NCBI GenBank assembly: GCA_029287915.1
Contig: JARFQE010000076.1
Coordinates: 1-64,000, forward strand
Length of the DNA stretch: 64,000 nucleotides
Source of the DNA: Arenicellales bacterium
GTDB lineage: Bacteria; Pseudomonadota; Gammaproteobacteria; BMS3Bbin11
Reading direction: 5' to 3'
In this document: piece after piece, positions 1 through 64,000 of the stretch
Layout: every line of letters starts with the position of its first letter
Position numbering within the stretch: position 1 is the first letter of the stretch
Translations under genes and position numbers: made by a program
The notes under the pieces: model-generated
The model's input: only the letters and a program-made list of their open reading frames with translations
What the model was told of the DNA's origin: nothing
Database searches by the model: none

Positions 1-157
1 TGTGCATAAAAGCCGCTAAGGATCGACAAGACCAACCTGTAAGTAACTGTTAATTAATGAAAAAGAGAAGCTGGCACGAATCTTGTTGTAATTAAAAACA
101 GGTAAAACAAAACAGTAAGCTATTTACGACCGCCTACGTCGAAAAATAAGACAGGCA

Positions 158-262
158 GTGATCGAACACAAGGCTGAGCCAGCTGAAGAGCGAAATACAC
201 AGTGCAGTAATTGTGCTGGGTTTTATAAAACCTGCAGATGCAGCCTGATGGAACAGCCATAA
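158..262 (+). CDS. possible small Cys-rich protein (GTG start, VIEHKAEPAEERNTQCSNCAGFYKTCRCSLMEQP)
   Basis: Short open frame with a CxxC...CxC pattern, 27 nt before a strong terminator; the in-frame upstream stretch is open back to the TAA at 116-118. Confidence 0.2.
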   Translation: MIEHKAEPAEERNTQCSNCAGFYKTCRCSLMEQP

Positions 263-288
263 TAAAAAAAGTTTTAATGTCCTCCCTT

Positions 289-324
289 AGCCCCCCGGCT
301 CCTGGATCGTCGGGGGGCTTTTTT
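289..324 (+). terminator. rho-independent terminator
   Basis: AGCCCCCCG-13 nt-CGGGGGGCT followed by a T run. Confidence 0.85.
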
Positions 325-520
325 ATTTCATTTCTGCGCATGTTCAGTCAGGCATGCGCCCATGCAGTGCAGCATGCCGATGTTTATTTTATAAGTCATT
401 TAAAAAAAATTATTACTTATGGCATGTATTATTACGGAAGTAACAGGGCAAACGAGAGCAACTGTTAGCTGGAAATAGCTGATATGATAGGTTCAGTTAA
501 AAATATATTGCTATCACAGC

Positions 521-1030
521 TTAGCCTTCTATCGCTAATTCCTTTTTAGCAATAGTGCTGATAATAGTGGTGGTCACCATGATCAGTAGCCCTGCACCTG
601 CATACATATATATACCGTAATGAACTTCCACAGTTGCCAGTACGCCAAGTTTCACAATGACCAGTAGCAGGGCAACGACAAAGACATCAAGCATAGACCA
701 TTTTCCATAATGTGAAATCCAGTTCATGAAGTGCTGCAGTTGTTGGCAGCTTTCTGAATCTGCGTGCCAGAACCTGAATAAAAGAACCAGTTTGGCGACA
801 GGCAGCACGATGCTGAAGATCAGCAGTATGAGGAACAGCAGGTACTGACCATCAGTGAACAGCTGCAGTGTACCTGCAAACAGGGAAAACCTGTTTTCTA
901 TCCAGATGAATTTGGAAAGTGTCATCATCGGCGCGAAGATACCGACCAGCAAAAGCAAGGTAGATAGAAACAGCAGGGTCTTGATCAGGATGTCTTTGCC
1001 TGGGTGGCGCGATGAGAGAGTTGAGGGCAT
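521..1030 (-). CDS. PqiA-like (paraquat-inducible protein A family) membrane protein
   Basis: 169 aa, four hydrophobic segments, PqiA-like FxxxxWSMLDVFVVALLVxxVKLG motif. Confidence 0.75.
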   Translation of the reverse strand: MPSTLSSRHPGKDILIKTLLFLSTLLLLVGIFAPMMTLSKFIWIENRFSLFAGTLQLFTDGQYLLFLILLIFSIVLPVAKLVLLFRFWHADSESCQQLQHFMNWISHYGKWSMLDVFVVALLLVIVKLGVLATVEVHYGIYMYAGAGLLIMVTTTIISTIAKKELAIEG

Positions 1031-1098
1031 TAAATGATGGGAGTAAAGTTTTCAGTCTTTAGTCATATGTCTGTAGTCATAAAAACTTCAAAACTTTA

Positions 1099-2748
1099 TT
1101 ATTCACCCGAAGGCCACGAAACAAATAACAACAGGGTGCCGAGTCCACCCAGTAACCAGCTTGATAATGGTGCGACTCCTGCCATGACTGGAGTGAAGCC
1201 ATCAAGCGCGGCTAGTAATGCGGCGCTTATCAGCAGGGCACTGCCAACGATGGCATAAAACAGTCGCTTTTGACCTCGATTTGTTTCTTCTCTTAACATT
1301 TCCAGGCTTTCATCGGGTTGAGTCAGCTTCAGTTCACCGTTGCTGGCCTGCTTAAGGACATTATGAACGAGCATTGGCAGGCGCGGGCCCATCTTCCACA
1401 TCATAGGAGCCTGTTGCCGAATTTCTTTGAAGAAGGCCCTCGGGCTATACTCCTGTTTTGCCCATTGTTCCAGATAAGGTTTGGCGGTATCCCAGAGATT
1501 TAGCTGAGGATCGAGCTGACGTCCGAGGCCTTCAACATAGAGCAGGGTTTTTTCCAGTAATACCAGTTGTGGCTGAATTTCCATATTGAAACGCCGGGCC
1601 ACACGGAATAGTCTGACCAGTACCCGACCAAAGGAGATTTCACATAGGGGTTTGGCAAAAATTGGTTCACAGACTGATCGTATGGCTGACTCAAATTCAT
1701 CTACTCGTGTCCCATCGGGCACCCAGCCAGCATCAATGTGTGCCTGGGCTACTCGACGGTAATCATGGTTGAAAAAGGCAAGGAAATTCTCTGCGAGGTA
1801 ATGCTTGTCGATGTCTGAAATAGTCCCCATGATTCCGAAATCGACTGCTGCATAACGCCCGTCATCAAGTACAAAAATATTACCCGGGTGCATATCGGCA
1901 TGGAAGAAACCATCACGGAACACCTGGGTGTAGAAGATTTCTACACCGTTATTCGACAGTTGCTTCAGGTCTATTCCCTTTTCAACAAGGGCATCGACCT
2001 TGTTCACCGTTGTGCCATGAATCTTTTCCATTACCATGACATTTATTCGGGTATGGTCGAAATAGACTTCGGGTACATACAGCAATGGGGAGGTGAGGAA
2101 ATTGTGGCGCAGTTGACTGGCATTGGCTGCCTCGCGCATCAGATCAAGTTCGTCATGGATGGTCTTGTTGTATTCATCGATGACCTCAACGGCGCGCAGC
2201 CTGCGGATATCAGGTGAATACTTCTCCCCCATTCGTGCGAGCATATAAAGAAGATCAATGTCCCTGTTAATGATGGGTTCCAGCCCGGGGCGTAATATCT
2301 TTACGATGACCTCTGTGCCATCGGTTAAGCGGGCATCATGAACCTGGGCAACAGAAGCAGAAGCCAGCGGCTGCTGATTGAAATCGATCAGGTGGTGACT
2401 AACGGGTTCTTCATAGGCCTGTTCCAGTATTAATAATGCCTCATCACCAGGGAAAGGTGGTACCCGATCCTGTAACAGGCTGAGTTCCTCTGCTATATCG
2501 TCAGGGATAAGGTCAGGCCTGGTAGACAGCATCTGCCCGAGTTTGACGAACACGGGACCCAACTCCTCCAGAGCTTGCCGTAACCGCTGTCCGCGTGGGG
2601 CATCATCTTTTCGCCGCGGGAACAGGTGTAGAAGAAAAAGCCAGGGCTTCAGCGGGGAGAAAGCAACAAGGTACTCATCAAGGTTATGATGGGCAAGGAC
2701 ACGGACAATACGCAGCAAGTGAGTAACTTGTGACAGCTTTCCAGACAT
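1099..2748 (-). CDS. ubiB: ubiquinone biosynthesis accessory kinase-like protein UbiB
   Basis: ABC1/ADCK/UbiB motifs KLGQMLSTRPDLIP, HADMHPGNIFV, DFGIMG; C-terminal TM pair; next to ubiJ and ubiE. Confidence 0.95.
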   Translation of the reverse strand: MSGKLSQVTHLLRIVRVLAHHNLDEYLVAFSPLKPWLFLLHLFPRRKDDAPRGQRLRQALEELGPVFVKLGQMLSTRPDLIPDDIAEELSLLQDRVPPFPGDEALLILEQAYEEPVSHHLIDFNQQPLASASVAQVHDARLTDGTEVIVKILRPGLEPIINRDIDLLYMLARMGEKYSPDIRRLRAVEVIDEYNKTIHDELDLMREAANASQLRHNFLTSPLLYVPEVYFDHTRINVMVMEKIHGTTVNKVDALVEKGIDLKQLSNNGVEIFYTQVFRDGFFHADMHPGNIFVLDDGRYAAVDFGIMGTISDIDKHYLAENFLAFFNHDYRRVAQAHIDAGWVPDGTRVDEFESAIRSVCEPIFAKPLCEISFGRVLVRLFRVARRFNMEIQPQLVLLEKTLLYVEGLGRQLDPQLNLWDTAKPYLEQWAKQEYSPRAFFKEIRQQAPMMWKMGPRLPMLVHNVLKQASNGELKLTQPDESLEMLREETNRGQKRLFYAIVGSALLISAALLAALDGFTPVMAGVAPLSSWLLGGLGTLLLFVSWPSGE

Positions 2749-2754
2749 ATTTGC

Positions 2755-3384
2755 CTAACTAGTTTGCCGCCCGGATCGGAGCAGACGATCGACTCGCAGT
2801 GTCAGCCGGTCGACGTCTTCACGAATCTTGTCTACGTCATCGATAAATTCATCAACACGCCAGTCAGCAGGCAGTAGTTCTGCCTCATAGCGCAGGTATT
2901 CACTGCCATTGCTTGCTGCTGTTCTGGCTGCTTCCTGCACTCTTTTATGTATGCTGCGCAGAATCTGTGATGTGTGGTGCGCAGCGATGTCACCGATACG
3001 TTGTGACAGTAGTTCTTCCCAGTCGATTTGCGCGTCATCAAGAATTTTCTTGAACTGCTGGCCAACGTGCAGGTCACCTGCAAATTTTATATTGATCTTG
3101 CCTGGGGTGACGGGTGTCTTGCCGGCTATACCCATTTTGGCCAGTTCGGATGGTGTTCCTTTCATGTGCACATCGACTTCGCCGTCCCATTCATGTCGCA
3201 ATCGAATGCCGGCAGGAGAAGGGAACATGAAAATGGTGACATCTGTCGATTCAAAATCCAGGGCAATTACTTTGCCATCCAGTCGTGCCAGGCGATCCAG
3301 GGTAGTCGGGTCTGATTGTAATAGCCTGCAGCCGATCTCGCTGATAAAAGGAGTGATAAATGACAGAGCGTTCATACGAAGCAA
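2755..3384 (-). CDS. ubiJ: ubiquinone biosynthesis accessory factor UbiJ (SCP2 domain)
   Basis: SCP2-like domain with coiled-coil C-terminus, between ubiE and ubiB. Confidence 0.88.
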   Translation of the reverse strand: MLRMNALSFITPFISEIGCRLLQSDPTTLDRLARLDGKVIALDFESTDVTIFMFPSPAGIRLRHEWDGEVDVHMKGTPSELAKMGIAGKTPVTPGKINIKFAGDLHVGQQFKKILDDAQIDWEELLSQRIGDIAAHHTSQILRSIHKRVQEAARTAASNGSEYLRYEAELLPADWRVDEFIDDVDKIREDVDRLTLRVDRLLRSGRQTS

Positions 3385-4146
3385 CTATGCTTTATAGCCC
3401 TTATGAACAGCAACGATACCACCACTGAGGTTGTGATAATGGGGGCGGTCGAAACCTGCTTCTGCCATCATATTCTTCAGTGTTTCCTGATCAGGGTGTT
3501 TGCGGATCGATTCTGCCAGGTAACGGTAGCTGGCTTCGTCATTGGCAATAATGCTACCCAGTCGAGGTAATACCTTGAATGAATAAAGGTCATAAACCTT
3601 ATTCAGTCCCGGTAACACGGGTTTGGAAAACTCCAGTATTACCAGCCGGCCACCTGGCCGTAAACAGCGATACATCGCAGCCAGTGCTGCATTTTGATCC
3701 GTGACATTTCTAAGGCCAAAGGCAATGGTAATACGATCTACGGAATTATCCGGGAACGGTAGTTTCTCAGCATCCGACTGCACAAAAAGAACATTATCGA
3801 TGACTCCTTTATCTGTCAGTCGGTCACGTCCATTTTGCAACATGGAGGCATTGATATCAGAGGCAATAACCAGCCCGTCAGGACCTGTTTGAGGTGACAT
3901 TTTCAAGCTCAGATCACCTGTGCCGCAGGCAAGATCAAGGACTGTGTGACCAGGCCTGATGCCGACCTGGGCTATAGCAAACTGCTTCCACAAACGGTGT
4001 ATCCCCAGCGACATGGCATCATTCATGATGTCGTATTTGCCAGCAACCGAATGAAAAACATCGGCAACCATCCCGGCCTTCTCGGATTTAGGGACATCCT
4101 GATAACCGAAATGGGTAGAGTCGTGCTGTTTATTGTCGCTGGACAT
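3385..4146 (-). CDS. ubiE: demethylmenaquinone/ubiquinone methyltransferase
   Basis: [17 protein letters not shown] motif, AFGLRNVTD and [25 protein letters not shown] motifs. Confidence 0.96.
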
Positions 4147-4175
4147 CTGGTTTGGGTATGCTGTCAGGTATACAG

Positions 4176-4550
4176 TTAGATTATAGTATCAGTTTCGCGT
4201 TTCTTACCGGCGGCTTCCAGTTTATCAAGATACGCGGCCCATAACTCATCATGGTCTTTACCGAGATGATACAACCATTCCCAGGAGTAGATGCCGGTGT
4301 CATGGTTGTCATCAAAGTGCAGGCAGACGCCATACGAGCCAACGGGTTCTATATTCGTAATATTGACATCTTTTTTGCCAAATTGCAGGACTTCTTCGCC
4401 AGGACCATGCCCTCGCACTTCAGCTGATGGTGAGTAAACACGGAGATATTCACAACTGAGTTCGTAGCTGTTGCCATCATCGAATGAAATTTCCAGTACA
4501 CGCGATTTCTGGTGCAGGTTTATGTTGGTTGGTTTGGGTGTGTTGCTCAT
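4176..4550 (-). CDS. DUF971 (gamma-butyrobetaine hydroxylase-like N-terminal) domain protein
   Basis: [17 protein letters not shown] and [25 protein letters not shown] motifs. Confidence 0.9.
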
Positions 4551-4632
4551 TGGTCTCTACCAGAATTAAAAAGACGGGATGCGAATTATAGGCGAACTAA
4601 ATCGATACATCACACAGGAATTGTGTGTTGTA

Positions 4633-5643
<1,011 letters not shown>

Positions 5644-5710
5644 TCATTTCCTGTGTATCATTTCCTGTGTAATGGCCTGTATTGTGACTGCTGCATGATT
5701 TTATAGCTTA

Positions 5711-6205
5711 TCATCGCTGGATTCTTCTTTTTTCATGAATCTGCAAAATACTGCTGCAGATTTCATCAATAGCGGATGATTCAGCAAACAGAATGAGTTT
5801 GTTCTGACTCCGATAATATCTTCTAAGTGGCTTGTCTTCGCTATATTGTAGCGGGTCTGTTGTTTCCAGCATTAGCGCCGTATCAACGGCCTGTCCTGAT
5901 CGCGCCAGCGCTATATCCAGCGACTGGGCCTGCACGACGTTCAATGGATAGCCACCTAAAACATACCCTTTTCCCTTATCAGCACTGTTCTCATGCTGGA
6001 TTATTGTATCGATAATTGACCCAATTACAGCATCATCCGATGGCAGACCTGATTGACAGGCCTTTTCGTCAGTGGGGAAGACAAGTGGTAAACCAAGTGC
6101 TGTTGACAGCCGTGTTGCAAAATCTGGATCGATATTCCCTGCTAGTGTGACGCGCAATGTTAATTCCTGCCTGATTACCGCATTTTCGTCGATATTTTCC
6201 AGCAT
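5711..6205 (-). CDS. degenerate adenylate-kinase-like protein lacking the P-loop
   Basis: GYVLGGYPLNVVQAQSLD resembles Adk GFLLDGFPRTxxQAEALD; no GxPGxGKGT. Start taken at the internal Met (MLENIDENAV); the ORF-track extension overlaps the divergent gene. Confidence 0.6.
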   Translation of the reverse strand: MLENIDENAVIRQELTLRVTLAGNIDPDFATRLSTALGLPLVFPTDEKACQSGLPSDDAVIGSIIDTIIQHENSADKGKGYVLGGYPLNVVQAQSLDIALARSGQAVDTALMLETTDPLQYSEDKPLRRYYRSQNKLILFAESSAIDEICSSILQIHEKRRIQR

Positions 6206-6335
6206 AATGGCAACAGAAGCTAATATTTTACAGAAAATTTGCAACGCATCGATTCTCGCTGTGCAATGGATCAATGATGGATAAAGTTGCGAGAATACCT
6301 GATTCGGGGCAAAATTAGCGGTTGAGGTTTTACTT

Positions 6336-6698
6336 ATGTCTAACAAAATATATGATTTTACCGAAAGCGAACTGCGTGTCGTTGCCACCGCTCTGAAAGA
6401 GCGTAATAACGAAGACGTCGAAATGCAGATCAAGCAGATCAACAACAAGATCAACAAGATCAATAAGGATAACAATGAAAAAGTAGACTGCTCGGTCATT
6501 TTCTGGCGCCATCAGGGTGCCAGCTTAAACGTCAGCAAAATGGTTGAAATGCGTTTTTCACCTCGCTATTTCTATACCCCTGGAGAACAATTTCGTTGTA
6601 CTGAAGATAAATATGCTGAAGCCGGCGATTGTGTATTTGCCGGCCTCATGATGCAGGGGGAACACGAGACGCGAAAAGCAGGCACCTCCATCCAGTAG
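6336..6698 (+). CDS. hypothetical protein with N/K/I-rich helical segment
   Basis: 120-aa ORF, RBS-like TTGAGG upstream; no recognised family. Confidence 0.6.
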   Translation: MSNKIYDFTESELRVVATALKERNNEDVEMQIKQINNKINKINKDNNEKVDCSVIFWRHQGASLNVSKMVEMRFSPRYFYTPGEQFRCTEDKYAEAGDCVFAGLMMQGEHETRKAGTSIQ

Positions 6699-6821
6699 CC
6701 GGCCTGCGGCAATGTTTTTACCAGAGAGATATCATAATTAAACTTAATCCACCGTTCATACCGTTGTAATACAGAGATGTAAGACTAACAGTTGCCGGTG
6801 ATCAACGAGGAACTATAAAAA

Positions 6822-8072
6822 ATGGCAAAGAATGCATTTTATGCACAGTCTGGTGGTGTTACCGCCGTAATCAACGCGTCAGCCTGTGGCGTCATCGAAA
6901 CTGCCCGCAAGCACAGTGACAAGATAGGCACTGTCTATGCTGGGCGCAATGGCATCATCGGTGCACTGACCGAAGACCTGATTGATACATCTCTGGAATC
7001 GGATGCTGATATTGCAGCACTGCGGCATACTCCTTCAGGTGGCTTTGGCTCATGTCGCTTCAAGCTGAAGGGCCTGGAAGAGAGCAAGGCTGAATACGAG
7101 CGCCTGATTGAAGTATTCAAGGCTCATAATATCGGTTACTTCTTCTACAATGGCGGCGGTGATTCAGCCGATACCTGTTTTAAAATTTCACAGTTATCTG
7201 AAAAAATGGGTTACCCCATTCAGGCCATTCATGTACCCAAAACAGTGGATAATGACCTGCCAATCACGGACACCTGTCCGGGTTTTGGGTCAGTCGCCAA
7301 ATATATTGCAGTTTCCACCCTTGAGGCCTCCTATGATGTCCGTTCAATGGCCAAGACATCAACCAAGGTTTTTGTCATCGAAGTAATGGGACGCCATGCC
7401 GGCTGGATTGCCGCAGCTGGTGGTCTGGTCGAAGATCAGGGCATACCGGTAGTGATCCTGTTCCCTGAAGTGGAATTTGACAAGGAAAAATTCATAGCCA
7501 GCGTCAGGGCCAAGGTTGAAGAATATGGGTTCTGCACTATCGTTGTCTCTGAGGGGGCACACTGGCCAGATGGTAAATTCCTTGCCGAGCAGGGCACGCG
7601 TGATGCATTCGGCCATGCACAGCTAGGCGGGGCAGCACCAGTGGTCGCTAATATGGTCAAGGACGAGTTGGGTCTGAAGTTCCACTGGGCAGTGGCAGAT
7701 TATCTACAGCGTGCTGCGCGCCATCTGGCATCCAAAACAGATGTTGAACAGGCCTATGCGGTGGGTAAAGCTGGTGTTGAGTTCGCGCTCAACGGAGACA
7801 ATTCAATCATGCCAGCAATCGAGCGAATTTCCAATGATCCATTTGAATGGAAAGTGGGCAAGGCGCCACTGTCAGAAGTTGCCAACGTTGAGAAAATGAT
7901 GCCAATGAATTTTATTTCTGATGATGGTTTTGGTATCACCGATGCCTGTAAGGAATATCTCCTGCCATTGATTCAGGGTGAAGATTATCCGCCATACAAA
8001 AATGGCTTGCCGGATTACGTAACCCTGAAAAATATATCTATCGACAAGAAGTTACCTGACTTCGAAGTCTAA
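6822..8072 (+). CDS. pfp: pyrophosphate-dependent 6-phosphofructokinase
   Basis: PPi-PFK motifs: GGGDSADTCFKI, PKTVDNDLPITDTCPGFGS, EVMGRHAGWIAAA. Confidence 0.95.
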   Translation: MAKNAFYAQSGGVTAVINASACGVIETARKHSDKIGTVYAGRNGIIGALTEDLIDTSLESDADIAALRHTPSGGFGSCRFKLKGLEESKAEYERLIEVFKAHNIGYFFYNGGGDSADTCFKISQLSEKMGYPIQAIHVPKTVDNDLPITDTCPGFGSVAKYIAVSTLEASYDVRSMAKTSTKVFVIEVMGRHAGWIAAAGGLVEDQGIPVVILFPEVEFDKEKFIASVRAKVEEYGFCTIVVSEGAHWPDGKFLAEQGTRDAFGHAQLGGAAPVVANMVKDELGLKFHWAVADYLQRAARHLASKTDVEQAYAVGKAGVEFALNGDNSIMPAIERISNDPFEWKVGKAPLSEVANVEKMMPMNFISDDGFGITDACKEYLLPLIQGEDYPPYKNGLPDYVTLKNISIDKKLPDFEV

Positions 8073-8080
8073 ACAGGCAA

Positions 8081-8112
8081 AGCCCCGGTAGTTTTCTACC
8101 CGGGGCTTTTTA
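8081..8112 (+). terminator. rho-independent terminator after pfp
   Basis: AGCCCCGGTAG-TTTT-CTACCCGGGGCT followed by T run. Confidence 0.85.
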
Positions 8113-8119
8113 TATAAAC

Positions 8120-8350
8120 ATGACTCGAGACGAAATAAATCAACTGCTAATGGTACAGGTTGATTTCGGCGGCTTTTATTCTGGCAATGCAGCAAAGTTG
8201 ATTTCGTCAGAGCTTGGCCGGGTAACAAGCCAGCGGGCTGTTGATCATCTAATTAAGGGAATACGGCTGCATGAGATATTTGGCTTTGTCCCCGCTACAC
8301 AATTCGATGGCGCGCTGGCGGTTCCCGATAAGCATAGTCAGGGTCACTAA
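8120..8350 (+). CDS. small conserved-looking hypothetical protein (76 aa)
   Basis: ORF between pfp and hppA; downstream GGATAA..TTATCC hairpin followed by T run. Confidence 0.5.
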   Translation: MTRDEINQLLMVQVDFGGFYSGNAAKLISSELGRVTSQRAVDHLIKGIRLHEIFGFVPATQFDGALAVPDKHSQGH

Positions 8351-8516
8351 ATAATATGGTGGATAAAAGCTTATCCGCATTTTTTATGTCCGGTGTAAAA
8401 CAATTGATACAAGTGATGCCAAAGACCCTGTATCTTGTAACATTGATATAAATCAAATCAAATTTTTCCATCGTACTGTATATATTCGCATTCAGATTTG
8501 AAACAGGAGCATTCTT

Positions 8517-10541
8517 ATGACGACCACGCAATTGTTATTTATCATCTGGGCAGCTTTACTGGCTGTCGTGTACGGGATTGTGACGACACGCTGGATCAAG
8601 GCACTACCAGCAGGTAAAGATCGCGTGCAGGAGATTGCTGCAGCAATCTCTGAAGGTGCACGTGCCTATCTAGCACGCCAGTACACAACTATCGCTTTTG
8701 CAGGCGGCATCATTTTTCTCGTAATAGGTTATTTCCTTGACTGGACTACAGCCATTGGCTTTGCCATCGGTGCTATCCTTTCAGGTGCTGCTGGTTTTAT
8801 TGGAATGAATGTCTCTGTCATGGCCAATTCACGTACTGCCACAGCTGCTGCAAGAAGTATGAACGCAGCATTCCAGGTGGCATTCCGCGGTGGTGCAATC
8901 ACTGGCATGCTGGTTGTCGGCCTTGGACTTGCGGGTGTTGCTGGTTATTATGCCATTTTGATTGGCGCTGGCATGGCCGAATCAGATGCACTGCATAGCC
9001 TGGTGGGGGTAGCATTTGGTGGCTCCCTGATCTCCATATTTGCCCGACTAGGCGGCGGTATCTTCACCAAGGGTGCAGATGTGGGTGCTGACATTGTCGG
9101 CAAGGTTGAAGCCGGTATTCCGGAAGACGATCCGCGCAACCCGGCAGTGATTGCCGATAACGTCGGTGATAATGTTGGAGACTGTGCCGGAATGGCTGCG
9201 GATCTGTTTGAAACCTATGCAGTAACTATCATCGCTACCATGTTCCTGGGCGGGCTGTTACTGGCAGATGTCGGGGCAACAGCTGTGGTTTATCCTCTGA
9301 TGCTAGGTGCGGTATCAATTATTGCTTCCATAATCGGTACCTTTTTTGTCAAGGTAAGCCGTGGACGAATTATGATGGCACTATACAAGGGCCTGATTGT
9401 TTCAGGATTACTTGCGTTTATTGCCTATTATTTCGTTACACAGGCCGTTTTTGGTGAAAGCATCATGATTGATGGTATTGCTGTACCCAGTATGAATCTG
9501 TTTTATTCAGCGGCGATCGGGTTGTTGCTGACGGCAGCTATGGTCGTAATTACTGAATACTATACTGCCACGGAGTTCAGTCCTGTGCGTTCCATAGCAA
9601 AGGCATCGACTACCGGAGATGGCACCAATGTCATTGCCGGTCTTGGCATCTCGATGAAATCAACAACATTACCGGTGCTGGCAGTTTGCGGCTCTATATG
9701 GGCAACCTATGAACTTGCCGGTCTCTACGGTATTGCAGTTGGTGCAACCGCCATGTTGTCGATGACAGGTATAATTGTTGCACTGGATGCCTACGGTCCT
9801 ATTACTGACAATGCCGGTGGTATTGCTGAGATGGCAGAGCTGCCGCAAGAGATTCGAAATATTACTGATCCTCTCGATGCAGTCGGTAACACAACAAAGG
9901 CAGTGACTAAGGGTTACGCAATTGGATCAGCAGGTCTCGCGGCATTGGTGCTGTTTGCAGATTACACCCACGCATTAGGCGAGAACATGACTTTTGATCT
10001 TTCCAACCACATGGTGATCATTGGACTATTTATAGGTGGACTGGTGCCCTATCTGTTTGGCGCTATGGCGATGGAGGCTGTCGGCCGTGCAGCTGGTGGC
10101 ATTGTCAATGAAGTACGACGTCAATTCCGAACCATGCCGGGAATAATGGATTACAGCCAGAAACCTGATTACTCGCGTGCGGTTGATATGCTGACCAAGG
10201 CAGCGATCAAGGAGATGGTCATTCCTTCACTGTTACCGCTGCTCATACCTGTGCTGGTTGGTGTTCTGCTTGGCAAACAGGCACTCGGTGGCATGTTGAT
10301 TGGTAGTATCATCACCGGCATATTCCTGGCTATTTCCATGACCACCGGAGGTGGTGCATGGGACAATGCCAAAATATATATTGAAGATGGCCACCATGGT
10401 GGCAAGGGTTCGGATGCCCACAAGGCAGCGGTAACCGGTGACACCGTTGGTGACCCTTATAAGGATACAGCAGGACCGGCGATTAACCCGATGATCAAAA
10501 TTATCAATATCGTTGCATTGTTGATCGTTCCGATCATCTGA
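8517..10541 (+). CDS. hppA: membrane-bound proton/sodium-translocating pyrophosphatase
   Basis: [56 protein letters not shown] and [10 protein letters not shown]...[17 protein letters not shown]. Confidence 0.98.
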
Positions 10542-10561
10542 TTTTTTTAGATGCAAGACGC

Positions 10562-10589
10562 AAAAGGCCGGGCAATGCCCGGCCTTTTT
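10562..10589 (+). terminator. rho-independent terminator after hppA
   Basis: AAAAGGCCGGGC-AAT-GCCCGGCCTTTTT. Confidence 0.85.
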
Positions 10590-10644
10590 GTTTTTTAGTC
10601 GCCTGAAACATATAATCTACTGCTTTTAACAATGAGTATAAATC

Positions 10645-11193
10645 ATGAATCTTGACAGAGTGTCATCAGGTGCGGATCTGCCGAATGAGATCAATGTAAT
10701 AATCGAGATACCATCACATTCTGATCCTGTGAAGTACGAAGTAGACAAGGATACTGGGGCGATGTTTGTCGATCGCTTCATGGGCACGGCGATGCACTAT
10801 CCCTGCAACTATGGTTACGTACCGCATACCCTGTCAAAGGATGGTGACCCGGCTGATGTGATGGTTGTTACACCGGTTCCCCTGATTACGGGTTCAGTAA
10901 TCGCCTGTCGCCCTGTGGGGGTGCTGAAGATGACCGATGAGTCAGGTGATGATGCCAAGATCCTGGCAGTTCCAACTACCAAGCTGTGTCGTAGCTATGA
11001 ATGTGTCAGCCAGCTGAATGACATGCCACAGGTACTGGTCAATCAAATTGCTCATTTCTTCGAACATTACAAGGACCTTGACGAGGGCAAATGGGTTCGC
11101 GTTGAAGGCTGGGGTGATGCAGATGAAGCAAAGGCTGAGCTTCTTGCCAGTGTTGAGATGTATAAGCAGGCACCAGAAAAACCCAATTTCTAA
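10645..11193 (+). CDS. ppa: inorganic pyrophosphatase
   Basis: [33 protein letters not shown] family I PPase signature. Confidence 0.96.
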
Positions 11194-11209
11194 TTTTTCG
11201 ATCAACGTC

Positions 11210-11917
11210 ATGCCAGTCTGGTTATTTTTTCTGGCCATCCTTCTGCAATTTCCGGTCTACGTGATGGCCGGACAACCAACTGTTGAGGTAACGCAAGACA
11301 GTGGCCCAGAAAAGACACAGCTGTCAGCAAAAATGCAAACCCTGCTGCAGGCTATTGATACACCGGAAAAGGCCCTGCAAAAATCTCAGGAATACCAGCA
11401 AAACGGACAGTTCGGGCTAGCGAAAATTGTATTGCAGCATGGAATAGAACTAGCTAAAGAAAAAGACAGTTCATTCGATGAGCTGACGGATGAGCTTGAA
11501 TATGCGATGCCACTACTGCAGGCAAAAGAACTACTTGTTATTGGACAACCAGATCAGGCGGAGGAGATTCTGCTTGAACTTGCTGAAAAGTTCGCTACAG
11601 ACCCAAAACGAAGTGGCGAAATAAGCGCGTTGCAGGGGGCATTGTCGCAGTCGAGATTTCTGGCCTCGGCACGACGTGACAATGAACGGGAAGTCACACA
11701 TGAAGTCCGCAAACGCTTGAGTGAGTTTTATCGCCAACATGGTGTATTTCCAAGCTTTACAGAACTAAATAAGTTACTGCCGCCAGATGATCCAGTGCTG
11801 CAGAATTATGAAATAGTCTACTTCAAGGCTGCTGACAATGCCTATCGCCTGGTGCTGAGAAACCTGCATAATGAGGAAAATCTGCTGAAAATAGAAGCGA
11901 CAGGACTAATAAAATAA
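11210..11917 (+). CDS. hypothetical exported protein with TPR-like helical region
   Basis: Signal-like N-terminus MPVWLFFLAILLQFPVYVMAG; start moved from ORF-track 11018 because that extension overlaps ppa. Confidence 0.6.
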   Translation: MPVWLFFLAILLQFPVYVMAGQPTVEVTQDSGPEKTQLSAKMQTLLQAIDTPEKALQKSQEYQQNGQFGLAKIVLQHGIELAKEKDSSFDELTDELEYAMPLLQAKELLVIGQPDQAEEILLELAEKFATDPKRSGEISALQGALSQSRFLASARRDNEREVTHEVRKRLSEFYRQHGVFPSFTELNKLLPPDDPVLQNYEIVYFKAADNAYRLVLRNLHNEENLLKIEATGLIK

Positions 11918-12015
11918 TTTGCAACAGATGGCTCGAACTGCGGTGTTTGGTATCGGCAGCGAAATGTCCGCTAGTGGTAATACGATGCTGGAGAGAATCA
12001 GGGCAATACCTGAGT

Positions 12016-12065
12016 TGAAGTACTATACTGATTAAGTACTCTGCTGATGAAGTACTCTACTGATA
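12016..12065. repeat. imperfect tandem repeat, about 16-17 bp x3 (GAAGTACTCTACTGAT-like)
   Basis: gaagtactatactgat / taagtactctgctgat / gaagtactctactgat. Confidence 0.75.
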
Positions 12066-12221
12066 AGAGTTCCCCGACGTACATTTTACTGATATAACTT
12101 TTTGAGACCGGGTTTATAAATGGAGGTGAGAAACAATCTCCCTATAATGTCTATATATTATTATTTTGGATGCTAACTGTGTCGACTATTTGGAAATGGC
12201 CTTTATAGTCCCCTGCATATA

Positions 12222-12269
12222 GTAATACTAGTAATACACATCATGGTAATACTAGTAATACACATCATG
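12222..12269. repeat. perfect 24-bp tandem duplication GTAATACTAGTAATACACATCATG x2
   Basis: Two identical adjacent copies read directly. Confidence 0.95.
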
Positions 12270-12320
12270 CACTCGCTTTATAACTAGTCATGCCGTGATG
12301 TTTTGATCCCTGCTGAGGGT

Positions 12321-12348
12321 AAAAAAAACCCGGCATAGCGCCGGGTTT
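12321..12348 (-). terminator. rho-independent terminator for rpoH
   Basis: Minus strand AAACCCGGCGCTATGCCGGGTTTTTTTT. Confidence 0.85.
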
Positions 12349-12373
12349 ACTCATTGACTTGGCAATTCTTGAA

Positions 12374-13231
12374 CTATGCAACCAGTTCGCCCTTCATCTG
12401 GTTGAATGCCTTCTTTTCAATCTGACGTATACGTTCCGCCGAAACACCATGCTTTTCAGCCAATTCGGTCAGCGTAGCTTTTTTGTCGTCCGGATTTAGC
12501 CAGCGTTGTTTCACTATGTCCTGGCTGCGTTCATCGAGTCCGGCAAGAGCCATGCTCAGGTTCTCATTATTTGTACTGGTTGCTGTATCCTTCTCATACA
12601 GGTTTTCAGGGTTATAACGATTGTCAGCAAGATAGCCTGCCGGGGCGACATAGTTAGCCTCATCATCGCTATCCGCATCCATATCAAATGATACATCGAC
12701 ACCACTCATGCGTGATTCCATTTCCAGCACTGTTTTTTCAGGCACATCAAGATTGTCTGACAGGGCCTTTACGTCATTCTGGTTCATCCAGCCCAGACGA
12801 TTTCTGCTTTTGCGCAGGTTGAAGAATAGTTTGCGCTGTGCTTTCGTCGTGGCAACTTTAACGATGCGCCAGTTTTTCAGGATGTAGTCATAGATTTCAG
12901 AGCGAATCCAGTGCATGGCAAAGGACACCAGGCGTACACCACGATCAGGTTCAAAATTTTTGACGGCTTTCATCAGACCGATGTTACCTTCCTGAATCAA
13001 ATCTGCCAGTGGAAGCCCGTACCCGGTAAAGCCCCTGGCTGTGCGGACGACAAAACGCATGTGTGAGTAGATCAGCTGTCTTGCAGCATCCAGATCTTCT
13101 TCGTTGCGATATCGTCTGGCCAGTGATTTCTCTTCCTCCGCCGTCAACATAGGTGCTGCGTTGACCGTCTGGAGAAAACTCGACAAACCTGCATCTGCAG
13201 ATACACCGGAAATAACTGGTAGTGTTTTCAT
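12374..13231 (-). CDS. rpoH: RNA polymerase heat-shock sigma factor sigma-32
   Basis: LIQEGNIGLMKAVKNFEPDRGVRLVSFAMHWIRSEIYDYILKNWRIVKVATTKAQRKLFFNLR; start at MMKTLPVISG because the longer ORF start overlaps the promoter. Confidence 0.97.
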   Translation of the reverse strand: MKTLPVISGVSADAGLSSFLQTVNAAPMLTAEEEKSLARRYRNEEDLDAARQLIYSHMRFVVRTARGFTGYGLPLADLIQEGNIGLMKAVKNFEPDRGVRLVSFAMHWIRSEIYDYILKNWRIVKVATTKAQRKLFFNLRKSRNRLGWMNQNDVKALSDNLDVPEKTVLEMESRMSGVDVSFDMDADSDDEANYVAPAGYLADNRYNPENLYEKDTATSTNNENLSMALAGLDERSQDIVKQRWLNPDDKKATLTELAEKHGVSAERIRQIEKKAFNQMKGELVA

Positions 13232-13266
13232 CATGTATAAAATCTCCCAAAACAAATAATAGTTAT

Positions 13267-13296
13267 ATTTTAGCACTCGATGAATTAGAGTGCCAA
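13267..13296 (-). promoter_or_regulatory. CIRCE (HrcA operator) overlapping a sigma70-like promoter of rpoH
   Basis: TTAGCACTC-N9-GAGTGCCAA at 13270-13296 (consensus TTAGCACTC-N9-GAGTGCTAA); minus strand TTGGCA-N18-TAAAAT spans it. Confidence 0.85.
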
Positions 13297-13435
13297 TTAC
13301 GGTAAAAGTTCCTTGCAGGTGAGTTATATAACTTATTGATTAAAAAGGAGTTTTAAATTATTTAACAAAGATTGATATTTTAGCTGTTGCGATTTACATA
13401 TTAAATATAGCAACTAATAGGTAAAATCAGGCCGT

Positions 13436-14365
13436 TTAAATCTGACCTTTCCCGGGCTCAAATTGTCTGAGGTAGACACCGACCGTGACCCTGGCAGAAA
13501 GCCAGCCAATTACTGCACCACTGCTGACGAGTAATATAGATGGTAGTAAATGTAAGGGTTCAAGGCTGAAAGCGATGCCATACATAGATGAAAGTGCTTT
13601 TGTTGGTGTACTGATAAAAGAGAACAGAAGGAAGATTACCAGCAGTGCAAAAAGCCCACCGAAAAGTCCCTGAAACATGCCTGAATAGAGGAAAGGGCGG
13701 CGGACAAAAGCATCCGTGCCACCAATCAGCTTTATAATACGAATTTCTTCCTGACGATTGGTGATGGCCAGTCGTATAGTATTACCAATGACAAGGAAAA
13801 CACCGAGACCAAGAATGAATGCAATGACCCAGATGGCTCTTGTCAGAAGTTCCAGCAGTGCTGTCAGGCGTTTTATCCATTCAAGATCAAATTGTGAAAG
13901 TTCTACCTGTTTGAGTTTGCCTAATTCATCAATAAGACTGGCAAGTTTTGTCGGTGAGCGAGCAAATTCATCACCCGGGTAAACCAGTAGCACAAAAGGC
14001 AAGGGGTTGCTGGTTAATGAGTCTAATGCATCCGCTAGCCCGGACCGTGATTTGAATTCTGCCATTGCCTGATCGGGTGTGATTAGATCTATATGCTTGA
14101 TTGCAACATATTCTTCAAGAGATAGTTTAAGCTGCTGCGCCTGTTTAATGTTGATTTCAGGAGCCAGGAAAAGAGATATGTTTGCTCCGTGTTCAAACTC
14201 GGCAGTAAATTTGTTGATATTTTCGAGTGCTGCAAACATACCGCCAGGAAGAGCCAGCGCAATTGCAATGACAGATATGCTTAGAGTACTTGAGAAGGGG
14301 TTGCGGCTCAGATCGCCAAGTGCCCCGACCATTGTTTGCAGGTGTCGTATGAACCAGGCAAGCAT
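13436..14365 (-). CDS. ftsX: cell division protein FtsX
   Basis: Four-TM permease; NRQEEIRIIKLIGGTDAFVRRPFLYSG; after ftsE. Confidence 0.95.
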   Translation of the reverse strand: MLAWFIRHLQTMVGALGDLSRNPFSSTLSISVIAIALALPGGMFAALENINKFTAEFEHGANISLFLAPEINIKQAQQLKLSLEEYVAIKHIDLITPDQAMAEFKSRSGLADALDSLTSNPLPFVLLVYPGDEFARSPTKLASLIDELGKLKQVELSQFDLEWIKRLTALLELLTRAIWVIAFILGLGVFLVIGNTIRLAITNRQEEIRIIKLIGGTDAFVRRPFLYSGMFQGLFGGLFALLVIFLLFSFISTPTKALSSMYGIAFSLEPLHLLPSILLVSSGAVIGWLSARVTVGVYLRQFEPGKGQI

Positions 14366-15039
14366 CAGGCAGCGCTATCAGCCTGTTTTAACATTCGGCC
14401 TTCCGATAAAGTCAGGCTGCGTTTGCCAAGACGTTCAATATGACGCAGATCATGGGTAGCAACAACTACTGTTACACCATGGTAATTAAAATCATGAAAC
14501 AGATCGAAGATCTCATCTGAAAGCTCAGCATCCAGGTTTCCAGTTGGTTCATCTGCAACCAGTAAGCTTGGCCTGTTAACAACTGCCCGGGCGATACCAA
14601 CGCGTTGTTGTTCACCACCAGACAGGGTGATGGGTTTGGCGCGGTCTCGATTGAGTAAACCCACTTTATCGAGGGCAGCATGTACTCGTCGGCGCAGGTC
14701 ACGAGGGTGAAAGCCGCTAACGACTAATGGTAATGCAACATTATCGAACACGCTAAGATTGTGCAGTAATTTATGATCCTGAAATACCATCCCGATCTGA
14801 CGCCTGAAATACGGTATTTTGCGTCGTTTCAGACGACCCAGGTTCTGCCCATTGACGATGACCTGACCACGCGTAGCATATTCGATCAGGGTCACCAGGT
14901 GTAACAAAGTGCTTTTGCCGGCACCAGAATGTCCGGTAAGAAAGACCATCTCTCCCTTTTCGATAACAAACGAGACATCACGCAGTGCCTCATGTCCTTC
15001 CGGGTAGCGTTTGGTAACGTTACTAAATTCAATTAGCAT
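14365..15039 (-). CDS. ftsE: cell division ATP-binding protein FtsE
   Basis: Walker A GHSGAGKST, LSGGEQQRVGIARA, LLVADEPTGNLD; start at MLIEFSNVTKRYP. Confidence 0.96.
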   Translation of the reverse strand: MLIEFSNVTKRYPEGHEALRDVSFVIEKGEMVFLTGHSGAGKSTLLHLVTLIEYATRGQVIVNGQNLGRLKRRKIPYFRRQIGMVFQDHKLLHNLSVFDNVALPLVVSGFHPRDLRRRVHAALDKVGLLNRDRAKPITLSGGEQQRVGIARAVVNRPSLLVADEPTGNLDAELSDEIFDLFHDFNYHGVTVVVATHDLRHIERLGKRSLTLSEGRMLKQADSAA

Positions 15040-15958
15040 GCTGGATATCGTTATCAAACAGGGCGCTGACAAAATCCCTGGCATTAAATATTCTTAAATC
15101 ATCTATTCCTTCACCAATTCCGATGAAGCGGATGGGAAGTTTCGTGCGGTCAGCTATCGCGATAATGACGCCGCCTTTTGCAGTACCGTCTAGCTTTGTC
15201 AGACAGAGTCCGGAGATGTTTACCCGCTTGTTAAATCCTTCAAGCTGATGAATGGCATTTTGTCCGATACCAGCATCTAGCACCAGTAATACTTCGTGAG
15301 GTGCGCCGGGCAACTTCCTAGCAGCGATGCGATGGATCTTTTCAAGTTCCTGCATCAGGTCCCCGGACGTATGCTGGCGCCCGGCAGTATCGATAATGAC
15401 GACATCACTCTCACGAGAGGCAGCAGATTCAATGGCATCATGTACTACTGCAGCGGCATCCGCACCAGGTTGCTGGGCGATGACATGAACCTGATTGCGT
15501 TCGCCCCATATTTTTAGTTGTTCACTGGCTGCAGCGCGAAAGGTATCACCGGCAGCCAACAGAACTGATTTCCCCTGCTGCACAAGTCGGGAGGTTATTT
15601 TACCAATAGATGTTGTCTTACCAGCGCCATTTACGCCGACAACCATGATTACAAATGGCTTCGATGTTGATGGTATGTCCAGCGGTACTTCACATGGTTG
15701 CAAGATGCCAAGCAGGACTTCTTCGAGAGCCGGGTAGAGTGCTTCTGTTTCGGTGATGCGGTCACGGCGAATTATATCGCCGAGCGCATCCATTATTTTC
15801 ATGCTGGTTTCTACACCCACATCGGCTAATATTAACAGTTCTTCCAGTTCATCGAGTATTTGCTGGTCAATCTTCTTGCCTGTGCCAAACAGACTGGAGA
15901 GACCTCCTGCAAATGACTGTCGAGTGCGTGACAGACTGGCACGCAGTCGTGAGAACAA
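15029..15958 (-). CDS. ftsY: signal recognition particle receptor FtsY
   Basis: VGVNGAGKTTSIGK, DTFRAAASEQL, DTAGRQ, TKLDGTAKGG; TTG start at this coordinate, true start uncertain. Confidence 0.95.
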   Translation of the reverse strand: MFSRLRASLSRTRQSFAGGLSSLFGTGKKIDQQILDELEELLILADVGVETSMKIMDALGDIIRRDRITETEALYPALEEVLLGILQPCEVPLDIPSTSKPFVIMVVGVNGAGKTTSIGKITSRLVQQGKSVLLAAGDTFRAAASEQLKIWGERNQVHVIAQQPGADAAAVVHDAIESAASRESDVVIIDTAGRQHTSGDLMQELEKIHRIAARKLPGAPHEVLLVLDAGIGQNAIHQLEGFNKRVNISGLCLTKLDGTAKGGVIIAIADRTKLPIRFIGIGEGIDDLRIFNARDFVSALFDNDIQHAN

Positions 15959-16077
15959 TTTGGGCTTTTTATTGTCTATGATACGATCCTCCGAAAACCG
16001 TATCGTAACATTGTCGGTATTACTGGATGAAGGTCAAAAGGGTAGATTTCTCACGAAAATAGTTTAAGGGTTTCGTA

Positions 16078-17487
16078 ATGACAGGACAATTATCTCTGAA
16101 AAGAGTATCGCAATATATTATCGCTGCAATGATAGCACTTTCATCTAGCGGCATTTCCGCAGTGGAAAAGTCGAATGTCACTGAGGCGATGCTGGATAAC
16201 GGGATGAAAATTCTGGTCAAGCCAGATAACCGAGCACCAGTAGTCGTGGCACAGGTCTGGTATCGAATCGGCAGTAGCTATGAACCTGATGGAATAACTG
16301 GTGTTTCCCATGTGCTGGAGCACATGATGTTCAAGGGCACGAAAAAATACCCGAATGGTGAGTTTAATCGCATCATTGCGGAAAATGGTGGCAAGGACAA
16401 CGCCTTTACCGGCAGGGATTACACGGCCTATTTCCAGACGCTGGAAAAAAGCCGGCTGGCAGTCAGTATGGAATTAGAGTCAGATCGAATGAGAGGTCTG
16501 CTGCTAGATAAAGACGAATTCAACAAAGAGCTGCAAGTGGTAATCGAAGAGCGCCGTATGCGCACTGAAGATAAACCCGAAAATAAGGTCTATGAAAAAT
16601 TCAATGAAGTCGCTTTTCCTGGCCACCCGTATGGCAGGCCGGTGATTGGCTGGATGCGTGACCTGAAAGAGCTTGAAGTTAATGATCTGCATAAGTGGTA
16701 CCAGCGCTACTATTCACCATCAAATGCAATCCTGGTTGTCGTTGGTGATGTTGAACCTTCTGAAGTCATTGCCATGGCGAAAAAATATTACGGAGCAATA
16801 AAGAACTCAGAAGTAGAGTTGCCGGAGCAGCATAAAGTTGCAAAGCAAACCGCGACCAAAAGAATTAGTGTCAGTGCCCCTGCCAATGTTCCGTATGTCA
16901 TAATTGGTTTTCATGTTCCTGCGGTGGTTGATAAGCCGGAGCATGACTGGGAGCCGTATGCGCTGGAGGTGATGTCAGCTATTCTGGATGGTGGCAATGC
17001 TGCGCGGTTTCCTGATCAGCTGATTCGTGGGCAGCAGGTAGCGACAGCCGTTGGCACTTCCTATGATCCTTTTGCCAGGCTTGCCGGATATTTTCTAATT
17101 GATGGCAATCCTGCTCGGGACGCCAGTGTAGAACAGCTCGAGAAAGCAGTCCTTGAGCAATTGAATATGCTTAAAGTTACTGCTGTTAGCGAGACGGAGT
17201 TACAGCGAGTCAAAGCGCAGGTGATTGCATCGAAAATCTACCAACGCGACTCTGTTTTTTACCAGGCGATGAAATTGGGCTTGCTGGAAACGACGCTAAA
17301 CGACTGGCGGCTGACTGAGGATCATACCGAAAGACTGCAGGCTGTAAGTGCTGAACAAATAATGTTTGTTGCCAGAAAGTATTTTCAGACTGAAAATATG
17401 ACAGTAGCAGTACTTGACCCGCAACCTATAGTTTCTAATGAAACAGCAAACAAGGAATCCAGCAAGGAGAAAAATAATGCGAAATAG
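16078..17487 (+). CDS. M16 family zinc peptidase (catalytic HxxEH subunit)
   Basis: HVLEHMMFKGT zinc motif, signal peptide. Confidence 0.93.
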   Translation: MTGQLSLKRVSQYIIAAMIALSSSGISAVEKSNVTEAMLDNGMKILVKPDNRAPVVVAQVWYRIGSSYEPDGITGVSHVLEHMMFKGTKKYPNGEFNRIIAENGGKDNAFTGRDYTAYFQTLEKSRLAVSMELESDRMRGLLLDKDEFNKELQVVIEERRMRTEDKPENKVYEKFNEVAFPGHPYGRPVIGWMRDLKELEVNDLHKWYQRYYSPSNAILVVVGDVEPSEVIAMAKKYYGAIKNSEVELPEQHKVAKQTATKRISVSAPANVPYVIIGFHVPAVVDKPEHDWEPYALEVMSAILDGGNAARFPDQLIRGQQVATAVGTSYDPFARLAGYFLIDGNPARDASVEQLEKAVLEQLNMLKVTAVSETELQRVKAQVIASKIYQRDSVFYQAMKLGLLETTLNDWRLTEDHTERLQAVSAEQIMFVARKYFQTENMTVAVLDPQPIVSNETANKESSKEKNNAK

Positions 17488-18784
17488 AATTATTTACTTG
17501 TTTGCTCTTTTATACATTTTTTCAGGGCCAGCGGCAGCTGTCCCCAAAATTGAGCACTGGGAAACTGACAATGGTGCACGCGTCTATTTTATTGAGACCC
17601 ATGCACTGCCTGTAGTGGATGTGAATCTGGTATTTAATGCTGCCAGTGTTCGTGAGCCGGCTGAAAAGCAGGGACTGGCGATGTTGACCAGTAACATGCT
17701 GCTTGAGGGTAGTTCCGGGCTGGATAGTCAGGCTATTGCTGAGGGATTTGAAGACAGGGGCGCCGAGGTTGGAACCAGCAGTCTCAGGGATATGGCGATA
17801 GTCAGCCTGCGCTGCTTATCTGATAAAAAGTATCTTGAGCCGGTTGTAGAACATTTAGTAAAAGTTATAACAGATCCGGTTTTTCCAGAAAAGAATCTGG
17901 CAAGAGAAAAGGCCCGTTCCCTGACATCACTGGATCATAGCCTGCAACAGCCGAATACGGTCGGTAGTCGCCAACTCTATGAGAAACTATTTAACGGTCA
18001 TCCCTATGCAAATCATCCGCAAGGGACTCATGACAGTATAAATTCAATTACTCGGGCTGATCTGATTGATTTTTACAGACAATACTATGTTGCCAGTAAT
18101 ATGGTCATTGCTATAGTCGGAGATCTCAAGCTGGCTCAGGCCAGATCACTGGCCAAGAAAATCAGCATGAAATTCGCAACAGGTAAACCAGCTGCTGCGA
18201 TACCTGAAGTATCCCCTGTCAAAGGGGGAGAATATCGTATTGATTTCCCCTCTACCCAGTCACATGTGATGACTGGCTATCTTGGCATTAAACGCAATGA
18301 TCCACGCTACCTGGCTCTTAAAGTTGGAAACTATAGTCTTGGTGGAGGCGGATTCCAGTCACGAATGATGGACGAAATTCGTGAAAAGCGTGGCTTGAGT
18401 TATGGCGCCTACAGCTATTTTCTGTCGATGCAGCAAACAGGTCCATTTTTTGCTTCTTTAGCGACAGCAAATGATCAGGCTGAGGAGGCTTTCTCAGTCA
18501 GTAAGGAGGTTATTAAAGACTATCTGAAAACTGGTCCCACAGAGAAAGAGCTGGAGCTGGCAAAAAAGAATATCACTGGTGGTTTCCCGTTAACTATTGA
18601 TTCTAACAAAAAGCTGGTTCAGACATTGGCAGCGATCGGATTTTATCGCTTGCCTGATGATTATCTGGATACATATATTGAACGGGTCAATGCACTGGAC
18701 AGAATAGAGGTGACAGAGGCAATGCAATCGGTACTGGGCTCGAAAAATCATGTGACTGTAATTGTTGGTGCCGGGCAAAACTGA
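17477..18784 (+). CDS. M16 family peptidase-like protein (second, non-HxxEH subunit)
   Basis: M16 C-terminal region GGGGFQSRMMDEIREKRGLSYGAYSYF; signal peptide; no HxxEH. Confidence 0.9.
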   Translation: MRNRIIYLFALLYIFSGPAAAVPKIEHWETDNGARVYFIETHALPVVDVNLVFNAASVREPAEKQGLAMLTSNMLLEGSSGLDSQAIAEGFEDRGAEVGTSSLRDMAIVSLRCLSDKKYLEPVVEHLVKVITDPVFPEKNLAREKARSLTSLDHSLQQPNTVGSRQLYEKLFNGHPYANHPQGTHDSINSITRADLIDFYRQYYVASNMVIAIVGDLKLAQARSLAKKISMKFATGKPAAAIPEVSPVKGGEYRIDFPSTQSHVMTGYLGIKRNDPRYLALKVGNYSLGGGGFQSRMMDEIREKRGLSYGAYSYFLSMQQTGPFFASLATANDQAEEAFSVSKEVIKDYLKTGPTEKELELAKKNITGGFPLTIDSNKKLVQTLAAIGFYRLPDDYLDTYIERVNALDRIEVTEAMQSVLGSKNHVTVIVGAGQN

Positions 18785-18820
18785 CATCATGGATAGATCT
18801 CAGCTCGTTAAAGCGGGTCA

Positions 18821-19381
18821 ATGAAAACCAGCAAGGTGAGAATTATTGGCGGTGACTGGCGAGGTAGAAAGCTTGAATTTCCTGCCACTCTGCAACAGTT
18901 ACGTCCAACACCCGGGCGCATCCGGGAGACTCTGTTTAACTGGTTGACATATGATATTGTTGGGGCACGTTGTCTCGATCTCTATGCGGGTAGCGGCGCT
19001 CTCGGAGTTGAAGCACTTTCAAGAGGTGCTGCTGAAGTCACGTTTGTTGAGTCTGATCAGAAAAGTGCCAGGCTTCTACAAAAAAATCTGCTGCGGCTGG
19101 GCAATGCTTCCAAAGTCTATATAATGGATGCACGACGCTTTGTCAGGCAGATCAGCGGTGAATGGGATATAGTCTTTCTTGACCCACCCTACAGGCATGG
19201 TATGTTGAAGCAGATACTGCAATTACTGCATGAGTATGATTGCCTGGCAAAAAAGGCACTGGTATATATAGAGGCTGAACGTGAGCTGGGTGAGATAAAA
19301 TTACCGCCTGACTGGAAATACATTAAGAAAAAAAAGGAAGGGCAGATTGAATACTTTCTAGCCTCCAATTATTATGAATAG
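18821..19381 (+). CDS. rsmD: 16S rRNA (guanine966-N2)-methyltransferase
   Basis: [31 protein letters not shown]. Confidence 0.95.
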
Positions 19382-19392
19382 CGATCTATTTT

Positions 19393-19875
19393 ATGGCAAT
19401 TGCAATCTACCCTGGCACCTTTGATCCAGCAACACTAGGGCATCTCGACTTGATTAGCCGTGCTGCAAAGTTATTTGACGAAGTTATAGTTGGTGTCGCA
19501 GAAAACAGGGATAAAACACCGCTTTTTACACTTGAAGAAAGAGTCGAAATGCTGAAACAGGCCGCGAATGGTTTAGATAATGTAAGTGTTATTGGTTTTA
19601 ATAATCTACTGATTGACTGTGCGCGTGAATATAATGTAGATACCATATTGCGCGGCTTGCGAGCCGTGTCTGATTTTGAATATGAATTTCAGCTGGCTGC
19701 GATGAACAGGCACCTCGATCCCGGTATTGAAACCACATTTTTAACACCCTCCGAGAGTTATGCATTTCTTTCGTCAACCTTGATCAAGGAAGTGGCATCA
19801 CTGGGTGGGGATGTCTCTGAGTTTGTTCCACCACAGGTTATTAAAGCACTGAAAAGGGCATACACTAACACCTGA
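19393..19875 (+). CDS. coaD: phosphopantetheine adenylyltransferase
   Basis: [45 protein letters not shown]. Confidence 0.97.
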
Positions 19876-20011
19876 TAACCTTTCTGTTCTTGCTATATAT
19901 TATTTTTTTCTGTTTGCTTTCAGGCTAAACTGATAAAATTAAAATATATACTTCTTCTGTGATTTCCGTGATTAGCACTGATTTTGCAAAGTTTTTATCT
20001 TTTGTGAGTAA

Positions 20012-20266
<255 letters not shown>

Positions 20267-20318
20267 GTTATCCTGACGATGTATTTATGCAGTGTTAACA
20301 GTCTGTCGCGTCATTAAG

Positions 20319-22052
20319 ATGAAATTCCGTCCAGCAGTTATTTTGCTTGGCGGTTTTTTTTATCTTCTATCCCTGCCTCTTTATTCTGCCCAGCAAGATA
20401 AAGATCGCTCTGCCATTGCATCTGCTCATCCGCTTGCAACGGCTGCTGGTTTTGAGATTCTCGAGCAAGGGGGTAATGCGTTCGATGCTGCTGTTGCCAT
20501 CTCAGCTACCCTTGCCGTGGTTGAACCAATGGGCTCGGGTCTTGGTGGTGGAGGCTTCTGGTTATTGCACCGTGCCAGTGATGGTTTTCAGACCATGCTG
20601 GATGGGCGAGAAAAGGCACCTGCAGCAGCGACCCGGGATATGTATCTGGATAAACAGGGTAAGGTTATCGATCGCCTGTCTCTGGACGGCACATTAGCAG
20701 CTGCCATTCCTGGTCTGCCTGCGGCCCTGGTGCATCTGGCTTCGAACTATGGCAGTTTGCCATTACGCCAGTCTCTACTGCCCGCGATTCGCGCTGCTGA
20801 AAAAGGTTTCGCTGTTTACCCTCGATATCAGCAGCTGCTCGAGTTCAGGAAACCTTATTTAAATGATGCTGCTAAAGAAATATTTCTGAATAAATCGGGC
20901 GCGGTACCTGCTGTTGGCGCTGTAATTAGACAGGCTAACCTGGCCGCCACCTTGCGCAGGCTGGCGATTGGTCAGCGAGATGGATTTTATAAAGGGGAGA
21001 CAGCAAATAAATTACTTGATGCGGTGAACAGCTCAGGCGGCATCTGGACACAGGCCGACCTGGATAATTACCAGGTAGTGGAAAGAGTTCCAGTGACCGG
21101 TAATTATCGTGGTGCAAGGATTGTCACTGCAGCCCTGCCTTCGTCCGGTGGCATCGTGCTGGTTGAGATTTTAAATATATTGTCTGGCTTCGATCTTGAT
21201 GCGTTAACTCCACTGCAGAGAAAACAGAAGATTATCGAAGCAATGAGGCTGGCATACAGGGATCGTGCAGAATATCTCGGTGACGATGATTTTGTTCAGG
21301 TTGATCAGTCCAGACTGATATCAATGCCGTATGCTGACCAGTTGCGATCCACTATTACCGACAGGGCGATACCTTCAGAATTTTTGTCAGACAGGCCCGT
21401 GCCGGAAGGTCAGGACACTACGCATTTTTCAGTTATCGACCAGCAGGGCAACAGGGTATCGGCAACACTTAGTATTAATTATCCCTTCGGCTCAGGTGTC
21501 GTTGCTGCCGGGACAGGTGTTGTTTTAAATAATGAAATGGACGACTTTGCTGCGAGCCCCGGGGTGGAAAATGTTTATGGCCTGATTGGATCAGAGGCCA
21601 ATGCCATAGAAGCGGGAAAACGGCCTTTATCGAGTATGACACCTACTTTCGTAGAAGAAAATGGTACTGTGCTGGTTGTCGGTACGCCGGGTGGTAGTCG
21701 TATCATCAGCATGGTATTGCTAGCGGTTCTGGATTATCTACATGGCAGGGGTAGTATTAATGACTGGTTAGCACGTGGCCGCTTTCACCATCAGTACTAC
21801 CCTGATGTGGTTCAGTTTGAACCCGGTGCATTCAGTGAAGCCGAACAGGCACAGTTGTCGAATCTCGGTTATGAGCTAAAAGAGCTGCAGCGTATATATG
21901 GCAATATGCATGTGGTTTTACAGAATGGTGCTGATGGCAGTTTACAGGCTGCCAGCGACCCACGCTGGCTGGGAAAAGCAGAAGTAAAATCGCCCCAGAG
22001 AAAACAATCAAAAGATGTTGATGAGCTTAAAAAAATAGGCGCTAGTCAATAA
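20319..22052 (+). CDS. ggt: gamma-glutamyltransferase
   Basis: HPLATAAGFEILEQGGNAFDAAVA, catalytic DTTHFSVIDQQGNRVS, RPLSSMTPT, GTPGGSRI. Confidence 0.95.
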   Translation: MKFRPAVILLGGFFYLLSLPLYSAQQDKDRSAIASAHPLATAAGFEILEQGGNAFDAAVAISATLAVVEPMGSGLGGGGFWLLHRASDGFQTMLDGREKAPAAATRDMYLDKQGKVIDRLSLDGTLAAAIPGLPAALVHLASNYGSLPLRQSLLPAIRAAEKGFAVYPRYQQLLEFRKPYLNDAAKEIFLNKSGAVPAVGAVIRQANLAATLRRLAIGQRDGFYKGETANKLLDAVNSSGGIWTQADLDNYQVVERVPVTGNYRGARIVTAALPSSGGIVLVEILNILSGFDLDALTPLQRKQKIIEAMRLAYRDRAEYLGDDDFVQVDQSRLISMPYADQLRSTITDRAIPSEFLSDRPVPEGQDTTHFSVIDQQGNRVSATLSINYPFGSGVVAAGTGVVLNNEMDDFAASPGVENVYGLIGSEANAIEAGKRPLSSMTPTFVEENGTVLVVGTPGGSRIISMVLLAVLDYLHGRGSINDWLARGRFHHQYYPDVVQFEPGAFSEAEQAQLSNLGYELKELQRIYGNMHVVLQNGADGSLQAASDPRWLGKAEVKSPQRKQSKDVDELKKIGASQ

Positions 22053-22062
22053 AATAGCGCCC
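22028..22062 (-). terminator. terminator between convergent ggt and dynamin-like gene (best on minus strand)
   Basis: Minus strand GGCGCTATTTTATTGACTAGCGCC followed by TATTTTTTT. Confidence 0.65.
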
Positions 22063-22083
22063 TGTTTTACAAAGTGAACATTC

Positions 22084-24057
22084 TTAAGCGATGGCTTTGG
22101 ATTGTTCCTCTGTTTCGTTTGAGACAAGTATTTTTTCCATCTTCCTATTAATGTGTTTCATCTTATTACCCTGTTCAATGATTCCATCTCTGACATATCT
22201 CAATTCTGCCAGCCGGTCATCAAGGGTGTCGCTTGCCTTGTGGATGCGTTTAATGCTTTCGAGGCGACGTCGCAGCTGAATCTGGTGTTCCCTGATCTGT
22301 GCTTCCATCGGTGACATGATCGTTTTTAGCCAGTTATCAGCATCCTTGTTGGCTTTCTGAAATATCTGTCTGATTCTTGATGAGACAGAATCAAAAAAAC
22401 GTTCAGTAATAACACCCTGATCAAGCATGACCAGTGAAGTTGTTTTAACGAATCGTTCGCTGCTCTGTTCAAGTCGTTTTATCTCACGTAGATACTTTCT
22501 TGTTGAATAGCCTCCCGGTCTGATATTCACTAGTCCATGTTCTTCCTGAAAATTAGAATAAACGCCCTGCATTAGCTCCTTAATTTCATTTGACTGATCT
22601 GATGCAGCGTTAAAGGCCTCATAAACAGATGAGAAAAATTTCGTCATCGCGGTCTTGATACCCCTGCTGGTAAAACTTATTTTCATATTCTTTCGCGTTT
22701 TAGCAATAGTTGTTTCTATCGCCTTCGGATCAAGATGTTGATAAAGCGCAACTGTCTGTCGCGTGAATATGCTGCGAGTTGCCTGAAAACGTTGCAGGCT
22801 ACGTTCCAGGTGATTCTTGTCAGTCTTGACTTTAAGCAGCATGTTTTCGATGACTTCGGTATTTTTGCTGCTCAGGCCATCGAGCTCAGAGATATGTTCA
22901 TCTACGCCGGCCAGCCGTTGCTCAATCACCAGATTGATTGACCTGTCCATATCGGACATATCACGTTTGACATTATCCGTCACAATGTCTCGCTTGGCAG
23001 GGATGAGCATGTCAGACAGTGCATCTTCTAGTTCAAGGATACGACTTTTCTTTAACATTTTATTTTTGTGGCGGATTTTGGCAGTTAACGCCTTCTGTGC
23101 CGAAACCGGAAAAATCATCTCTTCATCTACATTGAGAATTTTTGCTGTTTCCTGTACCTGGCTGTTAATCTCTTCGGTGATCTCTTTCTGATCACGCAGG
23201 TCATCCCACAATACATCTATCTTGTTCAGGATGACGAGTCGGCCTTTTGCTCTGGAAGACATTTCACCCATATTGATATGATCTCTCCAGACCGCAAGAT
23301 CAGACTTTGTCACCCCTGTGTCTGCAGCCAGGATGAACATTACACCATGTGCACTGGCAAGCATGTTCAGTGTTAATTCAGGCTCGGCGCCAAGTGCATT
23401 TAATCCCGGTGTGTCGAGTATCACCAGGCCCTTGTCCAGCAGTGGGTGAGGAAAATTGATAATGGCATGTCGCCAGCGTGGTATTTCCACTTCACCATTT
23501 TCATCTACATGCAGGCCATCTTCATGACCCTCATCACTGGTAATATGCAAACCGAGGTTCTCAGCATGTTCGGGCTTTACTTTATTGACCTCGGTAATAT
23601 GCTTGAGCACATCTGCAATCTGCTCGGGAGAATCTATGTCCAGCGGATAATCACTCCATTCTTCAGGCATGCTTTTATACTCCTGAATGCTGGTGCCGGT
23701 AGAGCGTGTATCAATAGGTAAAAGGCGAACCGACGGTTCAAAATCATGGTCATACATCAACTCACTCGGACACATGGTAGTACGACCTGCACTGGATGGC
23801 AGTACACGTTTGCCCAAAGTCGAGAAAAATATTGCGTTTATCAGTTCCGATTTGCCGCGTGAAAATTCAGCCACAAAGGCAATATAAAGTTTGTCATCAT
23901 TGAGCGTATTGATGATTTGATTCAAGCGTTGTTCAGTATGGGCATTTGTCAGGTCTTCAGCCTTCGCAACATCACGATATTTCTTGATGACGTTTCTTAC
24001 CTGTTTCCGCCATTCACTATACGCTTCAAAATCATCAATAATTCCATGTTTAGTCAT
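22084..24057 (-). CDS. dynamin-family large GTPase
   Basis: G1 AEFSRGKSELINAIF, G3 DTPGLN, G4 NKID, long helical stalk-like C-terminus. Confidence 0.88.
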   Translation of the reverse strand: MTKHGIIDDFEAYSEWRKQVRNVIKKYRDVAKAEDLTNAHTEQRLNQIINTLNDDKLYIAFVAEFSRGKSELINAIFFSTLGKRVLPSSAGRTTMCPSELMYDHDFEPSVRLLPIDTRSTGTSIQEYKSMPEEWSDYPLDIDSPEQIADVLKHITEVNKVKPEHAENLGLHITSDEGHEDGLHVDENGEVEIPRWRHAIINFPHPLLDKGLVILDTPGLNALGAEPELTLNMLASAHGVMFILAADTGVTKSDLAVWRDHINMGEMSSRAKGRLVILNKIDVLWDDLRDQKEITEEINSQVQETAKILNVDEEMIFPVSAQKALTAKIRHKNKMLKKSRILELEDALSDMLIPAKRDIVTDNVKRDMSDMDRSINLVIEQRLAGVDEHISELDGLSSKNTEVIENMLLKVKTDKNHLERSLQRFQATRSIFTRQTVALYQHLDPKAIETTIAKTRKNMKISFTSRGIKTAMTKFFSSVYEAFNAASDQSNEIKELMQGVYSNFQEEHGLVNIRPGGYSTRKYLREIKRLEQSSERFVKTTSLVMLDQGVITERFFDSVSSRIRQIFQKANKDADNWLKTIMSPMEAQIREHQIQLRRRLESIKRIHKASDTLDDRLAELRYVRDGIIEQGNKMKHINRKMEKILVSNETEEQSKAIA

Positions 24058-24248
24058 CGAAAGCCTCTCTGGTTTGACTTCTCCTGGAAATATAAATATA
24101 GATCAGTTCCAGTTAAATACAAGAATTTATGGCAGTTCCATTGCAAACTTAAAGTGCTTTGTTAAGAGTGTTCTGTTCTAATTAATCCTTCTGAATCAAA
24201 TTGGCATAATCCAATGACTGGTACAAGCAATTATCACACAGACGGTAG

Positions 24249-25067
24249 TTATTTCTGGCAGTTCGGACAATAAAAGCTTGAGCGCTGGCCAATCACTTTT
24301 CGTTTGATAATATTGTTGCATTGCAGGCAGTTATCGCCCTCCCTGGCATAGACAAAAAGACTCTGTTTGAAGTAGCCGGCTTTTCCATTGCTATCGGTGA
24401 AGTCCTGTAGAGTTGTACCACCGGCAGCGATTGCCCGGGTCAGTACCTGCTGGATAGCAATAACCAGTCTTGAGCATGACTCACGTGACAGCCTGGCTGC
24501 TGATTTACCGGGCCGTATTCCTGCATGAAAAAGGGCTTCTGAAGCATAGATATTGCCAATGCCTGTCACGATATGCGAGTCCATGATGAGATTCTTTATG
24601 CAACAACGGCGGTTACGTGTCTGTTTATATAGATATTCTGTATTAAATTTATCATCAAGAGGCTCGGGCCCAAGAGAAGCCAGTAAGGCATGTCTGTCAG
24701 GTGCCTGATCTGTCCAGAGAACGGCTCCAAAGCGCCGCGGATCTCGAAAACGCAGGACCGTGCCATGACTAAACAAGATTTCGATATGTTCATGCTTGTC
24801 AGCAGGGGTATTCTGATCAACGATGCGTAAGCTTCCCGACATGCCAAGATGGATTATCAGGTGTCCATTCATACAGTCGAACAATAGGTACTTGGCACGG
24901 CGGCTAACAGACAGGATCTTCTGTCCTGGCATCCTGGTTTGTAATTCGTCTACTGGCACAGGCCAGCGTAAATTTGGATTATTTACACGAACCTCTGAAA
25001 TGCTGCGACCAACTATATGGGTGGCAATGCCGCGACATGTTGTTTCTACCTCAGGTAGTTCAGGCAT
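24249..25067 (-). CDS. mutM: formamidopyrimidine-DNA glycosylase
   Basis: MPELPEVETTCRGI; C-terminal zinc finger CLQCNNIIKRKVIGQRSSFYCPNCQ. Confidence 0.97.
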   Translation of the reverse strand: MPELPEVETTCRGIATHIVGRSISEVRVNNPNLRWPVPVDELQTRMPGQKILSVSRRAKYLLFDCMNGHLIIHLGMSGSLRIVDQNTPADKHEHIEILFSHGTVLRFRDPRRFGAVLWTDQAPDRHALLASLGPEPLDDKFNTEYLYKQTRNRRCCIKNLIMDSHIVTGIGNIYASEALFHAGIRPGKSAARLSRESCSRLVIAIQQVLTRAIAAGGTTLQDFTDSNGKAGYFKQSLFVYAREGDNCLQCNNIIKRKVIGQRSSFYCPNCQK

Positions 25068-25147
25068 GATTATGGGGATAATTTTGTGGTTAAGATAAAT
25101 GCTTAAACAGGTACAATTCAACAACGATAAAAAACAAGAGCAGATTT

Positions 25148-26167
25148 ATGACAGACAAAGTTGAGCTGGTCAATGACAGCAGGAGCTTTAGCACTGAAAC
25201 AGGAGAGAATATTCTTGGTGCGGCATTGAGACAGGGTATTGTCATCCCACATAACTGTCGCAATGGTTTTTGCGGCAGCTGTATCGGGCTTCTACATAAC
25301 GGTGATGTTGAGTACGAAGGTGATGAAAGGCCGCGTGCACTGAGCGAGGAGAAAGAGAAAGAGGGATTTGTCGTCTGCTGCCAGGCGAAAACCAACGGCG
25401 ATATCCTGCTGGAAGTTGAAACTATTGATGCGGTAGCTGATACCGAAATCAAGACCCTGCCGTGTCGTGTAAGCCGCCTGGTAAAACTGGCTGATGATGT
25501 AATGCTGATGATGTTAAAACTACCTCCACATGAAAAATTTCAATTTCATGCCGGCCAGTATCTGGATATTTTATTGCGAGATGGCCGTCGCCGTAGCTTT
25601 TCCATGGCGAGTTCACCGTCTAGCGAATTGATCGAATTGCATATACGTAAAGTCCCGGACGGGTCCTTTACCGGAGAGGTCTTCAACGAAATGAAAGAAA
25701 AAGATATGCTTCGAATTCAGGGGCCTTTTGGAACATTCATTCTGCGCGATGATAATTCACGCCCTGCGATCTTAATTGCCGGTGGAACAGGGCTTGCACC
25801 TTTGAAGAGCATGCTGGAAAGAGTCAGGGAACAGGGTTGTGACAGGCCACTGCACCTGTACTGGGGTGCAAGGGATGTCAGGGATCTGTACTTCCACCAG
25901 GAACTGAATCTATGGACGAAGGAACTTGATTGTCTAACATATACACCGGTTTTATCTGAGCCAGATGCTGCTGAGAGTTGGAGCGGTGCAACCGGCTGGG
26001 TGCATGAAGCAGTGTTAGTAGATTTTCCTGACTTACAGGGGGTTGATGTCTACGCTAGCGGCCCGCCACCGATGATTAACGCTATTCAGAATACTTTTCC
26101 AGAAAAAGGTCTACAGCAGGGGCATTTTTATTTTGATTCGTTTGAATATGCCAGTGACGGTGCATGA
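25148..26167 (+). CDS. 2Fe-2S ferredoxin/NAD(P)H flavin reductase (CDP-6-deoxy-delta-3,4-glucoseen reductase-like)
   Basis: CRNGFCGSCIG 2Fe-2S motif, RSFSMAS, GGTGLAPLKSM. Confidence 0.9.
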   Translation: MTDKVELVNDSRSFSTETGENILGAALRQGIVIPHNCRNGFCGSCIGLLHNGDVEYEGDERPRALSEEKEKEGFVVCCQAKTNGDILLEVETIDAVADTEIKTLPCRVSRLVKLADDVMLMMLKLPPHEKFQFHAGQYLDILLRDGRRRSFSMASSPSSELIELHIRKVPDGSFTGEVFNEMKEKDMLRIQGPFGTFILRDDNSRPAILIAGGTGLAPLKSMLERVREQGCDRPLHLYWGARDVRDLYFHQELNLWTKELDCLTYTPVLSEPDAAESWSGATGWVHEAVLVDFPDLQGVDVYASGPPPMINAIQNTFPEKGLQQGHFYFDSFEYASDGA

Positions 26168-27414
26168 GTTTCCAGTTCCGCGCCCTGCGATTCGAGGCGT
26201 GGATTTTGCTGTAGAGTTAAGTCCTGTGATTGATTGTTGAGACAGTTTTCAAGTCCACGTTTGTAAATCTTGAGAGCAGAATCATTTTCATCCAGTGACT
26301 CATGCAAGCGGGCGAGCTCCAGGAAGGCCTCGTTGTTATCACCATTTTGCACGGCCACTTCGAGAAAACTACGCGCCATACCCCATAACTGGTTCTGTAT
26401 CGCTAATCTGCCCATACACAGCATCAGCTGGGAGTCGGTTGGGTGTTCAGCAAGCAGTGATTCAGCGTATTTGAGCTGTGCGCCGGGGTCATCTGTTTTA
26501 ACTTGCCCATAGATCTCTATCAGTTCTTCAGACCACTGCTTTTTTAGTGCACTACGAAGTTGAGTTTCAGCTTCATTATGCTTGTCAAAACGGAGTAGAG
26601 TGCGGCAGTAGCTGGCAATGACAGTGACTTGTTTGTGAGAACTTCTTGGCAGAATTTGCCAGTTTTGCTCGAGAACGGAAATGTTGTTACTCGATGCGAG
26701 TAATTTTGTCGCTGCCAGTGTTTGTATTGTCGACAGGTCATTTTCATTCAGCGGGTGATGTCGGCTGGTGCTAGCAATCACTGACAGAAGCTCCTGCCAT
26801 TGTTCTGTTTGCGTGAGTAATTTTATCAGGCTGCGCATGATGGCGGGATTAGTAGGGGCAACTTCACTTAGACTGCGTGCTGTAGCCAGTGCTTGCTCAG
26901 TTTGACCTGCCAGATGTTGCATGGTGCATTGCGCAATCCCGATAGCCATTTCAGTGTCGTCTGATGGTGGACTGCCCAACTTGCTTGCCTCGTCAAGATA
27001 GTCATCTCGTTTCTGAAAATCTTCTTCCTGTTGGGCATTCCAGGCAGCCGAAAGGAGATTTAGTTCAGCCAGAGGATTATCTTCCAGTTTTTTCGTTAGA
27101 AGTTTCTCAGCCTGGGTCCAGTTGCCCTTAATGGTCTCTACAAGTCCTTTGCGCGTATATTCGATTGCCTGATCCTTGCTGCGCAGACGTTGCCAGCGAC
27201 GGACTCCTTCAGGTGCAGAAATTAATTTATTCAGCAGGCGTATTAACAGATAAAAAATAATGAAACTAATAAACAGTGCAAGGATAAATATCATTACTGA
27301 TGTTTCAATGGACCATGGCTCGCGCATAATCAGCACGTATCCAGGGTTTTCAGCAAGGATAGTCAGTCCAATCCCCGCAGATAGAGCGATAAAAAGTATC
27401 AGCAGGAAACGCAT
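26128..27414 (-). CDS. hemY: heme biosynthesis-associated TPR protein HemY
   Basis: Two N-terminal TM segments, HemY-type region, operon with hemX/hemD/hemC. Confidence 0.9.
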   Translation of the reverse strand: MRFLLILFIALSAGIGLTILAENPGYVLIMREPWSIETSVMIFILALFISFIIFYLLIRLLNKLISAPEGVRRWQRLRSKDQAIEYTRKGLVETIKGNWTQAEKLLTKKLEDNPLAELNLLSAAWNAQQEEDFQKRDDYLDEASKLGSPPSDDTEMAIGIAQCTMQHLAGQTEQALATARSLSEVAPTNPAIMRSLIKLLTQTEQWQELLSVIASTSRHHPLNENDLSTIQTLAATKLLASSNNISVLEQNWQILPRSSHKQVTVIASYCRTLLRFDKHNEAETQLRSALKKQWSEELIEIYGQVKTDDPGAQLKYAESLLAEHPTDSQLMLCMGRLAIQNQLWGMARSFLEVAVQNGDNNEAFLELARLHESLDENDSALKIYKRGLENCLNNQSQDLTLQQNPRLESQGAELETHAPSLAYSNESK

Positions 27415-28484
27415 TACTTCAGTTTCCCTTCGGTAATTTTCTGAAGTTGAACAAGCGAACCTGTAATGTCAGGTAATTGCGGGTTGAGGTTAATAGCTGC
27501 CAGCTTTTTCAGTTCGTTGACAGTCCACCTGGTGTTCTGACTGTCTGAATTGAAATATTTCATCACCCACTGCTGCGCCTGTTGCAGGCTGTTTCTATAG
27601 GTTTCACCGTCATTTCGTAACAGGGCCATTCGTGCTGTCATTATCAACGCCCTGGTATTCTCACGCAGGAAATATTGTTGATCCGGAGCACTTAGCGGGA
27701 TTGCAGGTTGGTCGATTCGGCGGATTTTTACCACACCGGACAGGTCCTGGACGATTTGTTGCCAGACGGAATCAGGTTTATCAGTAGTCTTCAGATCGGC
27801 GCTAGTTTCTTTATCTGTAGTCGCGACGCTACTATCAGGCTGTAGATTGTCTATCGATTGTTCGACAGCATGCAAACGGTTGATGGTGCCGGCCAGGTCT
27901 ATGCGCTCTATCTGCTGCAGGCTGGCAATGTCTTGTGCTATCTGCTGCCGGACCGGTTGTAATTCGGGATCACCATAATCGGCAATACGACGATCTGCAA
28001 TGTCAAGTGCTGTCAGTGCACCATCTATGTTAGCTGCCAGTAACAGCTGGTCCACGGCAAGCTGTAAAAGCTGGTGAACTTCCTCAACTGACCATGTTTG
28101 TTGTGTGTTCTCAATACTTGAATACAGGCCAGCCATAGACTTTTTAACAGAGAGAGTTTCAGCATGTTGGCGTTCAAGGCTTTTTTGCAGTTGCTGTAGA
28201 TTTCTTTGCTGCTCCTCACGTGTTGCCTGTAGAGCAGCGTCAAGGCTATTGATAGTCGACAGCATTTGCTGGTTTTGGTTGTTTTGTGTCAGGAATAGAT
28301 AACCACAGGCAGCTACAGCACCCATTGAAAGCAAGATGGCGATAATTGCCAGTCCAGATCCTGTTTTACTAGATCCTGTTTTACTTTTGACTGCTGATTC
28401 TATTTGCTCGTCATCTGTTTCAGATGAGCTTTCGATATCATTTGTCTGTTCCGGCAGGCTTTTATCTATTTCTTTGTTATCCAT
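27414..28484 (-). CDS. hemX: uroporphyrinogen-III C-methyltransferase-like HemX
   Basis: Single TM, coiled coil, VDQLLLAANIDGAL-LDIADRRI, hem cluster position. Confidence 0.9.
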   Translation of the reverse strand: MDNKEIDKSLPEQTNDIESSSETDDEQIESAVKSKTGSSKTGSGLAIIAILLSMGAVAACGYLFLTQNNQNQQMLSTINSLDAALQATREEQQRNLQQLQKSLERQHAETLSVKKSMAGLYSSIENTQQTWSVEEVHQLLQLAVDQLLLAANIDGALTALDIADRRIADYGDPELQPVRQQIAQDIASLQQIERIDLAGTINRLHAVEQSIDNLQPDSSVATTDKETSADLKTTDKPDSVWQQIVQDLSGVVKIRRIDQPAIPLSAPDQQYFLRENTRALIMTARMALLRNDGETYRNSLQQAQQWVMKYFNSDSQNTRWTVNELKKLAAINLNPQLPDITGSLVQLQKITEGKLK

Positions 28485-28532
28485 TTTAAGTTTTTCCAGA
28501 CATGTCCTGGGTTTACTATGTCTTCTCTTTTG

Positions 28533-29312
28533 TCATTGTGATACGCAATGCTCCATCACTGATTGAATTACATCGTCATCGCTCGCAGAAGGCATGAGTA
28601 TTGGTGTTAATTTGTACCCCAGTTTGCCACACAGTTCCACCATTGTAGATGAAATAACATACAGGGGGGTGGTATTAAGTCGATCCAAGTCGTCTTTTTT
28701 TACCATCTGATATAGATTTTTCAGACCTTCATTACTGGTCAGAATAATGCCATTTATCGTATGTCTGTCCCAGATCCTGGTGAGAATAGTGGGGTCGTTG
28801 TTCGGTCGCTTTCTTTCATAACACTCAAGATAATCAACGATAGCACCTCTTTTACGCAGGCTATCAGCAAGTTTTTCTCTGCCACCAATACCACGAAATA
28901 TCAGTATACGTTTGTCTTCCACTGAGTTCATCATGGATGATGAAAGCAGGCTTTCGGAACTGGCAGCCCCACTGGGCACAACATCGGCTGACAGCCCTAG
29001 CTCAGATAGTTGCTGTGCTGTGCCATCACCAATGGCCGCAATTTGTGTCTCTGGCGGCCAGTCACCAGTCTTTTTTACCAGTGCAGAACCAAAGATGGCC
29101 GCATTTCTGCTGATAAAAATCGCGATATCGTAGTTACCGAGAGACTTCGCCTGCGTAAGCAGTTGCTGCTGATTTTTTAGTGGACTGATAGCAATGACAG
29201 GAAAATGAACGACCGTGGCGCTCAGGTCCTGCAGTTTTTTAATCAGCTTGCCAGCCTGAGCCACTGGTCGGGTAACGACAATAGTGCAGTCTTGCAGGCT
29301 GGTAGATGTCAT
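28533..29312 (-). CDS. hemD: uroporphyrinogen-III synthase
   Basis: VVTRPVAQAGKL, FISRNAAIFG, GGREKLADSLRKRGA, ECYERKRP. Confidence 0.93.
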   Translation of the reverse strand: MTSTSLQDCTIVVTRPVAQAGKLIKKLQDLSATVVHFPVIAISPLKNQQQLLTQAKSLGNYDIAIFISRNAAIFGSALVKKTGDWPPETQIAAIGDGTAQQLSELGLSADVVPSGAASSESLLSSSMMNSVEDKRILIFRGIGGREKLADSLRKRGAIVDYLECYERKRPNNDPTILTRIWDRHTINGIILTSNEGLKNLYQMVKKDDLDRLNTTPLYVISSTMVELCGKLGYKLTPILMPSASDDDVIQSVMEHCVSQ

Positions 29313-29336
29313 GAACTCAAGGCTACTTCAGGCTAT

Positions 29337-30275
29337 CTATGCGCTGGTGTAGACTTGTGAAAGAATATCAGCAGCGCCCTTGTCCAGTAGTTGTTTTGCC
29401 AGTTCCTGTCCTAGTTCTTCAGCATTTCGTGTAAATCCGGCGATATCAGCATGTAATAGCTGACTGCCATCGGGGGTACCAACAATACCACGCAGATGCA
29501 AGCTGTCTTCATGGATTTCTGCAAAACCGGCAATCGGAACCTGGCAGCCACCTTCCAGCGTCGCATTCATCGCGCGTTCGGCAATAACACGTGCGTGGGT
29601 TGGTGCGTGGTTCAGCTGCATTAACAGGGAAAGGGTGAGTTCATCATCTTTTCGACACTCGACCCCGACCGCCCCCTGGGCAACAGCGGGCAGGCATATC
29701 TCAGGCGCCAGCATTTCCGTTATACGATCAGGCATTTGCAGCCGGATCAGGCCCGCAGCAGCCAGTATGATGGCATCAAATTCCCCTGCATCAAGTTTAG
29801 CCAGGCGCGTATTGACATTGCCTCTAAGGGAGACAATTTCCAGATCCGGACGGGCGGACTTTAGTTGCATTTGCCGACGCATACTTGAGGTGCCGAGGCG
29901 AGCTCCATGGGGTAGATCGAGAAAGTGATGATATTTATTTGAAACGAAGGCATCCCACGGCACCTCGCGCTTACAAATTACCGGTATATGAAGGGCCTCT
30001 GGTAAATCGACAGTCACATCCTTCATGGAGTGTACAGCGATATCTACACGCTCATCGATCAGTGCCTGTTCCAGTTCCTTGATAAAGAGGCCTTTACCAC
30101 CAATTTTTGCCAGCGGCGTATCGAGAATACGGTCACCTTCTGTACTCAGCTTAACAATTTCACACTCCAGCGAGCTGTGCCGGGCGACCAGTTCATCTCG
30201 AATATAGTGTGCCTGCCATAGTGCTAAAGGGCTTTTGCGTGTACCAATGCGAATTTTGTTCAAGGAGGGCTCCAA
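29337..30275 (-). CDS. hemC: porphobilinogen deaminase
   Basis: [43 protein letters not shown]. Confidence 0.97.
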
Positions 30276-30348
30276 CAGTTTGTACAGGTGTTTTGCTATA
30301 ATTGAGCAACCATCGACATATGATAAGTGAGTCTGGAGATATCCTGCA

Positions 30349-30918
30349 ATGTCATTTATGAATACTTCTCTTTTTTCCTCCCTCCTGTTCGTGATTCTAT
30401 TTTCTGTCCCAGTATCTGCAAATGTTGATATTGAAAGTGATAGGCTTCCGTTGGTGCGTGATTTGTTGGCTGAATCCCGTCAGGCCGCATGTAATGGACA
30501 GCCTCTGGTTGTTATGTTTGGTTCATCTACCTGTCCATACTGTAGTGTCGTACGCTCACTTTATATAATCCCATTGATGAATGATGAGCGCTATCCGGGC
30601 ATAGTTTCCCGTGAGCTGGAAATAGATAGTGATGAGCTGGTCAGAGATTTTTCCGGAAAACTTGTGCGTATGACTGAGCTGGCGTCAAAATACAGCGTAA
30701 CGCTTGTCCCTCAGGTGATGATTTTTGGTCCGAGTGGTAAGCAGGCGGGAAAGCCTATAATTGGAATTTCTAGTGAAGATTTCTATGCCTATTATCTGGA
30801 TCAGGCAATTCTTGCAGGTATCGAAATGGTGCGACAGAAATCTACTGCGGAAACCTCCGGTAACAATCCTTCTACTGACGTACCCAGCGCCTCACCTGGG
30901 GGGTATGTCTGCGACTGA
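30349..30918 (+). CDS. exported thioredoxin-fold protein (SoxW/thioredoxin-like, CPYC)
   Basis: Signal peptide; [28 protein letters not shown]. Confidence 0.8.
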
Positions 30919-31603
30919 CGACAAGTTTTTCATCAATATCCTTCATCAAAATACGCCAGTGGCCTGCAGTGTTTTTTTCCATTCCGAGCAGGTAGTCGGT
31001 ATTGACCAGTGAACTGCGATGAATGCGCAGGAAACGATCTGAAAACTCTTCTTCCAGGCTTACTAGTGATTCTTCAATGAGATGCTGTTCCTTGGCAGTA
31101 CGCACAGTTACATACTTGTTGTCGGCAATAAAATAGATAATGTCCTGCACTGGAATAAGTGTGATTCTGCCACGCATATGCACACTGATATGACTGCGAG
31201 ATTTTTTTTCATCGCTACTGCGATTTACCTCTTTTAGTTGCTTCGCGGTGATAGGCCGGGCTTTTTTCAGTGCTGTTTCGAGTCGTTCTTTGCGAATGGG
31301 TTTCAGCAGATAATCGACAGCATTCACCTCGAAGGCATCCAGAGCATGTTGGTCATAAGCAGTGGTGAAGATGATCATGGGCGGGTTTTCTATGCTCTGC
31401 AGGTGCATAGCGGCTTCCAGCCCATCCATTACAGGCATTCGTATATCTATTAATAACAGATCAGGTTTCAGGAGATTTGTTTTCTCTACAGCCTCGCTGC
31501 CATTGGCTGCTTCTCCGACAATTTCTGTCTCACCCAGGTCTGCAAGTAAATCTCGCAAACGTTGTCTTGCGAGGCTTTCATCATCAACAATAAGAATCTT
31601 CAT
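30872..31603 (-). CDS. algR: LytTR-family response regulator AlgR
   Basis: MKILIVDDESLARQRLRDLL receiver and LytTR domain (IHRSSLVN); adjacent to algZ and hemC. Confidence 0.92.
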   Translation of the reverse strand: MKILIVDDESLARQRLRDLLADLGETEIVGEAANGSEAVEKTNLLKPDLLLIDIRMPVMDGLEAAMHLQSIENPPMIIFTTAYDQHALDAFEVNAVDYLLKPIRKERLETALKKARPITAKQLKEVNRSSDEKKSRSHISVHMRGRITLIPVQDIIYFIADNKYVTVRTAKEQHLIEESLVSLEEEFSDRFLRIHRSSLVNTDYLLGMEKNTAGHWRILMKDIDEKLVVSRRHTPQVRRWVRQ

Positions 31604-31619
31604 CTGGTTCCTCGGTAAA

Positions 31620-32675
31620 TCATCTGTTGGTAACAATAGGGAAGGTGATCTGTGTAATATGTAATTCGTCACGACTGGTGGAGCTAAGTGAGGCGGCATC
31701 TCCAAAATGTCGAACCAGTCTCTGTTTGATGTTATCCATAGCAATCTTATTTCCTTTTCGATGACTCTGCTCACCTTCAGCTGGCAGTGGATTACGTATA
31801 AGGACCTTTACCGTGTCTTTGTCAGCTCGCATGTCTATATCAATAACGCCACCGCCAAAACTGGGCTCAATACCGTGATAAACAGCATTTTCCAGCAGTG
31901 GCTGCAGAATCAACGATGGCACGAAACAATTTTCTGGTATATGTTTTAAATGCCATTGTACGCTGAGCCTGTCACCGAGGCGGAGTTTTTCAATTTTCAG
32001 ATACTGTTTTGATGTTTCTATTTCGGCTACCAACGGGACCAGATTACGAACATCGGCCATCAGTACACGAATCAGGTCAGCCAGGTCCTGCAATGCATGC
32101 TCGGCCATCTCAGGATTGTTTCTTATTAGCCCGGCAATGCTATTCATGCTGTTAAACATAAAATGTGGCCGTATACGTGACTGCAGGGCCTGTAGATTGG
32201 CGGTCTGAAATGATTTTCTGATGGCGCTGGTTTTTGATTTCTGTAATAGAACCATTAACACTATAAAATAGCTTATGCTGGCAATAATGAAAACCTGCAT
32301 TGGTGAAATCTTTGCCCAGTCGCCTGATATCTTAAATGACCAATTGTCAACAACAAGGTTATAAAGGCCATAGCCAATAATAAATGTGGTTGCCATTAGC
32401 AGCAAATAAGCAGCGATCAGGTTGATGATGAGTGGCCGCGATTTAAGGATTGGATTGAAAAGTTTTAGTACCAGTGCATCTGATACTGCAATCAGAATGC
32501 TCGCAGCCAGCAGCGCACTGAAGTCAGGGATAATACTGCTGTTCCATGTGTTGTACCGAGCCGCAGTTATGACCAGGCTGGTCAGTAATGCTGCGAGCAA
32601 CAGGATACCCGTTACAGAAGTTGTGTAGTCAGGAGGCGTTATTGTCTCTGTCGCTTTAGCTTGTTTCTTGCTCAT
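31620..32675 (-). CDS. algZ: LytS-type sensor histidine kinase AlgZ/FimS
   Basis: LQSRIRPHFMFNSMNSIAGLIRNNP, LILQPLLENAVYHGIE; start at MSKKQAKATE. Confidence 0.9.
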   Translation of the reverse strand: MSKKQAKATETITPPDYTTSVTGILLLAALLTSLVITAARYNTWNSSIIPDFSALLAASILIAVSDALVLKLFNPILKSRPLIINLIAAYLLLMATTFIIGYGLYNLVVDNWSFKISGDWAKISPMQVFIIASISYFIVLMVLLQKSKTSAIRKSFQTANLQALQSRIRPHFMFNSMNSIAGLIRNNPEMAEHALQDLADLIRVLMADVRNLVPLVAEIETSKQYLKIEKLRLGDRLSVQWHLKHIPENCFVPSLILQPLLENAVYHGIEPSFGGGVIDIDMRADKDTVKVLIRNPLPAEGEQSHRKGNKIAMDNIKQRLVRHFGDAASLSSTSRDELHITQITFPIVTNR

Positions 32676-32738
32676 TCGAGTGTCTCGACCATAAAGATCG
32701 ACTTCAGGTGTGGCAATGAACATGATAGCAGTAGCGAT

Positions 32739-32845
32739 AAAAAAAAACCCCTTGAAAACAAGGGGTCTGAATCTTCTAGTCCAGTAGTCGGGGGTGTATC
32801 AGATGAGGGTTGCTGGACCAGGATGTTAGTGCTATTTACTAACGG
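32739..32845 (-). ncRNA. candidate sRNA A, tandem sibling of 33182-33285
   Basis: Minus strand: SL1 GTTAGT/ACTAAC; SL2 UGGUCCAG/CUGGACUA with loop CCCTCATCTGATACACCCC; terminator ACCCCTTGttttCAAGGGGT + T9. 5' end approximate. Confidence 0.65.
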
Positions 32846-32908
32846 TGACGATATTACCACAGCAGGCACTGGTATAAAAAACTTGCTGATCACAGGGTGA
32901 ATCGGGCA

Positions 32909-32917
32909 GACGAATGG
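32909..32917 (-). promoter_or_regulatory. AlgR-box-like motif CCATTCGTC
   Basis: One mismatch to AlgR consensus CCGTTCGTC; upstream of sRNA A. Confidence 0.35.
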
Positions 32918-33181
32918 TCTTATGACAGGTTTGTCTTTCGTATATTGGTATATTACTGGAAAAACAGTCATTGCTGTCTCTTTTTTTGTCATTGTTTACA
33001 CCGTTTTGCAAGTAAACAATCGAAATAATTAATCTTTATTCTGTTCATCAACACGTATTTTTACCTGAACAATCCAGTTTCTTTCTATTTATTCTTTATT
33101 GTAATTGACCGTTGACGTGTGATTAGCCCCCGGGTTCTGTATATTCATGTGGTATATCCAAATCACTGGTTATTTATTATT

Positions 33182-33285
33182 AAAAAACCCCCTTGTAAAG
33201 GGGGTAGGGTCTGGTCTGTTATAGATTTGGGGTATAGCTTGATGAGGGGAACAGACCAGATCAAGGTTAATGCTCACCTTAAATC
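33182..33285 (-). ncRNA. candidate sRNA B, tandem sibling of 32739-32845
   Basis: Minus strand: SL1 AAGGT/ACCTT; SL2 TCTGGTCTGTT/AACAGACCAGA (11 bp perfect) with loop CCCCTCATCAAGCTATACCCC; terminator ACCCCCTTtacAAGGGGGT + T6. 5' end approximate. Confidence 0.65.
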
Positions 33286-33339
33286 TAGTCAGTTAAATGG
33301 GGGCAGCCAGATATGCCAGACTAGCGGTTGATATATCAT

Positions 33340-33348
33340 GATGAACGG
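33340..33348 (-). promoter_or_regulatory. AlgR-box-like motif CCGTTCATC
   Basis: One mismatch to CCGTTCGTC; upstream of sRNA B. Confidence 0.35.
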
Positions 33349-33415
33349 TCTGATGGATTTAATGATGCTCTCTGTGCCGTTATAATCCGGTGATCTTCAG
33401 AGGAAACGGATAGAA

Positions 33416-34816
33416 ATGACAGGTAAACAAGAAAAACCCTGGAAGGGTCGCTTTACAGCGGCAACAGATCAGCTGGTTGAGGAATATACAGAATCAGTAT
33501 CTTTTGACCAGCGTTTGTATGATGTCGATATACAGGGATCCAAGGCACATGCCAGAATGCTGGCCAGGGTCGGTGTGCTGACTGCATCCGAGAGTGACGC
33601 CATTATCACTGGCCTCGATCAGATACATGACGATATTCTACGAGGAGATTTTAGCTGGTCCCGCACTCTTGAAGACGTACATATGAATATTGAGGCGCGC
33701 CTGACAGAAAGCATTGGTGATGTCGGAAAGAAGTTGCATACCGGGCGTTCTCGTAACGACCAGGTGGCTACTGATATACGCCTTTATCTGCGACAGGGGG
33801 TGGACAGGCTGAGTGCAGAGCTAAAGACTCTGATACTGTCTCTACTCGATCTTGCTGAGGCAGAATACGATACCATCATGCCCGGCTTTACACATCTTCA
33901 GGTGGCCCAGCCAGTTACATTTGGCCATCACATGATGGCATGGGTAGAAATGCTCAGGCGTGATCTGGGTCGCCTGTCGGATTGTCGTGGGCGGATGAAT
34001 GTAATGCCTCTGGGTGCAGCCGCTCTGGCTGGAACCACGTTTCCTGTCGACCGCCATTTTACAGCAACGCTGCTTGGTTTTGATGGGCCGGCAGAGAACT
34101 CGCTGGATGCTGTATCTGATCGTGATTTCGCGATGGAATTCTTATCGGCAGCAGCAATCATTATGATACATCTTTCTCGTATGTCTGAAGAGCTGATCAT
34201 CTGGTCGTCTGCACAATTTGCTTTTATTGAAATCAGCGATACCTATTGCACCGGTTCTTCTATCATGCCGCAAAAAAAGAACCCAGATGTTGCGGAACTT
34301 ACTCGTGGTAAAAGCGGCAGGGTGATCGGGAACCTGGTGACTCTGTTGATGATCATGAAAGGACAACCTTTGGCATATAACCGTGATAACCAGGAAGATA
34401 AGGAACCTCTGTTTGATAGCCTCGACACAGCAACCGCATCTGTACGGGTATTTGCAGGCATGATACCCCAGCTGACAGTAAAGTCTGAAGTTATGTATCA
34501 GGCCGCCCGGCAGGGTTTCTCGACAGCCACTGATCTGGCTGACTATCTGGTGAGAAAAAATATTCCCTTCCGCGATGCCCATGAAATTGTCGGCAAGGCA
34601 GTGCAGGCAGCGGAACAGACAGGGCATGACCTGTCTGACATGTCTCTCGATGAACTCAGGCAATTCAGTGCTGACATAGAGAATGATGTATTTGATGTGT
34701 TAACACTGGAAGGTTCCGTAAATGCACGTAATCACATAGGCGGCACTGCACCAGAGCAGGTTCTTGAGTCCATCGGGAGAATGCGCAAGGCTATTGGTAA
34801 TCAACAGGCGGAATAG
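33416..34816 (+). CDS. argH: argininosuccinate lyase
   Basis: [39 protein letters not shown]; upstream TATAAT at 33381. Confidence 0.97.
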
Positions 34817-34991
34817 AAATAGTTTTAGCGGTGGGTACCGATTATCTTCGGCTCATACGGGTACCACACAGATTTGATGGTTATGGCAGGGCCAGTAATT
34901 TTATATAGCAGGTACTACAGCTCGATGATGCCCATATAGAAACCAGGTTACAATTTTTAAAATACCTTGCATTAGTCCTTAAAAAGTCAAC

Positions 34992-35318
34992 TTATACAGG
35001 CCTGAGAGATATCTCCTCCCCTGCCTGCTCCGTTGCAAGTCGTGATAGATCATCAAAAAAGTCTGCGCCGTTTCGGTCATTTAACCAGCGATATGTTTTT
35101 TCATCATAGTCATAGTGAAAACCACCGCTACGTGCAGCCAGCCATAATTGCCCATTGGCGCTTTGGTAGTTAATTATGATTTTACTGCTGTTGTCGAACT
35201 CAATAGTCAGTATGTCACTGGCAGTGTCGTAGTCTATGTCGGCTTCACAGTTATCGAGTAGATCTTCCAGCTGTTCCAGAGTGCTGGTGAAAGCCTCATT
35301 TTTAGTCTCTTTTGTCAT
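34992..35318 (-). CDS. cyaY: frataxin-like iron donor CyaY
   Basis: Acidic N-terminus, LTIEF..IIINYQSANGQLWLAARSGGFHYDY. Confidence 0.93.
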   Translation of the reverse strand: MTKETKNEAFTSTLEQLEDLLDNCEADIDYDTASDILTIEFDNSSKIIINYQSANGQLWLAARSGGFHYDYDEKTYRWLNDRNGADFFDDLSRLATEQAGEEISLRPV

Positions 35319-35396
35319 CTTGTTTTCCGGTGTTGTAACGTTGACTCACGGGGTATACTTAATCAATTACTGCATTCTACTATTCTGGAGTTTCTG

Positions 35397-35591
35397 ATGA
35401 AAATACGCTTTACCGGGTTTTTGCTGCTAGCCAGCCTGTTTTTGCTGTCTGCCTGTGGACAGAAAGGGCCTCTGTATCTGGAACAAGAGCCTGTAGCAGC
35501 TGCGCCAGCAGCTGAGCTAGAAAAAGATGCATCGCTAGAAAAGGAAACAGAAGCTGCGGAGAAAGAAGCTAAGCCTGAGAGTAAGGAATAA
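35397..35591 (+). CDS. lptM: LPS translocon maturation lipoprotein LptM (YifL)
   Basis: Lipobox LLSACGQKGPLYL, upstream of lysA. Confidence 0.9.
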   Translation: MKIRFTGFLLLASLFLLSACGQKGPLYLEQEPVAAAPAAELEKDASLEKETEAAEKEAKPESKE

Positions 35592-35600
35592 CAAATCAGG

Positions 35601-36866
35601 ATGGATCATTTTTCCTATCAGCATGGGCAGCTGTATGCTGAGTCCATAGCGCTTGCAGAAATAGCTAATAAAGTAGGTACGCCAGCCTATGTATATTCAC
35701 GAGCAACTCTTAGCCGTCATTTTCAGGCCTTTGACAGAGCGCTTGACAGCATTCCCCATCTAATTTGTTATGCGGTAAAAGCTAACTCAAACCTTGCTGT
35801 GTTGAATATACTGGCAAAACTTGGTGCCGGATTCGATATTGTTTCTGGTGGTGAACTGGAGCGAGTATTACGGGCTGGTGGTGATCCTGAGCTAGTGGTT
35901 TTTTCCGGTGTTGGAAAAACATCAGCTGAAATACGCGCCGGCCTGAGTGCCGGGATAAAGTGTTTCAATGTAGAATCTGCAGGCGAACTGGAACGTATTG
36001 CAGGCATCGCTGGGCAGCTTGGTGTGCGAGCCCCGGTGTCACTACGAGTGAATCCTGATGTTGACCCAAAAACGCATCCATATATCTCAACAGGTCTGAA
36101 AGAAAACAAATTTGGTATTCCTGCCGCTGAAGCTTATGAGCTTTACAACATGGCTCATTCTGAATACCCAATGCTTGACCTGGTGGGCATCGATTGCCAT
36201 ATCGGTTCACAGTTAACCGATGTATCACCAGTTATTGAGGCGCTGGATCGAGTGCTGGATATTCTTGAAAAGCTGGAGTCTGCCGGTATAAAACTGAGAC
36301 ACCTTGATATTGGTGGTGGACTGGGCATTTCTTACCAGCATGAAAGCCCCCCTCTACCAGAAGAATATGTCCGGGCACTTCAACAGCGACTGGAACAAAG
36401 ACAGTTGCCGGGATTAACGTTGATTCTGGAGCCTGGACGCGCCATAGCTGGCAATGCCGGTGTGTTATTGACCCGTGTTGAATATCTGAAAAAAACACCG
36501 GGCCATCACTTTGCTGTCGTTGATGCGGCAATGAATGACCTGATGCGTCCGGCTCTTTATGATGCCTGGCAGGAAGTTGTGCCGGTTGAACCTCGCAGTG
36601 GCGATAATGCAAAGACCTGGGATATCGTCGGTCCGGTATGCGAGACCGGGGATACTCTCGCGAAGCAGCGTGAACTCTCACTGCGGGAAGGTGACTTGCT
36701 GGCAATTCGTTCATCAGGTGCCTATGGTTTTAGCATGAGTTCAAACTACAATACCCGACCGCGACCACCAGAAGTAATGGTAGATGGTGATAAATTTCAT
36801 GTCATCCGTCGGCGTGAAAATATGGATGACCTGATGGCGATGGAATCACTGCTGCCGGAAAATTGA
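35601..36866 (+). CDS. lysA: diaminopimelate decarboxylase
   Basis: CYAVKANSNLAVL, HIGSQL, VCETGDTLA, GAYGFSMSSNYN. Confidence 0.96.
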   Translation: MDHFSYQHGQLYAESIALAEIANKVGTPAYVYSRATLSRHFQAFDRALDSIPHLICYAVKANSNLAVLNILAKLGAGFDIVSGGELERVLRAGGDPELVVFSGVGKTSAEIRAGLSAGIKCFNVESAGELERIAGIAGQLGVRAPVSLRVNPDVDPKTHPYISTGLKENKFGIPAAEAYELYNMAHSEYPMLDLVGIDCHIGSQLTDVSPVIEALDRVLDILEKLESAGIKLRHLDIGGGLGISYQHESPPLPEEYVRALQQRLEQRQLPGLTLILEPGRAIAGNAGVLLTRVEYLKKTPGHHFAVVDAAMNDLMRPALYDAWQEVVPVEPRSGDNAKTWDIVGPVCETGDTLAKQRELSLREGDLLAIRSSGAYGFSMSSNYNTRPRPPEVMVDGDKFHVIRRRENMDDLMAMESLLPEN

Positions 36867-36885
36867 AGGGGCATGAGTTGATACT

Positions 36886-37797
36886 GTGATTAAGCGTTGT
36901 TTTCTGTTACTGCTCCTGTGTCTTTCCACACCCGTTATCGGCCACGCTCAGCAATTGGTAACAGAAGTTATTCCGCTGGGTTACCGTACTGTCAATGAGG
37001 TCATACCAGTAATCAGGCCACTGGTTTCGCCGGCCGGCTCTATCACCGGATTACAGGGACAACTTGTGGTTACCGCTACGCCGCAGGCACTGGAGCAAGT
37101 TCGTAAAGTGCTGGCCTCGTTAGACAAATCACCAGCTCGTTTGCTAATAAGTGTCAGGCGAGGCAATAGCCTCACAAGCAAACAGGATTCAGCTTCTGTT
37201 CAGGGTCGTAAAGGCAACATAGCTATCAACAAAGGTGGCATAATCGTTGGTTCGCCGCCTGGCGGTCGCCACTATACAAATACAGATAAGGATTCCCTTT
37301 TGGTCAAGGCAAAATCGAACAGGCGAACAGCGGATATGAATATTACCCAGCAGGTACAGGTGCTTGAGGGACGCGAGGCTTATATTTCAACAGGCGAAGA
37401 GATTCCGGTCAGGAACCGAACTTCTGTGGTCGGGCCTGATGGTATATATCGTTATGACAGCACTGAATTTTATCCGGCCGTGACCGGTTTCTACACTATT
37501 CCGCGACTTAATGGCGATGAAGTTTTTCTGGAAATTAATACTTTCAGTCGCCAGCACAAGCGTATCAGAACAAATGGACACTACCCTCGACAGGGCAGGC
37601 AGGATACAACGGTATCGGATGTCAGGACTTCTATCACTGGCAAGTTGGGTGAATGGATAGCCATTGGTAATGTGGATCAAACCGGGGCTATCAAGGATGC
37701 CAATATTGCTGCGATTTCGCGTCAGCAGCAAGCCTCCTCATCACAAATTTATCTCCGAGTAGAGAAAATTGAAACGGATATTGATAGAAACAAATGA
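36886..37797 (+). CDS. stand-alone secretin-like protein (NolW-type N domain plus short secretin-like region)
   Basis: VIPLGYRTVNEVIPVIRPLVSPAGSITGLQGQLVVTATPQALEQVRKVLASLD; QQVQVLEGREAYISTGEEIPV; GTG start, signal peptide. Confidence 0.75.
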   Translation: MIKRCFLLLLLCLSTPVIGHAQQLVTEVIPLGYRTVNEVIPVIRPLVSPAGSITGLQGQLVVTATPQALEQVRKVLASLDKSPARLLISVRRGNSLTSKQDSASVQGRKGNIAINKGGIIVGSPPGGRHYTNTDKDSLLVKAKSNRRTADMNITQQVQVLEGREAYISTGEEIPVRNRTSVVGPDGIYRYDSTEFYPAVTGFYTIPRLNGDEVFLEINTFSRQHKRIRTNGHYPRQGRQDTTVSDVRTSITGKLGEWIAIGNVDQTGAIKDANIAAISRQQQASSSQIYLRVEKIETDIDRNK

Positions 37798-38597
37798 AAA
37801 TTTTAAAGCGACTTTTTATTTTATTCTTTCCTGTATGGCTGGTTGCATGTACAACTACTCCAACCGGACGCAGCCAGTTCATAATGATCTCGGAAGAAAC
37901 AGCGATTGCCCAGTCGGCTACCGCCTATGTACAGGTGATGGATGATTACAATAAAAAAGGCCAGCTGTCTGATGATAAGGCGTTGATCGAACGTGTGAAC
38001 CGGATAACCGGTCGGCTGATCTACGAAGCCATAATCATGAGACCGGATACCAAAAACTGGAAATGGAGCATGAAAGTCATCGAGGACCCAAAGACCGTCA
38101 ATGCATGGTCTATGGCAGGTGGGAGGATGGCTTTATATACTGGCCTGGTGAATAAGATAGAACCTACAGATGATGAGCTGGCGCAGGTTCTCGCGCATGA
38201 AATAGCGCACGCTCTGGCCAAACATACAGCAGAAAAAATGTCAGTTGCACTGGCTACCTCTCTCGGTGTTCTCGCTGTATCAGTAGCAACAGACAATCGA
38301 AATATTGCTACCGGTGCATCTGCCGCTGCACTGGTTGCGGTTACGTTGCCAAATAGTCGGGTAGCTGAATCTGAGGCAGATGAGATTGGTGTTGAGCTTG
38401 CTGCCAGGGCCGGTTTTAACCCCCATGCGGCTGTAACGCTATGGCAGAAAATGAGCAAAGAGTCAGGCAGCTCTTCTTTTGATTTTTTAAGTACCCACCC
38501 ATCTTCCGACAAACGTATTGATCGTCTGCAAGCACTGGTGCCGCGAATGATGCCTTATTATGAGGAACAAAAACCTCATCCAGTTTATCCATTGTAA
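37794..38597 (+). CDS. M48 family metallopeptidase lipoprotein
   Basis: Lipobox LVACTTTP; HEIAHALAKH zinc motif; 4-bp ATGA overlap with upstream gene. Confidence 0.92.
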   Translation: MKILKRLFILFFPVWLVACTTTPTGRSQFIMISEETAIAQSATAYVQVMDDYNKKGQLSDDKALIERVNRITGRLIYEAIIMRPDTKNWKWSMKVIEDPKTVNAWSMAGGRMALYTGLVNKIEPTDDELAQVLAHEIAHALAKHTAEKMSVALATSLGVLAVSVATDNRNIATGASAAALVAVTLPNSRVAESEADEIGVELAARAGFNPHAAVTLWQKMSKESGSSSFDFLSTHPSSDKRIDRLQALVPRMMPYYEEQKPHPVYPL

Positions 38598-38671
38598 TGT
38601 AGTATCTTAAATAAATAGTCTCAGGTGAGATAATTTACAAATACAAAACAGGAAAATTTCAGGTTAACCTA

Positions 38672-40012
38672 ATGAAGAAAAAAGGGAAATTCATCACTCT
38701 CGTTACACTGCCGGTTCTTATGCAGGTAGTGGGAATTGCCAGGGCAGACGACATGATGTCTACCTATCAGCTGGCTGTTCAACAGGACCAACAATACCAG
38801 GCTGCCGTCAGTGTCTATGAGGCTGAATATGCAAGGCTAGGCAAGGCCAGAGCAGGTTTGTTACCTTTCCTTGGAGCCGAGGCGGGTAGCTTTCGGCGTA
38901 ATCAGGAGGTCAGCAGCTCTGATAATATCCCCGGTTTTGACGGTGAAGCCGATTACAATGTTGACAGATGGTCGGTAAATCTAAATCAGGCATTATTTGA
39001 TGTGCCTGCCTGGCAGACCTACAAGCAGGCACAGATAAATGTTGAAAAGGCCGCGCTCGATCTTGGTTCAGCCAGGCAGGAGCTGATATACCGTGTCGCC
39101 ACAGTCTATGGACAGGCGCTGGTTGCGCAGGAAAACCTCAGGGTTTCAGAGGCAGAAAAAAAGGCACTGGCCGAACAGCTTGAACTGGACAGAGAAAGAC
39201 TCAATGTAGGACTGGGAACGGTAACCAACCTATATGCCACCGAGTCTCGTTATAGACTGGCAGAAACAAACGTAATTGAAGCAGACTTTGCCCTGCGCGA
39301 TGCCCTGGTTGCATTGAAAGAGCTGACAGGACAGGAGCCTGGCGAGCTCCATGTTATTGCACAGGACAAGCCGCCGCTTGATCCACCATCACCAGATAAT
39401 GTGGATTACTGGGTTGAATTGGCATTGAAAAACAATCTTGATTTTCTCGCCGAACAACGTAGCGTTGAGATCGCAGATCGGGAGGTTTCAAGAATCAAGG
39501 CAGGTCATTACCCTACGCTCGATCTCGTGGCATCGCATCTAAACTCAGAATCAGATGGCAGCCTGACCGGATCGGGAAGAAAAAATGAAAGCTCTGACAT
39601 AGGACTGCAATTAGATATTCCCCTGATTCAGGGCTGGGGGGTTGTGGCAGGAACCAAAGAGGCAAGGGCGCTCTACCAGGCCGCTCTGCACAGGCAGGAA
39701 GGAACGAGGCGAAATGTTGACAGGATATCAAGAGCTGCCTATCAGGCTATAACGAGCGGTATCAGTCGTTTGAATGCATTGAAAGCCGCGGTCAAATCCG
39801 GCAACAGTACCGTGGAGGCCAAACGTGAAGGATTTAAGGCGGGGGTCAATACCAATGTCGAAGTGCTGGATGCGGTACGCGATCTTTACGGTTCGGAGCG
39901 GGATTATATCAATGCCAAATACCAGTTTATTCTCAGCACACTGCAATTAAAGCGGGTAACAGGAAGCCTGGAAGTCGCCGACCTGGAGAGGGTTAATAGC
40001 TGGTTGGAATGA
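38672..40012 (+). CDS. TolC-family outer membrane efflux protein
   Basis: Signal peptide; TolC repeats; NTNVEVLDAVRDLYGSERDYINAKYQFILSTLQLKRVTGSL. Confidence 0.92.
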   Translation: MKKKGKFITLVTLPVLMQVVGIARADDMMSTYQLAVQQDQQYQAAVSVYEAEYARLGKARAGLLPFLGAEAGSFRRNQEVSSSDNIPGFDGEADYNVDRWSVNLNQALFDVPAWQTYKQAQINVEKAALDLGSARQELIYRVATVYGQALVAQENLRVSEAEKKALAEQLELDRERLNVGLGTVTNLYATESRYRLAETNVIEADFALRDALVALKELTGQEPGELHVIAQDKPPLDPPSPDNVDYWVELALKNNLDFLAEQRSVEIADREVSRIKAGHYPTLDLVASHLNSESDGSLTGSGRKNESSDIGLQLDIPLIQGWGVVAGTKEARALYQAALHRQEGTRRNVDRISRAAYQAITSGISRLNALKAAVKSGNSTVEAKREGFKAGVNTNVEVLDAVRDLYGSERDYINAKYQFILSTLQLKRVTGSLEVADLERVNSWLE

Positions 40013-40073
40013 AGAAAAAGTATCAGTTTTTATGTATTAGGTTTTACGTAAAACATAAAACATAATTCGTAAT

Positions 40074-40105
40074 ATAAAAAGGGCCGCGAAATGCGGCCCT
40101 TTATT
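40074..40105. terminator. bidirectional terminator between tolC-like and Gly/Tyr-rich gene
   Basis: AAAAAGGGCCGCgaaatGCGGCCCTTTATTA. Confidence 0.75.
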
Positions 40106-40122
40106 ATTCCTGTTTACTAATA

Positions 40123-40542
40123 TTAGTCGACAGGCGTCGTTTCCGGGTACTGGGAAGGGGCTTGTCCCTCTGCAGGTTCGCCGCCGTAGTAAGGTGCACC
40201 GCCACCGTAATAGGGTGCGCCGCCACCGTAGTAAGGTGCACCGCCACCGTAGTAGGGACCGCCACCGTAGTAGGGACCGCCACCGTAGTAGGGACCGCCA
40301 CCGTAGTAGGGACCGCCACCCCAGCCGCGATTCCATGGGCTGCCACCCCATGGACCGCCACCCCAGCCATAGCCGCTGTTCCAGGGACTGCCACCCCATG
40401 GACCGCCGCCCCAGTTATTGCCCCAGCCATCGTTCCATGGACCACTCATGTTAAACCATGCTTCAGAATCAGCTACCGGTGCCAGTGAAAAAGCACTGAC
40501 AATCAGGGCAGCTGCAAAAAAACGTGTTAGTCTTTTCATCAA
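40123..40542 (-). CDS. exported Gly/Tyr/Trp-rich repeat protein, sulfur-globule-protein-like
   Basis: Signal peptide then GWGGGPWGGSPWN and GGPYYGGGPYYGGG(A)PYYG repeats. Confidence 0.65.
   Translation of the reverse strand: MMKRLTRFFAAALIVSAFSLAPVADSEAWFNMSGPWNDGWGNNWGGGPWGGSPWNSGYGWGGGPWGGSPWNRGWGGGPYYGGGPYYGGGPYYGGGPYYGGGAPYYGGGAPYYGGGAPYYGGEPAEGQAPSQYPETTPVD
40193..40320. repeat. in-frame coding minisatellite: 3 x 21 bp then 3.6 x 18 bp
   Basis: GGTGCRCCGCCACCGTARTAR x3 then GGACCGCCACCGTAGTAG x3 plus partial. Confidence 0.95.
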
Positions 40543-40851
40543 AAGACCTCCTGTTGATTTCTGATTATAGGGAGATGTGGATCCTCATATAGAGTCTCCA
40601 CTGCCATGAATCCATCATATTGATATTTTTCCATCTGATAAGAATTCATGACGGTAGAATAACAAAAATTGATATTTTATTCGTGTTAACCTTATTGCGT
40701 TAATAATATGAAGGTAGCACAGGGATTTTCTGGTATAAAAAAATAACTTCACCAGTGTTTTGCTACAACATGGGAGGATTTATCCGATTGTTATCAAATC
40801 ACAGTGAATCAGTAAATAATATATCTATTCTGTCACGAGGTATGATATTCG

Positions 40852-43542
40852 GTGATTAATTCCATTACCGATCTGTTGCTGGTGCACAGGGATGAAAGAA
40901 AGCAGTTAGCCTATCTATTGCTTGTTTTTATCTTGCTCGGTGCGGGCATGGCAATAGGCAGGGGTACTGCCGATGCGCTTTTTTTCAAGCGTTATGGCAT
41001 AGAGTATCTGCCATTGATGTTTATTCTGGTCAGCGTAATATTAGCTGTTATCAGTGTACTTTATGCCGCCTTTGTTGATGCCCTTCCTGCTGAGCGGTTC
41101 TTTAAAATCATCTTTGTCACCATGATTGTATTGCTGCTTGGTAACTGGTTGATGATTAGCCTGGATGTCAGTGATATGGTCTATCCGGCATATTTTTTAC
41201 TATATGAAGTAACATCAGAATTGTTTCTTGTCCACAGTGCTCTTTACCTTGGACAGAATCTGGTGCAGACACAATCCAAACGACTGATGCCCATTATCCT
41301 GGCCGGTAGCCAGGTAGGCGTAATTTTCGGTGGACTGTTTCTCGCCACTATGTCCAGAACTCTGGGCGTGCAGAATATGCTGCTGGTGTGGACATTGCTG
41401 CTTTTCGTGACAATGGTAACGGTTGTAATCTGGCATGGTAAAAAAGGCGTCTCACCTTATTTTCGTGCTGGACGCAAGGAGAAATCCAGATTGCAGCAGT
41501 CGATAAATCAGGTTTCACAGGGTTTGAAATTCATGAAGACATCAAAGCTGTTAAAAATGTCTTCCTTTGCACTTTTCTTTATGGTGGCCTCTACCTATGT
41601 ACTTTGTTACAGCTTGAACCGTATCTATACAAATACGTTTGAATCAGAGGAAGCACTGAGTTCATTTTTTGGCCTGTTGACTGCCTCTACCAGCATGTTT
41701 GCACTACTACTGCAGGTATTTGTCACAAACCGCGTGATTCGGCGCTTTGGCGTGAAAAAAGTAAACCTTGTATTTCCGGTCACCAGCTTCATGGTTTATC
41801 TGGGACTAATGTTCAGTTTTACTCTACCTCTTGCTCTGGCAGGCAGTTTTAACAAGGATGTCATCATGCCGGCCTTTCGTAGACCGATAAGAAATATATT
41901 TATGGATGCTTTGCCAATGCAGATACAGGGTCGAGCCAGAGCCATGTCAATAGTGGTAGTGCTGCCACTGGCACTGGCCACGGCCGGTGTCTTTTTGTGG
42001 TTAGCGCAAAAAGCCGAGAGTCCAGTCATGTTCCTGTTTCCCGGTATGCTGGCGGCACTCGCTTATCTCTGGTTCAATCGCAGGATGAACAAGGCCTACG
42101 CTGCCGAGATTGTACATCATTTGAAGCAAAGGCTATTTGTGCCAGAGCATCAAATACAGGGGATATTTGATGATGCAGATAGTTCTATATTGGAAGATAT
42201 TGAGCGGGGTGTGCTACAAGATGATGAAGAAATCTCGATTGCATACTCAAATGTCTTGTGCAAAGCAAAACCAGAGCGCGCAGCCAGTCTGCTACCGCAA
42301 CGTATGCAGCGAGCCTCTGTCAGGGCGAAAGATCAGATGATACGTATGCTTCAGCCTCTTGAGTCAGAAAAATTACGGGACCAGTTACGTAGGGAAATTG
42401 GTCATGGGGATGCTCATCTTGACGCAACCTTGTATAAAGCCCTCTTTGTAGCTGGTGATGTCGTAGCAAGGGAAAAGGTGGAAAGTCTGCTAGGCAGTGA
42501 ACAGCCACGGTTGCGTGCTGCCGGCATCCTCGGTGCCCTGTTATACCCTGTGCCAGAGTTAAGCCAGCAGGCAATTAATGAATGGCTAGCCTTGCTTGGC
42601 GATTCAAGGCCTAACTTTTATATTCCAGCAATTGATCTGACGGTGCAGGGCCTGGAAAGTGTCTATCTTAATGAACCCATCTTTAGCGCAATTCAGCAAG
42701 TCATAGTACAAATGCTGGATCAGCCTGATAGTCGTTTGCAGCTTAAAGCTTTAAAGCTCCTGGTCAAATGGCCGACTGATTCATTCAAGGCAGCTGAGGC
42801 CAGTGTGATTAAACTATCCGAGAATAGAAACTGGAAGGTGCGAAAAGAGTCTGTAAAAGCCTCACATTTCCTTCCGTTTGACGAACGCGAAAAGCTGTTA
42901 CTTAGAGCAATTGAAGATCATTACCCAGCTGTGCGTAAAGTGGCAGTAGAGAATATGGCTGTGCAATATAGTGATCCACAGCAATGGTTGGTCAACCAGT
43001 TGATCGAAGGACAGTTTGGATCTGCGCGTGCCAGGGAGGCAATGATTAATACCCTGATTGAATATGGAGTTTCAGCTGAGCAAATGTTATCTGTCTCCGT
43101 GGCGATGGCTGAGAACGCTGTAGAGATGCATAAAGCAGCCAAGCTACTGGAAAAGGAGAATAGCTATTCAATGCAGGGCCTCATGGTGTTGCGTTATGCA
43201 ATTGAAGAACGTACACATGACCTGATTGATCTGGCGCTACTGGCTTTGCAATCTTCAACTCATGACAGCGATATCGAAGTCATCAGGGCAGGTTTGAAAA
43301 GCCGCGATAAACGCCATTTTGCTAATGCCTGCGAATTATTGTCGATGATTAGCCATGGCAAATTAACATCATTACTGCTGCAGGTGTTTGAAGATGTTGG
43401 CGACAGAAAATCTTTAAATAAGGAAGATAATTTACAATCTGTTGGTGATGTTCTGGAATGGATTGAAGAAGGTACAGATCCATGGTTGAACGAGTGTGTT
43501 TCCTATATTAACTCAAAACTGAGCAGCAAATGCCATGCCTGA
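40852..43542 (+). CDS. MFS/NTT (ATP:ADP translocase-like) membrane protein with C-terminal HEAT-repeat domain
   Basis: About 12 TM N-terminal half, then long helical HEAT-like repeats (NWKVRKESVKASHFL; HYPAVRKVAVENMA); GTG start. Confidence 0.8.
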   Translation: MINSITDLLLVHRDERKQLAYLLLVFILLGAGMAIGRGTADALFFKRYGIEYLPLMFILVSVILAVISVLYAAFVDALPAERFFKIIFVTMIVLLLGNWLMISLDVSDMVYPAYFLLYEVTSELFLVHSALYLGQNLVQTQSKRLMPIILAGSQVGVIFGGLFLATMSRTLGVQNMLLVWTLLLFVTMVTVVIWHGKKGVSPYFRAGRKEKSRLQQSINQVSQGLKFMKTSKLLKMSSFALFFMVASTYVLCYSLNRIYTNTFESEEALSSFFGLLTASTSMFALLLQVFVTNRVIRRFGVKKVNLVFPVTSFMVYLGLMFSFTLPLALAGSFNKDVIMPAFRRPIRNIFMDALPMQIQGRARAMSIVVVLPLALATAGVFLWLAQKAESPVMFLFPGMLAALAYLWFNRRMNKAYAAEIVHHLKQRLFVPEHQIQGIFDDADSSILEDIERGVLQDDEEISIAYSNVLCKAKPERAASLLPQRMQRASVRAKDQMIRMLQPLESEKLRDQLRREIGHGDAHLDATLYKALFVAGDVVAREKVESLLGSEQPRLRAAGILGALLYPVPELSQQAINEWLALLGDSRPNFYIPAIDLTVQGLESVYLNEPIFSAIQQVIVQMLDQPDSRLQLKALKLLVKWPTDSFKAAEASVIKLSENRNWKVRKESVKASHFLPFDEREKLLLRAIEDHYPAVRKVAVENMAVQYSDPQQWLVNQLIEGQFGSARAREAMINTLIEYGVSAEQMLSVSVAMAENAVEMHKAAKLLEKENSYSMQGLMVLRYAIEERTHDLIDLALLALQSSTHDSDIEVIRAGLKSRDKRHFANACELLSMISHGKLTSLLLQVFEDVGDRKSLNKEDNLQSVGDVLEWIEEGTDPWLNECVSYINSKLSSKCHA

Positions 43543-43984
43543 CCTGTTTGAACGTGTACTATTATTGAAGCAATCGCCGATTTTTTCGGAAGTCCCAACG
43601 GAAGCACTTAGAATAGTGGCGAAGATGCTTGAAGAAGAGGCCTACTTTTCTGGCGACCGGGTTTTTGATATTAATGAATTCGGCGATCATATGTATATCC
43701 TGCAAAGTGGAAGAGTTGGAATTTCATTAAGTACCGATCCCACTCTAAAAGAATTCGTGGCTGAGCTGGGTGCAGGAGAATGTTTTGGGGAAATGAACCT
43801 GCTTGATGAACTGCCGCGTTCAGCGACTGTGCATGTACTTGAAGATTCAATAATGTTATCACTGGAAAAAGCCCGATTGAGAGGCCTTATTCTCAATTAT
43901 CCAGAACTGAGTATCGGAATGCTGAAAGGCCTGAGCTTACGCTTAAGAAAAGCGAATCTGAAAAATATAGGACAAAAGGATTAG
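43535..43984 (+). CDS. cyclic nucleotide-binding domain protein
   Basis: GDHMYILQSGRVGIS...LGAGECFGEMNLLDELPRSATVH. Confidence 0.92.
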   Translation: MPDLFERVLLLKQSPIFSEVPTEALRIVAKMLEEEAYFSGDRVFDINEFGDHMYILQSGRVGISLSTDPTLKEFVAELGAGECFGEMNLLDELPRSATVHVLEDSIMLSLEKARLRGLILNYPELSIGMLKGLSLRLRKANLKNIGQKD

Positions 43985-43990
43985 ACAATC

Positions 43991-44734
43991 ATGCCGAGAG
44001 CAAATACTGCGCTAACTTCATCTTCTATAGTTTTATTTTTTTTTCTATCATTAGCTTCATTGTCAATTCGTGCTGAAGATGCCCCGCTGCTCAACCATGA
44101 CCCACACTATACGGCAATTGGTTTTTTTGACATACACATCTGTAACTGGCCCGAACGCCCATATTTTTTCAAGATTCTTTTTTCTACTGAAAAGTTTGAC
44201 GAGATTACTGAAATGGAAGTTTTTGATCCTTCAGGATCATCGCTTGCCATATTGGATAAAAGTAAATTTTTACGACTTCATCGTAAGGGTAAACCTGAAA
44301 AGCGGGTATATATTGTTGACCTGGATTTGCCAGACGGTGTAAAAACTGGCTGGTATACGATAAAAGTTAAATCGATTGATGACAGGGAATATTCTGCTAG
44401 CGATTTTGTGCCTTTAACCCGGGTTGGTCGCGTGACAGGCATGTCCCCGTCTTCTGAAACGGAAGCTGTATCTTTACCCGTTACCCTGAGCTGGAAGAAA
44501 CTGCCCGGTGCGGGCTTTTACAAGGTATTTGTCAGGGATGAATGGACAGATGAGGTGGTCTACCAGTCTAAACTGATCAGTAACAATAAGCTGGAATTAC
44601 CTGCCAGTAAACTGCAGCCGGGCGGTTTTTATTCCTGGGTTGTTCACGCACGTGATCTTAACGAGCATATTCTTCTGGGTGATTTTCATATGGGGTCGAT
44701 GAGCAAAAAAGCTTATTTTAATGTAACTGAGTGA
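43991..44734 (+). CDS. DUF2914-like exported protein
   Basis: Signal peptide; GWYTIKVKSIDDREY; SWKKLPGAGFYKVFVRDEWTDEVVYQSKL; family call from memory. Confidence 0.55.
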   Translation: MPRANTALTSSSIVLFFFLSLASLSIRAEDAPLLNHDPHYTAIGFFDIHICNWPERPYFFKILFSTEKFDEITEMEVFDPSGSSLAILDKSKFLRLHRKGKPEKRVYIVDLDLPDGVKTGWYTIKVKSIDDREYSASDFVPLTRVGRVTGMSPSSETEAVSLPVTLSWKKLPGAGFYKVFVRDEWTDEVVYQSKLISNNKLELPASKLQPGGFYSWVVHARDLNEHILLGDFHMGSMSKKAYFNVTE

Positions 44735-44974
44735 CTATTTAATTTGTTGTGCTGGCGTCTGCCAGAAACTCCCGTTTCGCCTGTCAAACAGCCCTGCTGT
44801 TTACCCACCACAGACATGCAACCATCGTCAGACAATGTGTTTTAAGTGCATAATCAGGGGTATTTGCGATTGTTATTTAGTCATAAGTGTTTATAATCGC
44901 CTGAACTGTATCGGTGCATACAGAGAGAATTAATAAAAAAAACGTTTCAATAATTACATCGGAGGACTTCCAAT

Positions 44975-45226
44975 ATGAGTGAAAGAGCGTCTTACTGGAA
45001 AGCAAATATACGCCTGGTAACCGGGTGTCTAATTGTCTGGTTCATCGTGTCATTTGGGTTCGGTATAATTCTGGCTGAACCATTAAATAACATTAGCCTG
45101 GGTGGCTACAAACTTGGTTTCTGGTTTGCACAACAGGGATCCATATATACCTTTGTGTTTTTGATCTTTTTCTACGCCTGGCGTATGAACAAGCTCGATC
45201 GAAAATTCAACGTACACGAAGACTGA
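44975..45226 (+). CDS. DUF4212 small subunit of sodium/solute symporter
   Basis: YWKANIRLVTGCLIVWFIVSFGFGIILAEPLN...GFWFAQQGSIYTFVFLIFFYAWRMNKLD. Confidence 0.93.
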   Translation: MSERASYWKANIRLVTGCLIVWFIVSFGFGIILAEPLNNISLGGYKLGFWFAQQGSIYTFVFLIFFYAWRMNKLDRKFNVHED

Positions 45227-45235
45227 GGGGGCGCT

Positions 45236-47017
45236 ATGGATCTTCAAACTATGACCTACCTGGTGGTAGGGTTGTCCTTTGCTATATATATCGGCATTGC
45301 ATTCTGGGCGAGAGCTAAAACGACCGGTGATTTTTATGTTGCAGGCAAGGGGGTGCATCCGGTATCAAATGGAATGGCCACCGCCGCAGACTGGATGTCG
45401 GCTGCCTCGTTCATATCTATGGCCGGACTGATTGCCTTTAACGGTTACGGCGCTTCCGTCTTCCTGATGGGATGGACGGGTGGTTATGTATTACTCGCCA
45501 TGTTACTGGCTCCTTACCTGCGCAAGTTTGGTAAATACACCGTGCCGGAATTTATTGGAGACCGGTATTACTCGAGAACTGCAAGAATTGTGGCAGTTAT
45601 CTGTTTGATTCTGGCATCCATAACCTATGTTATCGGGCAGATGAAGGGCATTGGTGTTGCCTTCTCACGTTTCCTTGAAACAAGTTATGAAATGGGCCTA
45701 TACATAGGCATGGGTGTTGTTTTCATCTACGCAGTTATGGGCGGAATGAAGGGCATCACTTATACCCAGATTGCACAGTATGTGATTCTCATTTTTGCCT
45801 ACACGGTACCCGCTGTCTTTATCTCTTTGAGTCTGACCGGTGTGGCCTTGCCACAGCTCGGGTTGGGTGCTGATATGTCAGGGACATCGATGTCTATGCT
45901 GGACAAGCTGGATCTTGTGGTTGGAGAGCTTGGCTTCAAGGAGTACTCGACACAGGTGATGGGCAGCAAACTCAATATGTTTGTCTATACGATGTCACTG
46001 ATGATTGGTACCGCTGGACTGCCTCATGTCATCATGCGTTTCTTTACCGTGCCGAAAGTGAAAGATGCTCGTGCCACTGCCGGCTGGGCGCTGGTGTTTA
46101 TTGCGATACTATATACGACGGCTCCTGCTGTTGGCGCGATGGCTCGTCTTAATCTGATGGAAACTATACAGGTTGGCGAGGTTGGTACAGTCGAAGGAAA
46201 TCTTGCTTATGATGACCGCCCGCAATGGTTCAAAAACTGGGAAACTACCGGTCTGCTGCAGTTCGAAGATAAAAACGGTGATGGCCGTATCCAGTACTAT
46301 AACGACAAGGACGAAACGTTTGCTGCAAAGGCTGAATCATATGGCTGGAAAGGCAATGAAATGGTCAAAGTTGACCGTGATATTATGGTACTGGCCAATC
46401 CGGAAATTGCTAAACTGCCAAACTGGGTGATCGCACTGGTTGTTGCCGGTGGGCTGGCTGCTGCACTATCGACAGCAGCCGGTTTGTTGCTGGCGATTGC
46501 CTCATCGATCTCGCACGATCTACTCAAAGGCGTGTTTATGCCATCTATATCAGAAAAGGCTGAACTACTGGCGGGTCGTATCGCTATGGCAGCTGCTATC
46601 GCTATGGCGGGTTACTTCGGCTTACATCCACCAGACTTTGCAGCCGGCACTGTAGCGATTGCATTTGGTCTTGCAGCGGCTTCAATATTTCCTGCACTGA
46701 TGATGGGTATCTTTAATAAAAGAGCTAATCGTGCCGGTGCTATCTGGGGAATGATTGCTGGCATTAGTGTTACTATGCTCTATGTATTCCAGCACAAAGG
46801 CATCATGTTTGTTCCTGGAACTGATTTTCTTGGTGACATGGGTGCAAACTGGTTCTTTGGTATTTCACCAAATGCCTTTGGTGCAGTAGGTGCTGTAGTT
46901 AACTTTGCTGTGGCTATCATAGTTTCGAAGCTGACTTCACCACCGCCAGAGCACATCCAGCACCTGGTAGAGGATATTCGTGTCCCTGCCGGCGCAGGTG
47001 CTGCAACAGGCCATTAA
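45236..47017 (+). CDS. sodium:solute symporter, cation/acetate symporter ActP-like
   Basis: DFYVAGKGVHPVSNGMATAADWMSAASFISMAG; GTAGLPHVIMRFFTV. Confidence 0.93.
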   Translation: MDLQTMTYLVVGLSFAIYIGIAFWARAKTTGDFYVAGKGVHPVSNGMATAADWMSAASFISMAGLIAFNGYGASVFLMGWTGGYVLLAMLLAPYLRKFGKYTVPEFIGDRYYSRTARIVAVICLILASITYVIGQMKGIGVAFSRFLETSYEMGLYIGMGVVFIYAVMGGMKGITYTQIAQYVILIFAYTVPAVFISLSLTGVALPQLGLGADMSGTSMSMLDKLDLVVGELGFKEYSTQVMGSKLNMFVYTMSLMIGTAGLPHVIMRFFTVPKVKDARATAGWALVFIAILYTTAPAVGAMARLNLMETIQVGEVGTVEGNLAYDDRPQWFKNWETTGLLQFEDKNGDGRIQYYNDKDETFAAKAESYGWKGNEMVKVDRDIMVLANPEIAKLPNWVIALVVAGGLAAALSTAAGLLLAIASSISHDLLKGVFMPSISEKAELLAGRIAMAAAIAMAGYFGLHPPDFAAGTVAIAFGLAAASIFPALMMGIFNKRANRAGAIWGMIAGISVTMLYVFQHKGIMFVPGTDFLGDMGANWFFGISPNAFGAVGAVVNFAVAIIVSKLTSPPPEHIQHLVEDIRVPAGAGAATGH

Positions 47018-47037
47018 TACCTGAAGACCAATGATAA

Positions 47038-47075
47038 AAGGCTCCCGCAGTTTGTATAATGCGGGAGCCTTTTTC
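47038..47075 (+). terminator. rho-independent terminator after the symporter
   Basis: AAGGCTCCCGCA..TGCGGGAGCCTTTTT. Confidence 0.85.
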
Positions 47076-47105
47076 ATTTACGCTTTGAATATTTAAAAAT
47101 TTTTC

Positions 47106-47582
47106 ATGTCCCCCCATATCAAAGTTGCAATTATCATCGCCCCATTATTACTCATTGGGGGCTACATCGTTGCTGATTATTACCAAACCTCTAAAGAAGA
47201 GAAATACCTGACTTCTGAGGCGCAGAGAATACCAGCCTACCGACTTGAAATGGCTTCAAGCTGTGCAATACCAGAACAAGCATGTAAATTTAAAAAGGAT
47301 AATCTCATACTGACGTTGACAGTAGATAATAATAATTATCGTATAGAGTCCAGTCACAAACTTGATGGTGTAACGTTAGGGCTGGCCCAGGTAGACAGGG
47401 AAACCCGAACAATACAGATGCTGCAACTATCCGGACCAACGTCGTGGGCTGTGCCGGTAAGGCGCCTGACCAATCTGAAAATGGATGCTCCACTAGTGAT
47501 GCGTATCGCTTTAGCGAGTAATGGTAAGCGCTATTTTGCTGAATTCGAGATCGATAAATCCGGGCCATGGGGGGTGGAATAG
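47106..47582 (+). CDS. hypothetical single-TM protein
   Basis: N-terminal TM; ends overlapping the DUF294 gene start. Confidence 0.65.
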   Translation: MSPHIKVAIIIAPLLLIGGYIVADYYQTSKEEKYLTSEAQRIPAYRLEMASSCAIPEQACKFKKDNLILTLTVDNNNYRIESSHKLDGVTLGLAQVDRETRTIQMLQLSGPTSWAVPVRRLTNLKMDAPLVMRIALASNGKRYFAEFEIDKSGPWGVE

Positions 47583-49438
47583 TGGAAATCGAATTACAGG
47601 AAATCCGGCAATTTATTTCGGTGGTTCCACCGTTTGACCTGTTGTCGGAAAGTGAGCTGAAGCAAATTGTCCAGCGTCTTGGTATAAGGTATTTACGACG
47701 AGGGAAGTTTTTGCCGCCTGATTCAAAAAGCCCACCATCCTTATATTTCATCCGCCAGGGTACTGTTTCACTCTATTCAACTGATAATGAGCTGATTGGT
47801 ATGTTGGCAGAAGGCGAGCTCTGTACCGCATTTTGCGACACTGATGTAGATGCAATGATCCATGCCACGGCCACTGAAGACACACTGGTCTATGGCATCC
47901 CGTGTGTCGAGTTGTTTGACATTATTTCAAGCAAACCCCTGGTAAAGGAATTTCTTTTACATGAACCTACCCGGCGGTTGAAGCAGGCATCTACAGACAC
48001 AAAGAAAAAACTGGCACAGAACGCCACACTAATGAATACACCGTTGTCTGCACTAGTGACCGGCAAGGTGGTTGATATTGATCTTGATTCATCAATACAG
48101 GATGCATCGGTAAGGATGACAGAGTCTGGGGTGTCTTCGTTGCTGATAACAGAAGTGGGAAAGCTTACCGGGATTATAACAGACAGGGATATCCGCTCGC
48201 GCTGTCTGGCGAAGGGTTTATCTCCAGCAACACCAGTTAAGCAGATCATGACGAGAGACCCGTTAAAGATGAGCAGTGACGCAATGGCCTTTGATGCTCT
48301 AATGATGATGACAAAAAAAAATATCCATCATCTTCCTGTTATCGATGGCCAGCAGGTTCGAGGAATAATTACAGCGACAGACCTGATCAGACAGGAAGGA
48401 AAAAATGCCGTATATCTCACTCGCTCAATACACAGGGCAGAGTCAGTAGACGCACTGGTTGAAATAAGTCGCATGATTCCGGATCTTCAATGGCAACTGT
48501 TTATCTCTGGTGGGTCTGCTGAACATGTCGGCAGAGCCATTACTGCAGTAAGCAGTGCACTTACAAGACGCCTGATAGAAATGGCAGAAAAGAAGTTTGG
48601 TCCCCCACCGGTTCCCTTCGCCTGGGTTGCAGCAGGGTCACAGGCACGCAGGGAGCAGTCATCACATTCCGACCAGGATAATGGTCTGATAATTTCAGAT
48701 AGAATGAGGCCAGATGATGAAGAATGGTTCAGATTACTGGCTGAGTTTGTTTGCGATGGCCTGAATGCATGTGGATTTGTCTACTGCCCAGGCGATGCGA
48801 TGGCAAAAAACCCACAATGGCGTCAGACGGAAAATGTATGGACCAGTTACTTTATTAACTGGATAACAACGCCTGAGCCAATGGCACTGATGTTGTCCAG
48901 TATATTCTTTGATATACGGGTTATTTACGGTGATAAAAGCCTGTTGCAAAATATTCAGCAAAAGATTGTCGGAATTACAAAAAACAATCAGCTGTTTTTG
49001 GCTCACATGACGTCTAATGCCCTGCAACACAGAACCCCGCTGGGTTTTTTCCGTGACTTTGTACTCGTTGATGAAGGGGAACACAAAGACACGCTTGACC
49101 TTAAGCACAAGGGAATAGTACCGATTATTGATCTGGCGAGAATTTATGCTTTGGCTGAGGGCATTGATAAAGTCAATACAGTCGAACGTCTGAAAGCTGC
49201 TGCAGGCAGTCCGTCACTGAGTCACGATGGAGCAGATAATCTTCTGGATGCCTATGAGTTTATCAACAGGTTGCGTATGGAGCATCAGGTCGAGCAGATT
49301 AGAAATGGCGAGAATGCTGATAATTACCTGTCGCCGAAACAATTATCAAGGCTGGAACGTTCGCATCTAAAAGATGTGTTCAAGGTAGTGCAGACGATGC
49401 AGGAGTCTCTAGCACAGCGTTATCATACAGGACTCTAG
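47582..49438 (+). CDS. cNMP-binding/CBS-pair/DUF294 nucleotidyltransferase-like protein
   Basis: cNMP-like N-domain, two CBS repeats (ITEVGKLTGIITDRDIRSR; GIITATDLIRQ), GSQARREQSSHSDQDNGLI; GTG start at 47582 preferred over 47567. Confidence 0.9.
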   Translation: MEIELQEIRQFISVVPPFDLLSESELKQIVQRLGIRYLRRGKFLPPDSKSPPSLYFIRQGTVSLYSTDNELIGMLAEGELCTAFCDTDVDAMIHATATEDTLVYGIPCVELFDIISSKPLVKEFLLHEPTRRLKQASTDTKKKLAQNATLMNTPLSALVTGKVVDIDLDSSIQDASVRMTESGVSSLLITEVGKLTGIITDRDIRSRCLAKGLSPATPVKQIMTRDPLKMSSDAMAFDALMMMTKKNIHHLPVIDGQQVRGIITATDLIRQEGKNAVYLTRSIHRAESVDALVEISRMIPDLQWQLFISGGSAEHVGRAITAVSSALTRRLIEMAEKKFGPPPVPFAWVAAGSQARREQSSHSDQDNGLIISDRMRPDDEEWFRLLAEFVCDGLNACGFVYCPGDAMAKNPQWRQTENVWTSYFINWITTPEPMALMLSSIFFDIRVIYGDKSLLQNIQQKIVGITKNNQLFLAHMTSNALQHRTPLGFFRDFVLVDEGEHKDTLDLKHKGIVPIIDLARIYALAEGIDKVNTVERLKAAAGSPSLSHDGADNLLDAYEFINRLRMEHQVEQIRNGENADNYLSPKQLSRLERSHLKDVFKVVQTMQESLAQRYHTGL

Positions 49439-49442
49439 TGGC

Positions 49443-50135
49443 ATGTTGAGCCGCTTGCTCTCATTTAGACAGGAAGCCAGGCGCAGGCACCTGCTTCGAC
49501 ATGCGCCAGCGGGTCCGTTGAAAGAATATCTTTCCGTGCCTTTAATTGATCCGAAGACGGATATACATTCTGTATCATTGATATCACTGGATTTTGAAAC
49601 CAGTGGATTAAATTCGTCCGAGGATCAAATTGTAAGCGTGGGTTATGTCACGCTAGAGGATGGAGAAATAATGCTTTCTACCGCTCAGCACCGGCTGGTA
49701 AAGATAGATCAGGCACTGTCTGAGCAAAGTGTTGTAATTCACAGGATTACTGATGACCTTTCTGCTGCCGGGGAGCCACTGGAAAAAGTAGTCGGCGAGT
49801 TATTAGTATCCCTGGCCGGTAAAGTAATGCTGGCGCATAATGCAACGATTGAGACAACATTTTTAAAACAGGCATGTTTGAAGCTGTATGGTGAAAGCGT
49901 GGATTTCCCCGTCATTGATACCATGAAGATCGCGAGACAATGGTTCGAGAGACGAAACAAGGAGATTGTGCAGGGTGATCTGCGGTTGTTCAATTTGCGT
50001 AAGCGGTATGGCCTCCCCATGTATCAGGCCCACAATGCTTTGAGTGATGCGGTTGCAACTGCCGAATTATTACAGGCTCAGATAGAACATATGGATAGTA
50101 GTAAGTGTTTGCCTTTGAAGAAGTTTTTAAGTTAA
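49443..50135 (+). CDS. DnaQ-like 3'-5' exonuclease
   Basis: SLDFETSG, HNATIETTFL, HNALSDAVATAEL. Confidence 0.92.
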   Translation: MLSRLLSFRQEARRRHLLRHAPAGPLKEYLSVPLIDPKTDIHSVSLISLDFETSGLNSSEDQIVSVGYVTLEDGEIMLSTAQHRLVKIDQALSEQSVVIHRITDDLSAAGEPLEKVVGELLVSLAGKVMLAHNATIETTFLKQACLKLYGESVDFPVIDTMKIARQWFERRNKEIVQGDLRLFNLRKRYGLPMYQAHNALSDAVATAELLQAQIEHMDSSKCLPLKKFLS

Positions 50136-50229
50136 CTTTCCATTATATCGTTTATAGCCTTTGACAGATAAACCGAGTTCAAGCAACATCCAACGAAATA
50201 GAAGAACTACCAGGAAATAGGAGAAACCC

Positions 50230-52167
50230 ATGTCTGAATCTAAAGTTTACCCAGTACCCGAAGAATTTGCCGATAATGCGCATATCAATAGTGAGCTTTA
50301 TGAGGCTATGTATCAGCGATCTATTGAAGACCCGGATAAATTCTGGTCAGATCAGGCCGAGACATTTCTTGACTGGTCAAAAACCTGGGACAGTGTTCAG
50401 AACTGGGACTTCAAAACAGGTGTAATAAGATGGTTTGAAGGCGGCAAACTGAATGTTTCATACAATTGCCTTGATAGACATCTTGATAGACGCGGTGACC
50501 AGGTCGCTCTACTGTGGGAAGGTGATGATCCGAATGTTGATAATAAATTAACCTATCGTGAACTACATGAGCAGGTGTGCAAGTTTTCCAATGTCCTGAA
50601 GGCAAGAGGTGTTAACAAGGGAGATCGTGTTTGCATCTACATGCCAATGGTGACCGAAGCAGCAGTAGCAATGCTTGCCTGTACCCGCATTGGTGCTGTC
50701 CACTCGATTGTGTTTGGTGGTTTTTCTCCCGATTCGCTTCGTGATCGTATTCTTGATTCAGATTGCCAGACGCTTATCACCGCTGATGAGGGTGTGCGCG
50801 GTGGTAAAGCCGTTGCACTGAAAGACAACGCCGATAAGGCCATGTCTGAATGCCCAAATGTACATACCTGTGTGGTGATTCGTCGTACTGGTGGCGATGT
50901 CAACTGGCAGCAAGGCAGGGATGTCTGGTACGACGAGCTGATGGCAGATGCATCGACTGATTGTCCACCTGAAGAAATGGATGCGGAAGATCCACTGTTT
51001 ATACTTTATACCTCCGGATCGACTGGAAAACCAAAAGGTGTCCTGCATACAACAGGTGGATATTTGCTGTATGCCGCGATGACCCACAAGTACGTGTTTG
51101 ATTATCATGATGGTGATATCTACTGGTGTACTGCTGATGTTGGCTGGGTTACCGGTCATACCTATATCGTATATGGACCACTGGCCAATGGCGCCACTAC
51201 ATTGATGTTTGAAGGAATCCCAACCTATCCGGATGCCTCCCGTTTCTGGCAGGTGATAGACAAACATAAGGTCAATCAGTTTTATACTGCACCGACTGCG
51301 ATACGAGCATTGATGCGTTCAGGTGAAGAACTGGTAAAGAAAACATCACGCAGCAGTTTGAAGCTGCTGGGAACTGTTGGAGAACCCATCAATCCGGAAG
51401 CATGGGAATGGTACTATCACGTCGTTGGTGATGCCCGATGTCCGATCGTAGATACCTGGTGGCAAACAGAAACCGGCGGCCATCTAATTACCCCGCTACC
51501 TGGCGCGACAGATCTGAAGCCGGGCTCGGCATCGAAACCATTCTTTGGCGTGCAACCTGCCATCGTCGATGAGCAAGGCAATGAATTGGAAGGTGAATGT
51601 TCAGGCAACCTGGTCATGAAGGCCCCATGGCCCGGTATGATGCGCTCGGTATATGGCGATCATCAGCGATTCATAGATACCTACTTCAGCACCTATCCGG
51701 GAACCTACTTTACCGGTGACGGTTGTCGGCGCGACGCTGACGGCTATTACTGGATAACCGGGCGCGTTGATGATGTGCTTAATGTATCAGGTCATCGCCT
51801 CGGCACCGCGGAAATAGAATCGGCACTGGTGTTACACGACAGTGTTGCTGAAGCGGCAGTAGTTGGTTACCCACATGATATTAAGGGGCAGGGCATCTAT
51901 GCCTATGTCACACTGATGGCAGATGCTGAGGAGTCAGATGAACTTAGTAAGGAACTGGTACACTTTGTTCGAAATGAGATTGGACCTATAGCAACTATCG
52001 ATATACTGCAATGGGCACCAGGTTTGCCAAAGACACGTTCAGGAAAAATCATGCGTCGCATCCTGCGCAAGGTTGCCGAGAACGATATCGGTAATCTTGG
52101 TGATACGTCGACACTGGCAGATCCGGCGGTGGTTGATCACCTGGTTGAGAATAGAGCAAACAAATAG
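50230..52167 (+). CDS. acs: acetyl-CoA synthetase
   Basis: [47 protein letters not shown]. Confidence 0.98.
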
Positions 52168-52354
52168 AAAATTTGTTTATTCGAAACTCTAGTAACGAAG
52201 CAAAGGAACGACACCCTGATGTGCTGGTCTTTGATGGCTGGGGCTCTAGACTGGGCGTAGCGGACTCCACAGGACAAGTATGTCGCGTGTCTTTTCGTAG
52301 CACGCGTAGAGATATGCAAGCGAATGTATTAAATAAAACTTAATACTTGGTACT

Positions 52355-54865
52355 TCAATAATCATACATCTCATCCAGCGAAGGGTTTTTCTTTTTCATC
52401 TCCTCCAGAACAGTGCTGAGATACTCGCGGTCCAGTATCTGTCCGCATAGCGCACTTGCATCTTCGGGTATATTTTTACCAAAGATTCGTCTGAAGGGAG
52501 CATGTAATGGACTGGTGATAAATTTAACATAGCCAATGAGCAGGTCGGATGGCTTAATCGCAATGCCAAGTTCATCGAATGAGCCGTTGATACGAATCGG
52601 TGCCTGCAGACCGAAGATTCTGGCTTTTTTCGCTTGCGGGAAAAGTGACAATGAAACCTCTTCCTGCTGAAAGTTTACGTTCAGATTTCCGATCATATAA
52701 ATTTTGGTGGAGTCAACAACAAGCAGTTCCTCAGATAATGTACCGTCCTCGACATCTAACAGTGCTACGCCACAATTAAACTTAGACTCCTTCTTGTTCA
52801 GTTCCGGCAATATGGCCAGAAACAGGTTCACTGACCATATGTTTAGAATACTCGAATCGATGTTTTCTGGCCACAGGGCAAAATCGAACTGGCCATTAGC
52901 GTGTTCAAGTCCATGCTTGAAATCACGACCAGACAGCTCAAGATCAATCCTTGTGCTAATCAGGCCATCAGCTGGGGAGTCTGGTTTGATGTGCCTATAC
53001 AGTACACCATAATCGAACTTATCCATATCGAGTTTAAGACGTCCTTCTACGTTCTGATCATGCTGTACAAGTTGCAGCTCTCCATTGATGAAACCGCCGG
53101 GTATGTCAAGTTCGAAGTTCTTAACGTACAGTGACTTGTCTGTAACGCGCAGTTGTAGTTTTCCTCCACCGAGATCATCATCGCCAGAAAGAACTTGCCT
53201 GGCTTCAAGCTGCAAAGTCATATGAACATTGGGGTATGAATGTGATTCCTTAATCCCTTTGCTCAATGTTCCATTGATTGGCACTTTCTTTCCTTTTCTA
53301 GCCCGGGGTGCTACATCACCTATTGCGTTATCAGTTGCCTCAGGAAACAGTGAAAAACCTTCAACATTAAAGTCATTGATCTGGAATCTGTGACTAACGA
53401 GGTTTAAATCCCAGTGAGTTTCGCTCCCGCTGGTATCAATAAAAATCTGTCCCCCGAGATCACTATCGCCTATGCGTGCCTTCAGGTTACTGACACGAAA
53501 CCCTTTCGGGTCAATATTCAATTTCCCATTGAACTGGAAAGGACCGAAAGGTGGAAAGTCATTATTCAGCAGTTTGTTCCAGTGATCGAGACGTTTCCCC
53601 TTAATGTCGAGCGCTATGAATAAGGATCGATTACTTACTGGAAGATCGATATTGCCAGTAAGTTTTATAACTGAATGATTGAGTGTAGTGGTCAGATCCA
53701 GGTAGACTTTTTCCTGTTTGCTAAAAAACTCGCTTAGCCTGTTCGATGTCAGTTTCAGCTGTATCGATTCATCATCTATATTACCGGTTAAGTCAAGCTT
53801 TACCTGATTATCAGTGTCGGCAAGAAGTGTCGCTGTTGAAAAGGTGAGTTTACGACTCCTGTCATTAGCCGGGTTATGCAGGTTCCAGTGTCCTTCTGAC
53901 AGGTTTATCCTGAAAACAGACTGTTCGAGTATCTGCTTAAGGTCGCCACCATGCAGATCAGCATTGAAAGTCAGGTCACTGCTATAGGCGTCAAGACCTT
54001 CCACAAGCCCGGGCCACGACAACACCTGGCCGATATCAACTTGCTGCGCATTTAGTTTTACCGTGCCATCAAACGTCTTGTTTGACGATTTAAGCTGTAA
54101 TTCAAGATTGACGGGCTTATCAGCAACGTGTCCCTGCATTTGCATATGCCAGGGTTTATTGTTGATCAAATTGCGGAGCAGGTCCGATGTAGCTGTGAAC
54201 CTGTAAGGAATATCTTTACTTGTTCCGTTAATGTTTGCAGTTAGATGAGTTTTATCGTGTGTGTTTATGACGATCTCATCAATTCTGTTGTTGAATTCAC
54301 GTTTAAGCTTGTCATCTTTATAGTTTATGTTCAAATCCGTTAGTCTGAATTCTTCAATCCAGATCTTCTTCTGTTTGATGTTTTTATCGCTGGCTGCTGG
54401 GGTCTTCTCTGTTGCCTTGTTTTCGCTCTGTTGCGTTTTCTTTGTGGAGCTAATAAATGATTTCCAGTTTTGCCTGCCATCGACGGACTGCTCAAGATTG
54501 AGCTGGATTGATGATGCAGATATCTCAATAAATTCCAGCTGACCGGAAATAATCGGTAACAGGGCCAGTTGCACTCGTGCTTCGGCGACGCTTATGATAT
54601 CTTCTGCTGACCACCCTATGTCATTGGCAATATGGAGCTGATCGACGACCAGCGTGGGATAGAAGCTGATAGCAAGGCGAACCTCACCATCGATACGAAC
54701 ATCATGGCCAGCTGTTTCCGAGGCCTTTTTGACAAATTGCTGACGCGCGCCTTCCAGTGGCACAGTGATATTGGCATAGGACAATATGCCAATGATTATG
54801 GAAATCAGCGTAACAGGAACCACAATGGCACGGAAAGCGATTACAATAACCTTTCTTATTTTCAT
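52355..54865 (-). CDS. AsmA family protein
   Basis: N-terminal TM, LVVDQLHIANDIGWS, AsmA C-terminal region DPRYGVLYRHIKPDSPADGLISTRIDLELSGR-like. Confidence 0.88.
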   Translation of the reverse strand: MKIRKVIVIAFRAIVVPVTLISIIIGILSYANITVPLEGARQQFVKKASETAGHDVRIDGEVRLAISFYPTLVVDQLHIANDIGWSAEDIISVAEARVQLALLPIISGQLEFIEISASSIQLNLEQSVDGRQNWKSFISSTKKTQQSENKATEKTPAASDKNIKQKKIWIEEFRLTDLNINYKDDKLKREFNNRIDEIVINTHDKTHLTANINGTSKDIPYRFTATSDLLRNLINNKPWHMQMQGHVADKPVNLELQLKSSNKTFDGTVKLNAQQVDIGQVLSWPGLVEGLDAYSSDLTFNADLHGGDLKQILEQSVFRINLSEGHWNLHNPANDRSRKLTFSTATLLADTDNQVKLDLTGNIDDESIQLKLTSNRLSEFFSKQEKVYLDLTTTLNHSVIKLTGNIDLPVSNRSLFIALDIKGKRLDHWNKLLNNDFPPFGPFQFNGKLNIDPKGFRVSNLKARIGDSDLGGQIFIDTSGSETHWDLNLVSHRFQINDFNVEGFSLFPEATDNAIGDVAPRARKGKKVPINGTLSKGIKESHSYPNVHMTLQLEARQVLSGDDDLGGGKLQLRVTDKSLYVKNFELDIPGGFINGELQLVQHDQNVEGRLKLDMDKFDYGVLYRHIKPDSPADGLISTRIDLELSGRDFKHGLEHANGQFDFALWPENIDSSILNIWSVNLFLAILPELNKKESKFNCGVALLDVEDGTLSEELLVVDSTKIYMIGNLNVNFQQEEVSLSLFPQAKKARIFGLQAPIRINGSFDELGIAIKPSDLLIGYVKFITSPLHAPFRRIFGKNIPEDASALCGQILDREYLSTVLEEMKKKNPSLDEMYDY

Positions 54866-54985
54866 TTTAGTATTGTCGACCTGTGCGGATAGTTCTGTTC
54901 ATTGTAGTTAGTTGATAGAATCCAAAGTTTGTCAGACTCCATACTAAAGATCGAGTCAAAATGTTCTAGTTAAAGTAACAAACAA

Positions 54986-57421
54986 TTGCTTCCGAGAAAT
55001 ACTATGCCTGCCATCGAGTTAACTAATCACCGCTTTGTCCCGCTATTTCTGCTGTTTATTTTCACCATGCTTGCACTTTCATCATGCGCAGTTAAAGAGG
55101 AGCCAGTTACTGTCGGACAGGCAACCATTGACCTGGATCTGATACAGACTCTACCGAAAGAAAAGATCTCCTATGAGGACAGTGTAAAACCTGTAATACA
55201 GCGTCGCTGCGTGGTTTGCCATGGCTGTTACGATGCACCATGCCAGTTAAAGCTGTCGTCACCTGCGGGAATTCAGCGTGGTGGTAGTAAGGAAAAGGTA
55301 TATAACGGTGCCCGTTTCAAGACCATGGCGCCAACCCGTCTCGATATTGATGCTAAAACGCCTGAACAATGGCGCCAGAAGAATTTTCACGCAGTCCTCA
55401 ATGAAACAGAGAACGACCCTGCAGCCAATCTGAGTCAGTCAGTGCTTTATCGCATGCTTAGGATGAAGCAGCTATCTCCGCAGCCGCGCACAGGCATGAT
55501 CCCCGACAGGATCGATCTGTCGCTTGACCGAAAACAGACTTGTCCGACCCTGGAAGAGTTTGACGAATACCAGAAAAAATTTCCCCAGCAGGGGATGCCT
55601 TTTGCGATGCCTAACCTTCAGGATGATGAGTACCGGGTACTCGTCCAGTGGCTTGCTCAGGGTGCTCCTGTGTCAGCTGACAAGGTGCCCTCGGTTGCTG
55701 CACAGAAGCAGATCAAAATCTGGGAAGATTTTCTGAACGGAGAAGGCCTCAAACAGCAACTTGTCAGCCGTTATATCTACGAGCATTTATACATCGGTCA
55801 TCTTCATTTTAAAGGCACAGATGAACGTGAATTTTACCGGCTGGTCAGATCAACTACGCCAGCTGGTCAGCCAGTAAATGAAATCCCAACGGTGCGTCCG
55901 TATGATGATCCCGGTGGGAAATTCTTCTATCGTCTGCACCGTTATCAGGCTGATATTGTCGCCAAGAACCATGTGGTCTATGAACTGTCGGAGAAGCGCC
56001 TGAATACTATCAGGGAGCTGTTTATCAAGCCGGACTACACAGTGACTAAGCTGCCTTCATGGGAACCGGAAATCGCCTCCAATCCGTTCAAGGCTTATGC
56101 TGAAATCCCTCCTATATCTCGCTACAAGTTCATGTTGGATAATGCCAGGTTCTTTGTCGAAGGTTTCATGAAGGCACCGGTCTGCCGTGGAATGATCGCT
56201 CTGAATGTAATCGAAGACCAGTTCTGGGTAGTGTTCCTCGACCCGGAAAAAGACCAGATGCTGGGTAATACGGATTTTCTGCAGGAAGTGTCTGATTACC
56301 TGCAAATCCCATCAGCACAGGCAGGCGACATCAGGCTGTTCGGGACCTGGAAGAAATATTTCAAGCTTGAGCAGGCGTATGTAACCAAGCGATTCAGATA
56401 TTTCCAAGCGATGAACCAGTACGACATCAAAGATGCGATGAATTTTCTATGGGATGGAGATGGCAAGAATCCGAATGCGGCACTTACCGTTTTCAGGCAT
56501 TTTGATTCCGCATCAGTCAGTCCCGGTTTTGTCGGTGATTACCCGGATACTGCCTGGGTCCTGGATTATCCTACCTTTGAAAGAATTCATTATCTGCTGG
56601 TTACCGGGTTCAACGTATTTGGAAACCTGAAACATCAGCTGCATACCAGGCTATATATGGATTTTCTGCGTATGGAAGCAGAAGACATGTATCTTGCCTT
56701 TTTACCCACCAGTCACCGGACTCAGATTCGCGACAGCTGGTACGAAGGCATGCGTAAGGGAATGGAGAGAGAATTTGAAGGTATTGATCACTGGATGCAG
56801 AAGGATGTAGTTACGGGCTATAAAACCGATGACCCGCAGCGCGAACTGTTCCAGAATATGGAGAAAAAACTGGCCCCTGTACTTGCGCGTGCTGATGTTA
56901 TAAATCGTTGTAATGCAACTGATTGCAGGAATATTAAGGGAAGTGAAAAAAAACGGGCAGATGTTGCCATGCAGAAAATCGCCGCTATCGATGGCTTCGT
57001 ACTTGTCGCTTTTCCTGATCTTGCTTTTGTCCGTGTGAAGAAAGGGAGCAAGCCTGAAGATGATCTGGGATACACCATTATTCGTAACAAGGCCTATAAG
57101 AATGTGACATCAATGTTCAGTGATGAAGAGGACAGCAAAACAAGAGATTACAGCAATGATTCATTGACAGTTGTCGACTGGCTGGAAGGTTCATATCCGA
57201 ATTTCTTCTTTGAGGTCGATTTCGGTGATATTGAGAAGTTTACCGAGCACTATGCCAGCCTGGAGAATCGACAAGACTACGAACGTTTCGTCAGTATCTA
57301 TGGCGTACGAAGAACCAATCAAAGATTCTGGAAGACGGCAGACTGGTTTCAGGATAAATCGCGTCAACTAGAACCTGTGCTATCAGGTTTGTTCGATCTC
57401 AATCGCTATGAGAACAGGTAA
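54986..57421 (+). CDS. cti: fatty acid cis/trans isomerase
   Basis: 811 aa; heme motif RRCVVCHGCYDAPCQLKLSSPAGIQRG; lipobox LSSCAV; GMPFAMPNL. Confidence 0.93.
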   Translation: MLPRNTMPAIELTNHRFVPLFLLFIFTMLALSSCAVKEEPVTVGQATIDLDLIQTLPKEKISYEDSVKPVIQRRCVVCHGCYDAPCQLKLSSPAGIQRGGSKEKVYNGARFKTMAPTRLDIDAKTPEQWRQKNFHAVLNETENDPAANLSQSVLYRMLRMKQLSPQPRTGMIPDRIDLSLDRKQTCPTLEEFDEYQKKFPQQGMPFAMPNLQDDEYRVLVQWLAQGAPVSADKVPSVAAQKQIKIWEDFLNGEGLKQQLVSRYIYEHLYIGHLHFKGTDEREFYRLVRSTTPAGQPVNEIPTVRPYDDPGGKFFYRLHRYQADIVAKNHVVYELSEKRLNTIRELFIKPDYTVTKLPSWEPEIASNPFKAYAEIPPISRYKFMLDNARFFVEGFMKAPVCRGMIALNVIEDQFWVVFLDPEKDQMLGNTDFLQEVSDYLQIPSAQAGDIRLFGTWKKYFKLEQAYVTKRFRYFQAMNQYDIKDAMNFLWDGDGKNPNAALTVFRHFDSASVSPGFVGDYPDTAWVLDYPTFERIHYLLVTGFNVFGNLKHQLHTRLYMDFLRMEAEDMYLAFLPTSHRTQIRDSWYEGMRKGMEREFEGIDHWMQKDVVTGYKTDDPQRELFQNMEKKLAPVLARADVINRCNATDCRNIKGSEKKRADVAMQKIAAIDGFVLVAFPDLAFVRVKKGSKPEDDLGYTIIRNKAYKNVTSMFSDEEDSKTRDYSNDSLTVVDWLEGSYPNFFFEVDFGDIEKFTEHYASLENRQDYERFVSIYGVRRTNQRFWKTADWFQDKSRQLEPVLSGLFDLNRYENR

Positions 57422-57513
57422 AAAAGATCTTTTTAGATAAGATTTAGATATTTTCTAGCTGGTATTACCTAAAACCTGTTAGTTACGTATATATACGTAA
57501 TAGGTATAACAGG
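57421..57513. repeat. nested palindromes in the cti/EEP intergenic region
   Basis: AAAAAGATCTTTTT (57421-57434); TTACGTATATATACGTAA (57483-57500); outer CCTGTTA/TAACAGG (57475-57513). Confidence 0.9.
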
Positions 57514-57516
57514 GAA

Positions 57517-58428
57517 TTAATTCCAGGCTACACGTTGTTCAGCATGTACTGTCCGGAAAGTTACCTTGATCGGATTATGATCAGACGAGGTCACTTGTTG
57601 GGCTTCGCTCGATACCGGTACGAGACCTCGGTAGAAGACATGGTCAATAAAATTGCCGAATATCTTTACTCGGTTATGGCTATTATATGTAACAGCCTTT
57701 AGTGATAGATCCTCAACCATGTTTTCGATGATCTGTTTTCTGCTATCGCTCCAGCTATTGAAATCACCGGCGACAATTACCGGGCCCTGGTGCTGAGCAA
57801 TAGCCGATTTGAGCTTTTCTATTTGTTCACTGTAAACCTCGGTACCGAGGGTGAAATTGATACTGTGGATATTGGCTACCAGTAGTTTCTCATCCGTGCC
57901 GGACAGCCTGTATTTATTCACCAGGGCAGTTTTTGGCAGGCGCAAAAAAGGCTCAGTTGTTCTTAGTCCGCAACTTGAAACTGCCTTGACTCGTGAACCA
58001 GTAAGGACGCCAGTTGCCTCATCATTTACAATAAAACCGGTGTTCATTGTCCAGTGTATGCTCTGTTTTTTCAGCGTTTCTTTAACCTCAGGGTTCAGCA
58101 GCGCTTCCTGAATAATTACCAGATCCTGACCGTCACTGAGCTGGCGAAAGTCATCGGCCCAGTTCTTTTTCTGACCCTTGTAGATATTCCAGTTCAGCAG
58201 GGTAATATTTTCTGAATCCAGTGCATGGGCAGATTCGCGTTTTTTATCGGAATAATACTGAGCCTGTCCTGTATCACAGCTATTAGCACTAATTTTTTTA
58301 TTCACCCCATTATTTACGATCTGGGTCTGTTCAGGCACAGAGACACAGCCGGAAGCTAGTAGCATGCCAGCAATGGCAGTGGAGACAATAAATAATGACG
58401 CTTTGTATCCGCGTTTAATTTTCATCAA
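57517..58428 (-). CDS. endonuclease/exonuclease/phosphatase family lipoprotein
   Basis: LLASGCVS lipobox; NWNIYKGQ, IIQEAL, AGDFNSW, SSDHNPI motifs. Confidence 0.88.
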   Translation of the reverse strand: MMKIKRGYKASLFIVSTAIAGMLLASGCVSVPEQTQIVNNGVNKKISANSCDTGQAQYYSDKKRESAHALDSENITLLNWNIYKGQKKNWADDFRQLSDGQDLVIIQEALLNPEVKETLKKQSIHWTMNTGFIVNDEATGVLTGSRVKAVSSCGLRTTEPFLRLPKTALVNKYRLSGTDEKLLVANIHSINFTLGTEVYSEQIEKLKSAIAQHQGPVIVAGDFNSWSDSRKQIIENMVEDLSLKAVTYNSHNRVKIFGNFIDHVFYRGLVPVSSEAQQVTSSDHNPIKVTFRTVHAEQRVAWN

Positions 58429-58627
58429 TGTTTACTTCTATATAATTAATTTGTTTTTTCGTTCAAAATTTTTACAATTTTACCATATATGGCCATAACT
58501 GTGTTTATGCAAGTGATCTATAAAGTAATTTCTCAATATTAATCATATTATGATAGTTTATCGCTTTTTTCTTGACATTATACGCCAAACTATTAACCCC
58601 AGTTCTCTTCATGTGCATCTTAGGCAC

Positions 58628-59203
58628 TTATTGAGTTCCTGCTTGAGTTCCTGCAGTCACTATGGTGATGAAATCACCTGCTGCTTCATTAAATTCAGAC
58701 ATATACAAACGTCTTGACGTATAACCATCCCAAACCTGCCCACATACAAACCGATAGATATCGGGATAATCATTTGATTCAAGATCCATGTAGGTTTTTA
58801 TCAGCCATGTATAACTGGTATCACCACTGTAGAGAAAGGACAGGTTTTCATCTGTCGAGGCAATCATTGTCCTGTTGGAATTTTTCAGGCGTGTGTAAGG
58901 TTCTTCATCACGAACCACACGTGTAATTCGAAAATCTACAGCGGGTATCACTTTATCCTGCCTGGAAAGTGTTCTTACAACGAGCTGACAGTATGGCTCC
59001 CATTTATCGAGCTGTTGCAGGCTGACCTGCCTACCAAATTGCAATGATGCTCTGACCTCATTAGCTGCTATGGTTAATGGGCTATTCACTGCAAGTGTAC
59101 TGCCGGCAGGAATGTTAGCAAAAAAATCTGTCTCCTTATTTGACTGTGGTGTTGCGCAACTTGTCAACAATATTGTCAGTACAGGGAGGACAAATTGTTT
59201 CAT
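58628..59203 (-). CDS. hypothetical lipoprotein
   Basis: MKQFVLPVLTILLTSCATPQ lipobox. Confidence 0.65.
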   Translation of the reverse strand: MKQFVLPVLTILLTSCATPQSNKETDFFANIPAGSTLAVNSPLTIAANEVRASLQFGRQVSLQQLDKWEPYCQLVVRTLSRQDKVIPAVDFRITRVVRDEEPYTRLKNSNRTMIASTDENLSFLYSGDTSYTWLIKTYMDLESNDYPDIYRFVCGQVWDGYTSRRLYMSEFNEAAGDFITIVTAGTQAGTQ

Positions 59204-59320
59204 ATAAGGATTCTGACAAGTTAACGTTACTACATAAAGAATAGCACAGGAATATATTTCTGCCTGCAATAATGAATCCTGATTATTGCAAATAATGTCA
59301 TAGTTACCAGGCTTGTTATT

Positions 59321-60286
59321 CTATTTGGCAACGAAGGCTCTCAAAATCTGGCCTTTATCGCCAATCGTCCAGACATGGCGATAACTCGAAGAGGGGACCC
59401 TTTTACCGCCCTGGCTGATAAATGGCTGAAAAACATCTACCTGGCTAATGGCAAGGTCCTTCCCTGTGCCAGGTCCAGCTGACGTCCATTCCTTGTCAAT
59501 CGACAGATCTAGGCCATAGAATTTACCGTCTTCAGCTACGATATACACCAGCTTGCCGGAGGAAACTAATGCTGATGCGCGGGCATTACCGGGTAATTCT
59601 TGCCATGCCTTTTTCTCCGGTAAATAAAGAAAAATCTTTTTGTCCTGATTAATGATAAAAACAAGGTCATACCAGTCAGGTTTATCACTGCTACCTGCAT
59701 TGTAGGATTCAGCAAAAAGATTCAGCGGATTAAATGGTTCAGCAAGTTCCTGTCCTTTGTCATCAAGCAATTTAACAGGCAGGGGCGACCAGGTATTACC
59801 GTCCCCCCCGTAAACACGACCAGTTCTGGCACCGATTATATAAGGTGTACCGTTGGCTTTGGAAATCGAGATACGCCTTGCTCTGCCATTACCCGGATAC
59901 TCAATCCAGCCACTGTTCTGGCCGGCAAAGTTGCTGTCCAGATGATAGATCTTTTTACTTTTAAGACCAACAACCCAGGGTACACCATCACCATCGATGC
60001 CGATGTCCTGTGCTACTCCTCCCCCGGAAACCCGTTGCCAGTTTTCATAAACTTCACCAAACCACTCACCTGAAGATTCTTTACCAATTTCCTTGTTCAG
60101 GAAAAAAATATGCCCATTTTTATCGAGAATAATAGGTGTTTCACGATAGACATCAATCGCTACAGCCCGTCCGTCATCATTTGCAAATAATTGTTTCCAT
60201 TCGCCGAGTTGGGGTGCTTCGGCCCAGCATGTAGCAGTGAAGGAGATAGTGACGAGAAACAGAAAACGTCTGTATATATATTTCAT
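59321..60286 (-). CDS. exported tectonin-like beta-propeller protein
   Basis: Signal peptide; repeated GxAxDIxIDGDGxPWVVGxxxKIYHLD / GRARRISISKANGTPYIIGARTGRVY units. Confidence 0.7.
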   Translation of the reverse strand: MKYIYRRFLFLVTISFTATCWAEAPQLGEWKQLFANDDGRAVAIDVYRETPIILDKNGHIFFLNKEIGKESSGEWFGEVYENWQRVSGGGVAQDIGIDGDGVPWVVGLKSKKIYHLDSNFAGQNSGWIEYPGNGRARRISISKANGTPYIIGARTGRVYGGDGNTWSPLPVKLLDDKGQELAEPFNPLNLFAESYNAGSSDKPDWYDLVFIINQDKKIFLYLPEKKAWQELPGNARASALVSSGKLVYIVAEDGKFYGLDLSIDKEWTSAGPGTGKDLAISQVDVFQPFISQGGKRVPSSSYRHVWTIGDKGQILRAFVAK

Positions 60287-60504
60287 CTTGTAATCCATAG
60301 ATTGATGTGACTGAGATATGAATTAATTATATCTCTAAAAACATTATCTTACACATTCGATTCCTGATGTTATGATTTAAATCAACTTTTGCTAGATTAG
60401 TTGGAATTGAACATCCTGGTGTAATATTTTGCAATCGTTGTTATCTATGAAATGACATAGGATATTACATTTTCCCTACAAACAACTATGTAAAAGGAAT
60501 CAGT

Positions 60505-61953
60505 ATGCTACAAGCAAACATCGGACTTATTGGTCTGGCTGTGATGGGACAGAATCTTGCTCTGAATATACATGATCACGGCTACAAGGTATCGGTACAC
60601 AATAGGACAGCCAGTAGAATTAAAGATTTTCTACAAGGACCAGCCAGTTCAACAGACATTGCTGGTTATGATTCTCTTGAGGCTTTTGTTTCATCATTAG
60701 AAAAGCCGCGAAAAATAATCATAATGATTCGGGCAGGCAAACCGGTTGATGATCTAATAGACAGTTTGTTACCGCTGCTGGATAAGGGAGATATTATTAT
60801 CGATGGTGGTAATTCACGTTTTACTGATAGCAATCGACGCTATCAGGAACTATCTCGCGAGGGTATACATTTTATCGGCACAGGTATCTCCGGTGGTGAA
60901 GATGGTGCTCGGCATGGACCATCCATTATGCCTGGTGGGGATATTCAAGCATGGCCGGTAGTAAAAGAGATATTGCAGTCCATATCTGCAAAAGTAGATG
61001 GTGAGCCCTGTTGTCAATGGGTTGGGCCAGCTGGAGCAGGTCACTATGTAAAGATGGTTCATAACGGTATTGAATACGGGGACATGCAGTTGATTGCAGA
61101 GGCTTATCACCTTATGCGTGCTGGCCTTGGTATGAATGTTGATGAGATCCAGAAAACCTTTGCGCAATGGAATGAAGGAGTACTGGATTCATACCTGATA
61201 GAGATTACTGCGAATATTCTTGCCTTTCGCGATCATGAAGGTGAACCACTGATAGACAATATCCTTGATGCAGCAGGGCAGAAGGGGACGGGAAAGTGGA
61301 CTGGCATCAGTGCGCTCGAACTCGGGGTACCATTAACCTTGATCGGTGAAGCTGTATTTGCACGTTGTCTGTCAGCGATTAAGGATGAGCGTATGCGTGC
61401 CGATACGCTATTATCAAGTTCACATGCCATCTTTGAGGGAGATAGAGAAAAGGTTCTCGCATCAATCCATGATGCCCTGTATGCCTCCAAGATCATTTCC
61501 TATGCCCAGGGTTATATGTTGATGCGTGATGCTGCAAATGAGTATGACTGGCAGTTGAATTATGGCGATATTGCTTTGATGTGGCGGGGAGGGTGTATCA
61601 TCCGCAGCCGCTTTCTGGGTAATATCAGGCAGGCCTTTGATGAAAATATGGCACTGGAAAACCTGTTACAGGACAAGTTTTTTATTGGAGAGATAAAAGT
61701 ATCTGAGGCAGGCTGGCGACAGGCTGTAACATTGGGTATACAACTTGCGATTCCCCTGCCCGCTATGTCGTCTGCGCTGGCGTTTTTCGACGGCTATCGT
61801 CGCGGGCGCTTACCAGCTAACCTGCTACAGGCGCAGCGGGATTATTTCGGTGCCCATACCTATGAGCGTGTTGATCGTCCCCGCGGGCATTTCTTTCATA
61901 CTGACTGGACAGGTGAAGGTGGTGATGTGTCATCTGGTACATATGAGGTCTGA
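60505..61953 (+). CDS. gnd: 6-phosphogluconate dehydrogenase, decarboxylating
   Basis: IGLIGLAVMGQNLALNIHDHGY, IIDGGNSRFTDSNRR, GAGHYVKMVHNGIEYGDMQLI. Confidence 0.97.
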   Translation: MLQANIGLIGLAVMGQNLALNIHDHGYKVSVHNRTASRIKDFLQGPASSTDIAGYDSLEAFVSSLEKPRKIIIMIRAGKPVDDLIDSLLPLLDKGDIIIDGGNSRFTDSNRRYQELSREGIHFIGTGISGGEDGARHGPSIMPGGDIQAWPVVKEILQSISAKVDGEPCCQWVGPAGAGHYVKMVHNGIEYGDMQLIAEAYHLMRAGLGMNVDEIQKTFAQWNEGVLDSYLIEITANILAFRDHEGEPLIDNILDAAGQKGTGKWTGISALELGVPLTLIGEAVFARCLSAIKDERMRADTLLSSSHAIFEGDREKVLASIHDALYASKIISYAQGYMLMRDAANEYDWQLNYGDIALMWRGGCIIRSRFLGNIRQAFDENMALENLLQDKFFIGEIKVSEAGWRQAVTLGIQLAIPLPAMSSALAFFDGYRRGRLPANLLQAQRDYFGAHTYERVDRPRGHFFHTDWTGEGGDVSSGTYEV

Positions 61954-61956
61954 ATA

Positions 61957-63459
61957 GTGGCTTATAACGATCAGGATAATGCAACGCTGGTTATCTTCGG
62001 TGCCACTGGGAATTTATCGAGAATTAAATTGATGCCGGCACTGTATCTACTCGATAAAGCAAGTCAGCTGCATCCTCAGACAAAAATCCTGGCGACAGGA
62101 AGACGTGACTGGGATAAAGAAAGATGTATTGAAGAAGTACGAGACTGGATTGTCGATAGTACAGGTGTGCGCTTTGATGTTGATGTCTTTCAGCGATTTT
62201 CGAGACGACTGGATTATTACAGGGTAGATTATAGCCAGTCTGGAGTCTGGCCATTATTAAAACACTACCTCGAGTCAGAAACTACATCTGACAACAAGCA
62301 GCGGAATATAGCTTTCTATATGGCAATCAGGCCAGCAGAATTCGGGCTGGTTATAGATGCTCTTGGAGACAATGGATTGTTAATGGAAAAAGCAGGCTGG
62401 CGTCGTGTTGTTATCGAAAAACCATTTGGCTATGACTTAGACAGTGCGCAAGTGCTACAGAAGCGTATCAGCAGGCATATGAAGGAGCAGCAGATATTTC
62501 GTATTGATCATTACCTGGGTAAGGAGACAGTGCAAAATGTCAACGTGTTCCGTTTTGCCAATACGATGCTTGAACCTCTGTGGAATCGTAACTACATAGA
62601 TCATATTCAGATTACGCATTCGGAAACAGCAGGAGTTGGCACGCGCGCCGCGTATTACGATGGTAGCGGAGCCATGCGTGACATGATACAGAGTCATTTA
62701 CTTCAGCTACTGTCACTGGTCGCAATGGAACCGCCCGCCTCGATGGATGCTGAAGACTTGCGCGATGAAAAGGTCAAGGTACTTAAGTCCATACGCCCAA
62801 TCACCGAAGAAGATATTTCCACACGCGCATTTCGTGCGCAGTATACTGGTGGAAATATTGGAAGTGAAATAGTCAGAGGATATCTTGATGAACAGAATGT
62901 CCCTGCTGACAGTCGCACTGAAACTTATGCCGCAATGAAGCTTTACATTGATAACTGGCGCTGGCGTGGAGTGCCTTTCTATCTGCGTACAGGAAAGCGA
63001 CTGGCTCAGCGCCAGTCGATGATTTCCATCTGCTTTCGACACCCACCGCAGCAACTGTTTCGAGATGTTAGCAAGGAAGGTATGAAGCAAAACTGGTTAA
63101 TCCTGGGTATACAGCCCTGTAATTGTCTACGTATGGAAGTCACCGTCAAAGAGCCCGGTCTGGATATGCAAATACGTCAGACCAGTCTCAATGCTTCATT
63201 ACTGGATGAAGGAGATGTTAGAACTGACGCCTACGAAGACCTGCTGCTGGATATACTTAGCGGCGACCGTTCGCTTTTTCTTCGTCATGACGAAGTAGAG
63301 TATGCCTGGCGCATCGTAGACCCTGTTATCGATGCCTGGTCAAGGGATAAAAAACCATTACAAACTTACCCTGCAGGTAGTTGGGGATCGCCAGAGAGCC
63401 GGGTGATTTTTGATAAACCACAGACTCGATGGCGACATAGTCTTGATCCCGTGCAATAA
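61957..63459 (+). CDS. zwf: glucose-6-phosphate 1-dehydrogenase
   Basis: VIFGATGNLSRIKLMPALYLL, RIDHYLGKETVQN, EKPFGYDL; GTG start. Confidence 0.97.
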   Translation: MAYNDQDNATLVIFGATGNLSRIKLMPALYLLDKASQLHPQTKILATGRRDWDKERCIEEVRDWIVDSTGVRFDVDVFQRFSRRLDYYRVDYSQSGVWPLLKHYLESETTSDNKQRNIAFYMAIRPAEFGLVIDALGDNGLLMEKAGWRRVVIEKPFGYDLDSAQVLQKRISRHMKEQQIFRIDHYLGKETVQNVNVFRFANTMLEPLWNRNYIDHIQITHSETAGVGTRAAYYDGSGAMRDMIQSHLLQLLSLVAMEPPASMDAEDLRDEKVKVLKSIRPITEEDISTRAFRAQYTGGNIGSEIVRGYLDEQNVPADSRTETYAAMKLYIDNWRWRGVPFYLRTGKRLAQRQSMISICFRHPPQQLFRDVSKEGMKQNWLILGIQPCNCLRMEVTVKEPGLDMQIRQTSLNASLLDEGDVRTDAYEDLLLDILSGDRSLFLRHDEVEYAWRIVDPVIDAWSRDKKPLQTYPAGSWGSPESRVIFDKPQTRWRHSLDPVQ

Positions 63460-63543
63460 TATAATTCCTTAAATTTTGTTATTAAAAGCAGTTCTTGATA
63501 AGTTCGTAAAGTGAAAACAATAATTAATAACGGAGAAAATAAA

Positions 63544-64000
63544 ATGAATTCTGAGGCAGAGGCAATTAACGAAGTTGGAAAGAAATGGGGCTGGTTTGTT
63601 GGAATTGGCATTATTCTGGTCATACTTGGAACGATTGGCATAGGCGCCACCTTTGCCCTGACTCTGACAACGGTTACGTTCTTCGGTTTTTTGATTTTAA
63701 TTGGTGGTGGCTTCCAGTTAGTCGACGCATTTCGACACAAAGGCTGGTCACTGATTGGTTATATTCTTATAGCTCTGCTTTATATCGCTGTAGGCTATAT
63801 CATGGTAAAGAATCCGATGCTCGCCTCTGCAACACTGACCTTGTTTATTGCCTGGGCACTGATAGCAATTGGTATCATGCGAATAATTATTGCATTTCGT
63901 CTGAAAGGTGTTTCAGGCTGGATATGGACACTAATTGGTGGCATCGCCGCTATTGTTCTTGGCATTATGATTCTAAACAAGTGGCCTGAATCTGGCCTGT
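63544..64000 (+). CDS. HdeD family membrane protein (3'-truncated by window end)
   Basis: MNSEAEAINEVGKKWGWFVGIGIILVILGTIGI...; repeated two-TM units; absent from ORF track because no stop lies in the window. Confidence 0.85.
   Translation, partial: MNSEAEAINEVGKKWGWFVGIGIILVILGTIGIGATFALTLTTVTFFGFLILIGGGFQLVDAFRHKGWSLIGYILIALLYIAVGYIMVKNPMLASATLTLFIAWALIAIGIMRIIIAFRLKGVSGWIWTLIGGIAAIVLGIMILNKWPESGL

Follow-up and report, generated by a model that had tools for sequence, protein, structure and literature searches.

The window, that is, the whole 64-kb stretch of DNA analysed here, carries a LytTR-type two-component locus on its minus strand. algZ (fimS; 31620-32723) encodes a LytS-type histidine kinase (Pfam His_kinase, PF06580), and algR (30872-31774), directly downstream of it, codes for a response regulator whose DNA-binding domain is of LytTR type (Pfam Response_reg and LytTR), the presumed activator in the scheme proposed below. 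The divergent neighbour is argH (33416-34816, plus strand; Pfam Lyase_1 and ASL_C2). The true start of algZ is probably the ATG near 32675 rather than the listed one at 32723, since the listed start overlaps TGNTANNNT, an extended -10-like motif that stands just after the sRNA terminator in most homologs (32700-32740 in the window) and may be the algZ promoter. Among near-full-length homologs of algZ from the genus, most matches start at residues 8-14. Tandem pairs of algZ-like kinase genes were seen in G116, G232, G088, G315 and L027.

Two small RNA units, A (32739-32846) and B (33182-33277), lie inside the algZ-argH interval, both on the minus strand. Each is ~95-108 nt long and combines a long-loop hairpin, SL2, with an intrinsic terminator. 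Judged from the -10 elements, transcription of A would start near 32846-32843 and that of B around 33277-33274; the 3' end of A is a run of nine T. SL2 of A (32776-32821) has the arms CTGGTCCAG (32821-32813) and CTGGACTAG (32784-32776) around a single-stranded loop of 28 nt, CAACCCTCATCTGATACACCCCCGACTA, and SL2 of B (33210-33260) pairs TCTGGTCTGTT (33260-33250) with AACAGACCAGA (33220-33210) around a C-rich loop of 29 nt. A terminator scan found the GC stem and U tract of an intrinsically terminated sRNA in both units, at 32745-32768 for A (T9) and at 33187-33205 for B (T6). Folding energies were -32.0 kcal/mol for A (z = -4.0) and -33.9 kcal/mol for B (z = -4.7), and for either unit 0 of 200 dinucleotide shuffles folded as well. 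Hairpins and sequence of both units match their earlier description, as do the compensatory differences between the SL2 stems, where C-G, A-U and G-C pairs in A correspond to U-A, G-C and U-A pairs in B. The short 5' hairpins that the earlier note had assigned to both units held for A (SL1, GTTAGT/ACTAAC), whereas that of B (AAGGT/ACCTT), although present, may lie partly outside the transcript, because it starts ~2 nt past the likely -10 (TAGATT, 33287-33282). At the position of this 5' hairpin, relatives have a different one, GAGC-AUUA-GCUC.

Both copies recur elsewhere in the genus, in the five genomes G001, G002, G003, G005 and G006. The A loop, CCCTCATCTGATACACCCCC, is identical in 6/6 genus genomes, and the loop core CCCTCATCTGA.ACACCCC is invariant in all A relatives, those of a second genus included. 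The B loops of the relatives mostly start with CAACCCTCA or CGACCCTCA and end in CACCCCC or TACCCC, and most of them resemble A more than the window's own B does. A genome from another genus of the same family (G007) has one copy (L026), with a nearly identical loop of 28 nt and a changed stem. The simplest reading of these sequences is that a single ancestral copy upstream of algZ was duplicated in this genus; loss of a copy in the other genus is a possible alternative. The G005 bin holds two versions of the algZ-argH region (L010/L023 on G005:C164 and L015/L025 on G005:C162), one ~100% and the other ~71-81% identical to the window, and the MAG probably contains two species.

Two covariance models were used, R1, trained on the A group and L026 only, and R2, trained on six Acidiferrobacter-like sequences only; the genomic position of matches played no part in building either. 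R1 matched A at 32739-32843. It also matched the window's B at 33179-33281 (28.6 bits, E = 8e-4) and, among the B copies, scored 26.6-36.3 bits (E = 1.6e-5 to 2e-3 in 220 kb searched); across the whole genome the match to the window's B was weaker (E = 0.01), and all of these E-values are rough. A model trained without B thus recovers B, which upholds the claim that the two units are siblings.

The RNA was also found in Acidiferrobacter-like genomes (L028-L040, L052 and L038), where it lies upstream of algZ, shows the loop ACTCTCCTTATGCACCCCCACCCC on a covarying stem and has a terminator. R1 matched these single-copy RNAs at up to 35.9 bits. R2 in turn matched A in the window (32739-32825) at 28.5 bits and the B copies of the relatives at 18-26 bits, and it added further genomes, G088 and G315 at ~57 bits and G330 (L135) at 30.8 bits. 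Every one of the Acidiferrobacter-like copies, like those of G088, G315 and L135, lies between argH and algZ, and the reciprocal model matches in the algZ-argH gap extend across lineages. From these comparisons, it is well supported that the RNA family reaches beyond the genus into several gammaproteobacterial lineages. At L039, ~1.1 kb of extra sequence (1820-2930) separates the sRNA from algZ, and the sRNA still adjoins argH.

Among the class's best algZ matches, the RNA was present in 4 of the 23 algZ-argH gaps measured (G212, G088, G315 and G330); the other gaps of this set, mostly ~20-180 bp with two longer, held no recognisable RNA. Since the RNA is missing from most other algZ-argH gaps in the class, it is not essential to AlgZR. 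Several candidates were set aside. The weak class-wide R1 matches L103, L104, L106 and L107 (rough E-values of 2e-4 to 5e-3) are ordinary-looking terminators with no adjoining algZ or argH, the loop-pattern matches in G122 and G237 resemble the 3' ends of tRNAs, and the ones in G277, G369 and G021 are surrounded by sequence without algZ or argH.

Because the two arms of SL2 were misaligned in mixed MAFFT alignments, we scored covariation on an alignment fitted to a model. This R2-fitted alignment holds 28 matches; it is biased towards its own structure and includes two probable false rows (L038:955 and L029 minus strand). In it, 98.9% of cells pair and 14 of 17 pairs are changed on both sides. 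The covariation score was 0.575, compared with 0.204 after shuffling and at most 0.157 in controls with the partner slid, and the individual minimum-energy folds agree with the covarying structure. Covariation within the A group alone was not significant because its sequences are too alike. The earlier note had deduced a selected RNA structure from A and B, which two sequences alone cannot prove; the wider homolog set, in which 14/17 pairs covary, does prove it. Its broader proposal of duplicated structured sRNAs is likewise borne out by the homologs, the reciprocal covariance models and the covariation.

A scan of the entire 64-kb window against Rfam 15 gave zero matches at the gathering threshold. 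The sub-threshold match to A with the lowest E-value was anti-hemB (RF02837), at 22.8 bits against a gathering threshold of 49.5. It is the terminator of A that aligns best with this family, and with a score below the threshold A is no member of it. Membership of A or B in any Rfam family was rejected, as no score reaches the gathering threshold. No paper on an sRNA encoded in the algZR locus was found in the literature searched. The statement that the RNAs belong to no named family therefore stands as far as Rfam 15 and the literature searched reach.

Each unit is preceded by a direct repeat of LytTR/AlgR type that is absent from the earlier note. It consists of two 9-bp boxes 12 bp apart, ACCATTCGT-N12-CCCTGTGAT for A (32889-32918, minus strand) and ACCGTTCAT-N12-ACCGCTAGT for B (33320-33349, minus strand), and in both cases ends 32 bp before the -10. 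The -10 elements, assigned from the sequence and a comparison of relatives, are TGGTAATAT for A (32851-32856, minus strand), which is of the extended -10 type, and TAGATT for B (33282-33287, minus strand). Across 19 sRNA promoters from all lineages, the gap between repeat and -10 is 32 bp in all A and B copies compared, 34 bp in L135 and 33 bp in the others. Repeat positions C2, C3, T9 and C10 are invariant in these promoters, and CC and T are mostly kept in box 2. A relaxed form of the repeat pattern occurs twice in the 64-kb window, both times at these promoters, with ~1 occurrence expected by chance.

This layout fits the rule for LytTR promoters, in which 9-12-9 repeats precede the -35, 10 bp being the commonest distance (PMC6193735); together with a 17-bp spacer, that distance places the repeat 33 bp from the -10. 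The window boxes CCGTTCATC and CCATTCGTC are each identical at 8/9 bases to the AlgR core site, CCGTTCGTC (PMC4064291). A point against control by AlgR is that characterised AlgR sites of P. aeruginosa are often not direct repeats with 12-bp spacing (PMC4064291). Given repeats that follow the LytTR rule, the match to the AlgR core and an adjacent gene for a LytTR regulator, it is natural to infer that AlgR activates both sRNAs.

Pairing of the loop sequence CCCUCAUC with GAUGAGGG-like start regions, as proposed earlier, is plausible, although our target search gave no confirmation. A 10-mer search with the loop-A seed GATGAGGGTT in six genomes returned 39 matches, compared with 8 for the reversed pattern. 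About 9 of the 39 were the sRNA genes themselves; one other match was conserved between genomes (G001 and G003; L169/L180), and none in the six genomes lay at a conserved start site. Duplex energies were no better at gene starts in the window than in gene interiors. A gene for a sodium:solute symporter (45236-47017) has GGGGG directly before its ATG in four genomes. This run might base-pair with ACCCCC in the loops and is offered as a lead only; G001 and G003 yielded no copy of the symporter. In the window's own genome, the contig ends G000:C57 and G000:C77 (L178 and L182) are 97% identical over 498 bp and carry GATGAGGGTT, which suggests a repeat or one copy that was split.

Sequence comparison thus gives good support to the RNA genes and their structure, the arrangement of the promoters, the synteny and the breadth of the family, and we infer transcription, control by AlgR, binding of Hfq, an anti-RBS mode of action and targets. 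The genome encodes hfq, and it is plausible that A and B are Hfq-type sRNAs. We consider it likely that A and B are AlgR-activated sibling trans-acting sRNAs with anti-RBS loops that form the RNA output arm of AlgZ/AlgR. AlgZ would sense a signal and AlgR would become phosphorylated; phosphorylated AlgR would then bind the direct repeat ~45-75 bp upstream of each start and bring about transcription of A and B, with the intrinsic terminator ending each RNA. SL2 would serve as a rigid clamp presenting an unpaired loop of 28-30 nt with two C-rich patches, CCCUCAUC and ACCCCC. This loop would pair with G-rich ribosome-binding/start regions of mRNAs, mostly for repression and probably with Hfq.

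The position of A, which lies on the algZ strand and ends ~16-64 bp before the gene, together with the finding that the RNA element lies upstream of algZ in every case, would also suit a 5' leader of the algZ mRNA, attenuator- or riboswitch-like, whose terminator controls read-through, with B as a duplicated remnant. This is rather unlikely: B, 440 bp farther upstream, has a promoter box and a terminator to itself, and the extended -10-like motif past the terminator in most homologs suggests a separate algZ promoter. The distance between RNA and algZ also varies, from roughly 200 bp in G088 and G315 to ~1.1 kb in L039, and the folds showed no alternative anti-terminator pairing. That the sRNAs are real and answer to a regulator other than AlgR we regard as unlikely, since the repeat is of LytTR type, its boxes match the AlgR core and the LytTR gene next to algZ is algR in the examined loci that extend far enough; what speaks for such a regulator is the presence of additional AlgZ-like proteins in G001 and other genomes.

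Sequestration of a protein (CsrA/RsmA-like) or of another sRNA, instead of pairing with mRNA, would accord with the tie between AlgZR and the Rsm system in Pseudomonas (PMC4064291) and with a GGA that A has in the 3' arm of its SL2. That GGA, however, is in the stem rather than the loop and is absent from the 3' arm of the B copies, and the conserved unpaired part is C-rich, which makes a sponge improbable. Still less can be said for a small protein encoded by A: A is spanned by one open sense frame in 7/7 relatives, but B has no common open frame, the stem changes are compensatory and the frame crosses the terminator, and we regard this explanation as highly improbable. Returning to AlgR-activated trans-acting sRNAs, we lean, with somewhat less assurance than for A and B themselves, towards an undescribed sRNA family that is the conserved RNA output of AlgZ/AlgR-type LytTR systems in several gammaproteobacterial lineages. 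In logic it would be a Gram-negative equivalent of AgrA-RNAIII, with one long-loop C-rich hairpin and a tandem duplication in this genus.

What appears to be new is the RNA family, its connection with AlgZR and its occurrence here as twins; the regulatory logic would be one already known from Gram-positive bacteria. RNAIII of Staphylococcus aureus is far longer than A and B; it contains a peptide-coding sequence as well, runs divergently to agr and carries several C-rich loops, whereas A and B are ~100 nt long, have a single loop of 28-30 nt, lie on the algZ strand and stand in tandem, and no sequence relationship is claimed. We likewise know of no RNA sequence that A and B share with VR-RNA, VirT or VirU of the VirR system. 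In AgrA-RNAIII, as proposed for A and B, a LytTR response regulator activates an RNA beside its own two-component genes, and C-rich loops, conserved in RNAIII, act against ribosome-binding sites (PMC2837412, PMC3861533). VirR of Clostridium perfringens, also a LytTR regulator, is documented to drive sRNAs and has two imperfect direct repeats upstream of their genes (PMC4877802). The Xanthomonas sRNA sX13 is similar in size (~115 nt) and directs C-rich loops against G-rich motifs near starts, as proposed for A and B, and algR is among the genes raised in its mutant; it differs from A and B in locus and architecture, with three C-rich stem-loops, a position at polA and independence of Hfq (PMC3771888). 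NgncR_162/163 of Neisseria are also sibling sRNAs but belong to other bacteria and another locus (PMC9973317).

For studies of mechanism, the long conserved loop, held by a covarying clamp, offers a clear mutable target. AlgZ/AlgR governs many traits in Pseudomonas. If the proposed reading is true, a widespread LytTR system would be tied directly to post-transcriptional control, a new sRNA family would come with its input signal already supplied, and indirect repression by AlgR-type regulators would become testable in those lineages.
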